DNA of 64,000 nucleotides from an uncultured Caulobacterales bacterium (GTDB lineage Bacteria > Pseudomonadota > Alphaproteobacteria > Caulobacterales > Maricaulaceae). The translations under genes and the position numbers were made by a program. Positions 1-64,000 of this stretch are shown here, piece by piece. The stretch's first letter is position 1; each line of letters opens with the position of its first letter. The notes under the pieces are model-generated. The model searched no databases. It saw only the letters and a program-made list of their open reading frames with translations, and was not told the origin of the DNA. The stretch is taken from contig CANNER010000002.1 in assembly GCA_947503715.1 (NCBI GenBank), positions 310,001-374,000 on the forward strand, written 5' to 3'.

Positions 1-1
1 A

Positions 2-355
2 CATGAGGATATGCGCGAGAATTTCGCGACTTACCCCACAAATTGGGGTTTAACCCGCCCCGATAAAAATATCGATCACCGTCGCGTCCCGAATTTGGAG
101 ACGTGGTTCACCCGCGCGGGATATGACATCCCCATCAGCGCGACACCCACCATCTATCAACCCGGCGATATTGTCAGTTGGCGCTTGGATAGCGGGTCGG
201 GTTCAGGCGGCCTGCCACATATCGGCATCGTCTCAGATAAAGTCTCAAGAAACGGCACACCGCTCATCATCCACAATATCGGTCGCGGACCGGAAGAAAG
301 TGGCATTCTCTTTGACCACACGATTACGGGGCATTTTCGCTATTGGGTGAGGTGA
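2..355 (+). CDS. DUF1287 family protein, 3' part only
   Basis: The reading frame is open from base 2, and the residues before the first internal ATG (His-Glu-Asp) fit the family, so the gene begins left of the window. The visible 117 codons carry hallmarks of DUF1287 proteins: a PTNWGL..PDKNIDHRRVPNL block, a YQPGDIVSW turn and an LPHIGIVSD strand followed by a histidine (IIHN) before GRGPEE. In fold terms this resembles NlpC/P60-like small hydrolases that act in the envelope, but the biochemical role of the family is not established. The N-terminal part that would carry any signal peptide and catalytic Cys lies outside the window. A short AT-rich gap of about 70 bases separates it from the next gene. 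The family call is firm; the function is unknown. Confidence 0.8.
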   Translation, partial: HEDMRENFATYPTNWGLTRPDKNIDHRRVPNLETWFTRAGYDIPISATPTIYQPGDIVSWRLDSGSGSGGLPHIGIVSDKVSRNGTPLIIHNIGRGPEESGILFDHTITGHFRYWVR

Positions 356-365
356 TGTATATGAA

Positions 366-407
366 GTTTATGTGTTTATATATAGAATCTTGTATAAATG
401 CATAAAC
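366..407. promoter_or_regulatory. AT-rich promoter region with 7-bp inverted repeat
   Basis: GTTTATG at 366-372 is matched by its exact complement CATAAAC at 401-407, with a very AT-rich spacer that contains TATA-like -10 candidates. It lies just upstream of the ATPase gene at 424. This could be an operator, or chance in AT-rich DNA. Confidence 0.25.
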
Positions 408-423
408 TCTCTATATTTGAGCT

Positions 424-1599
424 ATGGATCCCGTGAGAAACCCCTTTGCGCCCGGTGCGGGCGCGCCGCCCCCTGAACTTGTTGGACGCGCAGATGTTCT
501 TTCATCAATTGATGTTGCTATTCGACGCGCCGCTTTGGGGAAGCCCGCCCGTAGTCACATGCTTTTGGGTTTGAGGGGGACGGGTAAAACGGTTCTGCTG
601 CATCATACCGCGATTAAAGCGCAGGACATGAAAGATATTCTGGTTTGGGAGGCAATGATTGAGGCTCCTGAAGGTGGAGACTTGCCAAAGCTTATTTTTC
701 CGCTTCTTCGCGCCATCCTGAGAAAACTTTCCGTCATAGAAGCCTCGAAAAAAGCCGCTTATTCGGGCCTACGCGCATTAAGAAGTTTCGCCTCTGCCTT
801 TAAGCTTGAAGTCGGAGCTGCCAGTCTAAGTGTGGATCCAGAACCCGGAGTCGCCGATAGCGGGGACCTTTTATTGGACCTTTCTGAGCTTTTTGTTCGA
901 ATTGGCACTGCAGCCAAAGATGCGGGCGGTGTTTTTCTACTCTTATTAGATGAAGTGCAATATTTGAGCGCTCTTGAGCTTTCAGCAATTATCACATCTT
1001 TGCACAAATGCAGCCAAGCTACGCTACCCGTTATATTTATTGGAGGGGGCTTGCCACAGGTTGCGGGGTTGGCTGGAAATGCAAAATCTTATGCGGAACG
1101 CCTCTTCGATTACCATGTAATTGGGCCGCTCTCGGAGCATGAGTCGCGGAAAGCTGTCCAGCAACCGATACTTGATGAAGGCGAGTCGATCACGTCGGAG
1201 GCTTTGGACCAGATCGTCGCTGACACGATGGGTTACCCTTACTTTCTGCAGGAATGGGGGTATCATGCGTGGAATGTGGCAGAGGAGTCCCCCATAAATA
1301 TCGCAGACGCAGTAGCGGCCCGTGAAAATGCCATCCGACGACTGGATGAAGGGTTTTTCAAAGTTCGTCTCGACCGTCTGACACCGAAAGAGCGGGAATA
1401 TGTACATGCAATGGCTTCATTAGGTCGTGAGGGGCCCTACCGTTCCGGCGATATTGCGCAAAAACTTGGCGAGGCTTCTAATAGACTTGGGCCTAGGCGC
1501 GCTGCCATTATCAAAAAAGGTATGATTTATAGTCCTGATCATGGGGATGCGGATTTTACAGTTCCGGGTTTTGCAGATTATTTGCAGAGGCTTGTGTAA
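424..1599 (+). CDS. AAA+ ATP-binding protein (AAA_16 / archaeal-ATPase type)
   Basis: A 391-residue soluble P-loop ATPase. The Walker A motif GLRGTGKT lies at about residues 49-56, Walker B LLLLDEVQYL at about 172-181, and a sensor-1-like strand (VIFIGGG) follows. The last 80 residues look like a winged helix (KEREYVHAM onward). This order of NTP-binding core, helical lid and C-terminal wHTH is typical of the stand-alone AAA_16 or 'archaeal ATPase' family, often found in accessory regions; substrates are generally unknown. No signal peptide or membrane segment is seen. The ATG has only a weak Shine-Dalgarno (GAG). It is monocistronic: a heat-shock promoter for dnaK follows. The ATPase call is firm; a link to stress or mobile-element biology would be guesswork. 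Confidence 0.75.
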   Translation: MDPVRNPFAPGAGAPPPELVGRADVLSSIDVAIRRAALGKPARSHMLLGLRGTGKTVLLHHTAIKAQDMKDILVWEAMIEAPEGGDLPKLIFPLLRAILRKLSVIEASKKAAYSGLRALRSFASAFKLEVGAASLSVDPEPGVADSGDLLLDLSELFVRIGTAAKDAGGVFLLLLDEVQYLSALELSAIITSLHKCSQATLPVIFIGGGLPQVAGLAGNAKSYAERLFDYHVIGPLSEHESRKAVQQPILDEGESITSEALDQIVADTMGYPYFLQEWGYHAWNVAEESPINIADAVAARENAIRRLDEGFFKVRLDRLTPKEREYVHAMASLGREGPYRSGDIAQKLGEASNRLGPRRAAIIKKGMIYSPDHGDADFTVPGFADYLQRLV

Positions 1600-1665
1600 C
1601 TCTGAATTCTGAAGAAGCTAGAATCAGATATCCTTTGCGCCAGCAGAAAAATCTCTCCCCCAGCC

Positions 1666-1693
1666 CTTGCGAGTCAGGTCCTGCGCCCCATAT
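1666..1693 (+). promoter_or_regulatory. sigma-32 (RpoH) heat-shock promoter of dnaK
   Basis: CTTGCG at 1666-1671, a spacer of exactly 14 bases, then CCCCATAT at 1686-1693. This matches the RpoH consensus (CTTGAA, 13-15 bases, CCCCATNT) almost perfectly. Transcription would start near 1700, giving dnaK a leader of about 105 bases. Confidence 0.85.
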
Positions 1694-1805
1694 CGGGTCC
1701 AGAACGAGGGTCAGACCGTGCAACCGGTATGTTGTCCTGCCCTCATTATTGATATCCGCGGATGCCGCATGATGCAGGTCCGCCAAAGAATTTGGAGCAT
1801 GATAC

Positions 1806-3716
1806 ATGTCTAAAGTGATCGGTATCGACCTCGGCACCACGAATTCCTGTGTTGCGGTCATGGACGGCGATAAGCCGAAAGTTATTGAAAATGCGGAAGG
1901 GCAACGTACGACCCCATCCGTCGTCGCCTTTACAGAGGACGGCGAACGCCTGATCGGAACGCCCGCGCGTCGTCAGGCCGTTACAAACCCTGAACATACA
2001 TATTTCGCGGTCAAGCGTTTGATCGGTCGTCCGTTCACGGATGCCGCCGTCAAGAAGGACGCGAAACTCGTTCCCTATAAAATCGTCAAGGGCAAGGGCG
2101 GCGATGCCTATGTCCAAGGCCGTGACAAGGAACTGTCCCCGGCTGAAATCTCCGCCATGACGCTCACGAAGATGAAGGAAACGGCTGAGGATTATCTCGG
2201 CGCGACCGTCTCGCAGGCCGTCATCACGGTTCCAGCCTACTTTAACGATGCCCAGCGTCAGGCCACAAAAGATGCCGGTAAGATTGCCGGTCTCGAAGTC
2301 CTGCGCATCATCAACGAGCCGACAGCGGCAGCGCTGGCTTACGGCATGAACAAAGAAGACGGTAAAACCATCGCGGTTTACGATCTCGGCGGTGGTACAT
2401 TCGATGTGTCCATCCTGGAAATCGGTGACGGTGTGTTTGAGGTCAAATCCACAAACGGCGATACATTCCTCGGCGGTGAAGATTTCGATATGCGCATCGT
2501 TGAGTATTTCGCGGATGAGTTCAAAAAAGAAAACGCCATCGATCTGAAAGCCGACAAGCTCGCATTACAGCGTCTGCGCGAAGAAGCCGAGAAGGCGAAG
2601 AAGGAACTGTCTACTGCGTCCAGTTATGAAGTGAACCTGCCCTTTATCACCGCCGATGCGACGGGCCCGAAACATTTGAACATGAAGCTGTCCCGCGCCA
2701 AGCTGGAAACGCTTGTCGGCGACCTGATCAAGCGCACAATCGCGCCGATCAAAAAGGCCGTCTCGGATGCCGGACTGACCGTCAAAGATATCGATGACGT
2801 CGTTCTCGTTGGCGGGATGACCCGTATGCCGGCTGTGCAAAAGGCCGTGTCAGATTATTTCGGTAAGGAACCGCATAAAGGTGTGAACCCGGATGAAGTC
2901 GTCGCCATGGGCGCGGCCATTCAGGCGGGTGTCTTGCAGGGCGATGTCAAAGACGTCCTCCTCCTTGACGTGACGCCGCTGTCGCTCGGTATTGAAACCG
3001 AAGGTGGCTTGTTCACACGTATGATTGACCGGAACACAACAATCCCGACCAAGAAGTCTCAGGTCTATTCGACTGCGACGGATAATCAGGCCGCTGTGAC
3101 GATTAAGGTCAGCCAGGGTGAACGCGAAATGGCCGCGGACAATAAACTGCTGGGTCAGTTCGACCTCGTCGGTATTCCGCCCGCACCGCGCGGCATGCCA
3201 CAAATCGAAGTCACATTCGATATCGACGCCAACGGCATCGTGAATGTGTCGGCGAAAGACAATGCGACAGGCAAGGAACAGCAGATCCGTATCCAAGCTT
3301 CCGGTGGTCTCTCAGACGATGATATCGAAGCGATGGTCAAAGACGCCGAAGCCAATGCGGAAGGCGACAAAGCCCGCCGCGAATTGGTCGAAGCCAAGAA
3401 CCAAGCCGAAGCCCTCGTCCATAAAGCCCAGACCGACTTGGCTGAACATGGCGAAGCTGTCGATGATGAGCTGAAAGGCCAGATCGAAGAGGCACTGAAA
3501 GAGACTGAAGACGTCATGGAAGGCGAAGACACAGCCCTGATCGTCGATAAGACACAGGTCCTCTCCGCCGCACTCATGAAAATGGGCCAAGCCATGTATG
3601 AAACAGCACAGGCCGAACAGGATGCAGGTCCGGCGTCACAAGCCGACCAAGCGGATGATGACGATGTCGTCGACGCTGAGTTTGAAGATGTCGAAGATGA
3701 TGAGAACGCCGCTTAA
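1806..3716 (+). CDS. dnaK: Chaperone DnaK (Hsp70)
   Basis: A 636-residue Hsp70, the usual length. The protein opens with the phosphate-binding loop [13 protein letters not shown], contains the ATPase signatures [13 protein letters not shown] and [13 protein letters not shown] and the hinge region [14 protein letters not shown], followed by the beta-sandwich substrate domain and a helical lid ending in an acidic tail. It binds exposed hydrophobic peptides in an ATP-driven cycle with DnaJ and GrpE. An RpoH promoter lies about 115 bases upstream and a strong terminator follows, so the gene is transcribed alone here. Its usual partner dnaJ is about 1.2 kb downstream, beyond two small secreted-protein genes. 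Confidence 0.98.
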
Positions 3717-3748
3717 ACCCGGCTGTCCATCATAGGCCAATAAGACCC

Positions 3749-3784
3749 GACCCTTCCGGTTTAACTCGGGAGGGTCTTTTTATT
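3749..3784 (+). terminator. Rho-independent terminator of dnaK
   Basis: A 10-bp stem (GACCCTTCCG / CGGGAGGGTC, one G-U pair) with an 8-base loop, followed by a T-rich run. It closes the dnaK transcript and isolates the inserted small genes from heat-shock readthrough. Confidence 0.9.
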
Positions 3785-3866
3785 ATCAAAGTACGCGAAC
3801 TGGAATCCAAAATACCCTTGACACAAAGTCTCACGATACGCATGAAATCTTTAAATTAGTAGGTGT

Positions 3867-4354
3867 ATTGTAAAAATTGCTATTATTGGTGTTGGTTTGT
3901 TCTGCTTAACTCAAGCCTTTGGGGCCTCTGCTCAAGTCAATCAAAAATCAGACAATCCCGAAGAACCGATTTTCTGGGGTGGCGAAGAAGTCGAAAACTC
4001 AACATGTTGGGGGTGGGATTGTGGAACAACATCAGGTCGGGGTGACCCCACCGGAAGCTACGGCACTGGCGGAAATAGCCCAGGCGAAGGTTTTGGATCC
4101 GACCCCTATTACAACCCCGGTGATGATGGTTTGGGCGGGTTAGGTTTCGATCCACAGAATCCTTTTCAAGGATCTTGCATAAATCATTGCTGGGATCATG
4201 TAAAAAAGCTTTCGAGAATTGCATGCAGGCAACTAAAGATGGAAGTCCAGAGACCTTAAATATACCCCTGAGACTTGAATTATGTCGTGATTTCCAAGCG
4301 CAATTTTTTCAAAATGTACGGACGATCATAACTGCCATTAGTTTCCACAGTTAG
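3867..4354 (+). pseudogene. Small secreted protein, frameshifted (paralogue of next gene)
   Basis: The frame from 3867 reads an apparent signal peptide (IVKIAIIGVGLF...AFGASAQ) and then a Gly/Pro/Asp-rich segment with WGWDCG, but has no ATG, GTG or TTG before codon 3897; the first possible codon is ATT with a poorly spaced AGGTG. After WDHVKK the frame runs into a stop at 4257. Reading in the -1 frame from the A AAA AAG run at 4202-4208 restores AFENCMQATKDG and continues to a stop at 4354, and aligns well with the WDHAKKTLEICIDVTG segment and the end of the next gene. So it is a decayed paralogue, a sequencing error in the A run, or a programmed -1 frameshift gene with a rare start. The missing start favours decay. 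Function unknown. Confidence 0.6.
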
Positions 4355-4377
4355 GTGTTGGTTTGAAGGAGGATTTA

Positions 4378-4734
4378 ATGAAAGTAACTTTTATTATTTT
4401 CTTTTCGGTGCTCTTTTTATGCTTTCCTACTTTTGCTCAAGAACTAGAGAGGGAGACCGGCAATGAAATTTGTACTGAAACCGACTGTGAGATTAGTTAT
4501 GATGAATGGCGATATGTTTTAGACGTAGAGGTTGACCCTCGAAATGAAAATCAAATGATCTGTCTCAGCCATAGTTGGGATCATGCAAAAAAGACATTGG
4601 AAATTTGTATTGATGTAACTGGAGCGACTGTAAATGAATTTGAATCGCCCGGACACAAACTGCAAATGTGCCTTGATCAACAGATACAGTCCTTCAAGAA
4701 AAATGTAGAAAAACACCAGTGCTTGAAATCCTAA
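4378..4734 (+). CDS. Small secreted protein of unknown function
   Basis: A 118-residue protein starting at the ATG that follows an ideal AAGGAGG at 4366-4372; a TTG at 4363 overlaps that site and is rejected. Residues 1-20 are a classical signal peptide (KVTFIIFFSVLFLCF, cleavage after TFAQ). The mature part is acidic, with six cysteines (EICTETDCE, MICLSHSWDHAKK, EICIDV, QMCLDQ, HQCLKS), so disulfides in the periplasm or outside are likely. It is paralogous to the broken gene just upstream, sharing the WDH-x-KK...C...C pattern. Base composition is clearly more AT-rich than dnaK and dnaJ on either side, suggesting an inserted island. No family was recognised. Confidence 0.7.
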   Translation: MKVTFIIFFSVLFLCFPTFAQELERETGNEICTETDCEISYDEWRYVLDVEVDPRNENQMICLSHSWDHAKKTLEICIDVTGATVNEFESPGHKLQMCLDQQIQSFKKNVEKHQCLKS

Positions 4735-4743
4735 ATCTTTATG

Positions 4744-4790
4744 GGCCATCAAAGACTCAATAAGTTTTGATATTTTGATGGCCTAAAAAT
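4744..4790 (+). terminator. Probable terminator after the small secreted protein
   Basis: GGCCATCAAA at 4744-4753 pairs with TTTGATGGCC at 4774-4783, a perfect 10-bp stem with a 20-base loop, followed by TAAAAATTTT. A second, better hairpin lies just downstream. Confidence 0.6.
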
Positions 4791-4815
4791 TTTATCACCT
4801 CACTGATTGATATTT

Positions 4816-4854
4816 AGCCTTTCTGACTTACATCAGAGAGGCTTTCTTAATTTT
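4816..4854 (+). terminator. Rho-independent terminator upstream of dnaJ
   Basis: An 11-bp stem, AGCCTTTCTGA (4816-4826) with TCAGAGAGGCT (4833-4843), one G-U pair, 6-base loop, then TTCTTAATTTT. It would block transcription from the inserted genes into dnaJ, implying that dnaJ has its own start site in 4855-4907. A small CCGAG/CTCGG hairpin lies there at 4871-4885. Confidence 0.75.
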
Positions 4855-4907
4855 ATGGGGAAACGCTATTCCGAGCCTGTCTCGGTCTGCGAAGGAAACC
4901 GACTTAC

Positions 4908-6071
4908 ATGTCCAAACGCGATTATTACGAAATTCTGGGCGTTCCTAAAAACGCCGATGAGAAAACGATGAAATCCGCCTTCCGCAAGAAGGCGATGGAA
5001 TGCCATCCGGACCGTCATCCTGATGACGAAGGCGCGGAAGCGCGGTTCAAGGAATTGAACGAAGCTTATGGCGTCCTCTCTGACGAACAAAAGCGCGCGG
5101 CCTATGACCGGATGGGTCATGCGGCGTTCTCGCAAGGGGGCGGCGGAGGCGGTGGCGGCTTCCAGGATTTCAATGATATTTTCAGCCAGATGTTTGGCGG
5201 CAGCGGGGGCGGCGGCTTCGCCGATATGTTTGGCGGCGGCGGACGTCGTCAGCGTGAAACGGTGCAGCGTGGCTCTGACCTCCGCTATGAACTCGACATT
5301 ACGCTGGAAGAGGCTTTCGCGGGCAAGGATGTGGAGATCACGGTCCCGATTGCTGAGGATTGCGATCGCTGTGACGGCGTCGGGGCGGAACCCGGGGCGG
5401 AAGTTGAGACATGTTCGACTTGTAACGGTATTGGCCGCGTGCGCACCAATCAGGGGCTCTTCACCATGGAACGCGCTTGCCCGACTTGTGGCGGGCAGGG
5501 CGAATATGTGTCTGACCCTTGCATCCAATGTGACGGACAGGGGCAGGTGCGCCAGCAAACCGAACTCGACGTGTCCATTCCCGCGGGTGTCGAAGACGGC
5601 ACGCGCATTCGCCTGACCGGGCAAGGCGATGCTGCGCCGAAACGGGGCGGCGGCGGCGGGCGTCAACGCGGTGATCTCTATATTTTCGTCGGCGTGAAAT
5701 CGCATGAATTATTCGAACGTGAAGCCGCCAATCTCTTTTGCCGTGCGCCCGTGCCGATGGCCACGGCCGCCCTAGGCGGAGAGATCGAAATCCCGACCAT
5801 TGATGGTGGGAGGTCGAAAGTGAAAGTCGCCGAAGGCAGCCAATCCGGCAAGCGCCTGCGCCTGCGTGGAAAAGGGATGAGCGTCTTACGCTCGGACCGT
5901 CGCGGCGATATGTATGTTGAACTCGCGGTCGAAACACCGTCCGGCCTGACCAAGCGTCAGCGCGAATTGCTGGAAGAGTTTGCTGCAGAGGGCGGCGATC
6001 ACACGGCCTCACCGGAGAGCCGGAATTTCTTTGATAAAGCGAAACGCTTCTGGGATGAACTTGTCGACTAG
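4908..6071 (+). CDS. dnaJ: Chaperone DnaJ (Hsp40)
   Basis: A 387-residue type I Hsp40. The J-domain occupies residues 1-70, with the HPD motif in CHPDRHPDD that stimulates DnaK's ATPase. A Gly/Phe-rich linker follows (about 78-120, rich in GGGGGF). The zinc-binding domain has four CxxCxGxG modules (CDRCDGVG, CSTCNGIG, CPTCGGQG, CIQCDGQG), and the C-terminal peptide-binding domains end at KRFWDELVD. An AAGGAAA site precedes the ATG. It is on the same strand as dnaK but separated by two small genes and three terminators, so coordinated heat control would need a separate promoter; no sigma-32 element was found in the short gap. Confidence 0.97.
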   Translation: MSKRDYYEILGVPKNADEKTMKSAFRKKAMECHPDRHPDDEGAEARFKELNEAYGVLSDEQKRAAYDRMGHAAFSQGGGGGGGGFQDFNDIFSQMFGGSGGGGFADMFGGGGRRQRETVQRGSDLRYELDITLEEAFAGKDVEITVPIAEDCDRCDGVGAEPGAEVETCSTCNGIGRVRTNQGLFTMERACPTCGGQGEYVSDPCIQCDGQGQVRQQTELDVSIPAGVEDGTRIRLTGQGDAAPKRGGGGGRQRGDLYIFVGVKSHELFEREAANLFCRAPVPMATAALGGEIEIPTIDGGRSKVKVAEGSQSGKRLRLRGKGMSVLRSDRRGDMYVELAVETPSGLTKRQRELLEEFAAEGGDHTASPESRNFFDKAKRFWDELVD

Positions 6072-6077
6072 CAAAGT

Positions 6078-6884
6078 TTAAAGCAATTGCGTTCCAATAT
6101 AAATAACAGATGGGTACGCGGCACCAAAGGCCCAGACGAACGCGTTCAGTCCCATAAAGAGGCCGACGCTGAGGTGAAAAACTATTCCGACAAAAATGCC
6201 AAGAAAGAATATTCCTCCGTCAAAGAAAAAAATAAATGGAAATAAAATTTCCCACCCTATTGTTGCCCAGCAAATCAAAAGACTGGCCCCAGCATAACGT
6301 TTGAAGAAGTCTTGTGTGAATTTGTTGCCATATGTGTGGGTGGACAGGACGCCTTTCGCCGCCAAGCCTTGACGCCAGCTTGAGGAAAAGAGTTTTGAAA
6401 AACCTGACGCAAAATAAGAAATGCAGAGTTGTCCTGCGATAAAAATAATTCCGACCAGATTAATGAACTCAGACGAACTTAGACAAAAACAAACGAGGAC
6501 GGCGATAGAGACGAAGAAGGACATCTGATCCGCGCCGTCCGTGCCTAGATCCTGTCTATAATATAGCAGAAACATACAGGCAAAAATGACAGTCCCTAGA
6601 ATTTTTCCGTAAACAGGTGCGACGTCAGTCAAAATGAACAACACTGAGAGAAAGCCGCATAGGGTACAGGTAAGACCTATACCCATCATGCCTTGTGGGG
6701 AATAAATTCGGGCTAATAATCCAACAGCTGGGGACCTTCTCATCCAAGTCGGGCCAATAATATTCCAATCGAAAATACCACGTGGTGCCAGCTCATATTT
6801 TAATGCGGCCATTTCAAGCGACTTTACCGCCCCTGAAATAGATAAAAGCAAACAAGTGAGAGTATAGGTGTCAAATATTGTCAT
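6078..6884 (-). CDS. HTTM-like polytopic membrane protein
   Basis: A 268-residue protein with about seven hydrophobic segments. Its pattern (an N-terminal helix, MRRSP and GLLARIYSPQ region, a central FASGFSKLFSSSWRQG segment, GWEILFPFIFF and a final FHLSVGLFMGLNAF) resembles the HTTM fold (horizontally transferred transmembrane domain, vitamin-K gamma-carboxylase-like). SdpB, which matures the Bacillus SdpC toxin, belongs to that fold. It is the last gene of a three-gene minus-strand operon; its ATG overlaps the stop of the 184-residue gene by four bases (ATGA). Composition is AT-rich relative to the flanking core genes. The membrane nature is certain, the HTTM assignment likely, the function unknown. 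Confidence 0.6.
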   Translation of the reverse strand: MTIFDTYTLTCLLLSISGAVKSLEMAALKYELAPRGIFDWNIIGPTWMRRSPAVGLLARIYSPQGMMGIGLTCTLCGFLSVLFILTDVAPVYGKILGTVIFACMFLLYYRQDLGTDGADQMSFFVSIAVLVCFCLSSSEFINLVGIIFIAGQLCISYFASGFSKLFSSSWRQGLAAKGVLSTHTYGNKFTQDFFKRYAGASLLICWATIGWEILFPFIFFFDGGIFFLGIFVGIVFHLSVGLFMGLNAFVWAFGAAYPSVIYIGTQLL

Positions 6885-7435
6885 TTTACGGGGTGAAAAT
6901 CCGATCTGCAGACAGGAATGACAACACGCTCTCCGGAGGCCTGTGTGGCTTCTGCCACAATGAATTGACGCGCGATTATAGTCTCGTCCTTCAGGGGAAG
7001 ATGTAGAATGTAATTCAACATGCCAATATATCCGTCTGAGAGTTTAATGGTCGCGTCTCGAATATCACGCGAGGTGTCATCCTCTGTGTTTCGAACCGTA
7101 TTATAGGTTGTTTTAATTGAGGCGACGCAATCGAAGAAAAACTTCTGGATACGTTTCTTTGGATTCCAGATGATATCAAACCAACTGCGCTCAATCATAT
7201 ATGGGATCTCAGACCAGCTGGAAAGACTTCCATCCTCAAACTTTTCTCTGACTAATATTCGCGTGTCATAGATGCCGGGATTTGGCGCAAAAAAAGTATA
7301 GATGGGTAGGAGTCGAAATCTCCAAATGAAGGAGGCCCCCAATATTCTATCCCGTATCGGCCCTATCTGCCAAAGCGCGGAAAGGCTTAACCAGAATGCA
7401 AAGAGGGAGCCGACAACACCGTCGACCCAACTCAT
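6881..7435 (-). CDS. HTTM-partner membrane-anchored protein (SdpA-like position)
   Basis: A 184-residue protein with one N-terminal membrane helix (about residues 8-24, VVGSLFAFWLSLSALW) and a soluble domain that starts with LLPIYTFFAPNPGIYDTRIL. FFAPNP-type motifs with a conserved acidic/Arg segment are, in my recollection, common in small proteins encoded next to HTTM proteins, and the layout (single TM, then a domain of about 150 residues) matches SdpA beside SdpB. It overlaps both neighbours by ATGA, so the three products are probably made in fixed ratio. No catalytic motif is visible. The partner role is inferred from context, not from a known reaction. Confidence 0.55.
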   Translation of the reverse strand: MSWVDGVVGSLFAFWLSLSALWQIGPIRDRILGASFIWRFRLLPIYTFFAPNPGIYDTRILVREKFEDGSLSSWSEIPYMIERSWFDIIWNPKKRIQKFFFDCVASIKTTYNTVRNTEDDTSRDIRDATIKLSDGYIGMLNYILHLPLKDETIIARQFIVAEATQASGERVVIPVCRSDFHPVK

Positions 7436-7809
7436 TTAATACTGCGCTTTGCGTCTCGGACCTCGTCACGAAGTTTTGAAAGAACATTCACGGCTGTGCC
7501 ATTTTCTTCAACGCTTTCCAGTTCGACGAGATCCCCTGCTAGCTTTTTAAGACGGAAACCAATGTCTTTGCGATCTGCAATAGATTTTCCATATTCTGTG
7601 TAGAGCGAAAATGTCAGGTTGGCGACACCAATTACGAGTGCGGCTGCGGCAAGCGTTGTTGCCTTTGGTGCCGCGTCGAGTGCGAAATTTAATTTTCCAG
7701 TTTCCGCTTGGGACGCCAGATCTAGGGCGCGGTCCAGCGCTCCAATCTCATCATCTGTGAGTGAAAGCTCCTTGATCAACTCTCCGCCGAGTTTTTTGCG
7801 ACTTGCCAT
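7432..7809 (-). CDS. Small protein opening the HTTM operon, unknown function
   Basis: A 125-residue protein. Residues 1-45 are charged and helical (LTDDEIGALDRALDLA). Residues 50-70 form a hydrophobic Ala-rich helix (TTLAAAALVIGVANLTF) long enough to span a membrane, and the rest is a charged, probably coiled-coil tail (LRDEVRDAKRSIK). There is no signal peptide. Its stop overlaps the start of the next gene (ATGA), making it the first member of the HTTM operon. By position it could be a substrate, immunity or scaffold protein, but no sequence feature decides between these. No family recognised. The AT-rich gap 7810-7937 upstream must hold the operon promoter. Confidence 0.6.
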   Translation of the reverse strand: MASRKKLGGELIKELSLTDDEIGALDRALDLASQAETGKLNFALDAAPKATTLAAAALVIGVANLTFSLYTEYGKSIADRKDIGFRLKKLAGDLVELESVEENGTAVNVLSKLRDEVRDAKRSIK

Positions 7810-7937
7810 AATATGCCCCTGTAATTAATTATACCTAAGGTTGTATATATGTGCCGCTTTAAAATAAAGAAATATTTTTTAATTTATGACGGTTTGACTT
7901 TTTAGGGGCGCGTAAGTTACTGAAAATAACAAAAATA
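7810..7937. other. AT-rich intergenic region between two minus-strand operons
   Basis: 128 bases, very AT-rich. It should contain the promoter of the HTTM operon (reading left) and the 3' end of the avidin operon. Runs such as TAATTAATTATA near 7825 could be a -10 region, but no clear -35/-10 pair or terminator hairpin stands out. Confidence 0.3.
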
Positions 7938-8372
7938 TTATTTTATTTTTTGAGGTTCAAATGCAGTAATGGGCCGGAATACTGCATTCCCCGCAATAAT
8001 CGAACTCCACAAATCGTCATCTTCTTCCGCGTCCGGCACATCGCGCGTGAGATGCCAAAGGGTTCGGATATAGGGTCCGTCCGCGTCTTCGCTCATCTGT
8101 CCGGTCCAACTCGTCAGGCTGCCATAGCCTTTGAAATTGACGGTAAAAGTGACTTGGTCGCCCTCGATAAATCCGGTCAGCGGGAAACGCGCGGCCGGAT
8201 CGGGATTGCCGAGTTGGGTGTTGTAATAGCCAGAGAGTAAACCATCAGCCTCTGTGAATGTCACAGCAGAGCCGCGTTCATTCGTCCAGATGCCCGTGAT
8301 TTCAACGTCCTCAGCATTCGCATTTGCGCAGGACGACAGGATGATTGCGTTAATAAATAGAAAGCGTTTCAT
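7938..8372 (-). CDS. Avidin-family (biotin-binding) secreted protein
   Basis: A 144-residue protein starting at the ATG at 8372-8370, which overlaps the stop of the esterase gene (ATGA). An N-terminal signal of about 20 residues contains LSSC, a possible lipobox, and ANA before the mature start. The mature part follows the avidin/streptavidin strand pattern: GIWTNERGS (strand 1), SGYYNT, FPLTGF, TFTVNFKGYGS, SWTGQM, IRTLWHLT and a terminal LWSSIIAGNAVFRP strand. The Trp residues corresponding to streptavidin W92 (SWTGQ), W108 (LWHLT) and W120 (LWSS) are present, whereas W79 appears replaced (VNFKG). Strand loops are short, as in dimeric avidins such as rhizavidin. Biotin binding is likely but unproved. 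Confidence 0.8.
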   Translation of the reverse strand: MKRFLFINAIILSSCANANAEDVEITGIWTNERGSAVTFTEADGLLSGYYNTQLGNPDPAARFPLTGFIEGDQVTFTVNFKGYGSLTSWTGQMSEDADGPYIRTLWHLTRDVPDAEEDDDLWSSIIAGNAVFRPITAFEPQKIK

Positions 8373-9664
8373 GGTTTTAAGAGGTCCGATGATTTGGCGA
8401 GGTGATCTAAACGTGTATGTAATATCGAGATCTTCGCTGTTGAAAGTTCTGGAGAAAACCGTGCGTAATGTCCGGTTTCCAGTGTCGCCCAACCGGGCTC
8501 GCCCGATTTTATAAATGACAGCATTGCCTCTTTCATCGCAAAGGGTGCGTCCGCAAAGAGACGGTCATATTGCTGACCATGTGTCGCTCCGGGCAGGTCG
8601 CCCCTGATTTCGTCATAATGAAACAACCACCCTTTAGCGGCTTGAGCCGTTTCTGCACTGGAGAGGAGATAGCGTAAGTCCCCGAAGATCTGCTGCGCCG
8701 CATGTCTTTTCGACACAGCAAAGTCCGCAGCATAAACCTCACGCAAAGCCGGACTGTCTATTTGAGATAGAAAGCTATCGGGCGTAAATCCAGCACCATG
8801 AAGGGTGCCGGCCCCGTCATAGGAATTCGCGCCCGCCACATAGGGCTTCCCGGACCCAAATAGATCGACAGGCTGATCCTTCAGGAAAGGTGCATCGATA
8901 AAAGGCAGGTGGAAAACCGAAATATCTGACACGAGTTGTGCGGCGGATCGCGAGTTTTCCAGAGGGGCGTAACGGATGCGCTGCCGTTCCTCTGGTGTCG
9001 GGTTATAGGCTTTTGGAAATGGCCAAGACCCGTATCCCGCATGGGACCAAGCGTGGGCGAATTTTCCTTCGGCCCGGGGATCAACCATCATGAGTTGCAC
9101 GCCCATCCCGCCGGCGCTGTGGCCTGCCAGTGTGACGTCATTTGGATTACCTCCAAATTGCGCGATATTCACCTGCACCCAATTCAGAGCCGCGACCATA
9201 TCGGCCTGTCCGAAATTGCGCGGGTCCGTTTCGTCCCAGCCAGCCCAGTCGTGAAAGCCGAGTTTGCCGAGACGGTAATTAAATGTCACAACGACCACGC
9301 CGTCTCTCGCAAATGTCTTCGGCCCCGTTCCGCCCTCACCCGCAATAAATCCGCCGCCATGAAACCAGACGAGCACGGGGAGATCTGTCGCGTCCGTGTC
9401 AGGTGAGAATATGTTCAGGAAGAGGCAATCTTCCACCATAACCGTTTGACCCGCTTGCGGACAGGCGGGGCCGAAATCTGTTCCTGCGCTCCAATCGGTG
9501 TTAAGAGTCGGCAATTCCCACCGCTCTGCCGTCGCATATTCAATACCTAACACGCTGTTAATTTCATAGGATCCACCGGACGTCACCGGCTCAGTCTGAA
9601 CGGGGGAGGCGAGCGTACACACCGTGAGGAGAAACGCGGTTGCGAGTGTGAAACGATTAAGCAC
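8369..9664 (-). CDS. Secreted type-B carboxylesterase
   Basis: A 431-residue alpha/beta hydrolase with an N-terminal signal peptide (FTLATAFLLTVCTLA). It has the family motifs: CLFLNIFSP, the oxyanion-hole segment VLVWFHGGGF, and the nucleophile elbow LAGHSAGGMG with the catalytic Ser. A candidate acid is in ANSYDGAG and a candidate His in GATHGQQ near the C-terminus. At 431 residues it is shorter than the usual 500 or more. It overlaps the antiporter gene by 8 bases upstream and the avidin gene by 4 downstream, so the three genes are translationally linked. Substrate unknown; the avidin partner raises the idea of biotinyl esters or amides, which is inference only. Confidence 0.85.
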   Translation of the reverse strand: MLNRFTLATAFLLTVCTLASPVQTEPVTSGGSYEINSVLGIEYATAERWELPTLNTDWSAGTDFGPACPQAGQTVMVEDCLFLNIFSPDTDATDLPVLVWFHGGGFIAGEGGTGPKTFARDGVVVVTFNYRLGKLGFHDWAGWDETDPRNFGQADMVAALNWVQVNIAQFGGNPNDVTLAGHSAGGMGVQLMMVDPRAEGKFAHAWSHAGYGSWPFPKAYNPTPEERQRIRYAPLENSRSAAQLVSDISVFHLPFIDAPFLKDQPVDLFGSGKPYVAGANSYDGAGTLHGAGFTPDSFLSQIDSPALREVYAADFAVSKRHAAQQIFGDLRYLLSSAETAQAAKGWLFHYDEIRGDLPGATHGQQYDRLFADAPFAMKEAMLSFIKSGEPGWATLETGHYARFSPELSTAKISILHTRLDHLAKSSDLLKP

Positions 9665-11111
9665 TTAAAAATCCCAGAATTAAATAAAGTATCGTCGTAA
9701 TTCCACCGCCAATCAACGCATAGGGGAGTTGTGTGCGGACATGATCAATATGGTCATTCGCTGTGGCCATGGACGAAATGATCGACGTGTCGGAGGTCGG
9801 GCTACAATGATCGCCAAAGACGCCGCCCCCAATCGCGGCTGCAATGGCGAGGACCGGGTCGACCTCCATAGCCTGCGCCAGCGGGACGGCAATCGCGACC
9901 ATGATGGCAAAGGTTCCCCAACTTGTGCCCGTCGAAAAAGCGACGAAACAGGAGATCAGAAAGATCATGGCGGGCACGAGCGCGGGCGAGATAAAGCCCT
10001 TCGCCGTCTCGGCCACATAGAGCCCCGTCCCAAGCTCGCGGCACAGACTGCCGAGGGCAAAGGCGAGCACCATCAATATCGCCAGCGGCACCATACCCGA
10101 CATGCCGGACAGGACCGTCTCAAAACTCTCGCGAATTCTCAGCGCACCCGTCAGTTTATAAAGCACCATCGCCCCGACCACGGCAAAGCTCGTCGCGTAG
10201 AGCACGGATTTTGACCCTGATCCCTCGACGATATTTCCGTTACCCGTGATCCAGAGGAAGACGGGCATGAGGACGACCATAAGCGCCAAAGGGATGAGCA
10301 TATTTCTGGCCTTAAAGGGAATCCCGTCTTTCGGCTCCGTATCCAGCGCGGCATCCGCCATCATGATTTGCGCGTCTTCGCGGTTGAGCAAACCCGTCTC
10401 TTTGGCGCGGATTTCGGCTTTTCGCATCAAGCCAATATCTCTACCGGAGACAATGACAAAGACGAGGGTCAGGATCACGATCATTGGATAAAAATTCATC
10501 AGGGTCGCGCGGATAAATACATCCGTCGGCGTGCCCATATTGGCCGATAAAGGCTGTGCCGCGATGAGGCCGATAATATAGGCACCCCACGCATTAAAAG
10601 GCAGCAGCACGGAAGACGGTGCCGACCCACTATCGGCAATATAGGCCAGCTTCTCACGCGGAATGCCCAGCTTATCAAAGACGGGACGATAGAGCGTCCC
10701 GACCGTCAGGATGGAAATATTACTCTCAATAAATAGCAGCAACCCCGTGCCCAGCGCTAGCAACTCGACCAGCTTGCGCTGTCCCTTAGTCTCGGCCGTG
10801 GCACTCATCCGGTCGAGCTTCGCCATCAAACGCGCCACAAATCCCGCTACCCCGCCGGAGCGTTGGATCAGCGCAATCAACGCCCCGACGATCAGGGTGA
10901 AGAGAATGATCCGCGTATTCCCCGCACTCTCAAAAACCGTAACAATCCCGTCCATCGCGGCCAGCGTCCCCGTCGCAAGATTCCCACCGGCCAAAATAAC
11001 AAAGCCCAGCCAAAGCCCCGCCGCCAAAGACAAAAAAACCTGCCGCGTCCAAAGCGCAAGCCCAATGGCGAGGACGGGCGGGAGGAGAGAGAGAAGGCCG
11101 TAAGTTTCCAT
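9657..11111 (-). CDS. NhaC-family Na+/H+ antiporter
   Basis: A 484-residue inner-membrane protein with about 11-12 hydrophobic helices and the NhaC-type architecture: an N-terminal LPPVLAIGLALWTRQVFLSL, a conserved NAWGAYIIG segment after DSGSAPSSVLLPF, and the signature GGGVFGDHCSPTSDTSIISS near the C-terminus. NhaC proteins exchange Na+ (or malate/lactate ions in some branches) for protons. It is the first gene of the minus-strand operon with the esterase and avidin genes and overlaps the esterase by 8 bases. Ion specificity cannot be read. Such sodium exchange suits a marine lifestyle. Confidence 0.85.
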   Translation of the reverse strand: METYGLLSLLPPVLAIGLALWTRQVFLSLAAGLWLGFVILAGGNLATGTLAAMDGIVTVFESAGNTRIILFTLIVGALIALIQRSGGVAGFVARLMAKLDRMSATAETKGQRKLVELLALGTGLLLFIESNISILTVGTLYRPVFDKLGIPREKLAYIADSGSAPSSVLLPFNAWGAYIIGLIAAQPLSANMGTPTDVFIRATLMNFYPMIVILTLVFVIVSGRDIGLMRKAEIRAKETGLLNREDAQIMMADAALDTEPKDGIPFKARNMLIPLALMVVLMPVFLWITGNGNIVEGSGSKSVLYATSFAVVGAMVLYKLTGALRIRESFETVLSGMSGMVPLAILMVLAFALGSLCRELGTGLYVAETAKGFISPALVPAMIFLISCFVAFSTGTSWGTFAIMVAIAVPLAQAMEVDPVLAIAAAIGGGVFGDHCSPTSDTSIISSMATANDHIDHVRTQLPYALIGGGITTILYLILGFLSA

Positions 11112-11403
11112 ATAGCGGGGTTAGCGTGGAGCGAGCCGTGGGGGAAGAGGGAGTCCTACAAGGCTGTGCTCAACTCTTTGGGAAATATATCGAACTGAAA
11201 GAGGTCAATCGACGGGTTGAGGGGTCAGTATTTATATTCACTCATAGCGATTTGCGCCTTATCCGTCAGACGTTTTCAAACCTTACACGCATGGCAACTC
11301 CCTTGATTGTTATCCAATCTAGGGTTACCGAATGGTTGAACACTGTAGCATCTTACTATCAGGTTTTGGGAATTGCAGTTTAAAAGCCTGCTTGGAGTAT
11401 ATT
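11112..11403. other. Divergent intergenic region before the RTX gene
   Basis: 292 bases between the divergent antiporter and RTX genes, holding both promoters. A TTGAAC at about 11335 followed about 15 bases later by TATCAG is a weak promoter candidate for the RTX gene. The GGAG at 11394-11397 is its ribosome site. No hairpin or repeat of note. Confidence 0.3.
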
Positions 11404-14400
11404 ATGTATAGACGCATTGACGATTTCGCAAATAAGGCCATTGGCAGTGTCGAAATTTATGGTGAATCCTTAAAAGCCATAGATTTCAAATATTTTGACT
11501 CCAAACTAAATGGTTTCATGCGACATCTCGAAAATACCAATGTGTTTTTCACTCCCATGAGAGTGCCTGAACTTGCGTTGAATTTCAGATTTGCGGAGAT
11601 GGTAGCAGAGGACGATTTCACAGATAACAGTACAACAACAGGGTCTCTTGATATTGACGGCATGGCTGAGGGCGTCATTAATTTTGAGGGTGACTCAGAT
11701 TGGTTTGAAATTGAATTAACGGTGGGGGATGTCATTCGTATTGCGGTTGACGATACGGACGTTAACTTGTCGTTGCGGGATAAATCTGGAAACTTCATTG
11801 CCTTCGATTTTAGAGACTTCGATACCAACGAAAACTTAATTGTTATGGAGGTTGTAGACGGTGGGACTTTTTATGTTGACGCCCGCAGCTTCACTTCACC
11901 CTTAAACTATACTCTAACCGCGACAACGATTGAGGATGATTTTTTAGGTAATTCTGAAACATCTGGTACTCTGGAAGTCGGGGCGACTGCCACGGGATCT
12001 ATCGAATATAGAGGTGACTCAGATTGGTTTGCCATTGAATTGGTGGCAGGCGAAACTATTCGTATCGCCTCTGATGACATAGATACCGTTATCTCCTTAA
12101 GAGATGAATTTGGTAATTTTGTCGCGTCTAATTACAGAGATTTTGATACAAACGAGAGCGTCATCATCGCACAGGTGGACGCGAATGGAACATTCTATGT
12201 TGATGTGGAGAGCTTTAACTCGACTGTGAATTACGTACTGACGGCGACAGAAATTGAAGACGATTTTTCGGGCAATAATGATACAACGGGTATTTTAGAG
12301 GTTGGCGGGACAGCTACGGGTTCAATAGATTATAGATTTGATCCAGACTGGTTTGCAATAGAGCTTGTGGCAGGGGAAACCATTCGGATTGCGTCCAATG
12401 GAACGGATACAAACCTATCGCTGAGAGATGAACTTGGAAACCTTATCGCCTCAGATTTCAGGGACTTCGATACGGATCAGTCTGTCATCATTGCACAATT
12501 AGACCAAACAGGAACATACTATATTGATGTCAGCAGCTTTACCTCGCCGCTGGATTATACGCTCACGGCGACAGTCATCGAGGATGACTTTGTGGATGAT
12601 GCAGACACGACAGGGAGTTTGGACGTCAGTGGCACAGCCACAGGCTCGATAGATTATAGAAATGACTCAGATTGGTTTGCGATTGAGCTGACAGCGGGTG
12701 ATATCGTTCGTATTGCCTCTAATGACACTGATGCAAATTTAACTCTGCGGAATGAGTTTGGAGGCGCCGTCGCGTCTAATTTCAGGAATTTTGAGACGAA
12801 TGAAAGTGTTATCATTGCCCAGGTCGAAGAGAGCGGGACTTTCTATGTTGATGTCAGTAGTTTTGAGTCGTCTTTAAACTACACACTCACGGCGAGCGAG
12901 ATTGATGATGATTTCTCGGATAACGTGGACACGACGGGTGTTCTTGAACTCGGCAATACAGCCAGAGGCACAATCAATTATAGAAATGACTCAGATTGGT
13001 TTGCGATAGAGTTGGCGGTTGGGGATATCGTCCGTATTGCCGTTAATGACATTGATTTAAATATGAGCTTACGGGATGAATCTGGAAATCGCTTTGGATT
13101 CAATTTTAGAGATTTTGACACCGATGAGGCCGTCATTATCTTTGACGTCGAAGAAAGCGGAACATTCTACATTGATGTAAACGGCTTCTCTCCGCCCTTG
13201 AACTATACGCTTACAGCAGATGTCCTCGATGATGATTTTTCGGACGATACGACGACAACGGGTATTCTCGAAGTTGATGGCACGGCGAGCGGTTCAATTG
13301 ACTTCAGAAATGATGAGGATTGGTTTGCGATCGATCTCGTAGCGGGGGAGACCGTTCGTATTGCGTCCAATAACGTAGATGCAAATTTGACGCTCTTAGA
13401 TGCCTCGGGAAATAGTGTCGCTTTTGATTTCAGAAATTTTGATACAAATGAGAATGTTCTCATAGCGCAAGTCGATGAGAGTGGGGCATTCTATATTAAC
13501 GTGAATAGCTTCAGTTCACCTCAAGACTACACACTTACATCTACAGTGATTGAAGATAGTTTTTCGGACGATTCGAATACGACCGGTGTTCTTGAACTGG
13601 GCGGAACAGCCACTGGTTCAATTGATTTTAGAAATGACTCGGATTGGTTCGCCATTGATTTGACAGCGGGCGACATCATTAGGATTGCATCTAATGATAC
13701 AAATACGGACCTGTTTTTGCGAGATGGGTCTGGAAACTTTCTGGCCTTCGATTTTAGAGATTTTAATACAAATGAGAGCGTCATAGAGACCCTGGTGGAA
13801 GTAACCGGAACTTTCTATGTCGATGTCAGAGGCTCTACGTCCCCTCTGGACTACACGCTCACAGCCGTAAAAATTGAAGACGATTTTTCCGGTGACACTG
13901 AAACGCTTGGGACTTTAGAGATTGGCGGTACCTCCATGGGGTCGGTCGATTTCAGAAATGATTCGGACTGGTTTGCGATAGATTTGACGGTCGGTGATAC
14001 GATCCGAATTGCCTCTGACAATACTTCTGCAAATTTGATTTTGCGGGACGAATTTGGAAATTTCGTGGCCTCCGATTTCAGAGATTTTGAGACAAGTGAG
14101 AATGTTATCATCGCCCAAGTCGACGTGGCTGGCACGTTCTTTGTTGATGTCAGTAGTTCAAGTGCACCGTTAGATTATACCCTCACAGCTACGGAAATCG
14201 AAGACGATTTTTCGGATGATGAAAACACGACGGGTGTTCTTGAAGTTGGCGGCACAGCCATGGGGTCCATTAACTTTCGAAATGACAGCGATTGGTTTGC
14301 GATTGAGCTGACGGCGGGTCAACTTGTCAGGATCACATCCGACGGCTTTGAAGCAGATTTAGATTTACGCGGTTTGTCTGGAGAGTTTTTTGCGACTGAG

Positions 14401-17400
14401 TATCTCGATTTTGATAATGGTGAAACTGTTATCCTGGTGGAAGTAGAAGAGAGTCAGACAGTCTATGTCGTCGTAGACAGTTTTGAGTCATCTTTGGATT
14501 ACACGCTCTCGGCCGCAATACAGGAGGATGACTTCTCAAATAACACGGAGACAACGGGCGTTCTTGAGGTAGGGGCTACGTCTATTGGAAGAATCGACTT
14601 CAGAAATGATGAGGACTGGTTCGCGATTGAGCTCACGGCGGGGGAGATCATTCGAATTGCGTCTAATGATACGGATGCGAGTTTAACATTGCGAGATGAA
14701 GCCGGAATTTTCGTCGCCTCTGATTATCGTGATTTTGGTGCGAATGAGAGTGTTATCATTGCGCAGGTTCAAGAAAATGGCATTTATTATATCGGTGTTG
14801 ATAGTTTTGATGCGCCCTTGGATTACACACTGACCGCATCTGTTCAGGAAGATGACTTTGCAGCAAATATCGACACGACGGGTGTTCTTGAAGCTGAAGG
14901 CACGGCCACCGGATCAATTGAATATCGAGCTGATTCAGATTGGTTCGCGATTGAGCTTACGGCGGGTGAATTTATTCGTATTGCCGCTGATAGTGATGAT
15001 GTTAATTTAGTTTTGCGGGATGAGTCTGGCGAGAGTGTCGCATTTGACTTCAGAGATGTCGTCACCAATGAAAATGTTATTATCGCGCAAGCGGAACAGA
15101 GCGGAACATTTTATGTTGATGTAAGTAGTTTTAACGCCTCCATTGATTACACGCTCAACGCTACGGTTTTAGAAGATGACTTCGCAGCTGACACGGACAC
15201 GGCTGGTATTCTTGAGATCGGCAGCTCTTCCGCAGGCGTAATTAATTTCCGCGGTGATTCAGACTGGTTCGCGGTTGAGCTCACAGCGGGAGAACAAGTC
15301 CGTTTCACATCTGAAGACGTCACGACCAGCTTGGTTTTGCGTGACGAATTCGGGAATTTTGTTGCCTCTAATTACAGAGACCGTGAAGCGGATGAGCCCG
15401 TCCTGGTATATGAAGCCGAAGAAAGTGGAACGTTCTTTGTTGACGTAAGCACTCTCCGCTATTCTCTGGATTACACAGTAACGGCGTCTATTCAGGAAGA
15501 CGACTTCAGGGCTAATACTGACACGACCGGAACCCTTGAAGCGGGTGGCCGTGCGACAGGTGTGATTGATTTTAAAGATGACGCAGATTGGTTTGCAATA
15601 GAAATTACGGACACTGACTTAGATCTAAGGCTTTTCGTCGACAGCCCTCGTGTGAGTTTGTCTCTTTATGACGCAAATGGAAATTTGCTCAGACCTTCAA
15701 TTGACGACACAACAATTAGTTTTTCTGAGGCGGGAACATATTATATTTCTGCTTTTGAGTCATTTTTTGACGCGGGCGATTACACAATATCATCGGTCAT
15801 TGTGGACTCTGTTGATGCAAATCTTCCCGTTACGAATGCTGGGATCGTTGATACAGTTGTGGATGACGCCAACGCGATCACTTATTCTCTAAGCGATGAT
15901 GGAATACTAATTCGATACTCCACTGAAACGGGAACCCTTCTGCCCGAGACCGATCTTGGCGTAGATACGAGTGCGCTCTCCCTTAGTCAGGACGGGCAGT
16001 ATTTATTTGCGGCTCAAGCGGATTTAACGGACGTCGGAAATAATGTCTTTGAAGCCACAGTCTTGCGGATTGATACAGAAACACTGGCAGTCGAATCCTT
16101 CTCTTTTGAAGTTTCGGGTCAAGGTTATGAGATTACCGACATACAGGCCGCAGCCGATGGTTCATTATTTGTGACAACAAATTTCCCTGGATCAGGATGG
16201 GTGCCTTTTTATAATTTATCCGGCTTTGACGACATATTGTCCGTTAATGTTATTGATGATGATGAATTTTCAGGCTTCAACGGCGTGCGTCAGAATACGA
16301 CGTTAGATATTTCACGTGACGGTCAATTCCTTCTCATGGCCGAGAGTAATATCTCAAGCTACCCGGTCCATATTTATTCCGTCGAAACCGGTGAGGTCAT
16401 CGCCTCAACAAATCACGGCGGATTTAACTTCGACAAAAACGCAATCAGCGGTGAGGCGAGATTGGTTGCCGTGGCGGGATATAACGAAGTTACCTTATAT
16501 GATTTCGATCTTAACCCAATTGCGGATTTGACAGGAATTTATGGGAATGCGGAACGTGTTGACCCTATATTTTCAAAAAATGGAGAATATTTGTTCTTAG
16601 TCAATGACGCATTTAATGGGGATAGCAGTATCGCTGTTATCAGCACGTCAACTTATGAGGTCGTTTCCTTCGTAGATGTTGCTGGAAATATCTCATCTAT
16701 TTCTGATGTTGATCTAAGCCCTGATGGCCTTAGCATCATCGTGACCAATCAAAGTGGCGTTCGTTATTTCGACTTTTCTGAAACTGATCTCTCCCTGAAC
16801 GGGACTGAAGCTCGCGATAGGCTTTTTGGCACTGAATTTGATGAACTGATAACGGGCCTCGCTGGCAATGACATCTTGAACGGCCGGGCGGGCGACGACA
16901 CTCTCCTCGGCGGAGAAGGTAACGATATGCTGATTGGCGGAGCGGGCGATGATACGATATCTGGCGAGTCAGGCGATGATAGAATTTTGGCTGGATCGGG
17001 CGATGACATCGTGGAGGGCGGCGCAGGCGTTGATGATATTCTGGGTGGGTCAGGCAATGACTTCATCTTCGGTGGAGACGGCGATGATCTGATTGATGGC
17101 CAAGCCAATAATGACATTATCGAGGGGGGTGCTGGCCGCGATACGATTTTTGGAGGTAACGGTAATGATCTGATCAAAGGACAGTCAGGAAATGATGCTC
17201 TTCGCGGCGGCGACGGCAATGACCGCGTCGAAGGTGGCACGGGTAATGATTTTCTTGGCGGTGCAGGCGGTCATGATCTTCTAATTGGCGGAACCGGACA
17301 TGATCGTCTTTATGGTGGGTCTGGACAGGACACTTTATTCGGACAGCAGGGCAATGACCTTCTCGTGGGCGGGGGCGGAAATGATCGCCTTGTCGGCGCC

Positions 17401-17748
17401 GCTGGAAATGATGTTCTGGACGGTCAGGCCGGTGATGATATCCTTGAGGGCGGCAGTGCGAATGACAACCTGACCGGCGGCAGTGGTGCTGATACGTTTG
17501 TTCTCAGTCGCTTCGCCGCGACGACGACCGTGACGGACTTCACTGACGGTGTGGATGTGCTCGACCTGTCCGACTTCAGCGATACGGATATTGCGAATGC
17601 TCTAGACGGCGCGGTTCAGCAGAATAGTGATACCGTTCTGACCTTTGCTAATGGATCTGTCCTGGTCTTGGAAAATTTCGATCTTATAGATTTGTCCGAT
17701 GAGGATGTTCTGGGATATGATGCATCAGATGTGGCGCTCATGGCCTAA
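11404..17748 (+). CDS. Giant RTX protein with 13 PPC-like repeats
   Basis: The ATG at 11404, six bases after GGAG, is preferred over an upstream in-frame start, giving 2,114 residues. There is no N-terminal signal peptide. Residues about 69-1465 are 13 tandem repeats of about 108 residues, each with EDDF, TTGxLE, DSDWFAIEL, RIAS, LRDE.GN, FRDF, SGTFYVDV and LDYTLTA, resembling bacterial pre-peptidase C-terminal (PPC) beta-sandwich domains. Residues about 1475-1793 look like a YVTN/WD-type beta-propeller (LSQDGQYLF, ISRDGQFLL, FSKNGEYLF, LSPDGLSII). Residues about 1799-2033 hold some twenty GGxGxDxx Ca2+-binding nonapeptides, then the SGADTFVL...VTDF...D tail typical of type I secretion. Likely a surface or adhesion protein. 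No dedicated HlyB/HlyD/TolC set adjoins it. Very acidic, with AT-rich codon use. Confidence 0.9.
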   Translation: MYRRIDDFANKAIGSVEIYGESLKAIDFKYFDSKLNGFMRHLENTNVFFTPMRVPELALNFRFAEMVAEDDFTDNSTTTGSLDIDGMAEGVINFEGDSDWFEIELTVGDVIRIAVDDTDVNLSLRDKSGNFIAFDFRDFDTNENLIVMEVVDGGTFYVDARSFTSPLNYTLTATTIEDDFLGNSETSGTLEVGATATGSIEYRGDSDWFAIELVAGETIRIASDDIDTVISLRDEFGNFVASNYRDFDTNESVIIAQVDANGTFYVDVESFNSTVNYVLTATEIEDDFSGNNDTTGILEVGGTATGSIDYRFDPDWFAIELVAGETIRIASNGTDTNLSLRDELGNLIASDFRDFDTDQSVIIAQLDQTGTYYIDVSSFTSPLDYTLTATVIEDDFVDDADTTGSLDVSGTATGSIDYRNDSDWFAIELTAGDIVRIASNDTDANLTLRNEFGGAVASNFRNFETNESVIIAQVEESGTFYVDVSSFESSLNYTLTASEIDDDFSDNVDTTGVLELGNTARGTINYRNDSDWFAIELAVGDIVRIAVNDIDLNMSLRDESGNRFGFNFRDFDTDEAVIIFDVEESGTFYIDVNGFSPPLNYTLTADVLDDDFSDDTTTTGILEVDGTASGSIDFRNDEDWFAIDLVAGETVRIASNNVDANLTLLDASGNSVAFDFRNFDTNENVLIAQVDESGAFYINVNSFSSPQDYTLTSTVIEDSFSDDSNTTGVLELGGTATGSIDFRNDSDWFAIDLTAGDIIRIASNDTNTDLFLRDGSGNFLAFDFRDFNTNESVIETLVEVTGTFYVDVRGSTSPLDYTLTAVKIEDDFSGDTETLGTLEIGGTSMGSVDFRNDSDWFAIDLTVGDTIRIASDNTSANLILRDEFGNFVASDFRDFETSENVIIAQVDVAGTFFVDVSSSSAPLDYTLTATEIEDDFSDDENTTGVLEVGGTAMGSINFRNDSDWFAIELTAGQLVRITSDGFEADLDLRGLSGEFFATEYLDFDNGETVILVEVEESQTVYVVVDSFESSLDYTLSAAIQEDDFSNNTETTGVLEVGATSIGRIDFRNDEDWFAIELTAGEIIRIASNDTDASLTLRDEAGIFVASDYRDFGANESVIIAQVQENGIYYIGVDSFDAPLDYTLTASVQEDDFAANIDTTGVLEAEGTATGSIEYRADSDWFAIELTAGEFIRIAADSDDVNLVLRDESGESVAFDFRDVVTNENVIIAQAEQSGTFYVDVSSFNASIDYTLNATVLEDDFAADTDTAGILEIGSSSAGVINFRGDSDWFAVELTAGEQVRFTSEDVTTSLVLRDEFGNFVASNYRDREADEPVLVYEAEESGTFFVDVSTLRYSLDYTVTASIQEDDFRANTDTTGTLEAGGRATGVIDFKDDADWFAIEITDTDLDLRLFVDSPRVSLSLYDANGNLLRPSIDDTTISFSEAGTYYISAFESFFDAGDYTISSVIVDSVDANLPVTNAGIVDTVVDDANAITYSLSDDGILIRYSTETGTLLPETDLGVDTSALSLSQDGQYLFAAQADLTDVGNNVFEATVLRIDTETLAVESFSFEVSGQGYEITDIQAAADGSLFVTTNFPGSGWVPFYNLSGFDDILSVNVIDDDEFSGFNGVRQNTTLDISRDGQFLLMAESNISSYPVHIYSVETGEVIASTNHGGFNFDKNAISGEARLVAVAGYNEVTLYDFDLNPIADLTGIYGNAERVDPIFSKNGEYLFLVNDAFNGDSSIAVISTSTYEVVSFVDVAGNISSISDVDLSPDGLSIIVTNQSGVRYFDFSETDLSLNGTEARDRLFGTEFDELITGLAGNDILNGRAGDDTLLGGEGNDMLIGGAGDDTISGESGDDRILAGSGDDIVEGGAGVDDILGGSGNDFIFGGDGDDLIDGQANNDIIEGGAGRDTIFGGNGNDLIKGQSGNDALRGGDGNDRVEGGTGNDFLGGAGGHDLLIGGTGHDRLYGGSGQDTLFGQQGNDLLVGGGGNDRLVGAAGNDVLDGQAGDDILEGGSANDNLTGGSGADTFVLSRFAATTTVTDFTDGVDVLDLSDFSDTDIANALDGAVQQNSDTVLTFANGSVLVLENFDLIDLSDEDVLGYDASDVALMA

Positions 17749-17917
17749 ACTGGACTTCAGCAGGCCAAGTCAAGTCTATTGAAGCCGGGCTTTATTTGGA
17801 ATTCATAGGCGCGTCATGAGCCTCCCGGAGAAAAGCATTTTGGTTGAGATTAAATCCCGGAGCCTCTTGCCTTGCAAAACGGGTTGACGCTCCGCGTTGC
17901 CCTGCTACCTCGGGTCT

Positions 17918-18130
17918 ATGTCAGATCTCTACCGTAAAGAAGCGCTTGCGCACCGGACCCGTGCTCTGTTCGGGGAGGTGCGGTTAAAGGCGCCGCCCTC
18001 GACGTGGTTGGTTACGATCTTGCTCGCCATTGTCGTTGTCAAGGTCGTCGCGGCGCTGTTCCTGTTGGATGTGGAGACGGCCGCGGGGTCTGTGCGGTTA
18101 TTGGATTGGCTCCTGGGCGCGAAATCATAA
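17918..18130 (+). CDS. HlyD-like N-terminal stub (membrane-fusion protein remnant or minimal partner)
   Basis: A 70-residue protein. Residues 1-29 (LYRKEALAHRTRALFGEV) resemble the cytoplasmic N-terminus of HlyD/CvaA-type membrane-fusion proteins (compare FRxEAL...GxxxL), and residues 30-50 are a single membrane helix (TWLVTILLAIVVVKVVAAL). The protein ends about 20 residues later, where a normal HlyD would continue for some 350 residues of periplasmic hairpin and lipoyl domains. Its TAA overlaps the transporter's ATG (TAATG), so it is translationally coupled and looks maintained. The ATG lacks a good ribosome site; a TTG in frame at 17897 is less likely. It may anchor or regulate the exporter without bridging to TolC. 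Confidence 0.65.
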   Translation: MSDLYRKEALAHRTRALFGEVRLKAPPSTWLVTILLAIVVVKVVAALFLLDVETAAGSVRLLDWLLGAKS

Positions 18131-20181
18131 TGGCGAAACTGCCCGTTATTTTACAGACCGAGACGACGGAATGCGGTCTGGCCTGTCTCGCCATGATTGC
18201 GCGCTATCACGGGCATAATATAGATTTGAATGTGCTGCGGCGTCGGCACCTCGTCTCCATGACCGGGGCGTCGTTGAAATCCGTGATACAGATTGCGGAC
18301 GGACTGCAGCTCTCCGCACGGCCGCTCAAGGTCGAGCTGGATCATTTGCAGAAGCTCCAGACGCCCGCGATTTTGCACTGGGATCTCAACCATTACGTTG
18401 TGTTGAAATCGGTCAAGGGCGACCGCGTCGAAATCGTCGATCCGGGCATTGGCCTGCGGCGAATGTCGCTGGATAAGGTCTCAAAACATTTCACGGGCAT
18501 CGCGGTGGAGTTTACGCCGCAATCTAATTTCACGGCCGTACAGGCGCGGATGAAACCGCGGATCTCGCTGCTCTGGTCGCGGCTCGTCGGGTTGAAGCGG
18601 GCGGTGGGGCAGACGCTCGTCCTGTCCGTTATATTACAAGCCGTTGTCCTGCTCGCGCCGTTTTATTTGCAGCTCGTCGTGGATGCCGTCCTGCCAGAGG
18701 GGGATCGTGGGTTGCTCCTCGCGCTGGCCATTGGCTTTGGCGGGCTTATGATCCTGCGCGCCGTCGCGGAAGCCGTGCGCGGTTGGGCAATTGTTGTCTA
18801 TGGGAACCAGATGTCCCTGCAAATGGTGGGCAATGTCTTCCGCCATCTCATTCGCCTGCCGACGCGCTATTTCGAGCGGCGCCATATTGGCGACATTATC
18901 AGCCGGATGGGCTCGACCGTCCCGATTCAAGAGGCCCTGACCCAATCCGTCGTCGCTGTGATCTTAGACGGCGCGATGGCGGTCCTCATGCTAATCGTGC
19001 TCTTTGCTTATTCGCCGCTTTTGGGCGCTATTGTTTTGGTGAGTGTTGCCCTCCTCGTCCTCGCAACACTCCTCATTTATCCGCATCTGCGTCGCACGCA
19101 GGAAGAGAGTATTTACGCTAAGGCCTTGGAAAACTCACACGTCATAGAAAGTGTCCGCGCCAACACAACGGTCAAGCTTTTCGGGCGCGAGGCGGAACGC
19201 GAAGCGGCCTGGCGGAATCTTTATACCGATTTCATCAATGCCAATGTGAATTACGGCCAGTGGGTGGTGGCGCGGAAATTTTTCGAGACGCTGCTGACGG
19301 GCTTGCAGATTGTCGTGGTTGTCTGGGCCGCCGCCGAGATTATGATGGGTGAAGGGTCAGTCTTTACCCTTGGTATGCTCGTCGCGTTTCTCGCCTATCG
19401 TCAATATTTTACGGATGCCGTCGTGCAGCTCTTGGAAAAGGGGATCGAATTTAATTTGCTCTCGCTTCACCTCGACCGGCTTTCTGATATTATTTTCGAG
19501 GAGCCGGATGAAGCGCATACGGGTGAGACAGAATTAAAAGATTTGCAGGGTAATATCGCGCTGGAGGATGTGTCTTTCCGCTATTCCGAAACGGACCCAT
19601 GGGTCGTCAGCGATATGTCACTTGATATTGCGGCGGGTGAGATGGTGACCCTGACGGGATTATCCGGTGGTGGGAAAACCACATTGATGAAGCTGATGTT
19701 GGGTCTGTATGAACCCGTGAAGGGCCGTGTAAAAATTGATGGTCATGACCTTGCCGCGCTCAACCGTGCGGATTGGCGAGCCCATATCGGCGTCGTCATG
19801 CAGGATGACCGCCTCCTCTCCGGCACTCTGGCCGATAATATCAGCTTCTTCGACCCTGAAATTGATATGCAGCGCGTCTACCGCGCAGCGCAGGCGGCAC
19901 AGATCCATGACACTATCGCGCGACTGCCCGGCAATTATCAGGTCGTGATAGGGGAAATGGGATCAGTCCTGTCAGGCGGGCAGAGACAGCGTGTCCTCCT
20001 CGCCCGCGCACTCTATCAAAATCCAAAAGTCCTGTTCTTGGACGAGGGCACGGCTAATCTGGATGTCGAAACCGAAGGTGCCATTGTTAAAATTATCCGC
20101 GACCTCCCCATAACGCGTGTCATAGTGGCACACCGCCCCGCATTCTTAGAAGCCAGCGATAGGGTCATTCGCGTGGAATAA
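18130..20181 (+). CDS. Peptidase-containing ABC exporter (C39, double-glycine leader type)
   Basis: A 683-residue PCAT-type transporter. The N-terminal C39 domain (1-130) has its active site intact: Gln9, Cys15 (TECGLACLAMIARYHG), His88 (LNHYVVL) and Asp104 (DPGIG). About six membrane helices follow (about 150-430). The ATPase domain has Walker A GLSGGGKTTL, Q-loop VMQDD, signature LSGGQRQRV, Walker B VLFLDEGTANLD and H-loop VIVAHRP. Such proteins cut after Gly-Gly in leader peptides and pump the core out of the cytoplasm. The intact Cys argues against an HlyB-type RTX transporter, in which it is lost. The obvious substrate is the 22-codon peptide gene 260 bases downstream. The start overlaps the stub's stop. 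Confidence 0.92.
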   Translation: MAKLPVILQTETTECGLACLAMIARYHGHNIDLNVLRRRHLVSMTGASLKSVIQIADGLQLSARPLKVELDHLQKLQTPAILHWDLNHYVVLKSVKGDRVEIVDPGIGLRRMSLDKVSKHFTGIAVEFTPQSNFTAVQARMKPRISLLWSRLVGLKRAVGQTLVLSVILQAVVLLAPFYLQLVVDAVLPEGDRGLLLALAIGFGGLMILRAVAEAVRGWAIVVYGNQMSLQMVGNVFRHLIRLPTRYFERRHIGDIISRMGSTVPIQEALTQSVVAVILDGAMAVLMLIVLFAYSPLLGAIVLVSVALLVLATLLIYPHLRRTQEESIYAKALENSHVIESVRANTTVKLFGREAEREAAWRNLYTDFINANVNYGQWVVARKFFETLLTGLQIVVVVWAAAEIMMGEGSVFTLGMLVAFLAYRQYFTDAVVQLLEKGIEFNLLSLHLDRLSDIIFEEPDEAHTGETELKDLQGNIALEDVSFRYSETDPWVVSDMSLDIAAGEMVTLTGLSGGGKTTLMKLMLGLYEPVKGRVKIDGHDLAALNRADWRAHIGVVMQDDRLLSGTLADNISFFDPEIDMQRVYRAAQAAQIHDTIARLPGNYQVVIGEMGSVLSGGQRQRVLLARALYQNPKVLFLDEGTANLDVETEGAIVKIIRDLPITRVIVAHRPAFLEASDRVIRVE

Positions 20182-20440
20182 TCCGCTTAAAGAGCCTGAA
20201 ATGCGGTTTATGGGTAATTTTATCTAAATAAACACAACCTTTTTTAGAAATTTTGGAACTTTCCGCATTTGAAGCCGTAGGTAAAGTGTACGTTAACCAT
20301 AATTTGTGCTGACTTAGAACGTTTTTCCTTGCAATCTGGCACGGAAATCGCGTTAAGTAGGAAGTACGGAGGTGGGGCCCGTACCGCAGAAGGGTGGGGC
20401 TTTTGTGTTTTCTTTTAACTAAAACACAGGAATTCAAGAT
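20182..20440 (+). promoter_or_regulatory. 5' region of the peptide gene: possible CtrA half-site and two leader hairpins
   Basis: 259 bases without a gene. TTAACCAT at 20293-20300 equals the CtrA half-site known in Caulobacter, but the second half at the right spacing is lacking. A hairpin GTACGG/CCGTAC spans 20364-20384. A second, 8-bp perfect hairpin TGTGTTTT/AAAACACA spans 20404-20428 and ends where the ribosome site AGGA (20428-20431) begins. The second stem could control access to the ribosome site. Confidence 0.45.
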
Positions 20441-20509
20441 ATGCGTGAACTATCTTTAGAAGAACTCGAAACAGTAACTGGTGGACAGCCCATCGTTATC
20501 TGGCTTTAA
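20441..20509 (+). CDS. Double-glycine peptide precursor with a seven-residue core
   Basis: A 22-codon gene, ATG to TAA, too small for usual gene finders. Residues 1-15 are a canonical double-glycine leader, MRELSLEELETVTGG, matching the LSxEEL..V.GG pattern recognised by C39 peptidases. The predicted core after the Gly-Gly is only QPIVIWL, hydrophobic with one Trp and an N-terminal Gln that might cyclise. AGGA lies about 10 bases before the ATG, and a strong terminator follows 24 bases after the stop, so it is a discrete transcript. It lies between the matching exporter and a sensor kinase. Bacteriocin precursors are normally much longer, so a signalling peptide or a small modified peptide is the better guess. 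No modification enzyme gene is adjacent. Confidence 0.8.
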   Translation: MRELSLEELETVTGGQPIVIWL

Positions 20510-20532
20510 GTCAAAATAGATAATTTATACTG

Positions 20533-20556
20533 ACCCGCCTCTCGGCGGGTTTTTTT
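20533..20556 (+). terminator. Rho-independent terminator of the peptide gene
   Basis: ACCCGCC (20533-20539), loop TCTC, GGCGGGT (20544-20550), then a T run. Only about 50 bases separate it from the kinase ATG with no obvious promoter, so the kinase may depend on partial readthrough. Confidence 0.92.
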
Positions 20557-20607
20557 GTATCAGAATTTTAAGAATTTTGTCGTATCGCTTCGGTCTGGAG
20601 CTGACGA

Positions 20608-23310
20608 ATGCTGTTTTTAAGAAGAGCCTTTAAAAGTCTAATCTGCGTTGTGGTAGCCTCAATTTGGGGTGTTTCTGCGTTTGCAGACACTCAAAAGGAC
20701 CTGGATGCTGATTTGGTTGAAGTTGTTGAAACCATAAAGAAGCAAGCAACTAACCCAGAGCAAAGAACACTCTTACGGAATAACTCTAACTTCTTACTCG
20801 GATTTGACTCAGAAGACGCATTTTTTGTATCTATGAATGAGATATTTACGTCATTGATATTGAGCGATGCCGACGAGTTGCGGAAAGCGGTTTCCAATTT
20901 TTCCAAAATTGATAGTTCGAAGAGCGGGGTGAGTTCAGAAAAAATTGTCGAACTATACAATTTGTACGCTAACGCATTAGAAGAGAATAAGAGCGTAGAA
21001 GAGATTGAAAAGCAACTTCTACCATTTTTAGAAAGTGGAGAATGGTTCCAAGAATTTCTAGCTTACCAGCTTTCATTCTATAGCTATGCAAATTTCTATA
21101 AATCAGACAATCACATCACGATTCAAAAAGCACAAGAAGCGTTGTCTGTAATACCACCAATAGAAACCGAGTTGGCTAATTTTGCACGTATAGAGATGAC
21201 GAGCGTTCTAGCTCACACCCACAATGTAAAAGGAAACACGAAACTAGCAATTTCTACTACCCAAGAGTATCTGAGATTAACTAAATATAATTTTGATCCA
21301 AATGAGTCTCTAAACCTGCTCAATAACCTTCTTTATTCTCATTTAATCTGGAGAGATACGGTTGCGCAAGAATATCTAGCAAATGCATTGCTTGAGCTAG
21401 AAAAAAACCTAGAGTCGGAAGCGCCGGGATTGACAGAGCTTCGCGTGGCACAAACAAAGGTAGAAGTCGGCGAATATGGTGAAGCTTTAGAGTACTCAAT
21501 TCTTGCTTTTAAAAAAGCGTCTCTGCCCCAATTGAGGCTACAGGCCAAGGTAACTGAGGCTACTGCGCTGGCCGGGCTGAATAAAGTTAAAGAGGCCGAA
21601 GCAATTATTGATATCTATCAGTTAAATATATCTCCTGATAGAGTCTTGAATGAAAAATCCTCAAACTCAGTTCTTCAATTGGCTTTCCTCATGGCCCTAA
21701 AATCCGGCGATGATAAGCTGGCTATTACATTGTCAAACCGTCGTCTTCAGCTCCTCAGTCAAAACTTTTTAACAGACGCAGCCAGTGACACGTCATCCGT
21801 TCTGGCCTCGCTCGAAAACTCGCGTGCGCGGCAGGAAGAACGCGCTGCGGCCGCCGCACGGGAGGCGGCTTTGCTTGAACTTACGATTGTAAAACAGCGG
21901 AAATTGAATCGCACATTGATGGCCTTATTGGGGCTCGCGGGGTTAGCGCTTATCGGATTAGTGGCCTTCCTAAGATTCCGGGAACGCACCATGAAGGAAC
22001 TCGCGATTAAACGCAAAGAGGCGGCTTCTGCGGATAAATTAAAGACCGATTTCCTGGGTATGATCAGTCATGAACTCAGGACGCCGCTTAACGGGGTCAT
22101 CGGGTTTTCCGACCTGCTCAGCCAAACCCATACCGATCCTGATGTGAGACAGAAAACGGGCGTAATTTTGAAAAGCGGTCATGAATTGTTGGATGTTGTC
22201 GAATCCATGACGGATATGGCGCGCATTGATGCGGGCCAGATGAATATCTTACCGGAAGACTCGCACCTACCCACATTATTGGAAGAGGTCGTGGAACCGT
22301 TGCAAGCCAAAGCGGAAGAGAAAGGCCTCGCTTTTACGCATTATATTGATCCGGATTTGGGTGAGCATTTTGTGGATGGTCAACGGTTGCAACAATGTGT
22401 TCGCACGGTGCTCTCAAATGCGGTGAGCTTCACAGAACGCGGGCGTGTTCATATGCATGTCACAACGCAAAAATCATCCGATGATGTCGTGACAGGTGTG
22501 ACCGTCAATATTGCGGATACAGGCGTCGGGATGAGCGAGCTCGTCCAATCGCGTCTCTTCACGCCCTTCATGCAGGCGGATACATCCCTCCGCCGCAGTC
22601 ATATGGGCACGGGCTTAAGCCTCGCCATTGCAAAAGCTCTGACGGTTCTGATGGAGGGTGAATTAACCGTTGTCAGTCGCGTCGGACGCGGCTCCGAATT
22701 CACACTCACGGTCCCTCTGGCGGCACCGGTATCCGTGCATGTTGAAACTGACGCAGTGGACGATATTGAACATGTTGAGGCGCTTTTAGAGCATGAGATG
22801 CCTGCGCCGCTGCCACCGGCTATCCTTGACCTCATGCAGCCTGTGGCGGGTCGCGACATGGCGCCGCTTCATGCGCCGCCGCAAATGCCGGAGAATAATC
22901 TTGACGGTTTGCGGGTTCTCATTGTCGATGATCTGGAGAATAATCGCCGCATTCTGCGTGATATGTTGGAGCCGCAGGGCTGTATCTGTTTCGACGCACC
23001 GGACGGCGAAGACGCTTTAGAGGCCCTTAATGCCGGGCCATTGGATATTGTGATCATGGATATTCACATGAACCGTCTGGACGGTGTTGAGGCGACACGA
23101 TTAATTCGGGACTCCCGTGCGCCCTTTGCAGATATTCCAATCATTGCCCTGACGGCGGATAATGCCGCGACAACGAATGCAGCCTGTATGGCGGCAGGAG
23201 CGGATATTTTCCTGACCAAGCCTGTCATGCTTGATGAAATTTGCCGGGCCTTGGCGTTCCTGCAGACCGGAAAATCACGTCGGACCCTGCGCCAGGTTGA
23301 AGCGGGCTAA
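20608..23310 (+). CDS. Hybrid sensor histidine kinase with periplasmic TPR-like domain
   Basis: A 900-residue protein after GGAG and ATG at 20608. Residues 1-26 are a signal peptide (ICVVVASIWGVSAFA). Residues 30-430 are helical, TPR-like repeats that should lie in the periplasm. A coiled segment and one membrane helix (about 437-460, LMALLGLAGLALIGLVAFL) follow. The HisKA box is FLGMISHELRTPLNG with the phosphorylated His near residue 488. The HATPase domain has LSNAVSF, IADTGVGM and GTGLSLAIA. A receiver domain (about 770-890) has VLIVDD, the acceptor Asp in VIMDIHM and ITALTADN-like plus TKPV motifs. There is no HPt or output domain, so a separate phosphotransfer partner is needed. The sensor half is AT-rich; the kinase half has normal composition. 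Confidence 0.9.
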   Translation: MLFLRRAFKSLICVVVASIWGVSAFADTQKDLDADLVEVVETIKKQATNPEQRTLLRNNSNFLLGFDSEDAFFVSMNEIFTSLILSDADELRKAVSNFSKIDSSKSGVSSEKIVELYNLYANALEENKSVEEIEKQLLPFLESGEWFQEFLAYQLSFYSYANFYKSDNHITIQKAQEALSVIPPIETELANFARIEMTSVLAHTHNVKGNTKLAISTTQEYLRLTKYNFDPNESLNLLNNLLYSHLIWRDTVAQEYLANALLELEKNLESEAPGLTELRVAQTKVEVGEYGEALEYSILAFKKASLPQLRLQAKVTEATALAGLNKVKEAEAIIDIYQLNISPDRVLNEKSSNSVLQLAFLMALKSGDDKLAITLSNRRLQLLSQNFLTDAASDTSSVLASLENSRARQEERAAAAAREAALLELTIVKQRKLNRTLMALLGLAGLALIGLVAFLRFRERTMKELAIKRKEAASADKLKTDFLGMISHELRTPLNGVIGFSDLLSQTHTDPDVRQKTGVILKSGHELLDVVESMTDMARIDAGQMNILPEDSHLPTLLEEVVEPLQAKAEEKGLAFTHYIDPDLGEHFVDGQRLQQCVRTVLSNAVSFTERGRVHMHVTTQKSSDDVVTGVTVNIADTGVGMSELVQSRLFTPFMQADTSLRRSHMGTGLSLAIAKALTVLMEGELTVVSRVGRGSEFTLTVPLAAPVSVHVETDAVDDIEHVEALLEHEMPAPLPPAILDLMQPVAGRDMAPLHAPPQMPENNLDGLRVLIVDDLENNRRILRDMLEPQGCICFDAPDGEDALEALNAGPLDIVIMDIHMNRLDGVEATRLIRDSRAPFADIPIIALTADNAATTNAACMAAGADIFLTKPVMLDEICRALAFLQTGKSRRTLRQVEAG

Positions 23311-23313
23311 GCT

Positions 23314-25077
23314 CTACCAACTACCGCCTCCACCGCCGCCGCCGCCACCGCCGGAGAACCCCCCACCACCGGAAAAGCTACTCGAAGAGCCGCCACTGCT
23401 GCTCGTCTGGACAGGCCGCGCGGAGGCGACGCCGGCCGAGAGGGCTTTCGTCATATCTTTGGACAGGTTCCCAACGCCGCCTTTCAGGAAGGTGCGGCTG
23501 GACCCGCGATAATAATTTGGCTGATAATCCTGCGCGACAATGGGCAGCGTCTTTTCGAAATGTTTCGTCCAAGGTTTCTCGACGCCGAGTGCCACGGCAT
23601 AGGGAAGGTAGCTCTCATAGCGTTCAACACTCATGGGCGGGACTTGATCCGTTCCGACTTCGGCTGCATTGAGGCGCAGCTTCTCCGCCGTTTCCAGATA
23701 GAGTTTAAAGCCCTCAATTTCTGATTTTACTCGTGCGCCTTTTTCCGTAGGGGCGGGCATCAGGAACATGAAAACGATATTACACATGATGAGGGCGGCG
23801 ACGCCTAACCAGAAGAGGGCGGAACTGGGCGTTTGGAAGGCCTTGAACACGGCAAAGAGCCCAAGACCGGTCAGGACCATCCCGATAAATGTCGGCGCGA
23901 AATTGATCTTATGATAGTCCGGGCCATAGGTCGTGTTCAGATGCGAAACGAGGCTGCGATTGGCCTTATGAAACCGCGTATTGGGCTTATTCTTTTTCAG
24001 GACAATATCATCATGACGGTTTTTGAAAAGATGTGCATAGAGGACGGCTTCCTCACGGTTTAACTCGCCCTCATGATCGCGCGGGGGCAGGTGGACGAGA
24101 ACCGTTTTCTTCTTCTGCACATCAATGAGAATGCGCCTTTTAATGGCGAGGCTCAGGAGTGTCGAAATCAGCGCGTCATCGCCAATGACCGTGCCGCGTT
24201 CAATCCGGTGCGCCGCCGAAGCGGAATAGCCCTTTGGCGCTTCGTATCGAGCGAAGACGGGCGGCTTAACGGGATCACGTCCCACGCGGGACCAATGAAA
24301 CAGGAAGAAGGCGAGGATAGCGGGAATTAATCCGCCAATGCCGATGAGGCCTCCATTTTTCCGCCACCACCGGGCTTTTTCTTCTTCGGGCGATAGCGGA
24401 TCAAACACGCCCTTCTCCACCCCGACAGCCAGGGTGGCGGCTTCGCCCGGCATAATGGGACGCAGGGACGCAAATTCGACAATATTTCCGAGGGCGTTGA
24501 TCGTAATGTCGCTCTCCCGACTACCATAGCGACCCGTATAGCCAGCCGTTTGTGCCGGGGATGCACCAAGCGGCAAGACAATCCGACCTGTCAGATTTTT
24601 GACCGGAAACTGCCAATATTCCCCCATCACGTTCCAGCGGATTTCATCCAGATCATCATACCGGACAATCCAGTCATCAGAGGTATATTCGAGAACATAA
24701 CGTTGTATGCCTTCATCTAAATAGACCGTCGATTGCCCCAATCGCCATTGCACGATATTGCCGGATACGGTCGTGCGGACACTCTCCGTCTGACCATTAC
24801 GGGTCGCGAGGAGAAGCCGGTAAGGTTTCTCAACCTTAATCGCGCCGTCTTTGACGTAACGGGGCAGCTCACGGAAAATCCCGCGCTTCGTGACGCCCCT
24901 TGGTTTGACATAATCAATTTCTTCGCGAATGCGCAGACTGCCATCCTGCAGGACAGTTACCGTCACATCCATGCGTTCGATACGTTCGCCCTGAAGATTC
25001 TGTGCGCTGGCAAATGACGCGCAAAACCAGATTATGAGGAACAGAATAAATCCCGAAAGCACCCCTGTTTTCATCAT
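23314..25077 (-). CDS. DUF2207 (YciQ-like) membrane protein
   Basis: About 587 residues. A signal-like helix opens the protein (FILFLIIWFCASFASAQ), followed by the conserved DUF2207 N-terminal domain (REEIDYVKPRGVTKRGIFRELP, then IRWNVMGEYWQFPV), one membrane helix near residue 255, cytoplasmic RIERGTVIGDDALISTLLSLA, two more helices near 410-450 and a C-terminal tail ending in a run of glycines broken by Phe/Ser and a final Trp. A TTG at 25086 overlapping the lemA-like stop is possible; the ATG at 25077 is used here. It is paired with a LemA protein, the usual neighbour of this family. Physiological role unknown, probably at the envelope. Confidence 0.88.
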   Translation of the reverse strand: MMKTGVLSGFILFLIIWFCASFASAQNLQGERIERMDVTVTVLQDGSLRIREEIDYVKPRGVTKRGIFRELPRYVKDGAIKVEKPYRLLLATRNGQTESVRTTVSGNIVQWRLGQSTVYLDEGIQRYVLEYTSDDWIVRYDDLDEIRWNVMGEYWQFPVKNLTGRIVLPLGASPAQTAGYTGRYGSRESDITINALGNIVEFASLRPIMPGEAATLAVGVEKGVFDPLSPEEEKARWWRKNGGLIGIGGLIPAILAFFLFHWSRVGRDPVKPPVFARYEAPKGYSASAAHRIERGTVIGDDALISTLLSLAIKRRILIDVQKKKTVLVHLPPRDHEGELNREEAVLYAHLFKNRHDDIVLKKNKPNTRFHKANRSLVSHLNTTYGPDYHKINFAPTFIGMVLTGLGLFAVFKAFQTPSSALFWLGVAALIMCNIVFMFLMPAPTEKGARVKSEIEGFKLYLETAEKLRLNAAEVGTDQVPPMSVERYESYLPYAVALGVEKPWTKHFEKTLPIVAQDYQPNYYRGSSRTFLKGGVGNLSKDMTKALSAGVASARPVQTSSSGGSSSSFSGGGGFSGGGGGGGGGGSW

Positions 25078-25082
25078 CTGAT

Positions 25083-25643
25083 TCAACCCTGAAAACCCAC
25101 ATCTGGCACGGCGCGATCCGCTGTTTCTATCTCGAAAAAGTCACGCTCGTGAAACCCGAACGGTCCCGCGACCAAATTGGACGGCACGCTTTTGACCTTG
25201 ATATTATATTCGCGCACCGCGCCGTTGTAAAATCGCCGAGCCATTTCAATTTTGTCTTCCGTATCGGAGAGGTCTTTTTGTAGCGACAGGAAATTTTCAT
25301 TGGTTTTGAGGTCGGGATAATCCTCCTTCAACGCGATCAATTTCGCGGTCGGGGCGGAGAGGCGGCTTTCCGCCGCGCCACGGGCCGTGACATCCGGTCC
25401 TGCGGCCTGCGCATTTGTTCGAGCTTCCGTGACTTCGCGGAATAACTCTCGCTCATGCGACGCGTAACCTTTCACAGTTTCAACCAATCGCGGGATCAGG
25501 TCTGCACGACGCTTCAACTGGACATCAATATCCGACCAACCATTTTCAGTCATCTGCCGTTTCTGGACGAGGCCGTTATAAATTAGAACGCCCCCGACAA
25601 TCAGCGTGGCAAGAAGAATGAGAACTATAATGAGACCAGTCAT
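25083..25643 (-). CDS. LemA family protein
   Basis: A 186-residue protein with one N-terminal membrane helix (about 3-25, LIIVLILLATLIVGGVLIYN) and the LemA core: NGWSDIDVQLKRRADLIPRLVETVKGYASHE, the LSAPTAKLIALKEDYPDLKTNENFL-type block (shown in parts: LIALKEDYPDLKTNENFL) and a final FYNGAVREYN..VKSVPSNLVAGPFGF segment. LemA proteins are helical bundles anchored in the membrane; function is not established. It is co-transcribed with the DUF2207 gene, whose start lies at or just after its stop, a pairing seen in many bacteria. Confidence 0.92.
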   Translation of the reverse strand: MTGLIIVLILLATLIVGGVLIYNGLVQKRQMTENGWSDIDVQLKRRADLIPRLVETVKGYASHERELFREVTEARTNAQAAGPDVTARGAAESRLSAPTAKLIALKEDYPDLKTNENFLSLQKDLSDTEDKIEMARRFYNGAVREYNIKVKSVPSNLVAGPFGFHERDFFEIETADRAVPDVGFQG

Positions 25644-25693
25644 ATCGCGGGCATAGAGTCTGAACCGTCGCCCATCAAGCGATTAGCGGCCCG

Positions 25694-25984
25694 CTATCGG
25701 GTGCAACCCTTGCGGCGATAGGCTTCGCGAATGGCCTGCCGCTCGTCGCGTAAATTCTGATCGTCATTTGTTTTCGAGCGTCCCGCCCAAGGAGAACCGG
25801 ATTCTTGGCGCGTCTCTTCCACACCGCGATCATTGTAAAGTTCAATCCCGCGCGCGGAGGCCGCAGAATTCTGACCGCTAACCAAAGCTCTCATAGAGTC
25901 GCAGTCTAAACCGGCATAATCGGGCCCCGTTGAACAGGCTGTTATTAAAAACGCCGCGGGCAGACATAAAATAGATTTCTTCAT
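25694..25984 (-). CDS. Small lipoprotein of unknown function
   Basis: A 96-residue protein with a lipoprotein signal peptide: MKKSILCLPAAFLITAC, where LITAC is a good lipobox, so Cys17 would be acylated. The mature part is hydrophilic and charged (DERQAIREAYRRKGC at the end) with two further cysteines (DCDSM and the C-terminal KGC) that could pair. No family recognised. It lies 50 bases upstream of the LemA gene on the same strand and may share its transcript; the divergent SDR gene starts 60 bases away. Confidence 0.65.
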   Translation of the reverse strand: MKKSILCLPAAFLITACSTGPDYAGLDCDSMRALVSGQNSAASARGIELYNDRGVEETRQESGSPWAGRSKTNDDQNLRDERQAIREAYRRKGCTR

Positions 25985-26044
25985 AGGCTTTTAGAACGCT
26001 TCTCACTCGGCTAGGTCAAATGAGAATTTGTTTAGGGAAGACCC

Positions 26045-26839
26045 ATGACGACGAAATATACGATGCTGATTACAGGTGCCTCTGCGGGTCTGGGCGCGGC
26101 CCTTGCCCGCGAATATGCGTCGCGCGGCTGGGCTCTCGTCCTGACCGCAAGACGGGAAGACCGCTTGCTGGCTCTGGCCGAGGAACTGAAAGCGGCACAC
26201 GGCACGGCCTGTACCGTCATCGCCGCCGACCTGTTTTCGGAAACCGCCGTGCCGGATATGATGGCCGCGCTGGACGGGCAACAAATCGACGGCGTCATCA
26301 ATAATGCGGGCTATGGTCATCCCGGCACTTACCTGTCCTCCGATTGGGACGACCACCGTCGGTTCGATCACCTGATGACCGTCGTCCCGGCGGAACTCAC
26401 CCGCGCGCTTCTGCCCGCGATGGTCGAGCGCGGCTTTGGCCGTATCATGCAGGTTGCCAGTCTCGCAGGCCATATGCCGGGGTCGAAAGGGCATACGCTT
26501 TATGCGGCGGTGAAAGCCTATCTCATTAAATTCTCGGAAAGCTTGAATGCTGAAATGCAAGGCACGGGCGTGAATGTCTCCGCCCTCTGTCCGGGTTTCG
26601 TGCTGACGGAATTTCACGATGTGAACGGCACGCGCGAGGGGATTAACAGCCTGCCCGGTTTCATGGTCATGGATGCGGATGTCTGCGCAAAATTGGCCGC
26701 CGATGCGTTGGAGGAGAATAAAGCCGTCTTTATTTCTGGACGCGTCAACCGCATGCTCGCCCGCCTTAATCGTTGGATGCCGTGGCTGGGCCGCAAAATT
26801 ATGAATTCCGGTGCGAGCAGTTATAGGAACCAAGACTAA
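26045..26839 (+). CDS. Short-chain dehydrogenase/reductase
   Basis: A 264-residue classical-type SDR. The nucleotide-binding motif TGASAGLGAALA is at about residues 10-21, the basic ARRED stretch after the second strand suggests NADP(H) preference, NNAGYG is at about 83-88, the catalytic Ser is in QVASLAG, and the YxxxK pair is in LYAAVKAYL. The C-terminal third has the LCPGFVLTEFH substrate-loop region. Substrate unknown. Its TAA overlaps the pyrF ATG (TAATG), so the two are translated from one message although their functions need not be related. Confidence 0.92.
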   Translation: MTTKYTMLITGASAGLGAALAREYASRGWALVLTARREDRLLALAEELKAAHGTACTVIAADLFSETAVPDMMAALDGQQIDGVINNAGYGHPGTYLSSDWDDHRRFDHLMTVVPAELTRALLPAMVERGFGRIMQVASLAGHMPGSKGHTLYAAVKAYLIKFSESLNAEMQGTGVNVSALCPGFVLTEFHDVNGTREGINSLPGFMVMDADVCAKLAADALEENKAVFISGRVNRMLARLNRWMPWLGRKIMNSGASSYRNQD

Positions 26840-27528
26840 TGACATCCGATCCCAGATTATTTGTCGCCCTCGATCTGCCCAGTGTGGGCGAGGCGGAAGC
26901 CATGGTCGACACGCTCGGCGATGCGGTTGAGAGCTATAAGATCGGCCTCCAACTCCTCCCCATTGGCGGGGTGGAATTCGGGCAACGGTTGAAGGCGATG
27001 GGGAAGAATGTCTTCTATGACTTCAAATTGCACGATATTGGCGCGACGGTGGAAAAGGCCACACGGTCTATTGCGGGTCTGGGCGCGGATCTTCTGACTG
27101 TGCATGCGCGGCCGGATGTGATGCGGTCTGCCGTAACAGGAAAAGGGCAGTCTACGCTGAAAATTCTCGGCGTGACGGTGCTGACCTCGCTCGACCAACA
27201 GGCGCTGGAAGATATCGGTTATAATGATAACGCGGAAAAGCTCGTCATGCGGCGCGTGCAACAAGCGCTGGACGCCGGCATAGACGGCGTCGTGTCATCG
27301 CCACTGGAAGCCGCTGCCATTCGCGCCAACGTGCCTGAGAGCTTCCTCGTCGTGACCCCGGGTGTCCGACCCGCAGGCGCGGAGAAAGGCGATCAGAAAC
27401 GGATCGCAACGCCGTCCTCCGCGCTGACCTCAGGGGCCAGCCATCTCGTCGTCGGTCGCCCCATTACGCAGGCCGATGATCCCCGCGCCGCCGCGTTGAA
27501 TATCTGCGAAGAGATGCGTGGCCATTAA
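26839..27528 (+). CDS. pyrF: Orotidine-5'-phosphate decarboxylase
   Basis: A 229-residue TIM-barrel enzyme that converts OMP to UMP, the last step of de novo pyrimidine synthesis. It shows LFVALDLPS at the N-terminus (substrate Asp), YKIGLQLL, the catalytic DxKxxD array in FYDFKLHDIGATV, and VTPGVRPAG and HLVVGRPITQADDP phosphate-binding loops near the C-terminus. Start overlaps the SDR stop by one base. A bidirectional terminator follows. Confidence 0.97.
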   Translation: MTSDPRLFVALDLPSVGEAEAMVDTLGDAVESYKIGLQLLPIGGVEFGQRLKAMGKNVFYDFKLHDIGATVEKATRSIAGLGADLLTVHARPDVMRSAVTGKGQSTLKILGVTVLTSLDQQALEDIGYNDNAEKLVMRRVQQALDAGIDGVVSSPLEAAAIRANVPESFLVVTPGVRPAGAEKGDQKRIATPSSALTSGASHLVVGRPITQADDPRAAALNICEEMRGH

Positions 27529-27541
27529 TTCCGGCCAATAA

Positions 27542-27569
27542 AAAACCCGCTTTGAAGAAAGCGGGTTTT
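27542..27569. terminator. Bidirectional terminator between pyrF and secreted-protein gene
   Basis: AAAACCCGCTTT (27542-27553), loop GAAG, AAAGCGGGTTTT (27558-27569). The T tail is good on both strands, ending pyrF and the convergent gene at 27589. Confidence 0.9.
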
Positions 27570-27588
27570 GAAATCTATCTATGCCTGC

Positions 27589-28197
27589 CTAGCGACAGAC
27601 GGATCCGCCGTGATGATAGGCGTGGCCATGACCATAACCGCTATATCCGCCTTGGGGACCATATCCGCCATAACGGGATGATCCGCCGCGAATAATCGGC
27701 TCGCAACACTGTGTGCGACAGGTTGGGACGGCGACGGGATAACGGACATAGATGACCGGACGGACGACACGGTAATATGTCGTCTGCGGAACAGGTTTCA
27801 CGACATTGTAACAGCCGAGAACTGTGGAGCCGGAGGACGTGCCGTAGACATTCACGGGACAGGAGGTCGCTTGCAGGGACTCGTTATAACCGAGACCCGC
27901 TACGGAATTTGTTGCGCCTGAAAAGCCGTAAGTTTCCGTGGTTGTGTAACTTTCGCTAATGGAGCCCGTACCATATGTACTATCCGCCTCAACCGTCGAC
28001 ATCGAGGTCGTGTAGGCCGTTGACGGGCTGTAGCGCGAAGACGTTCCGTTCAGTGAGTAGCTGGCCCCTGTTGTACCGGACCAGGTCGATAGCGGTTTCA
28101 GGGTCGAGTGATGCCCGTTCCCGCCCGCAAAGGCTGTACCGGCCAGCGCGATGGCTGCGCCCGCAACTGTGATGCTCTTGATTAATCGGGAAACCAT
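27589..28197 (-). CDS. Secreted Ser/Thr/Tyr-Gly-rich protein (surface family A)
   Basis: About 202 residues from the ATG at 28197, which has GAGGTG at the right distance; a GTG nine bases upstream is less likely. The signal peptide ends AGTAFAGG. The mature part has a Ser/Thr-rich low-complexity half (GTTGASYSLNGTSSRYSPST), a middle with CPVNVYGTSSGSTVLGCYNV, then YRVVRPVIYVRYPVAVPTC, a CRTQCCEP cysteine cluster and a Gly/Tyr/His-rich tail. The RPV-x-V-x-YPV-x-V segment is shared with the next gene. Likely an envelope or extracellular structural protein. No known domain. Confidence 0.65.
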   Translation of the reverse strand: MVSRLIKSITVAGAAIALAGTAFAGGNGHHSTLKPLSTWSGTTGASYSLNGTSSRYSPSTAYTTSMSTVEADSTYGTGSISESYTTTETYGFSGATNSVAGLGYNESLQATSCPVNVYGTSSGSTVLGCYNVVKPVPQTTYYRVVRPVIYVRYPVAVPTCRTQCCEPIIRGGSSRYGGYGPQGGYSGYGHGHAYHHGGSVCR

Positions 28198-28301
28198 ATG
28201 ACCCACCTCTTTGATATTTATCCTATTCAGAACATATCAAAGCAAAGGGCATGCCAGAGTCGAGCGGATTCGCGTGAAACGGGAGTTCTTCCGGTGGAAT
28301 C

Positions 28302-28331
28302 AAAAAAGCCCCACCAAATTGGCAGGGCTTT
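28302..28331 (-). terminator. Terminator of the larger secreted-protein gene
   Basis: AAAGCCC (28305-28311) pairs with GGGCTTT (28325-28331), with an inner CCAA/TTGG stem. On the minus strand the hairpin is followed by a T run. Confidence 0.75.
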
Positions 28332-28353
28332 CAAATCTTTTCTTACGTCCGAA

Positions 28354-29511
28354 CTAGTGGACCCAACGGCCCTGTTCTGAATGACCATAGCGTCCAGCGG
28401 CTTGATGCCCGCCTTCATACTGTCCCAGACCGTGGGGGACGGGGGCGCAGCCGGGTTGCGGGGCGACCTGTACGGGCACGGGATAGGGCACGTTCACGAC
28501 AGGCCGCACGGTTTGCGTCGGCAATTGACGCTTACAGATCACGGATGTCGCAATTGTGTCGCCAAAGGCTGTCGGGCCAGAGACTTTTTCCCAATAGGTG
28601 CCATCTGCGCCCACCGTTGAGCCATAGCTCCCAGCCATCGGACCGTTTTGTTGCAACACGGGTGCGCCGGGCTGACCAAAGCTGGGGCCGGGACGCGGTG
28701 CGCCAAGGACGAGGCCTTGTGTATTCATGAGGCCAGGCGCTCTCATCTGCGGCGCTGGCATCATCCGGCGGGTTTGTCCATGATATGTACCGGGCAGGGT
28801 CACTGTACGTTGGACTTGTCCGCTATAAGTTCCCGGCAGGGTCACATTATAACCTTGCTGACGCATCATGCCCGGGTTTGGAACGGTGCCGCCAAATGTA
28901 TCGCGGCCCAGAACGGGTTGCGACACTGTGCGACCGCTGTCGAGCACTTGCTGCGCGCGAACGGGGTCACGGTCGACAATAGATGTCGGAACATGCGCAA
29001 TACCAGGAACGAAAGTCGCGTCACCGTATGTGCGGGGCGCGAATTTGGACGGATCATATCCGCCGCCAATGGCGACAACGCGGGGTTCTTCCACGACTTG
29101 GACAGGCGCGGGCGGGCTGTAAAGCGCGAGGGGCACGGGGGCCGGAGCCGGGCGGTTCATCTCGACTTGCACAGGAACCCCTGTATCCTGACGACAATAT
29201 GTCGTGCTGGTCGGGTGGCATCCATTTGTAAATCCTGACGGGGCGTCGGACAGCGCAGCCGTCGGCATCATGCCATGCACGCGTGTAATTGAAACATTTG
29301 GTGCGCGTTGAAAATCAACAGACCGTAAATGACCCATCGGGTTTTGATTGCGAACCGTCATAGGTCCGAATTGCGGTGCATATCCGTCTATAACTTGAAC
29401 CGGAACGGCACAACCGCCCGCGCCGCAATTACCACCCGCAAAGGCCGGTGTTGCTAAAAGGGCTGCGCCCATAACGCCCGTTAGGGCCGTTGAAATCATT
29501 TTGGTCGGCAT
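28354..29511 (-). CDS. Secreted Pro/Gly/Gln-rich protein (surface family A)
   Basis: About 385 residues from the ATG at 29511 behind GGGAG; an in-frame TTG at 29532 is less likely. The signal peptide (MISTALTGVMGAALLATPAFA) is followed by GGNCGAGGCAVPVQVIDGY. The body is Pro/Val/Gln-rich (RPAPAPVPLALYSPPAPVQV), has two tandem copies of VTLPGTY (VTLPGTYSGQVQRT and VTLPGTYHGQTRR), a YGSTVGADGTYWEKVSGP segment, then RPVVNVPYPVPVQVAPQPGC and a His/Gly-rich tail. VTLPGTY recurs in the plus-strand secreted protein at 31420 and the RPV..V.YPV.V segment recurs in the gene downstream, tying the three together. Probably extracellular; function unknown. Confidence 0.65.
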   Translation of the reverse strand: MPTKMISTALTGVMGAALLATPAFAGGNCGAGGCAVPVQVIDGYAPQFGPMTVRNQNPMGHLRSVDFQRAPNVSITRVHGMMPTAALSDAPSGFTNGCHPTSTTYCRQDTGVPVQVEMNRPAPAPVPLALYSPPAPVQVVEEPRVVAIGGGYDPSKFAPRTYGDATFVPGIAHVPTSIVDRDPVRAQQVLDSGRTVSQPVLGRDTFGGTVPNPGMMRQQGYNVTLPGTYSGQVQRTVTLPGTYHGQTRRMMPAPQMRAPGLMNTQGLVLGAPRPGPSFGQPGAPVLQQNGPMAGSYGSTVGADGTYWEKVSGPTAFGDTIATSVICKRQLPTQTVRPVVNVPYPVPVQVAPQPGCAPVPHGLGQYEGGHQAAGRYGHSEQGRWVH

Positions 29512-29594
29512 GTGCCCACTCCCACTGGTCAATGACGCGGGAGATCCCGACGCCGGTCAAAAATATCTACCGGTGCCGAAGGAGGGAAGTCTGC

Positions 29595-29798
29595 CTAGAA
29601 GTCGTAGGCAATTCCGCCGCGTTCCCAATCGCCATAGCGTGTGGGTTCGACACCTTTCGGGCCGCCTTTTTCGGGTTCACGGGACTCAGCTTCCTCGCGC
29701 GCTTTGCGCCGTTCCGCCGCTTCAGCCAGAGCCCGCTTTGCGGCAGGGCTCAAAACCTTTTTCGGGGTTTCGGGGATATCGTTTTCTGGCTCGCTCAT
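29595..29798 (-). CDS. DUF1674 protein, SDHAF4-type succinate dehydrogenase assembly factor
   Basis: A 67-residue protein. The C-terminal KGGPKGVEPTRYGDWERGG motif with the final IAYDF is the DUF1674/SDHAF4 signature (GPEPTRYGDWE..G...DF). The N-terminal half is charged and helical (SPAAKRALAEAAERRKAREE). In eukaryotes SDHAF4 binds the flavinylated SdhA subunit before assembly of complex II; the bacterial homologues are presumed to act similarly. It is encoded alone, 84 bases beyond the secreted-protein gene and divergent from the methyltransferase. Confidence 0.88.
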   Translation of the reverse strand: MSEPENDIPETPKKVLSPAAKRALAEAAERRKAREEAESREPEKGGPKGVEPTRYGDWERGGIAYDF

Positions 29799-29970
29799 AG
29801 CGTACCAAATACCCCTGTCTGTCCCGTCCCGTCAAACGCGCAAATTGCCGCTCGATGAACCAGTGTGATACACGCACGCAGATAAGATTCCGTGAATCCC
29901 GTCTTTGCCAACTGTTTACCATAACGTGCCCGCTCTTTACGGGTGAGCCGCTTGCGCCTAAGCGCCTCGC

Positions 29971-31320
29971 ATGACCGATAAAGAGCATATCTCCCGCCGT
30001 CCCCGCGCGGAACAAATCGCCGCCAGGATGACCGATTCCGTGAAAGCCCGCCGGTGTGCCGCGCTGGCCGTCATGGATGTGACCGCGAATGGGCGGGCCT
30101 TAGAACTCGCACTGGCGGCCACAGATGATTATGCGGGGCTTGAGGCGCGGGACCGCGCTTTTGCCCGCGCGATTGCAGCGACCGTGTTCCGGCGCTCGGG
30201 TCAGATCAAAGCCGTGCTGAAACCGCTCGTGCGCAAACCGCCCACCGCGCCCGTGACCGCCGTGTTGCAAACGGCTGTTGCGCAAATCGTCTTTATGGAT
30301 GTCCCGCCTCATGCGGCTGTCGGAGAAACGGTCGAAGTTTTGAAATCCGGCAAAGCGACACGCGGCTTCGCCAATTTCGCCAATGCTGTCCTTCGCCGCG
30401 TCGTGGAGCAGGGCAGGCAAAGTGCCGCCGCCTCTCCGCCTCGCGCCAATATTCCCGGCTGGATCCGCGGTGAATGGGAGCGGACCTACGGCAAAATGCC
30501 CGCGACAAAGATCGCGGTGCAATTGATTAAAGACCCTGTGTTGGATTTGACAGTTGCGTCAAATCGCGAAGATTTGGCCGAGGCGACGGGCGGAAAACCG
30601 CTAGGGCGTCAAACACTCCGCCTCGACTCCATCGGTGATGTGACGGCCCTGCCGGGGTTTGAGGACGGGACGTGGTGGGCGCAGGATGTCTCCGCCGCGC
30701 AGCCTGCGCAGATCCTGATGGATCAGTTTGATATTATAAAGGACAAACGCGTTCTCGACCTCTGTGCTGCGCCGGGGGGCAAGACCCTCCAACTCGCCAG
30801 TGCGGGCGCGGATGTTACCGCGGTCGATAAATCCAGCGGACGCTTGGTGCGATTGGAAGAAAACCTCGCGCGGACCAAACTCTCCGCCACGGTTATAAAT
30901 CAGGACGCGCTTGAGTTCGAGTCTGAACCCTTTGACGCGGTCCTGCTGGATGCACCTTGTTCCGCGACGGGTACGTTCCGCCGTCATCCCGATGTCCTGC
31001 ATAACCGCTCGCCCAAATCCGTCGCTGATCTTGTGCGGTTGCAGGATAAACTCCTGCCCAAAGCCGCAAGCCTGACAGCGCCCGGCGGCGTACTGGTCTA
31101 TGCCGTCTGTTCACTGCAACCGGATGAGGGCCTGCCCCGTATCGTTAAGTTTTTGGAAATGTCGCCCGATTTTAGCCTTATTCCCCTTTCAGACCTGCCG
31201 GGTCTGGACCTACCGCCTGAACGTTTCGAAGGCGGTGTCGTGCGGACATTGCCGTGTGATCTGTCCAAAGCGGGCGGGATGGACGGTTTCTTCATCGCGG
31301 CATTACGCAAAGCGGGTTGA
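29971..31320 (+). CDS. RsmB-type rRNA (cytosine-5) methyltransferase with NusB domain
   Basis: A 449-residue protein. Residues about 25-150 are a NusB-like RNA-binding domain (ARRCAALAVMDV, then FANFANAVLRRV). The C-terminal Rossmann methyltransferase has the SAM loop LDLCAAPGGKTLQLAS, VTAVDKSSGRL, the motif IV DAPCSATGTFRRHPD and the catalytic Cys of motif VI in YAVCSLQPDEG. This matches RsmB/Sun, which methylates C967 of 16S rRNA in E. coli; exact target here is inferred. It stands alone, divergent from the DUF1674 gene. Confidence 0.92.
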   Translation: MTDKEHISRRPRAEQIAARMTDSVKARRCAALAVMDVTANGRALELALAATDDYAGLEARDRAFARAIAATVFRRSGQIKAVLKPLVRKPPTAPVTAVLQTAVAQIVFMDVPPHAAVGETVEVLKSGKATRGFANFANAVLRRVVEQGRQSAAASPPRANIPGWIRGEWERTYGKMPATKIAVQLIKDPVLDLTVASNREDLAEATGGKPLGRQTLRLDSIGDVTALPGFEDGTWWAQDVSAAQPAQILMDQFDIIKDKRVLDLCAAPGGKTLQLASAGADVTAVDKSSGRLVRLEENLARTKLSATVINQDALEFESEPFDAVLLDAPCSATGTFRRHPDVLHNRSPKSVADLVRLQDKLLPKAASLTAPGGVLVYAVCSLQPDEGLPRIVKFLEMSPDFSLIPLSDLPGLDLPPERFEGGVVRTLPCDLSKAGGMDGFFIAALRKAG

Positions 31321-31330
31321 GGGCATGTAT

Positions 31331-31357
31331 GGTTAATGCGGTAATTGAACGTTAACC
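31331..31357. promoter_or_regulatory. Inverted repeat GGTTAA-N15-TTAACC upstream of secreted-protein gene
   Basis: GGTTAA at about 31331-31336 and TTAACC at about 31352-31357 form an inverted repeat 60 to 90 bases before the ATG at 31420. TTAACC resembles a CtrA half-site, but the spacing and orientation differ from the usual TTAA-N7-TTAA arrangement. It could be an operator. Confidence 0.3.
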
Positions 31358-31419
31358 TCAATGTGGTCCAAGCTTTGCAAGATACCGCCCGAAGCTGTTT
31401 CAAAATGGGAGGCTCTGAC

Positions 31420-32238
31420 ATGAGCACAACGAAATTTTTACGCGCCAGCCTGATTGCATCCGTAGGTGTAGCCGGACTGACACTGACTGCCAACGCACAA
31501 AGCCGCTATGGCAATGTCTATGATTATGAGAGTGGCAAAAACTGCGGCCAAGCCTGCGTTGCGCCTGCGCCAATGACGCCAAAGGCCAATTCCCGCTACG
31601 GTGCGCCCGTCACGGCGGCCCCGACTTATAATCCGGCACCTGTCTATGTGGATTGCCAGCAAATGGGAACATGTGCCCCGCAAGCGGCCGTTGTTTATAC
31701 GCAACCTGCACCTGTTTATACGCAACCAGCGCCCGTTTATTCGCAGCCTGCGCCGACTTATTCAGCGCCAAGCTACGCACAGGCCGCACCTGTAAATTGT
31801 CCGGCGGGCACAACGGCTCAGTCTGATGGCACATGCCTGCAAGGGTCTTCCAGCTATACAGGAAGCTACTCCGCGCCAAGTTCTACATCTTCATATTCGT
31901 CTTCCACGACATATGATTCCACGCCTGTCAGCTGTCCTGCAGGCACAACAGCCCAGTCAGATGGAACATGTTTGCAGGGGTCTTCAGGCTCCATGACGAT
32001 GGAAATGACAACGATGCCAGCGACTGTGACCCTGCCGGGTACTTATAATAGCGCTTCTGTCAGCTGTCCTGCGGGCACGACAGCACAATCCGATGGAACA
32101 TGTATGCAAGGTGCATCCGGGTTTACCGGCGCAACGGTAGAGCTCTATCAGGGCGATGCGTCAACACAGTCCACGGGTAGCTATGGCTATACTGGCGGAA
32201 CTTACACATCCGGCGATTACCTGCCTATCCGTAAGTAA
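31420..32238 (+). CDS. Secreted repeat protein with CPAGTTAQSDGTC modules (surface family A)
   Basis: 272 residues from the ATG at 31420, seven bases after GGGAGG; the longer frame start at 31345 lacks a ribosome site. Signal peptide ends LTLTANAQ. The mature part has a YTQPAPVYTQPAP repeat, then three copies of the module CPAGTTAQSDGTC(L/M)QG(S/A)S separated by Ser/Thr/Tyr-rich spacers, and one VTLPGTY as in the protein at 28354. Each module has two cysteines 12 residues apart, which could form a small disulfide loop. Likely exported to the cell surface. A strong terminator follows. No characterised family recognised. Confidence 0.7.
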   Translation: MSTTKFLRASLIASVGVAGLTLTANAQSRYGNVYDYESGKNCGQACVAPAPMTPKANSRYGAPVTAAPTYNPAPVYVDCQQMGTCAPQAAVVYTQPAPVYTQPAPVYSQPAPTYSAPSYAQAAPVNCPAGTTAQSDGTCLQGSSSYTGSYSAPSSTSSYSSSTTYDSTPVSCPAGTTAQSDGTCLQGSSGSMTMEMTTMPATVTLPGTYNSASVSCPAGTTAQSDGTCMQGASGFTGATVELYQGDASTQSTGSYGYTGGTYTSGDYLPIRK

Positions 32239-32258
32239 TTTGACCCCATTTAATAGAG

Positions 32259-32292
32259 ACCCGTCTTCCCTTTCGGGAGGGCGGGTTTTTTT
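32259..32292 (+). terminator. Rho-independent terminator of the repeat protein
   Basis: A 12-bp stem ACCCGTCTTCCC / GGGAGGGCGGGT (two G-U pairs), TTTC loop, then a T run. Confidence 0.9.
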
Positions 32293-32354
32293 ATACCTGA
32301 GTCTCATTTCCACGTTCGCTTGCGAGTCCTCTCCACACGCGGTAAGTTATTATC

Positions 32355-33044
32355 ATGTCAGATAAAGTCCTCATTTCACCAAGCATTCTCTCCGCTGACT
32401 TCGCAGCATTGGGACAGGCCGTCCGTGATATAGACGCGGCGGGTGCGGATATGATCCATATTGATGTCATGGACGGGCATTATGTGCCGAACCTGACCAT
32501 TGGACCGGATGTGGTAAAAGCGCTGCGCCCGCATTCGGAAAAACCATTCGACGTGCATTTAATGATTTCGCCAACTGAAATTCTCGTCCCGCTCTTTATT
32601 GCGGCAGGCGCGGATTTCATCACGGTTCACCCCGATGCGGGACCGCATTTGCACCGGACGTTACAATCCATCCGCGCGGCGGGTGTGAAATCGGGCATTG
32701 TTCTCAATCCCGGTGCGCCTGTGGAACAACTCGACCCTGTTATCGACCTCTGCGACCAAGTCATGATTATGAGTGTGAATCCCGGCTTTGGGGGGCAGTC
32801 TTTCATTCCCTCACAACTCGATAAAATCCGCGCGGTCCGCGCCAAAATTGATGCGTTCAAAGCCGCTGGTGGCCATGACATTTTGTTACAGGTCGATGGC
32901 GGCGTGAACCCGACAACCGCTCGCGATTGCATTGCAGCCGGGGCAACATCGCTGGTGGCAGGGTCCGCCGTCTTCAAAGGTGCGGGGACTTACGCGGAAA
33001 ATATCGCAGCCCTGCGCGGCGATGCCCTCACGAAAGCCGCTTGA
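32355..33044 (+). CDS. rpe: Ribulose-phosphate 3-epimerase
   Basis: A 229-residue TIM-barrel enzyme interconverting ribulose-5-phosphate and xylulose-5-phosphate in the pentose phosphate pathway. It has SPSILSADFA at the N-terminus, the metal-binding HIDVMDGHYVPNLTIGP block, DVHLMI, MSVNPGFGGQSFIP and the C-terminal LQVDGGVNPTTA plus GSAVFKG phosphate site. First gene of a tight run with the heparinase-like gene 9 bases downstream. Confidence 0.97.
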   Translation: MSDKVLISPSILSADFAALGQAVRDIDAAGADMIHIDVMDGHYVPNLTIGPDVVKALRPHSEKPFDVHLMISPTEILVPLFIAAGADFITVHPDAGPHLHRTLQSIRAAGVKSGIVLNPGAPVEQLDPVIDLCDQVMIMSVNPGFGGQSFIPSQLDKIRAVRAKIDAFKAAGGHDILLQVDGGVNPTTARDCIAAGATSLVAGSAVFKGAGTYAENIAALRGDALTKAA

Positions 33045-33053
33045 TCCAGCCTT

Positions 33054-34850
33054 ATGGCCAAGCCGAGCCACCCATCCTTAAAATCGCGTGTTCCAACGCT
33101 ACCAACGGCATTGGACCTGACAAAACAGCATGTGCGCCGATTTTTTGCGGGGTTCACCTCGGGTAAAGGCCCCGGAAAACTCCCAACGCGAAAGCCTGGG
33201 CCTTTTCATCCTGCCAAGCCCGCCCTGACTTTGGGGGATGCCGAGAAAGCCAGCGAGCTTCTGGAAGGACAATTTCAGTTTGCCGGACAAAATTTGGATG
33301 TCGGGCCCTGGACGGAAGCCGCGCCGTCCCGTCGTTTCGCGGATTGGCTCCATAGTTTTGACTGGCTGCCTGACCTATTGGCGGTGGATAGTGAAGCCCA
33401 TCATGCCAGGGCCCGAAGCTATGTTGATGGCTGGATTGAAACCTATGGCAAAGGTAATGAATTTGCGTGGGATAGTGAGCGCCTTGCACGGCGTTTATTT
33501 AATTGGCTCAGCGTCTGGGCTCCAGCCCTTGCCACAGCTGATGCGGAACCGACATTGGACCACCGTCGCGGGTCAGTTGTCAGCCAACTCACAGCACTGC
33601 GTGGATCATTAAAAAAGCTACCGCCGGGATTAATTCGTCTTCAGGCGGGATGCGCCTTGGCGATGGGCGGCGCAAGATTGACCGATGGGCGATCACAATT
33701 TTTGGAACGCGGGTTGGATTATCTGGATTCTGAGCTCTCCGTGCAAATCTTGCCGGATGGGGGCCATATTTCGCGCTCGCCCGCAAATACGGCAGAGGCT
33801 TTGCGGCTACTGCTCACGCTCGACACGCTCTTGGCGGATCGCGGCGTCGAAGGCTCCCGCGACCTCTCCCGCGTCATTGATCGGCTCGCGCCAATGGTCG
33901 CGTTTTTTCGCCGTGCCGGTGGAGAGCTCGCGCCGTTCCAAGGGGGCGGTGAATGGGATGCCGCCGATATTGCCGAACTCCTTAATGTCGCTCCGGGCGA
34001 CCCAAAGCCGTTTGGTTACGGTCCGCATACGGGCTATCAACGCCTCTCTGCCGGGGGGACGGTTGCGATTATCGATACGGGATGTGCCGCGCCGCGTCCC
34101 TTTGATGGGGAAACCCATTTGGCGCCTTTGGCGATGGATCTGTCCACCCCCGAGGGTGCCATCATTACGGCCTGCGGGTTTAACCCAGAGCAACCTTTAT
34201 CTTGGTCCCGTCCCGTGCGGGCTGCGGCGGCGCATTCGACATTAATTTTGGATGGACGTTCGCCCGGCGCTCTTTTGAACTCAGACTGGAAACGTCGTGT
34301 AGTCGGGGACGCCGTCGACCGCGATGTCGGTCCCGTCCGTGCCTCTCGAAAAGAACAAGAGTCCGGGATTTGGCTGGAATCCCATCATGAGGGCTATCGC
34401 GGGGAATATGGCCTTGCCCATCGGCGGCGTTTATTCGTCCCGAAAGACGGAAGTGATGTCCGCGGTGAAGATTGTCTTTTCGTCCCTGTGGGCGCACCGC
34501 CCCTGCGCCGCGATCAGGTCCCGTTTGCTATTCGTTTTCACCTCCACCCCGATGTACGTGCCAGCCTAAGTCAGGATCAATCCTCGGCCTTATTAGTCGT
34601 GGGCGGCAAAGCGGGATGGCGTTTTCGCACAGATGGCGGTCTCGTCGCGCTGGAAGATTCCGTTTATCTCGGCACGGGACATACGCCCATTAAAACGCAA
34701 CAAATCGTCGTGCGCGGCGAGGCCTTTTGTGATAGTGACGGTGAAACGCGGTCCAATCGCGTACGCTGGTCGATCCGGCGGTTAAAGCCGTCAGAACCTA
34801 AAAAAACGGCTAAGGTTGACGAGAAAAATGAGAGAGAGGGGGGGGCATGA
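33054..34850 (+). CDS. Heparinase II/III-like protein
   Basis: A 598-residue protein with an N-terminal alpha/alpha-toroid (WLHSFDWLPDLL, WDSERLARRLFNWLSVWAPAL, LDYLDSELSVQILPDGGHISRSPA) and a C-terminal beta-sandwich (GHTPIKTQQIVVRGEA). This is the fold of heparinase II/III family polysaccharide lyases; the family in alphaproteobacteria often sits between rpe and purH and may act on an endogenous glycan. No signal peptide is visible, which is odd for an extracellular lyase. Its stop overlaps the next start (ATGA), linking it to a polysaccharide-biosynthesis-type epimerase. Confidence 0.82.
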   Translation: MAKPSHPSLKSRVPTLPTALDLTKQHVRRFFAGFTSGKGPGKLPTRKPGPFHPAKPALTLGDAEKASELLEGQFQFAGQNLDVGPWTEAAPSRRFADWLHSFDWLPDLLAVDSEAHHARARSYVDGWIETYGKGNEFAWDSERLARRLFNWLSVWAPALATADAEPTLDHRRGSVVSQLTALRGSLKKLPPGLIRLQAGCALAMGGARLTDGRSQFLERGLDYLDSELSVQILPDGGHISRSPANTAEALRLLLTLDTLLADRGVEGSRDLSRVIDRLAPMVAFFRRAGGELAPFQGGGEWDAADIAELLNVAPGDPKPFGYGPHTGYQRLSAGGTVAIIDTGCAAPRPFDGETHLAPLAMDLSTPEGAIITACGFNPEQPLSWSRPVRAAAAHSTLILDGRSPGALLNSDWKRRVVGDAVDRDVGPVRASRKEQESGIWLESHHEGYRGEYGLAHRRRLFVPKDGSDVRGEDCLFVPVGAPPLRRDQVPFAIRFHLHPDVRASLSQDQSSALLVVGGKAGWRFRTDGGLVALEDSVYLGTGHTPIKTQQIVVRGEAFCDSDGETRSNRVRWSIRRLKPSEPKKTAKVDEKNEREGGA

Positions 34851-36847
34851 CGACACGTTCAACGGCGCAACCCTCCTTCCGTATGTTACGCAGCATTGCC
34901 CTGATCGGTACGGATGTTGTCTTTGCTTTGTTTTCCATGATGGCGGTTGTCCGCTGGCGCTATGATTTTCTAAACCAACCCATTCGCAGCGATATTGACC
35001 ACCGCGCGGGCTGGATTACAGCGGGCGTTGTCTTGGTGACATGGGTTGTCATGCGGCAGGATCGGGCGATTTGGCGCTTCACAACGCTGCATGATTTCCG
35101 AAAGCTGCTCGTCGGTATTGTTGTCGTTATGCTCTCCGTGCCGCTCTTGCTCTATTTCTTTTTTGATCGGGCCGAGGCTTTCCCGCGCTCTGCGCCATTT
35201 TTGGCGGGTGCCCTTTTCTTCGGTCTTATTCTGGTGTCGCGCCTCATCGCGATGATGATCCAGAACGGTGATTTCAGGGCGCTATTTCGGGCGCGCTCGA
35301 CCTATGCGCAGGACGCGTTGCTCGTCGGGCCGGCGCCGCACCTCTATAATTACCTGAATGACCGCGCGCGAAAGAAAAAGAGCGGACCGGGCTTCAACCC
35401 TGTCGGCCTGATTGAAACCTCAGGACAATATCAGGGACGGTCCATTCGGTCCGTTCCGATTCTGGGTGATCTGGATGAATTGCGAGAGGTGTATAAAAAC
35501 ATCTCAGGGCGGCAGGACCGACCCCTTCAAATTGTCTCTGTCGATCCCGCGCCGGATCGGGCGCAGACGGCGAACCTTATTAAAATTGCCTCGGATCTGG
35601 GGGCGCCACTCGGTCGTCGATCGACAGATGCCAGTCTCGGATTGTCCCCCTTTGAAGCGGCCGATTTAATTGGGCGCGAAATGCGCCGGCTTGACCTAAC
35701 ACCCGTGAAAGAGATGTTTCAGGGCAAGCGGGTTCTCGTGACGGGCGCGGGCGGATCGATTGGGTCGGAACTCTCGCAACAGATTGCGGCGTTGGACCCG
35801 GCGTCTTTAATTCTCGTCGATCATTCGGAATTTCATCTTTATAATCTGGAGAAACGCCTCGCACCGCTTACGCCGAAAATGAAAGCTGCGCCTTGGCAGA
35901 CCTTTCTCGGCGATGTGCGCAATGCCCCGCGTATGCGCGAAATATTCAAGGTCGAACGCCCGGAAATTGTCCTCCACGCAGCGGCTCTGAAACATGTCCC
36001 ACTGGGCCAGAAAAACCCACTGGAAGTTCTGCGCACCAATGTCATGGGAACGTCCAATGTATTGGATATGTGCGAGGAATCCGGCGTCGACCATTTTATC
36101 CTGATTTCCACGGATAAAGCCGTCGCTCCCGTCAATATGATGGGCGCGTCCAAGCGGATTGTCGAAATGCTGACGCTCGCGCGGCAGGCCGTGAACCCGA
36201 CCATGCAGGCCTCCTGTGTGCGGTTTGGCAATGTGCTGGCCTCTAACGGGTCGGTCGTGAATCTGTTCGAGGAACAAATCGCGATGGGGGGGCCCGTGAC
36301 CGTGACCCACCGCGAAGTCGACCGCTATTTTATGATGGTCGAGGAGGCCTCCGCGCTCGTTCTCCAAGCTGCCGCGATGGGGGCGCAACGTCGCGAGAAA
36401 ATCGGCGGCGGCCATGATGCTTCGGCTTGTATTTATGTGTTGGAAATGGGTGAACCCGTGAACATTGCCCGCCTCGCGCGGCAACTCATTCGATTGCGCG
36501 GGAAGGTCCCGGATGTCGATATTGAGGTCCGCTATACAGGTTTGCGCCCAGGTGAAAAATTGACCGAAGTTCTGTCTTATGAGGATGAAGACCTCGCCCC
36601 GACCGCCGTGGACGGTGTCCAGCGCTTTAATGGCGCGATGATTGATCCGCACTCCGTGCTCAAGCGCGTAAAGTCCCTGATCAAGGCATTGGAAACCCGT
36701 AATCGTCGTAATATTCGCAAGGCGATTGCACAACTCGTCCCCATCTATGACCCGTCAGATGTGTTGTCCGAACCGACGCTCGCGGTTGTTCCCAATTTGG
36801 CAGAGCCGGACGTGATCGCGAATGATGTGGACGACCGCTCAGCCTAA
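34847..36847 (+). CDS. CapD/FlaA1-type nucleoside-diphosphate-sugar epimerase/dehydratase, membrane-bound
   Basis: A 666-residue inner-membrane protein. Four hydrophobic helices fill residues about 10-140, followed by a CoA-binding-like Rossmann region (about 150-270) and the catalytic SDR domain: GAGGSIGSELSQQI (NAD loop), HAAALKHVPL, FILISTDKAV, the MGASKRIVEM segment with the Lys of the catalytic site (Tyr replaced by Met, as in the PglF/FlaA1 group), and RFGNVLASNGSV. Such enzymes are 4,6-dehydratases of UDP-sugars for O-antigen, capsule or glycoprotein glycans. Coupled by ATGA to the heparinase-like gene, suggesting a shared envelope-glycan role. Confidence 0.88.
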   Translation: MTTRSTAQPSFRMLRSIALIGTDVVFALFSMMAVVRWRYDFLNQPIRSDIDHRAGWITAGVVLVTWVVMRQDRAIWRFTTLHDFRKLLVGIVVVMLSVPLLLYFFFDRAEAFPRSAPFLAGALFFGLILVSRLIAMMIQNGDFRALFRARSTYAQDALLVGPAPHLYNYLNDRARKKKSGPGFNPVGLIETSGQYQGRSIRSVPILGDLDELREVYKNISGRQDRPLQIVSVDPAPDRAQTANLIKIASDLGAPLGRRSTDASLGLSPFEAADLIGREMRRLDLTPVKEMFQGKRVLVTGAGGSIGSELSQQIAALDPASLILVDHSEFHLYNLEKRLAPLTPKMKAAPWQTFLGDVRNAPRMREIFKVERPEIVLHAAALKHVPLGQKNPLEVLRTNVMGTSNVLDMCEESGVDHFILISTDKAVAPVNMMGASKRIVEMLTLARQAVNPTMQASCVRFGNVLASNGSVVNLFEEQIAMGGPVTVTHREVDRYFMMVEEASALVLQAAAMGAQRREKIGGGHDASACIYVLEMGEPVNIARLARQLIRLRGKVPDVDIEVRYTGLRPGEKLTEVLSYEDEDLAPTAVDGVQRFNGAMIDPHSVLKRVKSLIKALETRNRRNIRKAIAQLVPIYDPSDVLSEPTLAVVPNLAEPDVIANDVDDRSA

Positions 36848-36912
36848 GTGGAAACGCGTGAAACGGCGTGATAGGCGAGACATGATTCCATCGCTTTTTA
36901 ACGGACTCCGCC

Positions 36913-38544
36913 ATGCCCAGCCCCAATCCCGACCTGCCCGCTTTTGACCGCGCGACCCTACGCCCTGTGAAGCGGGCTTTGCTCTCTGTCTCGGACAAAT
37001 CCCGCCTGATCGACCAGGCCAAAGCGCTGCACGAACGCGGCGTGAAACTCGTCTCCACAGGCGGCACGCATAAAGCCATTGCGGGCGCAGGTATTCCAGT
37101 CAAGGACGTCTCAGAGCTCACGAATTTTCCGGAAATGATGGATGGCCGCGTGAAGACGCTGCACCCGATGGTGCATGGCGGTTTGCTCGGCGACCGCGAT
37201 TTGGCGTCCCACCGCGATGCCATGCACGATCACGGTATCCTCTCCATCGACCTGCTCATCGTCAATCTCTACCCGTTTGAGAATGCGGTCGCGCAAGGCG
37301 GCAGCTATGAGATGTGCGTCGAGAATATAGACATTGGCGGTCCCGCCATGATCCGCGCGGCGGCGAAAAATCATGCCCATGTGGCCGTCTGCACCGACTC
37401 CGTTGATGTCGATGCGGTGCTGGCAGATATGGACGCAAATGATGGTCAGACGACGGGAACACTGCGCCAAAAACTCGCGGCGAAAACCTACGCCCGTTCC
37501 GCCGCCTATGACGCGGCCATCGCCAATTACTTCGCGAAGCAGGTTGAAGAAACGCCCACCTATCGCGCCCAAGGTGGCACATTGAAACAGGAACTCCGCT
37601 ACGGCGAAAATCCGCATCAGACGGCGGCTTTCTACACGGATGGCTCCCACCGCGCGGGTGTCGCGACGGCGGAACAACTCCAAGGCAAAGCGCTGTCCTA
37701 TAATAATATCAACGACACAGACGCCGCCTATGAACTCGTCGCAGAATTTGGCTCAGTTGAGGCGGGCGACAAACCGACCGTCGCGATTATCAAACATGCC
37801 AATCCTTGCGGCCTCGCGACGGCGGATGATTTCATCACCGCTTATAAAAACGCGCTGGCCTGTGACCCCGTCTCGGCCTTTGGCGGGATTGTCGCGCTGA
37901 ACGGAAATCTGGATGCGGCGACCGCAAAAGAAATCGTGAAAGTCTTCACCGAAGTCGTCATCGCGCCCAGCGCGGACGATGATGCGGTCGAAGTCTTCCG
38001 TAAGAAAAAGAATTTGCGCCTCCTCGTCGCGGGCGGATTGCCGGATGTCACGGCCCCGTCCTTGACCCAACGGAATGTCGCGGGCGGCATCCTCGTTCAG
38101 GACCGCGATAATGGCTATGTCGCGGATGCGGACCTCAAAGTCGTGACGAAACGCAAACCAACAGACTCGGAAATGGCCGACCTGCGCATGGCGTGGAAAG
38201 TCGCCAAACATGTCAAATCCAATGCGATTATTTACGTCAAAGACGGCTCCACCGCAGGCATCGGTGCAGGCCAGATGAGCCGGATTGACTCGGCCAGAAT
38301 TGCCGCGCGTAAGGCCGAAGATGCTCAAGCCGCCGCGGGTTGGGACGCGCCAAGAACACAAGGCTGCGCCTGCGCCTCGGATGCCTTCTTCCCCTTCGCC
38401 GACGGCATGCTCGCCGCCGCCGCCGCAGGTGCCACAGCGATTATTCAACCGGGCGGCTCAATCCGCGATGACGAGGTAATTGCGGCTGCGGATGAAGCGG
38501 GCATCGCGATGGTGTTCACCGGGATGCGGCATTTTAGGCACTGA
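36913..38544 (+). CDS. purH: Bifunctional AICAR transformylase / IMP cyclohydrolase
   Basis: A 543-residue enzyme for the last two steps of IMP synthesis. The N-terminal MGS-like cyclohydrolase domain has [20 protein letters not shown] and the [20 protein letters not shown] block. The C-terminal transformylase domain has [14 protein letters not shown], the catalytic KHANPCGLA motif, [10 protein letters not shown] and the terminal [10 protein letters not shown] plus [12 protein letters not shown] segments. It follows the epimerase gene by 65 bases. A long palindromic element begins at its stop codon. Confidence 0.97.
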
Positions 38545-38606
38545 TTTTTTAGGCGGCGTCCCGGAAATCGGTCCGCGGGACCGATTTCAGCCGCATGAAA
38601 AATCAG
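38541..38606. repeat. 66-bp imperfect palindrome overlapping the purH stop
   Basis: Outer arms CTGATTTTT (38541-38549) and AAAAATCAG (38598-38606), middle arms GCGGC/GCCGC, and a perfect 11-bp inner stem GAAATCGGTCC (38564-38574) / GGACCGATTTC (38578-38588) with a 3-base loop. There is no T tail after the inner stem, though the outer arms supply T and A runs, so it may act as a bidirectional terminator or be a mobile palindromic repeat. Confidence 0.8.
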
Positions 38607-38662
38607 CACTTAGAATAGAATTTCTTCATTTTCTTCGTCTATCGTTTTAGCGGAGATATAGA

Positions 38663-39103
38663 ATGCCAGTTTTTACAGAAGAATATATTCGCGTCCGAAC
38701 AAGTGAGTTTCTTGTTAAGCCGGGCGAAGACGAAGAGATATTCAATGAGGGTACATATGGAGATGCCTTTTCCACCTATTTGGAAATAGAGCTAAATAAG
38801 GTCGGCTATTCTGGCGGTGCAGTTCTTGAGGATTGGGGATACTGGTTAGGAGTCTCAAAAGATTCCGATGATCCAAAAGCCCTTCTCCAGATAGGTGTTT
38901 ATTGTCTCAATGAAAAAGATGAAAATCCTATGGAGTATGTTGCACTCGTGACAGGTCTGAAAACGAAACGGTGGGACTGGTCAAAATTTAAGTTCGTGTC
39001 TTTTGAACATCTTTTGGTTAAGCTTCAAACTGATTTGAAAGAAATTATTCAGAAAGCGCCTAAAACTGAGATAGTGTCTATCACCGATGATATGCCGGGA
39101 TAA
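38663..39103 (+). CDS. Hypothetical acidic protein
   Basis: A 146-residue protein after GGAGATAT and ATG at 38663. It is soluble and acidic with mixed alpha/beta character (FLVKPGEDEEIFNEGTYGDA, VLEDWGYWLGVSKD, YVALVTGLKTKRWDW, LLVKLQTDLKEIIQ). There is no signal peptide, membrane helix or catalytic motif. Composition is AT-rich compared with purH. Lying between two palindromic repeats, it looks like part of an acquired segment. Not recognised; a small immunity-type protein would fit the size and charge, but nothing in the sequence proves it. Confidence 0.6.
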   Translation: MPVFTEEYIRVRTSEFLVKPGEDEEIFNEGTYGDAFSTYLEIELNKVGYSGGAVLEDWGYWLGVSKDSDDPKALLQIGVYCLNEKDENPMEYVALVTGLKTKRWDWSKFKFVSFEHLLVKLQTDLKEIIQKAPKTEIVSITDDMPG

Positions 39104-39223
39104 TATATCCCGACTCAATACACGGTTAGACACCACGCTCCCAGAAAATGGAAAACTTAATCCCCACTTATGCGAATTTTGAAAGCGTGGATTAAAAATT
39201 ATACTCATCCCAAACTTCCGTTC

Positions 39224-39300
39224 ATTCCAGCGAAAGCTGGAATCCAGAGATTAAATTGATTTCAGTGCGTTGAGGGCTGTTAAGCGATAAACGCTCTGGA
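39224..39300. repeat. REP-like palindromic element
   Basis: ATTCCAGC-GAAA-GCTGGAAT (39224-39243) is a perfect 8-bp hairpin with a GNRA-type loop, immediately followed by TCCAGAG (39242-39249 region), which pairs with CTCTGGA at 39294-39300. Elements of the ATTCC-GCGAAAGC-GGAAT type are widespread intergenic repeats in proteobacteria. Confidence 0.65.
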
Positions 39301-39421
39301 CCCCGGCTCTAGTTGTTTGTGAACAAAAAACGGACTGGGGTGGACGGGATCATGTGGATAGAGTTTTTGCTCAAGAGAATAATCCCCACTTATCCAACCC
39401 GCGCTATATTCAAACTCGTTC

Positions 39422-39650
39422 TTTCGGACATGGGACAGGTAGGAGCTCATCTATTCGTGCCGAAAGACGGTGTGTTTATCGGTGCGGGGTGAGACCTGCA
39501 TCGGGGGACCGGGTTTCGAGTGCCTGACGGATTGAAACATCCGCAGTCAAGTAAGGCCGTTATCTGTAAAACACCGCCGCGTTGGTTCGTGCATTTGTTT
39601 TTAAAACAATTGCACAGAGCGCAGAGTTCTATCGATTAAAGACCGATAGA
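39422..39650 (+). ncRNA. Candidate structured small RNA
   Basis: TATATT at about 39411-39416 would place a start near 39422, exactly where an 8-bp stem begins (TCTTTCGG 39422-39429 with CCGAAAGA 39462-39469). Further stems follow: GGAT/ATCC near 39530, the 27-bp near-palindrome at 39589-39615 and TCTATCG/CGATAGA near 39627-39649. It does not match tmRNA, RNase P, SRP or 6S RNA as far as I can judge by eye. No clear T-tailed terminator. Low confidence. Confidence 0.25.
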
Positions 39651-40067
39651 GCTTCGAGATTTGGAAGACGTAACGGTATCGCCGACCACTGCTCCCGTCT
39701 CACGCGCTTGGCCCTTGCGTAAAACATTTTTTCTTTTGGTCCTCCATCGCTTGGGCCACCACGCGGACGTCCCGTTTTTTTTCAGGGCTTCGCCCCTGTT
39801 GGCAGGTTGCCGCCCGCCAACCCAACCTGCGTTTGTCACGGACAATCGCCTCTCCTGCCAACCCCAAAGATGGGCGGTCGCATCATTCGCATGTCTGATT
39901 AAAAATGCGCCGGGACCCGTCCCTTTACGATGTGGGGCGCAGAAGGACGGGCTGCAGACCATAATAGCCTGACTTGATTAGGATTAGACTTTACTTAGGG
40001 CTTCACAAAGATTTTATGTCCGAACGTAGAGTTCGGAAATTACGAACAGAATAGAAAGCAAAATTTA

Positions 40068-40955
40068 ATGGATCAATTACGTCGTATGGAAGTGTTTGTG
40101 AAACTGGTCAATTCCGGTCAATTCACTCAGGCGGCGAAACAACTCTCCCTATCAAAATCCACGGTAAGCCACTCCATTGCGGAGTTAGAACGTTATCTAG
40201 GCCTGCAACTCGTCAAGCGTAATAGCCGGACATTGAGTTTGACCAAGGCGGGGCAGGTTTATTACGAGGATTGCGTCCGGATATTGGATGAGATTAATCT
40301 GTCTGAAGACCGTGTTCGCGGGGAAGCCCGCGCGATTACCGGGTCCATTCGGATGACGGCGCCTATTTCATTTGGGACCTATGTTCTAACGCCGATTTTA
40401 GGACGGTTCATGGCGGATAATCCCGATATCTCGGTCAATATGATGTTGGCCGAGAAGCGCCTAGATTTGATTTCTGAAGGAATCGATCTTGCATTACGGG
40501 TCGGGACAATGCCTGATAGCCGTCTGCTCTCACGAAAAATCGGGGATGCAAAAATGGTGCTCTGCGCCGCGCCGTCTTATCTGGCGCAGCGTGGAAGACC
40601 GTCAAAATTGTCAGATCTCGACCATCACGAATTACTGGCCTATTCGCGCAGCCCGACATGGCGATTATGCGAAAGCGGGGTCGAAGTCGAGATTGAGCCT
40701 AAGGGTCGTTTGCAAACCAATAATGGCGAAAATCTTCGCGAATTTGGAGTGGCCGGATTAGGGATTGTCTATATGCCGAATGTGATTGCGGCCCCCGCGT
40801 TGGAGAGTGGCCGCTTAGTACAAATTATGCCCGCCCATACATCTGAACCGATCGATATTCATCTCGTCAGACCCGCAGGTCGTCACACGCCAATGCGGAT
40901 TAAAAAACTGATGAACTTCATCATTGCAGATTTCAAATCAAAGGGACCTTTATGA
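40068..40955 (+). CDS. LysR family transcriptional regulator
   Basis: A 295-residue regulator. The winged HTH is residues 1-60 (MDQLRRMEVFVKLV, FTQAAKQLSLSKSTVSHSI, LERYLGLQLVKRNSRTLSLT), followed by a linker helix and a periplasmic-binding-like effector domain (GSIRMTAPISFGTYVL, ISEGIDLALRVGTMPDSRLLSRKIG, LREFGVAGLGIVYMPN). The SKSTVSHSIAELE and RVG motifs place it in the CrgA-like group. Effector and targets unknown; the nearest convergent gene is the ABA4-like membrane protein, with which it overlaps tail to tail by six bases. Confidence 0.95.
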   Translation: MDQLRRMEVFVKLVNSGQFTQAAKQLSLSKSTVSHSIAELERYLGLQLVKRNSRTLSLTKAGQVYYEDCVRILDEINLSEDRVRGEARAITGSIRMTAPISFGTYVLTPILGRFMADNPDISVNMMLAEKRLDLISEGIDLALRVGTMPDSRLLSRKIGDAKMVLCAAPSYLAQRGRPSKLSDLDHHELLAYSRSPTWRLCESGVEVEIEPKGRLQTNNGENLREFGVAGLGIVYMPNVIAAPALESGRLVQIMPAHTSEPIDIHLVRPAGRHTPMRIKKLMNFIIADFKSKGPL

Positions 40956-41402
40956 GCCTTCCTCTAAACGCCCTCTGCCTTTTTTGGTTGCCCACCGTAG
41001 ACCGAGATAGAGAACGAGACCTAGTGGACCAAACATGAAAGTGAAGAACAGGCAGGGGATGAGCAACCAATGACTGAACCCGCGTCTCTGTGCGTCGCGG
41101 GCCTCCCACGCGCCGACAAAGAGGTCGAAGACGAGGAAATGCGCCCAGCCCACAAGCACCCCGACATCACTGATGAAGATGGCACGGACCTCTGCGATGG
41201 ATGTAAACCCTGCGCCTTCACCCCCCATGCCGAAAAACAGAGAGGCAATGATACCGCAAGCATAAGCGAGGCCGAGGACAATCGGATAGAGCATGGAATG
41301 CACGAGCGTCCGCGTCATAGACCAGCGCGGCGCGAAGATCAAAAGCGCCCAGGCCGGCATGACGCTCAGGTTTAAAAGACTGAAAAGGGTTTCGACCATC
41401 AT
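40950..41402 (-). CDS. ABA4-like (DUF4281) membrane protein
   Basis: A 150-residue protein with four membrane helices: about 4-24, 36-56, 82-104 and 121-141. The pattern (LNLSVMPAWALLIFAPRW, then VGWAHFLVFDLFVGAWEARDAQRRG, then PCLFFTFMFGPLGLVLYLGLR) is the ABA4-like/DUF4281 signature. In plants ABA4 is needed for neoxanthin synthesis; bacterial members are uncharacterised and could be linked to carotenoids. GGAGG precedes tandem ATGs at 41402 and 41399. No carotenoid genes lie in the window. Confidence 0.85.
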   Translation of the reverse strand: MMVETLFSLLNLSVMPAWALLIFAPRWSMTRTLVHSMLYPIVLGLAYACGIIASLFFGMGGEGAGFTSIAEVRAIFISDVGVLVGWAHFLVFDLFVGAWEARDAQRRGFSHWLLIPCLFFTFMFGPLGLVLYLGLRWATKKGRGRLEEGS

Positions 41403-41565
41403 AGGATGCCTCCAATGGTAAGCTTACAGGAAGATAACAAAAAAGAAACATGGGAACTTATTCATGCCATAATTCATTGGTCCTCTGTTAAGACGAAAAA
41501 AGTTTAGGGGCTTGAGCGAGAAATGCTCAGGCTTTTTCGTTTCAATTGTTTAGAAAGGATCTGAC

Positions 41566-41937
41566 ATGACGAATTTTATTAAACTGACATCTTTGGGCTT
41601 GGCCAGCGTCGCGTTCGCGGCCTGTACGACCACGGGAAATGTTGAAAGAAATGCTGCGGCGGGTGCTGCCATTGGTGGTGTGGCCGGTGCCGTGATCGGC
41701 AATAATGTCGGCGACGGCGATGCCGGAGAAGGTGCTCTGATCGGTGCAGCTATTGGCGGAGCCGCGGGAGCCTATAAAGGCAAACGTGATGACGAAGCGA
41801 TTGGTGCGAATTCAGGATTCAAAGCGAATTTGGATCGGTCGACGCGTTATTATGACGACCGAACAAACCGTTACTACTATTATGAAAAGGGAACGTCCCG
41901 GACATTCTATGAAAATGGTCAGTTACGCTCCAGCTAA
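41566..41937 (+). CDS. Glycine-zipper lipoprotein
   Basis: A 123-residue protein. The signal peptide carries a lipobox-like FAAC at about residues 17-20 and a TTTGN start. Residues about 27-66 form a glycine zipper (AAAGAAIGGVAGAVIGNN and GALIGAAIGGAAGAYKG). The rest is a Tyr-rich segment (RYYDDRTNRYYYYEKG), resembling YMGG/Gly-zipper outer-membrane lipoproteins of the SlyB or RcnB-associated kind. AAAGGATC precedes the ATG. A terminator-like hairpin follows. Probably a structural envelope protein. Confidence 0.78.
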   Translation: MTNFIKLTSLGLASVAFAACTTTGNVERNAAAGAAIGGVAGAVIGNNVGDGDAGEGALIGAAIGGAAGAYKGKRDDEAIGANSGFKANLDRSTRYYDDRTNRYYYYEKGTSRTFYENGQLRSS

Positions 41938-41959
41938 ATCACTCCGAATAGGAGTTTTG

Positions 41960-41990
41960 AAACGGCTCCCATTTGGGGGTCGTTTTGCGT
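41960..41990 (+). terminator. Probable terminator of the glycine-zipper gene
   Basis: AAACGGCTCCC (41960-41970), ATTT loop, GGGGGTCGTTT (41975-41985), with two G-U pairs, then TGCGTTTT. Confidence 0.65.
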
Positions 41991-42018
41991 TTTGGAAAAT
42001 TGTGCTTATATCAGAATT

Positions 42019-42384
42019 ATGAGCCGATATCCGTATGAAAACGTCCCCATCCTTCATCCCGCAGGAACCCTGTTGGAAGTGGGTGTCATGGGCGTCGTTC
42101 GACATGTCGGCATTGCGACAGGATATGGGACTGTTATTCATTCCTCACGTCGGTTTGGCCGCGTGGCGGAGACATCGGAAACCCAATTTTCGCGCGGTGC
42201 GCCTGTACGGGTCGTGCCTTATCGGACAGCCTTATCCGGCACAGAAGTTGTGGCCCGCGCGAGAGGTAAAATCGGCCAACGTTACGGTGTCATGACGCGC
42301 AATTGCGAACATTTTGTTAGCTGGGCAATTAGCGGGAAAGCGCGCAGCAGACAGCTTGGACCGCTGGATTTGGGCCGTCTCTAA
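42019..42384 (+). CDS. LRAT-like NlpC/P60-superfamily protein
   Basis: About 121 residues from the ATG at 42019 (a TTG at 41992 is possible). The sequence is a small permuted papain-like (LRAT/H-REV107) domain: an N-terminal strand with GVVRHVGIATGYGTVIHSS giving the catalytic His (VRHVGI), and NCEHFVSWAISGK giving the Cys of the hallmark NCEHF motif. Family members are acyltransferases or phospholipases of class A1/A2, in bacteria poorly studied. There is no signal peptide or C-terminal anchor, unlike the vertebrate enzymes. It lies close after the glycine-zipper gene with its own frame. Confidence 0.8.
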   Translation: MSRYPYENVPILHPAGTLLEVGVMGVVRHVGIATGYGTVIHSSRRFGRVAETSETQFSRGAPVRVVPYRTALSGTEVVARARGKIGQRYGVMTRNCEHFVSWAISGKARSRQLGPLDLGRL

Positions 42385-42393
42385 GACATAGGT

Positions 42394-43701
42394 CTAATTC
42401 TGCTCTGACCGCATGTCCGGCTCGAAAGTCTTCTTGATTTTCAAGCTCTGAATTTGGTTGCGCTGTTTTTTCAAAATTTCAAAGCGGTAGCCATGGTAGG
42501 CAAAAACCTGACCCGCATTCGGGATGGTTTGACTCTCGTGAATGACCAAGCCGGCAACTGTCACAGGACCCTCATCATCCGGTAATTTCCAATCCATCGC
42601 GCGGTTCAGATCGCGAATGGCCACATCACCTCGAACGGTTGCGCCGCCCTCTTTCAAGCGTGTGACACCTGCAAGCTCTTCATCATACTCGTCCTGAATA
42701 TCGCCAACAATTTCTTCCAAAATATCCTCGAGTGAGATGACACCCATGAGCGAGCCATATTCATCGACGACCAGCGCAAAATGCTCGCGTTTCTGTTGAA
42801 ACGCGCGAAGCTGTTTCACGGCGCTCGTGGTTTCAGGCACAAACCACGCATCCCGCGAGATTTTCTTGATATCTAATGTTTCAACCGATCCATTTGTGCG
42901 CGTGACGGCTTTCAAAAGGTCCTTCATGTGCAGGACGCCGATGACATTATCGGAATCTCCGCGGTAGACAGGAATGCGGGAATGGCCGGAGGCGATAGAT
43001 TCTTTGATGATCTGATCAGGTGGTGCGTCCGCGTCGATCATGGCGACATTCCGACGATGGGTCATGACTTCCTCGATCGACATTTCGCCAATTTCGAGCA
43101 CACCGTAAATCTGGTCCCGGGCACGTTTCGCCACGCCGCCTTCCTGCAGGTGAAGGTCGACCGCGCCCTTGATTTCATCGGCTGCCGTCCAGGCGCTGGC
43201 GTTGGTATCAATCCCAAAGACGCGAAGCACGCCATTGACGATGATCTGCACGACCGAGACAATCGGGCTGAGCAATTTGACGATTAGGTTGATGGGCCGT
43301 GCGACGATGAGGGCGAGTTTGTCGGGCTGCGAAATGGCGTAAGTCTTAGGCAGAACTTCCGCGAAAATCAGGATCAGCGCGGTCATCACGGCGGTCGCGG
43401 CTGCAAGGGCGGCGGCGCTGCCACCAAAAATATTGGTGAAGAGTGTCGTCGTCAGAACAGAGGCCAGAATATTGACGAGATTATTGCCGAGCAGAATACC
43501 GCCCAGCAGACGCTCGCGCATATTCATCAGGCGTTGGACGATCGAGGCCCGCTTATCGCCATCCTTCTCCGCCGCATGCATACGCACGCGGGAGGCGGCG
43601 GTCAGGGCCGTCTCGGAACTGGAGAAAAAGCCCGAGAAGATCAGCAGGGTGAGAATGACACCCACAAGGATCAGATTTTGCGGTTCGAGGAAGGCTTGCA
43701 T
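42394..43701 (-). CDS. CNNM/CorC family membrane protein with CBS domains
   Basis: A 435-residue protein. The N-terminal DUF21/CNNM domain (1-190) has about four membrane helices (LILVGVILTLLIFSGFFSSSETAL, shown as its start; LLGGILLGNNLVNILAS; FAEVLPKTYA). Two CBS domains follow (VMTHRRNVAMID and HFALVVDEYGSLMGVISLEDILEEIVG) and a C-terminal CorC_HlyC domain. Relatives export Mg2+ or confer Co2+/Mg2+ resistance; the old name 'hemolysin' is misleading. Its ATG abuts the aroB stop (TAAATG), so it is the third gene of the aroK-aroB operon. Confidence 0.9.
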   Translation of the reverse strand: MQAFLEPQNLILVGVILTLLIFSGFFSSSETALTAASRVRMHAAEKDGDKRASIVQRLMNMRERLLGGILLGNNLVNILASVLTTTLFTNIFGGSAAALAAATAVMTALILIFAEVLPKTYAISQPDKLALIVARPINLIVKLLSPIVSVVQIIVNGVLRVFGIDTNASAWTAADEIKGAVDLHLQEGGVAKRARDQIYGVLEIGEMSIEEVMTHRRNVAMIDADAPPDQIIKESIASGHSRIPVYRGDSDNVIGVLHMKDLLKAVTRTNGSVETLDIKKISRDAWFVPETTSAVKQLRAFQQKREHFALVVDEYGSLMGVISLEDILEEIVGDIQDEYDEELAGVTRLKEGGATVRGDVAIRDLNRAMDWKLPDDEGPVTVAGLVIHESQTIPNAGQVFAYHGYRFEILKKQRNQIQSLKIKKTFEPDMRSEQN

Positions 43702-44820
43702 TTAGAGCTTATCTCTCAAATTCATTAAAAATGCACGGACGGAGGCGGTGTCCGCCCGTTTCTCGACATAGGTCTCGCCAATCGCGCGCGGGAGGATGAG
43801 GGTCAGGTGCCCGCCCTCATTTTTCTTATCCTGCCCCATATGTCGCATGAGGGCATCCGTATCGCCCAACAGATGCGCCATGTTAGAAACGCGCGGCATA
43901 TTCGTTTTCGTCAGATGCGCCGTGACGCGGTCCGCATCAGATTGTGTGCAAAGTCCTTGCGAGGCGGCATAGTGAAACGCCATTTCCATGCCCGCACTGA
44001 CGGCTTCCCCGTGCAGGAGATCGCCATCATATCCGGCTTCCAATTCCAAGGCGTGGCCGAATGTGTGACCCAGATTGAGGAGTGCCCGTATTCCGCCCTC
44101 GCGTTCATCTTCGGCCACAATCCGCGCTTTGGTCGCGCAGGAGGTCTGGATGGCTTGGGTGAGGGCGGCGGGGTCTAGCGCGAGAACATCTGCGCCCAAT
44201 CCCGCATCCAACACCTCGAAAAATCCGGAATCTCCTAGCAATCCATATTTCAGGATTTCCGCATAACCGGCCTTCACTTCACGCGGGGGCAATGTCGAGA
44301 GCAGCTCCGTATCAATCGCGACGAGACGGGGTTGGTGGAACGCGCCGATCAGGTTTTTGCCGTGAACCGTGTTGACCGCCGTCTTGCCGCCAACCGAACT
44401 ATCCACCTGCGCGAGGAGGGTTGTCGGTATCTGAATAAAGGGCGCGCCGCGTTTATAGATCGCCGCGGCAAATCCCGCCAGATCTCCGATAACGCCCCCG
44501 CCAAAGGCCAAGATTAAATCGGACCGATCCAATCCCGAGCGGAACAAGCTGTCCAAGACCTCTTCCAGAACAGCCATGGATTTCTGCGCTTCGCCTGCGG
44601 GCCGGACAATCATGTGCGTGCGGTACTCGGCGAGCGCTTCCGCAAGGGCTGCTCCGTGTAGACCGTGGACGGTTTCATCCGTGATGACGGCCACGCGCCC
44701 CGAAGGGCTGAACGGACGGATGAGCTCACCCAGTTGCGAGATCAACTTCGGGCCAATGCGGATATCATAACTCCGTTCGCCCAGCGCGACGGAGAGTGTT
44801 TCGGTCGCGGCATCAGTCAT
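43702..44820 (-). CDS. aroB: 3-dehydroquinate synthase
   Basis: A 372-residue NAD- and zinc-dependent enzyme of the shikimate pathway, converting DAHP to 3-dehydroquinate. It shows VITDETVHGLH, the NAD-binding FGGGVIGDLAGFAAAIYKRG block, PTTLLAQVDSSVGGKTAVN, KAGYAEILKYGLL and zinc-ligand segments around LLNLGHTFGHALE and HGEAVSAGM. It overlaps aroK by 8 bases, the standard alphaproteobacterial arrangement. Confidence 0.97.
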   Translation of the reverse strand: MTDAATETLSVALGERSYDIRIGPKLISQLGELIRPFSPSGRVAVITDETVHGLHGAALAEALAEYRTHMIVRPAGEAQKSMAVLEEVLDSLFRSGLDRSDLILAFGGGVIGDLAGFAAAIYKRGAPFIQIPTTLLAQVDSSVGGKTAVNTVHGKNLIGAFHQPRLVAIDTELLSTLPPREVKAGYAEILKYGLLGDSGFFEVLDAGLGADVLALDPAALTQAIQTSCATKARIVAEDEREGGIRALLNLGHTFGHALELEAGYDGDLLHGEAVSAGMEMAFHYAASQGLCTQSDADRVTAHLTKTNMPRVSNMAHLLGDTDALMRHMGQDKKNEGGHLTLILPRAIGETYVEKRADTASVRAFLMNLRDKL

Positions 44821-45388
44821 CGGTTTTGACCTCTGCCTTTTCCTGCGCAGCCAGCAATTTCGTATCGCGCGCTTTCAGCGCCCGCATGACGCGGTTGACA
44901 GTCCGGATATGGGGCCCTCGTGCGATCTTCACCTTGATATGGGCCTGCGCATAAATCGGATGTCGTGCGTCCATTAACTCGCGCATCTTCGCGCGTTTAT
45001 CTGTCCCAATCAGGAGCGGACGATTATCATTGCGGGAGACGCGTTCCACCAATGTATCCAGATCACCCTTCAACCAGACAACATGAGCATGTTCCAACAG
45101 CAATTCACGCGTTGGCGGATGAATAAAGGCCCCGCCGCCCGTGGCGATGACAATCGGCTTCTCGCTGTCCAGCAGGCGTTTGACGACGCGGAATTCGCCT
45201 TCGCGGAAATCGGCTTCCCCGTGATCGCGAAAATATCCCGCGACCGTGCGGCCTGAGGCCTGCTCAATCGCATCATCACTGTCGTCGAAAATCCGGCCAA
45301 GCCGTTTGGCAAGCCTGCGTCCGACGGTTGTCTTTCCGACGCCCATCAATCCCACCAGTGCGATGGGTCTATCTGTCTTCAGCGGCAT
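44813..45388 (-). CDS. aroK: Shikimate kinase
   Basis: A 191-residue P-loop kinase that phosphorylates shikimate with ATP. Walker A is GLMGVGKTTVGR at about residues 13-24. Substrate contacts are in FDDSDDAIEQ (Asp) and GEADFREGEFRV (Arg). ATGGGAFIHPPTRELL carries the GGG motif, and NDNRPLL contains the lid Arg. First gene of the aroK-aroB-CNNM operon and divergent from the xerD operon. Confidence 0.95.
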   Translation of the reverse strand: MPLKTDRPIALVGLMGVGKTTVGRRLAKRLGRIFDDSDDAIEQASGRTVAGYFRDHGEADFREGEFRVVKRLLDSEKPIVIATGGGAFIHPPTRELLLEHAHVVWLKGDLDTLVERVSRNDNRPLLIGTDKRAKMRELMDARHPIYAQAHIKVKIARGPHIRTVNRVMRALKARDTKLLAAQEKAEVKTDD

Positions 45389-45539
45389 GAGCGCGCTTTC
45401 ATCGTTCGTGTGGGTAAGGCCTGCAGTTACTGCGCCTTACAATCTCTTAAGCCGCAATATGGTCATAAACCGTGTTAGACTCAACATCTATTGAGTGAGG
45501 TTAACTGTGTCTAAACGCGCAGGAGCATAGAAGGTCGTC

Positions 45540-45674
45540 ATGAAGAAATTTGGTATCATCGCGGGGGTCGTTGCGGTCCTCTTTATCGCACTGTTCCTTT
45601 GGGCTTTATCGGGCGCATCACCGGACAATGCTCCAACGGATGAGCGCGTCATTGACGTGACGCCCGCCCCGTGA
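45540..45674 (+). CDS. 44-residue single-pass membrane microprotein
   Basis: ATG at 45540 to TGA at 45674. Residues 1-27 are a membrane helix or uncleaved signal (MKKFGIIAGVVAVLFIALF), followed by a short hydrophilic tail ending ERVIDVTPAP. The TGA overlaps the next ATG (TGATG), and AAGG lies 8 bases upstream, so it is well placed for translation and coupling. It heads the run leading to xerD. Not recognised; likely overlooked in annotations because of its size. Confidence 0.6.
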   Translation: MKKFGIIAGVVAVLFIALFLWALSGASPDNAPTDERVIDVTPAP

Positions 45675-47206
45675 TGCGCGCCAGCCTGATTGCGGTCGCA
45701 GTGCTTTTTCCGGGTGTCGCCCTCGCACAGGATTACGGCCTGTCCGGTCCAACGCAGATTGAAACCGAAAGCCTCGACGCCGCGCAGGATTTTGATGCGG
45801 GTATCCTGACTGAAGGTGCATTAGATACACAGCTTTGGCAGGGCACCTCCGCCAACCGCGCTGCGAAACTCCTCTCTACTGCGCCTCTGAATTCTAACGA
45901 CCCAATCATTCGTGACATGGTTCGAACCGTCATCTTATCAGGCGGTGTTCCGCCGCGCGCGGAAAATGAGTCCGCCGCGAAGACCTACGAATCCGCTCGG
46001 TTACAGGCCGTTATGGCCGTGGGTGAAGGTGAGGTTCTCGACGGATTTCTCGCCCGTAATCCTGAACTCACCCGTGCGCCCGCAGCACAAGTCGATCTGG
46101 CGCTGGCGAAAGGTGACCAAGCCCGCGCCTGCGAAATCTCGGACACGATCACGACGGGACGGGGAGAGCCGCAATGGGTGCGCCTCCGCGCGGCTTGTCA
46201 TGCATTACGCGGGGAAATGGCGGCGGCGGAATTGACGCGCGATTTGCTCCGGTCGCTCGGCTATGAAAATGATGCCTATTATGCCCAACTCGGCGCTTTG
46301 ATCGCCGGACGTCCTCCCGCGAAAGAGACGAATAGCTCTGATTCGCTCGTGACCTATCTGGCAAAACGTGGCGGCAGTGAGCGTGAAACAGGTGCAGAAG
46401 CCGGACGCGACGCAGACCTCGCGGCGCTGTTCAAAAATTTCGCGACGCTGGATTTAGCGTCGATTGAAAACACCCTCGGCAATATCAGTTTTGATGTCGC
46501 GACCCCTGATCTCGATCTGGAGACGGCTCTGTCCGAGCCAAGTCCCCGCGCAACAGCGCGATTATTCGTCTTGGGTCGCTCCGGTGATGCGGGGGCTCTG
46601 GACGCGTTTATCTCCCGCGCAACACGGGCGGGTGTGTCGGAAGATGACATGCTGGCGAAACTCTCGCCCATTATCCAAGCCCTCCCTGCCAAAGGCCGCG
46701 TCGATTCTAATTTGAAACGCTATGCCCGCGCGGCGCTGCTCTCCCGCGATATTGGCGGCTTGCAGGGGCTTTATTCCGCCCTGCCTGAAGGCCCGGCCCA
46801 AGCGCGGATTGCACTGGCGGCAGATGCACTTGGCGGCGGCTTTAATGCGCAGGGGTTGGGCCGTGATATAGAAACGCGACTGACCGGCACGACAACGCAA
46901 GCGCAAGCGCTAACCGATGTTGTTCTCGCCGTTGCCCTGGGTGCACGGGTCTCGGATGTGGCGGCAGATGTTTTGGCAGAGGCCAACCTCCCAAAAGCGA
47001 CATTGCCGGAATCACAGATGCTCCTGCTCAATGCGGCCGTTGACGCTAACTCCCGCGCGGAGACAACGTTACGCGCGGCGACGCTACTCTCGCGGTCGAA
47101 CCTCAACACAACCGACCGCGCACAAATCGTGACCGCATTACGCCGGGCGGGATTGCAACGGTTCGCGGGGCAGGTCGCGGCGGAAGATTTTCTCGCAGCG
47201 CTGTGA
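45674..47206 (+). CDS. Secreted helical-repeat protein of unknown function
   Basis: A 510-residue protein with a cleavable signal peptide (RASLIAVAVLFPGVALAQ). The mature part is Ala/Leu-rich and entirely helical, consistent with a solenoid of TPR- or SEL1-like helices (ARACEISDTITTGRGEPQ, RLRAACHALRGEMAAAELTR, LRAATLLSRSNLNTTDRAQI). No catalytic motif. Proteins of this kind occur next to xerD and aroK in Caulobacterales-type genomes. Its ATG overlaps the stop of the microprotein gene, and its TGA overlaps the GTG start of xerD, giving a coupled chain of three genes. Periplasmic location is likely. Confidence 0.68.
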   Translation: MRASLIAVAVLFPGVALAQDYGLSGPTQIETESLDAAQDFDAGILTEGALDTQLWQGTSANRAAKLLSTAPLNSNDPIIRDMVRTVILSGGVPPRAENESAAKTYESARLQAVMAVGEGEVLDGFLARNPELTRAPAAQVDLALAKGDQARACEISDTITTGRGEPQWVRLRAACHALRGEMAAAELTRDLLRSLGYENDAYYAQLGALIAGRPPAKETNSSDSLVTYLAKRGGSERETGAEAGRDADLAALFKNFATLDLASIENTLGNISFDVATPDLDLETALSEPSPRATARLFVLGRSGDAGALDAFISRATRAGVSEDDMLAKLSPIIQALPAKGRVDSNLKRYARAALLSRDIGGLQGLYSALPEGPAQARIALAADALGGGFNAQGLGRDIETRLTGTTTQAQALTDVVLAVALGARVSDVAADVLAEANLPKATLPESQMLLLNAAVDANSRAETTLRAATLLSRSNLNTTDRAQIVTALRRAGLQRFAGQVAAEDFLAAL

Positions 47207-48141
47207 CAACCGCCCGCCATATCGACGCTTTCCTTGAAATGATGTCCTCTGAACGCGGCGCATCAGAGAACACGCTGGCCGCCTATGGCCGTGACCTCGC
47301 CGGATGGGATGAGGCGCTGGGTCGTCAGAATATGTCGATTGAGACCTGCGGGACGGGCGCGTTGGAAGCCGTCTTGGCAGGCTGGGCGAAGACGGGCCTT
47401 GCGCCGTCGACGGCCGCGCGGAAGCTCTCGGCGATGAAGCAGTTCTGCCTGTTCCTGCAAATGGACGGCATCCGGAAGGACAATCCCGCGCATAGCCTGC
47501 GCGGCCCGAAACAGGGGCGAAGCCTGCCCAAGGTTCTATCCCATGACGATATTGATGCCCTATTCGCCGTTGTCGAAGCGGACGAGTCCGTCAAAGGCCT
47601 TCGCCTCCGCACCCAACTCGAAATTCTCTATGCGGGCGGGCTTCGCGTGTCTGAACTCGTCTCATTGAAATATAATTCCGCTGCAAGAGTTGTACGCCCG
47701 GATGCGCAACCCTGCCTGACTATTCGAGGGAAGGGTGGTAAGGAACGGTTGGTGCCGCTGACAGGTGCAGCCGTGCGGGCGATTGTCGAATGGGTGGCCG
47801 TGCGCGACCAAACCCTGCCGAAAAATGCCATTGCCAAAGACCGCGCAGACCCCTTCCTCTTCCCCAGTCCGGGAAAATCCGGTCATATGAGCCGTGAACG
47901 GTTTGCCCAGCTCCTCAAACAACTGGCAACGGATGCGGGACTGGATGCCTCTCGGATTTCCCCGCACACGCTCCGTCACGCTTTTGCCACGCATCTCTTG
48001 GAACGTGGGGCGGACCTTCGGGCGGTGCAGACATTACTCGGCCATGCGGATATTGCGACGACGCAGATTTATACCCATGTACTGGACGAACAGTTACAAA
48101 AGCTGGTGGAAGACCACCACCCGCTCGCCAAAATTGGATAA
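47203..48141 (+). CDS. xerD: Tyrosine recombinase XerD
   Basis: A 312-residue chromosome-dimer-resolution recombinase that acts with XerC at dif. The GTG start overlaps the previous stop (GTGA). The SAM-like DNA-binding domain (1-100, MMSSERGASENTLAAYGRDL) precedes the catalytic domain with YAGGLRVSELVSL (Arg), the beta-hairpin Lys in RGKGGKERLVPL, SPHTLRHAFATHLLERGADL (HxxR), LLGHADIATTQIYTHV (His and the nucleophilic Tyr) and a C-terminal tail. XerD is favoured over XerC by length and the HPLA-type end, but the distinction is not absolute. Confidence 0.88.
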   Translation: MTTARHIDAFLEMMSSERGASENTLAAYGRDLAGWDEALGRQNMSIETCGTGALEAVLAGWAKTGLAPSTAARKLSAMKQFCLFLQMDGIRKDNPAHSLRGPKQGRSLPKVLSHDDIDALFAVVEADESVKGLRLRTQLEILYAGGLRVSELVSLKYNSAARVVRPDAQPCLTIRGKGGKERLVPLTGAAVRAIVEWVAVRDQTLPKNAIAKDRADPFLFPSPGKSGHMSRERFAQLLKQLATDAGLDASRISPHTLRHAFATHLLERGADLRAVQTLLGHADIATTQIYTHVLDEQLQKLVEDHHPLAKIG

Positions 48142-48146
48142 GATAA

Positions 48147-48419
48147 ATGGGCTTTGAACGACGTATGCATCCGGTCCTCGCCGAGGATTTGAACATCCTG
48201 CTGGATGACCTCTGCAGTGAATGGGATTTCTGCGCGGGCGTCCGCGCGGCAGACCTGTTGCAGGGTTCCAAACCGCTCACGTCTAAGGTCTTCACCGATG
48301 CGGTCCTCGACGCCGAAGCCGAACTCCCGGGTCCCCGCGCAGGCTGGGAACGCCGGATTAAGCGCAAATTCGTCCAACGCTACGGGCATGAGGTGAGCAC
48401 GAAGACCTATAAAATTTAG
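48147..48419 (+). CDS. Conserved hypothetical protein
   Basis: A 90-residue soluble protein starting five bases after xerD. Helical, with two cysteines in LLDDLCSEWDFCAGVRAADLL (each stretch quoted short) and a basic C-terminus (RRIKRKFVQRYGHEVSTKTYK). No motif of known function. Its tight spacing behind xerD suggests co-transcription. Not recognised as a named family. Confidence 0.65.
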   Translation: MGFERRMHPVLAEDLNILLDDLCSEWDFCAGVRAADLLQGSKPLTSKVFTDAVLDAEAELPGPRAGWERRIKRKFVQRYGHEVSTKTYKI

Positions 48420-48420
48420 A

Positions 48421-48792
48421 ATGGCTGGTTCACTCTATCCGAAACACTCGGCAGATTTTCTTGCGGAGATAGAGATCTTACCGTTAGGCAAAACCTATCG
48501 GACCAAACATCCAAAAAACGGAATAAGGTGGGCACTGGCCTATCCCGATGATTTCAATTCAGGGAACTTTACAATCAGCGATGTCTGGCCGGATTTTTTG
48601 GATAGTGAAGGCAATTCTATTTCCAAGTCCGAAGATTTGCAGGGAGTTTATAAAGCGGAAATGCATATTCTCTTCCCTGAAATGGTTGCCGTCCATTATG
48701 AACGTCTAAAATTTGATGCTAACTTCTATTGCACAGAAGGCCGCGATATTGTCGCCCACGGGAAGATGATTAAGTTTTTCAAAAAGCCTTAG
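48421..48792 (+). CDS. Hypothetical protein
   Basis: A 123-residue protein whose ATG is one base beyond the previous stop, with no Shine-Dalgarno sequence, so it probably relies on reinitiation. It is a mixed alpha/beta soluble protein (FLAEIEILPLGKTYRTKHPK, ISDVWPDFLDSEGNSI, AEMHILFPEMVAVHYERLKF) with no signal peptide or obvious active site. Slightly AT-richer than its neighbours. Not recognised. Confidence 0.6.
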   Translation: MAGSLYPKHSADFLAEIEILPLGKTYRTKHPKNGIRWALAYPDDFNSGNFTISDVWPDFLDSEGNSISKSEDLQGVYKAEMHILFPEMVAVHYERLKFDANFYCTEGRDIVAHGKMIKFFKKP

Positions 48793-48871
48793 TCCTTACC
48801 TCCACTCTTTACCCCATCCCGCACATCGCTATGGTGCGGCACCTCTTTAATGGACTGGACAGACCTTATTT

Positions 48872-49804
48872 ATGGCCCGTACTTATCTTGATTTTGAACG
48901 CCCCATGGCGGAATTGGACAGCCAGATCGAGGCGGCGCAGGCCGAGGGCAAGGACATTGCCGAACTGGAAGCGAAGTCAAAAGTCCAGCTAAAATCACTC
49001 TATGCCAAAATCGGCCCGTGGCAGAAAACCCACGTTGCCCGCCATCAGGACCGTCCGCATACCTCCGCTTATATTAAGGCGCTGATCTCGGATTACACGC
49101 CGCTGGCGGGTGACCGGAAATTTGGGGACGATCATGCCTTGCTTGGCGGATTGGGGAAAATTCGCGGGCGGTCTGTTGTCGTGATGGGCCATGAAAAAGG
49201 TACTGATACGGAAACCCGTCTCAAACATAATTTCGGAATGGCCAATCCGGAAGGGTATCGGAAAGCCGTGCGCCTGATGGATCTGGCGGAGCGCTTCTCG
49301 CTGCCCGTCATCAGCTTCGTCGACACGGCGGGCGCATTCCCTGGGCGCGGCGCGGAAGAACGTGGACAGGCGGAGGCCATTGCGCGCTCCATTGATCGCG
49401 GCCTGTCCCTGAAAGTGCCATTTATTTCCGTCATCACGGGCGAGGGGGGCTCCGGCGGTGCTGTCGCGATTGCGACGGCGGACCGCGTCATGATGTTGGA
49501 ACATTCCATCTATTCCGTGATTTCGCCGGAAGGCTGCGCGTCCATCCTCTGGCGGACACGTGACCGCGCCGAAGATGCGGCCAAGGCCATGAAAATCACG
49601 GCGCAGGATTTGAAGAAACTCGGCGTGATTGACCGGATTATTAAAGAACCCGTCGGCGGCGCACATCGCGAACCGGATCAAGCGATGAAGACGGTCGGTG
49701 CTATCATCCTGAAAGAGCTGAAAGAGCTGGACGGTCTGTCCTCGGATGAGCTCGTGAAAGCTCGCCGTGAGAAGTTTCTTCGTATTGGTCGAACCCTCAA
49801 TTGA
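48872..49804 (+). CDS. accA: Acetyl-CoA carboxylase carboxyltransferase subunit alpha
   Basis: A 310-residue subunit of the enzyme that commits acetyl-CoA to fatty-acid synthesis by transferring CO2 from biotin to form malonyl-CoA. It has the N-terminal LDFERPMAELDSQI helix, RHQDRPHTSAYI, GFM-type NFGMANPEGYRKAVRLM, FVDTAGAFPGRGAEERGQAE and the oxyanion segment GEGGSGGAVAIATAD, then VISPEGCASILWR. Biotin-dependent enzymes also occur at 56-60 kb. A strong bidirectional terminator follows. Confidence 0.97.
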   Translation: MARTYLDFERPMAELDSQIEAAQAEGKDIAELEAKSKVQLKSLYAKIGPWQKTHVARHQDRPHTSAYIKALISDYTPLAGDRKFGDDHALLGGLGKIRGRSVVVMGHEKGTDTETRLKHNFGMANPEGYRKAVRLMDLAERFSLPVISFVDTAGAFPGRGAEERGQAEAIARSIDRGLSLKVPFISVITGEGGSGGAVAIATADRVMMLEHSIYSVISPEGCASILWRTRDRAEDAAKAMKITAQDLKKLGVIDRIIKEPVGGAHREPDQAMKTVGAIILKELKELDGLSSDELVKARREKFLRIGRTLN

Positions 49805-49821
49805 GTTTGATCCAATAAAAA

Positions 49822-49844
49822 ACCCGACTGCACAGCAGTCGGGT
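49822..49844. terminator. Bidirectional terminator between accA and the TorF porin
   Basis: ACCCGACTGC (49822-49831), loop ACA, GCAGTCGGGT (49835-49844). On the minus strand it is followed by a T run, so it is strongest for the porin gene. Confidence 0.9.
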
Positions 49845-49883
49845 CATTGTCCTCCCAGACATCCTCTCGCGAGGAATTCAAAT

Positions 49884-50621
49884 TTAGAAACCGGCAGAAA
49901 TACCTGTACCAAGCCAGAACAGGCTACCTTCCGGTTCGCCATTGATAATGCCGTTAAAGTCCAGAACATCCTCAGAATTCAGGGCAAAGTTGGCACCAGC
50001 ATAGACTGAAACATCATCAGTGAAAGCGTGGCTCAATGCTGCGCTGGCCGTGGCCCATTCATATGAGAAGCCGTCGCCATCGACGAGGCCAACTGTCAGG
50101 CCGAGATCAAAGCTCTGCGCATCACCGACCGGAACAGAATGACCAACGCCACCTTCCAATGTGAAGGCCTCAAGTGTGAGGTCGTAATAGACAGAGACGC
50201 TCGGCTCCAATGGAACGTCACCAAAACCAACAGAGGCTGAAACTTCATAAGACCCTGTGCCGCCATTATCTGTTCCAAAGAAATCGCCGCCTTGTGGGTA
50301 GTGATAATAGGTTGCGCCAAGGTCGAGAGAGATGGAGCCTTCCAACGGAACAGAGTAACCTGCGTAGAGATCAAACTCATCGCCAGCTACGGCAGAGTCA
50401 TCACCAATCGCGGTTGAGAACCACCCGCCGACTGTGAAATTTCCGACACTGACTTCTGCATAGGGCTGGATGGCATCATCGGCGAGCGAAGCGCCGCGGA
50501 AGACATATTGGCTGACGAAGTCAAAACCTGTCGCGACTGACACATCGGAGTCCTGAGCAAAGGCAGTTGGTGCAAATGTTGTCGCGGCCAGAAGTGCGGC
50601 GGCAAAAGTAAGCTGTTTCAT
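49884..50621 (-). CDS. TorF family putative porin (Gcw_chp)
   Basis: A 245-residue outer-membrane beta-barrel protein with a signal peptide (FAAALLAATTFAPTAFAQ). The mature part is a string of amphipathic strands: TGFDFVSQYVFRGASLAD (the family signature near the N-terminus), FTVGGWFSTAIG, DLYAGYSVPL, LDLGATYYHYPQGG, YEVSASVGFG, VSVYYDLT and a terminal FWLGTGISAGF with C-terminal Phe that fits recognition by the Bam machinery. The family was proposed as a porin in Alphaproteobacteria; substrate unknown. It has its own terminator. Confidence 0.88.
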   Translation of the reverse strand: MKQLTFAAALLAATTFAPTAFAQDSDVSVATGFDFVSQYVFRGASLADDAIQPYAEVSVGNFTVGGWFSTAIGDDSAVAGDEFDLYAGYSVPLEGSISLDLGATYYHYPQGGDFFGTDNGGTGSYEVSASVGFGDVPLEPSVSVYYDLTLEAFTLEGGVGHSVPVGDAQSFDLGLTVGLVDGDGFSYEWATASAALSHAFTDDVSVYAGANFALNSEDVLDFNGIINGEPEGSLFWLGTGISAGF

Positions 50622-50898
50622 GGTCGGTTCCCTTTTGAATAGTGCGCAAACCTCTAAATCGGCTGACGCTTCATGAAGCTGGAACCGAACTGTTCCCCGA
50701 TGGCCGGTTTTGCAAAGGGTAGAGCTGATAATGGGGGCTTGAGGTCAGTCATGACGCAAAAGGGTGCGCCTCTCGCCCGATAATGATGCGCAGAGGGGCG
50801 GTTCAATAAATTATTGCGCTAAAGCGATAATTTTGAGGAGTGTGGCGCAAAAGACGCGCCTGAATAGGACAGCCCGCGAAAGACTGTCCTTTTTTGGT
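50622..50898. other. Intergenic region with two hairpins, porin promoter and secA 3' end
   Basis: 277 bases. It holds the promoter and leader of the porin gene (reading left) and, near secA, two hairpins: GGCGC/GCGCC at 50844-50860 and AGGACAG/CTGTCCT at 50866-50890. The latter has a T run on the plus strand but none on the minus, so it is at best a weak terminator for secA. Confidence 0.45.
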
Positions 50899-53676
50899 TT
50901 AAGCGACTTTGCCGTGACAATGTTTCACCTTGCGACCCGACCCACAGGGGCAAGGGCTGTTGCGGGACACGCCGTTCAGCGCACCTTCGGGCAGTTCCGC
51001 CGCTTCGGGGTTGGTCGGTGTACCGGCTGCAGTCGCCGCTGTCGGACCTGAGGTCAGCATATCCATCGGTCCGCGCGCGGGCGAAGCCGGAGCTGCCGCT
51101 TGTGCGGCTTGCATGGCGGCCAGACCCTGACGAGCCTGTTCCAACTGTGTTTGATTTTGTGTTTGGGTACGTTCCTGCTGCATTTGCTGGCGACGCATCT
51201 GTACGTTCAGCAACGCGCCCATCATGGCTTTCGTCACATCTTCGCGTAAGCTCGTCAGGAGGCCGTCAAACAGGGTGAAGGCCTCGGACTTATATTCATT
51301 CAGTGGATCGCGCTGGCCATAGGCCCGCATGCCGATAACGGACTTCAGGGCGTCCAATTGCTGCAAGTGATCGCGCCAGTTCTTGTCGATGACCTGCAGG
51401 AGGATTTGCTTTTCCGCCCGTGCGAGTTCAGCCGGTTCCAAGCCGTCAGAGAGTTGTTTGCTGGCCTGATCCGTCGCGTCCTGAATACGATTTTGCAGTT
51501 CTTCATCCGCGATGCCTTCCTCGGCCGCCCATTCTTTCAGGGGCAGTTCCATCATCATGGCGTCTTTGACGGATTTATCGAGACCCTCAATATCCCACTG
51601 TTCGGCATAGGCGCGTTTCGGCACATGCTTCCCGACGAGGTCTTCGACGAGTTGGTGACGGAAATCCTCAATCACGTCGGAGACATCGTCATCTGTCATA
51701 AATTCATTGCGCTGTTCGAAGATCGTCTTGCGCTGGTCGTTCATGACATCATCATATTTGAGCAGGTTTTTCCGGATGTCGAAGTTCCGCGTCTCAACCC
51801 GTTTCTGCGAGGTCTCGACAGATTTTGTCATGAAACGGTTGGTCAGGGCTTCGCCCTTTTCCCAACCCATCTTCTCCATCATGCCCTTCAGCTTATCGCC
51901 GCCGAAGATCCGCAACAGGTCATCTTCCATGGAGAGATAGAATTTCGAACGACCCGGATCACCCTGACGACCTGTCCGGCCGCGCAGCTGATTGTCAATC
52001 CGGCGGCTCTCATGTCGTTCTGTGCCGAGGACGTAGAGTCCGCCCGCCGCAAGCGCCTTTTGTTTATTGAACTCAATATCGGCTTTAATCTCGGAGGTTT
52101 TCTGCTCGCGCTCGAAATCGGACATGTCCGGTGTCAGCGTTTCTTCCAGGATCATCTCCAGATTCCCGCCGAGCTGAATATCCGTCCCGCGACCCGCCAT
52201 ATTGGTCGCAATTGTGACCGCGCCGGGCATACCGGCTTGCGCCACGATGGAGGCTTCTTCCTCGTGGTGGCGGGCGTTCAGGACGCGATGCTCAATGCTG
52301 CGCTCTGTCAGGTAGCGGGATAAGGCCTCTGACTTCTCGATAGAGACTGTGCCGACCAGCATAGGCTGGCCCTTTTTGGCGGCTTTTTCGATATCGTCGA
52401 CGATTGCGTCAAACTTCTCTTCTTCCGTGCGGTAGATGACGTCTTCATCGTCAATCCGCTGGATCGGACGGTTGGTCGGAATGATGAGAACTTCCAGACC
52501 ATAGGTATCCGCAAATTCGCCCGCTTCCGTTTCCGCTGTACCGGTCATACCGGAGAGTTTCTCATAAAGACGGAAATAGTTTTGCAGTGTGACCGAGGCC
52601 ATGGTCTGGTTTTCGGGTTTGATCTCGACATTTTCTTTCGCCTCGATCGCCTGATGCAAACCGTCCGAGAGGCGACGGCCATCCATCATGCGGCCCGTAA
52701 ATTCATCAATCAGGACGACCTGATCGTTCTTGACGATATAATCCTTGTCTGCCGTGAAAATCTTATGCGCTTTCAGAGCCTGGTTGATGTGATGGACAAC
52801 GGTGACGTTTTCGACATCATAGAGGCTTTCGCCTTCCAACATACCGCGTTCGCGCAGGATATTTTCAATTTGCTCATTGCCTTTTTCATTAAAGGTAGCG
52901 GTGCGGGCTTTCTCATCGACCTCATAGCCTTCCGGCAGGATTTCGGGAATGATGCCGTCAATCGTGCGGTAGAGATCGGATTTGTCATCGGTCGGACCGG
53001 AAATAATCAGCGGCGTCCGCGCTTCGTCAATCAGGATGGAATCGATTTCATCGATAATGGCATAGGCATGTCCGCGCTGGCCCATTTCCTCGACGGAATA
53101 TTTCATATTATCGCGCAGATAATCGAACCCGTATTCGTTATTCGTGCCGTAGGTGATGTCGCAATTATAGGCTTCTTTGCGGTACGGCCCGTATGGTTCG
53201 TGCGCATTGATACAGCCAACGGTCATGCCGAGGAAATTATAGACCTGTCCCATCCACTCACTGTCACGCTTGGCGAGATAGTCATTGACGGTGACGAGAT
53301 GGACACCCTTGCCGTTCAGCGCATTGAGGTAAGCCGCGAGCGTGGAGACAAGCGTCTTACCCTCACCCGTCCGCATTTCGGCAATCTCGCCGCGATGCAA
53401 TGTGATTCCGCCGATCAACTGCACATCATAATGACGCTGGCCGAGGGTCCGCTTTGCGGCTTCGCGTACTGTGGCGAAAGCTTCGGGGAGGAGGTCATCC
53501 AGTGACTCGCCATCCGCGTGACGTTTTTTGTAAATTTCCGTCTGGGCGCGCAGGGCCTCATCCGTCATGGCTTCGAATGTGGGCTCCAATCCGTTGATCT
53601 TATCAACGAGGGGACGGAGTTTTTTGAGTTTCCGGTCATTTTCTGTACCGAAAAGCTTCTTGGCGATGCCGAGCAT
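50899..53676 (-). CDS. secA: Preprotein translocase ATPase SecA
   Basis: A 925-residue motor that drives unfolded proteins through SecYEG. It has the Walker [17 protein letters not shown] in [36 protein letters not shown]-type preprotein cross-linking region, MSGMTGT-like [27 protein letters not shown] and [11 protein letters not shown] of the second motor domain, and the helical wing/scaffold. The C-terminal tail ends in a zinc-binding [14 protein letters not shown] segment that contacts SecB and phospholipid. Monocistronic, divergent from the PpiC operon. Confidence 0.98.
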
Positions 53677-53833
53677 GGGAAGGTCCTACAAGGTGAGGGC
53701 GACCGTCTTCTGCGGTCTGTCCACGGGTTTGTGTCGACTTAGGAAGGGTGCCACGCTAAGTCAACGGATGGACGCGGTTACAACCGCATCATGACCTCAA
53801 TTCTGCTGGGTGGATAAAGGATAGATAACAGAC

Positions 53834-54745
53834 ATGTTGACCCGCACAATTTTCCTGCCCCTCGGCCTCGCCGCAGCCATATTTATCACGGGCTGTACTG
53901 ATAATTCGGGCGCTGACGATAAAACCACTTCGCCCGCGCTGGAGACTGTTGACCGCGTCGCGGATGACAATGCTGTGGCAATCGTGAACGGCACGAAAAT
54001 TTTTGCAACAGATGTGAATTTATTCGCGCAGGAACAGGGCTTGATCGACGAGGGCCAGAGCCTGCCGCCGATGGATGAGCGGTTTCGCGGAACGCTGGAC
54101 GAGCTGATTGACCAGCGTTTGCTTGCGCTCGATGCCGACGCGATTGATTTGGAAACGTCGCAAGAGGCGCAAATTCGCCTCGCGGCGGCGCGGGAGCGTA
54201 TTCTCGGCAATCTGCGCGTGGAACGACACTTGCGCGATGCCGTGAATGAAACCTCGATCCGCCGCATGTATGAGGAACAATCCAAACTCGCCGCGCGGGG
54301 CGATGAGGTACGAGCGCGGCATATTCTGGTCGAAGAAAAAGCCAAGGCCGATGAATTGCTCGCAACGATTAAAGACGGTGGAGATTTTGCAGCGCTGGCG
54401 CGGGAAAACTCGATTGATGAAGGCAGTGCGGAACGCGGCGGGGATTTGGGCTATTTCACACAGGATATGCTCAATGGTCGTTTCACCCGTCCGGTGTTTC
54501 AGGCGGGAAAAGGCGACTATGTTGGTCCCGTCAAATCGGAATTTGGCTGGCACATCGCGGAGATCATTGACCGCCGCCCTGCGCCTCAACCGACATTTGA
54601 AACTCTTCGCCCTAAAATCGTGAACTTCATGACATTTGATGCGATACAGGACTTGCTCTTGGATTTGCGTGCGTCAGGTGAAGTCGAAATTTTAGCGGGC
54701 GAGACTCCGCCCGAGCCGGAAGACGAGACATCCGAAAATGAGTGA
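53834..54745 (+). CDS. PpiC-type peptidyl-prolyl isomerase lipoprotein
   Basis: A 303-residue envelope protein. The lipobox FITGC at about residues 17-21 makes a lipoprotein likely. A SurA-like N-terminal helical region (ATDVNLFAQEQGLIDEGQ) precedes the parvulin domain: VRARHILVEEKAKADELL, GGDFAALARENS, ERGGDLGYFTQDML, GPVKSEFGWHIAEI. Parvulins catalyse prolyl isomerisation and assist outer-membrane protein folding in the periplasm. Divergent from secA, which fits a secretion theme; it overlaps argJ by 8 bases, as seen in other alphaproteobacteria. Confidence 0.92.
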   Translation: MLTRTIFLPLGLAAAIFITGCTDNSGADDKTTSPALETVDRVADDNAVAIVNGTKIFATDVNLFAQEQGLIDEGQSLPPMDERFRGTLDELIDQRLLALDADAIDLETSQEAQIRLAAARERILGNLRVERHLRDAVNETSIRRMYEEQSKLAARGDEVRARHILVEEKAKADELLATIKDGGDFAALARENSIDEGSAERGGDLGYFTQDMLNGRFTRPVFQAGKGDYVGPVKSEFGWHIAEIIDRRPAPQPTFETLRPKIVNFMTFDAIQDLLLDLRASGEVEILAGETPPEPEDETSENE

Positions 54746-55973
54746 TATGAAAATCAGCCCTTTTGCGCCGGAGCATTTCCCGGACCTGCCACCCTTGGCT
54801 GGATTTGACATGGCGACGGCGGAGGCCGGCGTGAAATATCAGGGTCGGACGGACCTCTGGGTTTTACGCGGTCAGGCGGGCACACAGGTCGCGGGCGTGT
54901 TCACACAAAATGCCTGCCCAGGTGCTCCGGTAGATTGGTCGCGTAAAGCTCTGGCGAAAAAGACTGAGGGCTCCCGCCTTGTCATCGTCAATTCCGGAAC
55001 AGCCAATGTATTTGCGGGTCAGAAGGGGCGCGATGCCGTTGTGGAAACGGCTGAGGGTGCGGCCAAGGCTTTTGGTGCAGATACTAATGCCATCCAACTC
55101 GCCTCGACAGGTGTGATTGGTGTGGCGTTAGAGGCCTCTAAAGTCGTTGCGCAATTTGAAAATATGACCTTATCCTCCAATGGTTGGGCCTCTGCCGCCC
55201 GCGCGATCATGACGACGGATACCTATCCGAAAGGTGCCACCGCGACGGTAAAGATTGGCGAGACGGTTGTCACTCTTAACGGCATCGCAAAAGGCTCCGG
55301 CATGATTGCGCCGGATATGGCGACGATGTTGGCATATGTCGCGACAGATGCGAAACTCTCCCAAGAGGTTTTGCAAACATTGTTGAATGATTATGTCGAC
55401 CCGACATTTAATTCCATCACGGTAGATAGCGATACCTCGACATCCGACACACTCCTCCTGATGGCGAGCGGTGCTGCGAAGCATGCTGAGATTTCCTCTG
55501 CCGATGATCCGGCGCTTAATGATTTCCGAAAAGCCCTCCACGCGGTCATGTTCGATCTCTCCCAGCAGATTATCAAGGACGGGGAAGGGATTTCGAAATT
55601 CGTGACAATCAAAATTTCCGGTGCAGTCTCAGACGCCTCGGCTAAACGAGTCGGCCTCTCCGTCGCAAATTCCCCGCTCGTGAAAACGGCCATTGCGGGG
55701 GAAGACGCAAATTGGGGTCGTATCGTGATGGCCGTCGGCAAGGCGGGTGAACCCGCCGAGCGCGATAGCCTCTCCATCTGGATTGGCCCGCATGTTCTAG
55801 CCGAAGGCGGGCAACCCGCGAGCAGTTATCGCGAGGCGTACGGCGCGAGTTATATGAAAAATGCGGAAATAAATATTCGCATTGATCTGGGTTTGGGCGA
55901 GGGGAAGGCGACGGTCTACACCTGCGACCTGACGCATAGCTATATCGACATCAACGCGGATTACCGTTCGTGA
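54738..55973 (+). CDS. argJ: Bifunctional ornithine acetyltransferase / N-acetylglutamate synthase
   Basis: A 411-residue self-cleaving Ntn-hydrolase of arginine synthesis. The cleavage site lies in KGSGMIAPDMATMLA, where the Thr of ATML becomes the nucleophile of the beta chain. Other family segments: VFTQNACPGAPVDW, RLVIVNSGTANVFAG, LASTGVIGV, DSDTSTSDT and the terminal CDLTHSYIDINADYRS. It transfers acetyl groups from N-acetylornithine to glutamate. The start lies within the end of the PpiC gene, and mutT overlaps its stop (GTGA). Confidence 0.97.
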   Translation: MSDMKISPFAPEHFPDLPPLAGFDMATAEAGVKYQGRTDLWVLRGQAGTQVAGVFTQNACPGAPVDWSRKALAKKTEGSRLVIVNSGTANVFAGQKGRDAVVETAEGAAKAFGADTNAIQLASTGVIGVALEASKVVAQFENMTLSSNGWASAARAIMTTDTYPKGATATVKIGETVVTLNGIAKGSGMIAPDMATMLAYVATDAKLSQEVLQTLLNDYVDPTFNSITVDSDTSTSDTLLLMASGAAKHAEISSADDPALNDFRKALHAVMFDLSQQIIKDGEGISKFVTIKISGAVSDASAKRVGLSVANSPLVKTAIAGEDANWGRIVMAVGKAGEPAERDSLSIWIGPHVLAEGGQPASSYREAYGASYMKNAEINIRIDLGLGEGKATVYTCDLTHSYIDINADYRS

Positions 55974-56392
55974 ATACGCTTCTCGTTGCCGCTTGCGCAT
56001 TGATTGATACGGATGGTCGTGTGCTGATGGCGCAACGTCCCGTCGGCAAAGACCATGCCGGTAAATGGGAATTCCCGGGCGGCAAAGTTGAGGTTGGCGA
56101 AACACCGGAACAAACCATCCGCCGAGAATTTTTCGAAGAATTAAATGTCGAACCCTGCGAAGGGTGTCTGCAGCCGTTCAGTTTTGCCACGCACAGCTAT
56201 CCGGATTTCCACCTGCTCATGCCGCTTTTTCTCTGCCGCCAGTGGGACGGCTTTGTCCGCGCGAAAGAGGGGCAGGCGACGCGCTGGCTCTGGCCCGATA
56301 AAATTCCCGCACTCGACCTCGTGCCCGCGGATATTGACTTGGCGCAGGAATTGGCAGACCGCCTGCCTCGCGGGAAGCGGTTTCCTGTTTAA
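55970..56392 (+). CDS. mutT: 8-oxo-dGTP diphosphatase (MutT-type Nudix hydrolase)
   Basis: A 140-residue Nudix enzyme with GTG start overlapping the argJ stop. The Nudix box GGKVEVGETPEQTIRREFFEE matches GX5EX7REUXEEXGU in outline (quoted in part: VGETPEQTIRREFFEELN). It begins LLVAACALIDTDGRVLMAQRP and ends with ALDLVPADIDLA, as in MutT proteins that clear oxidised dGTP from the pool. Convergent with the acyl-CoA carboxylase subunit gene; their stops touch. Confidence 0.88.
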   Translation: MNTLLVAACALIDTDGRVLMAQRPVGKDHAGKWEFPGGKVEVGETPEQTIRREFFEELNVEPCEGCLQPFSFATHSYPDFHLLMPLFLCRQWDGFVRAKEGQATRWLWPDKIPALDLVPADIDLAQELADRLPRGKRFPV

Positions 56393-58350
<1,958 letters not shown>

Positions 58351-58354
<4 letters not shown>

Positions 58355-59919
58355 AGCCGCGCCACCCCGAAACTATTGGGTCTGACGGTGCGGGCGCGGC
58401 CTTCCATCACAACGCTTAATAAAAGCCCCAGTAATTTTCGCGTGTCGCGCGGGTCAATCACGCCGTCATCCAGCAGGTGGCCGGATGTATAAAAGGCGCT
58501 CGCCTGAGAGTCGAAAATATGGGTCAGCATTTTTCGCTGTTTCGCGCGTTTATCTGGGTCAGGCATCACGCCCGCCCGCGCCGCCTGCGCGTCCGCGACA
58601 ATCTCCATGACGGTCGCGGCTTGTTCTCCGCCCATCACACCCGTCATGGCGTTGGGCCAGCTAAAGACGAAATCAGGGTCATAGCCGCGCCCGCACATGC
58701 CGTAATTCCCCGCCCCGAAACTCGCGCCAATCATCAGGGTGATGCGCGGGACATCGGCATTGGTGACGGCCTGTATCATCTTCGCACCGTGCTTAATCAT
58801 GCCCGATTGTTCATAGGCTTTCCCGACCATATAGCCTGTCGTGTTTTGCAGGAAGAGGAGCGGCGTATCGACCTGATCCATGAGCTGAATAAATTGCGCG
58901 GCCTTTGTCGCACCGTCCGGATCAATCGGGCCATTATTGGAAACTATGCCGACGGGTTGCCCAAAAATAGAGGCTTGGATACAGACGGTGGAAACGCCGT
59001 ACCCGGATTTGAAATCGGTAAAGTCCGACCCATCGACAATCCGTGCGATGACGTCGCGCACATCATAGGGAATGCGGTAATCGACGGGGACAATGCCCGC
59101 GATATCGTCAATGTCCAGAACGGGTTCGGCGAATTTATTTCGTTCATTTCTAGATGCCCAATTCAAGCGCCCGACGACCTCGCGCAGTATCAGAACGGCT
59201 TCCGCGTCATCTTCCGCCAGATAATCGACGAGGCCGGATGTGGTCGCGTGCATTTCTGCCCCGCCCAACTCATCGGCGCTCGCGATTTCACCCGTCGCCG
59301 CTTTCAGCAAGGGCGGTCCGGCGAGGAAGGCTTTCCCGTTCCCTTTCACGCCCACCACGTAATCCGACAGGCCCGGCATATAGGCGCCGCCCGCCGTAGA
59401 GGATCCATGTAAGATCGCGAGGACGGGAATGCCCGCTTTTGAAAGCCGTGCCAGATTAGCGAACAGCGTTCCGCCATGTATGAAACTCTCGACCGTATAG
59501 TTCAGCAGATCGCCGCCGGCACTTTCCACAAGATGCAGGAACGGCAATTTCTGTGATAGCGCAATTTCTTGCATCCGCTCCAAACGATACCCACCCGCCG
59601 TCGTCAGAGATCCGGCCTTAATCCCACTATCATCGACAACCACTGCACAGCGTGTACCGGAGACATATCCGATCCCCGCGAGTATCGTCCCGCCGGGAAT
59701 GGATTTCTCTTCCACATCTGTGTCGAGCAAATAACCCGCGAGATTTCCAATCTCGAGAAATGGTGTTCCGGGGTCGAGCAATCGCGCCAGTCTTTCGCGC
59801 GGCAGGAGCTGCCCCCGTTTCTCAAATCGTGCCTTTTTCGAAGCCGAGATCGCAGGCGCCCGCCCGTTCAACTCCGAGAGCTTCGCGATAAGGTCGAGCA
59901 TATCCGCGCGGTTCTGCAC
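58351..59919 (-). CDS. Acyl-CoA carboxylase carboxyltransferase beta subunit
   Basis: A 522-residue crotonase-fold carboxyltransferase. It has RGQLLPRERLARLLDPGTPFLEIG (family start, quoted in parts: LLPRERLARLLDPGTPFLE), the oxyanion segments GSSTAGGAYMPGLSDY and GASFGAGNYGMCGRGYDP, FLAGPPLLKAATGE and ELGGAEMHATTSG. These fit MccB or geranyl-CoA AtuC more than propionyl-CoA PccB. It transfers CO2 from the biotin of the alpha subunit to the acyl-CoA. No isovaleryl-CoA dehydrogenase or enoyl hydratase gene is adjacent, so the pathway is undecided. Divergent from acs, with a shared regulatory gap. Confidence 0.88.
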
Positions 59920-60095
59920 AAATCGATCAGACGACGTTAGAATTTTGGACTGGAAAATTGGGATAAATTCACCTTGAAGAGCTATTCAGAATAACTGAAT
60001 AACGTTCATTCTTTACTACGGTCAAGTCACTCGACAGATGAGCGGTCATTTCCTAACGTCAAGGAAAAGCCTAAATGCGCAAGGGAAACTCAAAC
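59920..60095. promoter_or_regulatory. Divergent acs / carboxylase promoter region with dyad
   Basis: A TATTCAG-AATAA-CTGAATA inverted repeat with perfect 7-bp arms lies at 59983-60001, midway between the divergent starts. It is a good candidate operator for a regulator of acetate or acyl-CoA metabolism. Promoter elements themselves are not clear. Confidence 0.5.
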
Positions 60096-62036
60096 ATGTC
60101 CGACACCGCCTATCCTGTCCCCGCGGATTTTGCCGCCAAGGCCAATCTCTCCCCGGAAAAATATCGCAAGATGTATGCCGCTTCGATCTCCGACCCTGAA
60201 CGTTTCTGGGCAGAGCAGGGCCAGCGTTTGGATTGGATGACGGATTACACACAGGCCAAAGATGTTTCTTGGGATTCGGATAATTTCCAAACGCGTTGGT
60301 ATGCGGACGGCGTGTTGAATGTCTCGGCCAATTGCATCGACCGCCATTTGGACACGCGCGGGGACAAGGCGGCGTTGATCTGGGAGGGCGACAGCCCCGA
60401 CGAGACGAAGACCGTCACCTATCGTCAACTCCACGGCGAGGTTTGCCGCTTCGCCAATGTGTTGAAAACCATGGGCGTGAAAAAAGGCGACCGCGTCACG
60501 CTCTATATGCCGATGATTTTGGAAGCGGCTTACGCCATGCTCGCCTGTGCGCGGATTGGCGCGGTGCATTCCGTTGTTTTTGGCGGCTTCTCGCCGGACG
60601 CGCTCGCGGGTCGCATCACGGATTGCGACAGTCACTATGTCATCACGGCGGATGAAGGTCTGCGCGGCACGAAGACCATTCCGCTAAAAGATAATTGCGA
60701 CGCGGCCTGCGTGAAAGCCGGCATTGTTAAAAAAGTTCTCGTCGTGAAACGGACGGGCGGCGAGATTGCGTGGAATGCGAAGCGGGATGTCTGGCTGCAT
60801 GATGCGCTGGACTCTGTGTCAGATGACTGCCCGCCGGAACCGATGAGTGCGGAAGACCCGCTCTTCATCCTCTACACGTCGGGCTCAACAGGAAAACCGA
60901 AAGGTGTGCTCCATACGACGGGCGGCTATCTCGTCTGGGCCTCCATGACGCATGAATATGTTTTCGATTTAAAAGAAGACGATGTATATTGGTGCACGGC
61001 GGATGTCGGTTGGGTGACGGGGCATACCTATATCGTCTATGGCCCGCTGGCCAATGGAGCGTCTTCTATGATGTTCGAGGGTGTGCCGAGCTATCCTGAT
61101 GCGTCGCGGTTCTGGCAGGTTTGCGACAAGCATAAGGTCTCGCTGTTCTATACGGCGCCAACGGCCATCCGCGCCCTGATGCGCGAAGGCGAGGGGTTTG
61201 TGAAAGCCACGGACCGTTCCTCATTGCGCATCCTCGGGACAGTTGGAGAGCCGATCAACCCCGAAGCCTGGGAGTGGTATTTCAATGTCGTCGGTGAGAA
61301 ACGCTGCCCCATCGTCGATACATGGTGGCAGACGGAAACGGGCGGCGCGATGATCGTGCCATTGCCCGGAACGGTCCCGATGAAACCGGGCAGTGCGACC
61401 CTGCCTTTCTTTGGTATTCAACCTGCACTCGTCGATGCGGAAGGTGTCGAGTTGGACGGCGCGACGGAAGGCAATCTGATTATCAAGGACAGTTGGCCCG
61501 GACAGATGCGGACCGTTTATGGCGATCATCAGCGTTTCCTGGATACTTATTTCTCCGCCTATCCAGGCAATTATTTCACGGGCGATGGCTGCCGCCGCGA
61601 CGAAGATGGGTTCTATTGGATTACGGGCCGAGTCGATGATGTCATCAATGTCTCCGGCCACCGGATGGGCACGGCCGAAGTCGAGAGTGCGCTGGTTTCG
61701 CACCCGGCTGTGGCTGAAGCCGCCGTTGTCGGCTACCCGCACGACATTAAGGGGCAGGGGATTTACGCCTATGTCACGACCATCCCGGACAGCGCGGATG
61801 ATGAGGATTTGCGCAAAGCGCTCGTCAAACATGTCCGGTCAGAGATTGGTCCGATCGCGAGCCCGGACCTCATCCAATTCGCGCCGGGATTACCCAAGAC
61901 CCGTTCCGGGAAAATCATGCGGCGTATCTTGCGAAAAATTGCCGAAGACAGTTTCGACAATCTGGGGGATACGAGCACACTCGCGGACCCAAGCGTCGTG
62001 GATGATTTGATTGATAACCGGATGAATAGGGCTTGA
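60096..62036 (+). CDS. acs: Acetyl-CoA synthetase
   Basis: A 646-residue AMP-forming ligase that activates acetate to acetyl-CoA. The ATG at 60096 is chosen because the family begins with an MS-type start about 20 residues before [10 protein letters not shown]; an ATG at 60075 with its own AAGGA is possible. Motifs: [20 protein letters not shown] (AMP-binding P-loop), [56 protein letters not shown] and the catalytic, acetylation-sensitive Lys in [13 protein letters not shown]. Divergent from the acyl-CoA carboxylase genes. The lactonase-like gene starts two bases after its stop. Confidence 0.96.
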
Positions 62037-62037
62037 T

Positions 62038-63105
62038 ATGAGAAAAGCTCTTATAGGTTTGATGGCGCTCTTCGGTATCGGCGCGCTCTATCTCACACTC
62101 GCACCCGTTCCAATTGAGCCTGAAAACTGGGATGCGCCGGAGAATGCGGGTTATGTGGGTGACTTTGCTCCAAATCGTGATTTGGTTAATCTGGAGCGGA
62201 TAGAACTGCCCGAGAGTCCGGGGCCAGAAGATGCAGTCGCATTTGATGGTTATATCTTTGCTACATCTCAGACGGGCGATATTTCACGCATTGATCCTGA
62301 TACAGGAGAGGTGAAAGTTGTTGCTAATACAGGGGGTGTGCCGTTGGGTATCGAAGCCTATGATAGCCTCTTATACATCGCTGACGCACATAAAGGCTTG
62401 CTAGAGCTTGGTGGAGCTGTTCGTTCTTTATCTGACACAGTCAATGGATCGCCTATCCTCTATGCTGATGATTTAGATATCAGCAAAAATGGTATTGTTT
62501 ATTTCTCTGATGCTTCGACAAAATTCGGCGCTCAAGCCAATGGCTCAACTATGGCAGCATCTTTGCTTGAAATAATGGAAAGCAAAGGAACGGGCCGTGT
62601 TCTAGCCTATGATCTCGCAAGTGAACAAACGACCATCATAGCAGACAATCTCGTCTTCCCGAATGGTGTGGCCATGCATCCCGATGGTGATATTCTCGTC
62701 ACTGAAACGGGACGTTATCGGGTCTTGAAAATCAATCCTGAAACAGGCGCTATGACGGATTGGATTGCGAATCTTCCGGGTTTTCCCGACAATATAAATC
62801 GCGGACCGGACGGCACGTTCTTACTCGGTCTGATTTCTCCGCGCTCTGACTGGCTCGACGCCAATGCCTCAAAGCCCGCCATGCGGAAACTTGCCATGCG
62901 CTTGCCGCCCTCTATGCGGCCCAAGGCGGAACATTATGGTCATATTGTGCAGTTGGATGCGGGTGGAAATGTCTTGCGAACCTTTCAAGATCCGGACGGC
63001 GCTTACCATGACGCGACAGGCGCGATTTTTCACGACGGCATGCTCTATGTCACGAGTTTACATGAAGACGCGCTCGCGCGGATGCCCTATCCGGAACTGA
63101 ATTAG
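62038..63105 (+). CDS. SMP-30 / strictosidine-synthase-like beta-propeller protein
   Basis: A 355-residue protein with an N-terminal membrane helix or signal (ALIGLMALFGIGALYLTLA) and a six-bladed beta-propeller: GPEDAVAFDGYIFATSQTGDI (quoted short as EDAVAFDGYIFATS), GGVPLGIEAYDSLLYIADAHKG, ILYADDLDISKNGIVYFSDAS, FPNGVAMHPDGDILVTETGR, GFPDNINRGPDGTFLLGL and the terminal GMLYVTSLHED. This is the APMAP/strictosidine synthase-like group, often calcium-dependent lactonases or esterases; substrate unknown. It is AT-richer than acs. Likely anchored facing the periplasm. Confidence 0.82.
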   Translation: MRKALIGLMALFGIGALYLTLAPVPIEPENWDAPENAGYVGDFAPNRDLVNLERIELPESPGPEDAVAFDGYIFATSQTGDISRIDPDTGEVKVVANTGGVPLGIEAYDSLLYIADAHKGLLELGGAVRSLSDTVNGSPILYADDLDISKNGIVYFSDASTKFGAQANGSTMAASLLEIMESKGTGRVLAYDLASEQTTIIADNLVFPNGVAMHPDGDILVTETGRYRVLKINPETGAMTDWIANLPGFPDNINRGPDGTFLLGLISPRSDWLDANASKPAMRKLAMRLPPSMRPKAEHYGHIVQLDAGGNVLRTFQDPDGAYHDATGAIFHDGMLYVTSLHEDALARMPYPELN

Positions 63106-63114
63106 GAGACTGCT

Positions 63115-63507
63115 ATGAGAACTGCTTTCAAGATTGCTCTAATGATCCTCTCGCTCATCCCGCTTTACTTTGCGGCAGTCGGGGCATTTGGCGGACCCGT
63201 TCCACAAAATGGCGGGGAGCCTGTGACGGCGGCTTTGGACAATCAATTTCGATATCTCTCAGCTTACTACGTTTCGCTTTTTCTCCTGATTTGGTGGGTT
63301 CTGGGCGATATAGACAATCGCGGGACGGTTCTGCGTTTGCTTGTGATTGCAATCTTCCTCGGCGGCGTGGCGCGGCTTTACAGCTATCTTCATATCGGTA
63401 CGCCCGAGCCTATGCAGGTCATTGGAATGGTTTTGGAACTGGGCGCACCCGTCCTGATCCTCTGGCAGCGCCACATTGCCCATTCGCCGGGACCTGTTGT
63501 TCCGTAA
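63115..63507 (+). CDS. DUF4345 membrane protein
   Basis: A 130-residue protein with four membrane helices (about 6-26, 45-62, 72-90, 100-118). The motif DNQFRYLSAYYVSLFLLIWW with the following GVARLYSYL is typical of DUF4345 proteins. Function is unknown. GGAG precedes the ATG and it lies nine bases behind the propeller gene, so the two are probably co-transcribed. Confidence 0.82.
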   Translation: MRTAFKIALMILSLIPLYFAAVGAFGGPVPQNGGEPVTAALDNQFRYLSAYYVSLFLLIWWVLGDIDNRGTVLRLLVIAIFLGGVARLYSYLHIGTPEPMQVIGMVLELGAPVLILWQRHIAHSPGPVVP

Positions 63508-63528
63508 ACCGTCCGGCCTCTGGCGCGT

Positions 63529-64000
63529 ATGAAGACCATGCCAAGGGCCAAAGTCAGACCTATGCCGCTCGAGGATATCGAGACGGCCATTCGTATTCTC
63601 TCGGAAATCATGCCGGGCGACTCCCGCAAGTCGCGGGGGCCGAAGCGCGCCAAGAGTCCGTTCCGCTCCTGCGTCTCCTGCATGCTCTCCGCGCAATCGC
63701 TGGACCGCAATACGGCGGCGGCAACCACGGCCTTGTTCAAACTCGCGCGGTCGCCCAAAGGGATGTTGAAACTCTCGGATGAGCAGATCGCCACCGCCAT
63801 TCGTCCGGCGGGTCTTTACAATATGAAGACCCGAAACATCCGAAAGTTTTGCGAACAATTGCTGGAAGATCATGACGGCGTCGTGCCGCAGACGCGTGAC
63901 GAGTTGCTGAAACTCCACGGTATAGGTCGAAAATGCGCGGACATCGTTGCGCATTTCGTCTTCGGCGAAAAACATATCGCTGTTGATACGCATATCCGCC
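63529..64000 (+). CDS. nth: Endonuclease III, 3' end beyond window
   Basis: 157 codons of a HhH-GPD base-excision repair glycosylase, cut by the window edge. Visible parts: FRSCVSCMLSAQSLDRNTAAAT (quoted as CMLSAQSLDRNTAAAT, the LSAQ.TD-like helix), IRPAGLYNMKTRNIR and the helix-hairpin-helix LKLHGIGRKCADIVAHFVFG with the catalytic Lys (GRKCAD), then HIAVDTHI with the catalytic Asp. The iron-sulfur cluster region would follow outside. It removes oxidised pyrimidines. The start at 63529 has no strong ribosome site; later in-frame ATGs exist. Substitutions such as SLDRNT for the usual TTDxxV suggest a divergent subgroup. Confidence 0.88.
   Translation, partial: MKTMPRAKVRPMPLEDIETAIRILSEIMPGDSRKSRGPKRAKSPFRSCVSCMLSAQSLDRNTAAATTALFKLARSPKGMLKLSDEQIATAIRPAGLYNMKTRNIRKFCEQLLEDHDGVVPQTRDELLKLHGIGRKCADIVAHFVFGEKHIAVDTHIR

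Follow-up and report, generated by a model that had tools for sequence, protein, structure and literature searches.

Short linear peptide pheromones are a hallmark of Gram-positive bacteria. The signals of Pseudomonadota are typically small molecules made by enzymes (RRNPP survey, PMC10075063). Pneumococcal ComAB-ComC-ComD, like other two-component systems with a double-glycine pheromone, combines a C39 exporter and its HlyD-like partner with a Gly-Gly precursor and a membrane histidine kinase (PMC7595303). The RRNPPA receptors (Rap, NprR, PlcR and AimR) have a superhelical TPR-type fold, recognize short linear peptides and are usually encoded next to the peptide gene; they are cytoplasmic regulators of Firmicutes, and their peptides are re-internalised (PMC9765709, PMC10075063). 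The pheromones bound by RRNPPA receptors are 5-7 residues long. Three further systems share features with the locus discussed here. FimS of Porphyromonas gingivalis is a histidine kinase with TPRs in its periplasmic sensor, which its authors suggest may bind a polypeptide, the ligand being unknown (PMC11053733). HetC of Nostoc is a C39 exporter without a nearby membrane fusion protein gene and is proposed to export its substrate into the periplasm (PMC10986499). Class II microcins of the colicin V type share a similar Gly-Gly leader and a C39 exporter. Microcin C is encoded by a leaderless heptapeptide gene and may be comparable to the leaderless ORFs described below.

The present cassette resembles two Gram-positive schemes at once, the Gly-Gly pheromone with a kinase and the short peptide with a TPR receptor. 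In contrast to ComAB-ComC-ComD, the host is Gram-negative, the core comprises 5-11 residues and is sometimes repeated, the HlyD partner lacks its extracytoplasmic part, and the putative receptor, a TPR-like periplasmic domain, belongs to a hybrid kinase. Unlike in the RRNPPA family, the TPR-like domain is a predicted periplasmic sensor with kinase domains attached, which does not match a cytoplasmic, kinase-less receptor served by peptide re-import. Since the receptor domain is not cytoplasmic, and there are no data on cognate binding or a density response, the cassette cannot be assigned to either scheme. A linked peptide gene is present here, whereas none is mentioned for FimS in the relevant sections of PMC11053733. 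The HetC substrate is unknown, no Gly-Gly gene lies near hetC and the protein carries an extra cNMP domain (PMC10986499), features not shared by the present system. Compared with class II microcins, the product has 5-11 rather than tens of residues, the adaptor is missing and a sensor kinase is attached. No description of such a cassette was found in the literature searched, where most subscription papers and preprints fell outside coverage.

The reading that we regard as likely (probability roughly 0.75), predicted from genome comparison, is that the cassette is a self-contained peptide pheromone signalling system in which the peptide would be cut, released to the periplasm and sensed by an RRNPPA-like kinase.

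The peptide gene and its neighbors

The window, that is, the whole stretch of 64,000 nucleotides that was analysed, lies on contig C2 of a 3.15-Mb genome in nine contigs (G000). The features of the locus are as follows.

17918..18130, + strand: mini-HlyD, 70 aa, with an HlyD-like cytoplasmic N-terminus, one TM helix and a short tail (..LLDWLLGAKS)
18130..20181, + strand: C39 peptidase-ABC exporter, 683 aa; Pfam Peptidase_C39 (residues 4-132), ABC_membrane and ABC_tran
20293..20300, + strand: TTAACCAT, CtrA half-site, 148 bp 5' of the peptide ATG
20428..20431, + strand: AGGA, ribosome-binding site of the peptide gene, 9 nt 5' of the ATG
20441..20509, + strand: peptide precursor, 22 aa, with leader MRELSLEELETVTGG and predicted product QPIVIWL (868 Da)
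20532..20558, + strand: intrinsic terminator 3' of the peptide gene (hairpin at 20532-20551 plus T-tail)
20608..23310, + strand: hybrid histidine kinase, 900 aa (Pfam, AlphaFold, Foldseek, hydropathy)
20608..20685, + strand: Sec-type signal peptide of the kinase, residues 1-26, ending ..SAFA before DT (by eye and hydropathy)

The peptide gene is positioned between the exporter and the kinase. Its ORF runs from the ATG at 20441 to the TAA at 20507-20509 and reads MRELSLEELETVTGG followed by QPIVIWL. An earlier note, made from the sequence alone, had claimed a C39-processed heptapeptide signal encoded by this ORF with its own ribosome site, followed by a strong terminator and next to an exporter with an intact C39 active site. 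The ORF, the leader, the ribosome site and the exporter held, and the signal is supported by the comparisons below, with signalling and cleavage resting on inference only. As to the terminator, the hairpin is present; a scan found two terminator-like sites against 1.9 in shuffles, which makes the window's hairpin on its own weak evidence. Across genomes, a perfect-stem terminator follows 27 of 37 homologous ORFs.

Searches with the window's peptide gave no Pfam model above the cut-off and no paralogue in the window's genome (second match E 6.4). None of five precursors tried reached the cut-off of an NCBIfam family; the window precursor came nearest with bacteriocin_sig (15.5 bits against a cut-off of 15.7) and RiPP_CCRG-2 (21 against 24). 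Rfam returned sub-threshold matches only (Trp_leader, lsy-6 and Hrs13).

Conservation among relatives

Relatives were examined in one Caulobacterales family (Litorimonas, Algimonas, Hellea and Robiginitomaculum; 137 genomes). Searching them with a profile built on the sensor of the kinase gave matches in 59 genomes at E<=1e-3, of which 44 reached E<1e-20. Five of the 44 could not be judged because of a fragment or contig end (G002, G005, G009, G011 and G062). In all 39 readable loci a tiny ORF lies directly 5' of the kinase; it carries a Gly-Gly leader in 35, a Gly-Ala leader in one (G141) and no leader in three. The one weaker match inspected among 15 in the family (G071, E 2e-12) has no such ORF upstream. 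Relatives of the exporter, found in 60 genomes, led to 25 loci in which an ORF of 21-45 residues shares the leader and has a very short core; 134-277 bp lie between the exporter and this ORF, and 54-188 bp between the ORF and the kinase downstream.

The genome_contigs collection (84,980 species) was also scanned with a degenerate pattern of leader plus P-[IV]. The pattern matched 22 places, of which 21 are within the Caulobacterales clade, all with the kinase close by. The remaining match is in an Acidobacteriota MAG (L053, 3938-4132), where the ORF has the same leader motif and a 64-aa product; none of the ten window proteins searched for was found there.

The exporter is directly 5' of the peptide gene in 33 of the 36 leader-bearing loci; two others stop at contig ends (G127 and G143) and in G018 the exporter is elsewhere. 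The kinase is directly 3' in 36 of 36, a linkage partly built into the sampling, as these loci were mostly found via the kinase. The same leader and short core recur beside an orthologous exporter and kinase across genera, and the finding is therefore more than chance. The existence and conservation of the ORF at 20441-20509, and its linkage to exporter and kinase, are shown by computation. A lack of conserved small genes in relatives, which would have refuted the earlier note, is not what is seen: the small gene is conserved, and the core is both conserved and repeated.

The surroundings of the cassette vary. In the window, a gene (11332-17748) whose 2138-aa product contains RTX repeats and 12 PPC-domain stretches sits between a Na+/H+ antiporter gene and mini-HlyD, and in several relatives (e.g., L033, L037 and L040-L042) the antiporter gene immediately adjoins mini-HlyD. 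No gene 3' of the kinase is common to all seven loci inspected; G017 and G006 have the same downstream genes, and those of the window recur only in close relatives (L030-L032 and L048). In two species of one genus (G018, L104; G061, L114) the peptide-kinase pair follows a Clp-ATPase-like gene (by eye) and is not beside the exporter. In one species the precursor consists of a leader and three GPVIIET cores, and in the other the ORF is leaderless and has nine codons.

Short cores, tandem cores and leaderless ORFs

A single core of 5-11 residues is present in 28 of the 36 leader-bearing precursors. In 25 of these 28, core positions 2-3 are P-[IV], as in NPIVIDF, MPIIIDF, RPIIVEW and GPVIDW; the single cores without the motif, which is absent in G035, G085 and G088, are KRLKIKV, KVVVDY and KIVVD. 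Seven of the 36 carry 2-4 tandem copies (FPIDIEV x2; FPIIIG, LPIDIEV and GPVIIET x3; RSIKT, LPADIEW and IPVIDF x4), and G129 is the sole precursor with a longer predicted product, of 31 residues. At L137 and L138 the four tandem cores are separated by ATA or xKA spacers, and the protease that would separate them is unidentified.

In three of the 39 loci only the core is retained, as an ORF of 8-11 codons directly before the kinase:

L105 (G004): MRGPIIIL
L114 (G061): (M)TKNPIIIG, with a GTG start
L117: MSIRKQPIVDF

These ORFs were picked out by eye before a control was designed. In shuffled DNA of the leaderless loci, a P-[IV] mini-ORF with a Shine-Dalgarno sequence arises in 0.3-1.5% of cases. 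Among 281 upstream regions from 40 loci there are seven such mini-ORFs, namely the three leaderless ORFs, one that lies within a genuine precursor (L040) and three more. No exporter match was seen in the DNA examined at the three leaderless loci, and the best exporter match in G004 covers the ABC part only (31%); export there is therefore unexplained. Together, the repeats and the leaderless genes suggest that the core is the unit under selection.

It might be argued that the ORF is merely a decayed, truncated microcin gene without function. Its shortness and the longer Gly-Gly ORFs near two related exporters fit such a view. However, the length and the motif are kept, the core is duplicated in tandem and it is even kept without a leader. 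Codons vary synonymously in both leader and core, and the peptide has dN below dS in nine of nine close pairs, albeit over only 21-22 codons and with a slight difference for the window-G013 pair. This explanation is all but excluded.

Another possibility is a cis-acting leader peptide: as ribosomes translate the Ile/Val-rich ORF, attenuation or nascent-chain arrest would govern the terminator before the kinase. The terminator between ORF and kinase, the leaderless mini-ORFs of 8-11 codons and the sub-threshold Trp_leader match (22 bits against 41 needed) speak for it. However, pairing between the ORF and the 5' arm of the terminator shows no excess over synonymous recodings, with six of 24 loci better than the mean (mean z +0.49); this antiterminator test was confined to ORF against 5' arm and left out the leaderless ORFs. 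ATC and ATT make up most of the Ile codons, which is also the case in the exporters. Moreover, a cis-acting role would account neither for a C39 leader next to an exporter of the C39 type nor for the basic RSIKT x4. We consider this model very unlikely.

The exporter and its reduced HlyD partner

The exporter N-terminus reads QTETTECGLAC...HWDLNHYVVL...DP, which is consistent with an intact C39 site. The stop codon of mini-HlyD overlaps the exporter start. A short ORF at this position was found in all 32 loci where the DNA 5' of the exporter is readable, 28 as ORFs read and four by tblastn (G035, G129, G126 and G130). The 28 ORFs encode 63-105 aa, the start of the longest (G034) being unclear. 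They match the N-terminus and TM helix of HlyD. The periplasmic hairpin, lipoyl and barrel domains of an HlyD-type membrane fusion protein are missing, and the 70-aa window protein gave no Pfam match. All 28 tails have a Trp among their last 20 residues, and 14 of them have W-x-W. By eye, the tail resembles the ends of the full-length HlyD proteins, about 410 aa long, that are encoded beside two related exporters (L045 and L046). The low dN of mini-HlyD (0.10-0.32) relative to dS (1.2-2.3 in six of nine pairs, not computable in three) makes it look like a working gene.

The reduction of the HlyD partner is shown by computation. What follows from it is inferred: with a partner devoid of its periplasmic part, the peptide is more likely to be released into the periplasm than to be secreted directly. 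The earlier note, which was silent on mini-HlyD and the kinase and proposed to look for the peptide in both periplasm and medium, is corrected here in favor of the periplasm. Eight HlyD_3 matches are present elsewhere in the window's genome, and one of these other HlyD proteins could possibly supply the adaptor in trans.

Locus L045 (G018) has at 5836-6648 a pair of longer, microcin-like Gly-Gly ORFs, 74 and 64 aa when counted from MREL, upstream of the full-length HlyD and an exporter 54-55% identical to that of the window. No match to the window's kinase was seen within the 19 kb examined there. A locus of this type may perhaps be the ancestral type.

These longer ORFs bear on a further alternative, that the peptide is an antimicrobial (a mini-microcin), which the kinase senses for auto-induction or immunity. 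In its favor, the leader comes near the bacteriocin and CCRG-2 leader models, below their cut-offs, the exporter family is bacteriocin-type and longer microcin-like Gly-Gly ORFs occur near two related exporters (L045 and L049). However, the cores have 5-9 residues and are acidic in some cases and basic in others, and the intergenic gaps given above for 25 loci would accommodate only a very small immunity gene. In addition, the adaptor for export from the cell is missing and a receptor-like kinase is present at every readable locus. We regard a mini-microcin as unlikely.

The hybrid kinase and its predicted sensor

The kinase consists of a predicted periplasmic helical sensor (residues ~27-400), a long helix, a TM segment (433-458), HisKA (479-543), HATPase (590-705) and REC (770-882). 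The signal peptide together with a single later TM segment by hydropathy places the sensor domain in the periplasm; the consensus AxAQ in the 14 aligned sensors also supports the signal peptide. Some kinases of the family are shorter and seemingly lack REC (G017, 721 aa; G076, 694 aa).

Two sensors, that of the window and that of Robiginitomaculum antarcticum, were modelled with AlphaFold; both models consist of helices only, with pLDDT 82.0 and 82.8, respectively. The two models drew on the same 14 aligned sequences and are not fully independent. Among the top 50 Foldseek matches in the PDB, 15 and 22, respectively, are RRNPPA proteins (Rap, NprR and AimR). The best match of the window model is a designed TPR (E 2.2e-4) and its best RRNPPA match is RapH (E 1.5e-3). 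For the R. antarcticum model, the best match is 8rtc, a phage Rap with the pheromone RGHTS (E 2.8e-4, TM 0.56 on target). TM scores on target are about 0.45-0.6, and eukaryotic and other TPR proteins rank alongside the RRNPPA proteins; the likeness is therefore one of fold and proves neither descent nor binding. By sequence, TPR likeness is weak (designed TPR, E 3.6e-5), with TPR_2 found in three of 14 sensor members and no TPR model matching the window's own kinase. Hence the sensor is predicted by modeling to be TPR-like, resembling RRNPPA receptors among other TPR proteins, and there are no binding data.

This prediction goes beyond the earlier note: a kinase with a predicted peptide-receptor-like fold follows the peptide gene at all 39 readable loci. 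The note's analogy with the RtgS type needs correction, as the RRNPPA-like fold here is on a periplasmic kinase sensor. The RtgS receptor is a cytoplasmic Rgg. The observation in the note was right and understates the case.

Pairwise comparison of 23 full-length kinases (253 pairs) gave a mean identity of 26% in the sensor, against 46% in the kinase core and 49% in REC; the exporter averaged 66%. A crude partial Mantel test over 29 of 34 loci (five were dropped for lack of an exporter, a short kinase or as G018) detected no coevolution of peptide core and sensor beyond exporter divergence (r -0.16, p 0.92); core against exporter, given the sensor, gave r 0.32 and p 0.003. That the kinase is the receptor of the peptide remains an inference, as linkage does not establish it and coevolution was undetected.

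Outside the family, three weak sensor matches were found among 398 genomes of the order (L134, L135 and L136; E 1e-17 to 1e-20), and no short P-I peptide ORF was seen upstream of these kinases. Kinases of this kind, with similar sensors, are a possible source of the receptor.

CtrA-type sites

The sequence TTAACCAT has been named as a CtrA site (PMC6180460, PMC3692519). It or its complement is present in 18 of 36 upstream regions (22 sites), where shuffling gave a mean of 0.88 regions and a maximum of four in 300 shuffles. The regions, up to 330 bp 5' of the peptide gene, were taken from 34 leader-bearing loci plus G004 and G061. Some extend into the exporter gene, and the count is uncorrected for relatedness. 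The two commonest 8-mers upstream are TTAACCAT and TAACCATA, in 13 regions each. The presence of CtrA-type sites is shown by computation. A ChpT-like HPt protein is encoded in the window's genome, and that the hybrid kinase feeds ChpT is inferred.

These sites are also relevant to the strongest alternative, a closed periplasmic circuit in which the peptide is retained within the cell and informs the kinase about the state of the exporter, the envelope or the cell cycle. It shares the molecular steps of the preferred model and differs in purpose. Support comes from a mini-HlyD without adaptor, the predicted periplasmic sensor and the CtrA-type sites upstream. A mass of 868 Da is, moreover, large for general porins. 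Against it, the variable cores and tandem repeats look like those of diversifying pheromones, and the porin limits of these bacteria are not established. This circuit remains possible.

A model for peptide signalling

Returning to the pheromone model, a short, separately terminated transcript, probably CtrA-driven, would give the 22-residue precursor; expression is itself inferred. The C39 domain of the adjacent exporter would cut after Gly-Gly, and the heptapeptide QPIVIWL would cross the inner membrane. Without the periplasmic adaptor for docking TolC, which the HlyD partner has lost, the peptide would be released into the periplasm. From the periplasm, QPIVIWL may pass the outer membrane and enter neighbouring cells. 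The peptide is predicted to bind the TPR-like superhelix of the neighbouring hybrid kinase's periplasmic sensor, in a manner similar to pheromone binding by RRNPPA receptors, and binding would shift the kinase/phosphatase balance, in a direction that can only be inferred. The phosphate would probably be handed to an unlinked HPt such as ChpT; this output, like a role at the population level, is an inference.

A bolder reading would see a new communication class, comprising an RRNPPA-like receptor outside the Gram-negative inner membrane that is wired via a hybrid kinase into CckA-ChpT-CtrA, a one-membrane C39 exporter with its adaptor cut to an anchor, species-specific heptapeptide pherotypes, poly-pheromone precursors and leaderless 8-codon genes. 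Taken as one joint claim, we lean slightly against it.

Significance

With the ligand gene, the processing exporter and the candidate receptor side by side, peptide signalling in a Gram-negative bacterium becomes directly testable with synthetic heptapeptides. The host bacteria are marine, stalked and often alga-associated Caulobacterales. ORFs of 8-22 codons are below the usual limits of gene callers; if the model is true, ORFs this short can be conserved signals. A minimal HlyD may likewise convert secretion across two membranes into export across one, and cell-cell or periplasmic signalling would be linked to CtrA.
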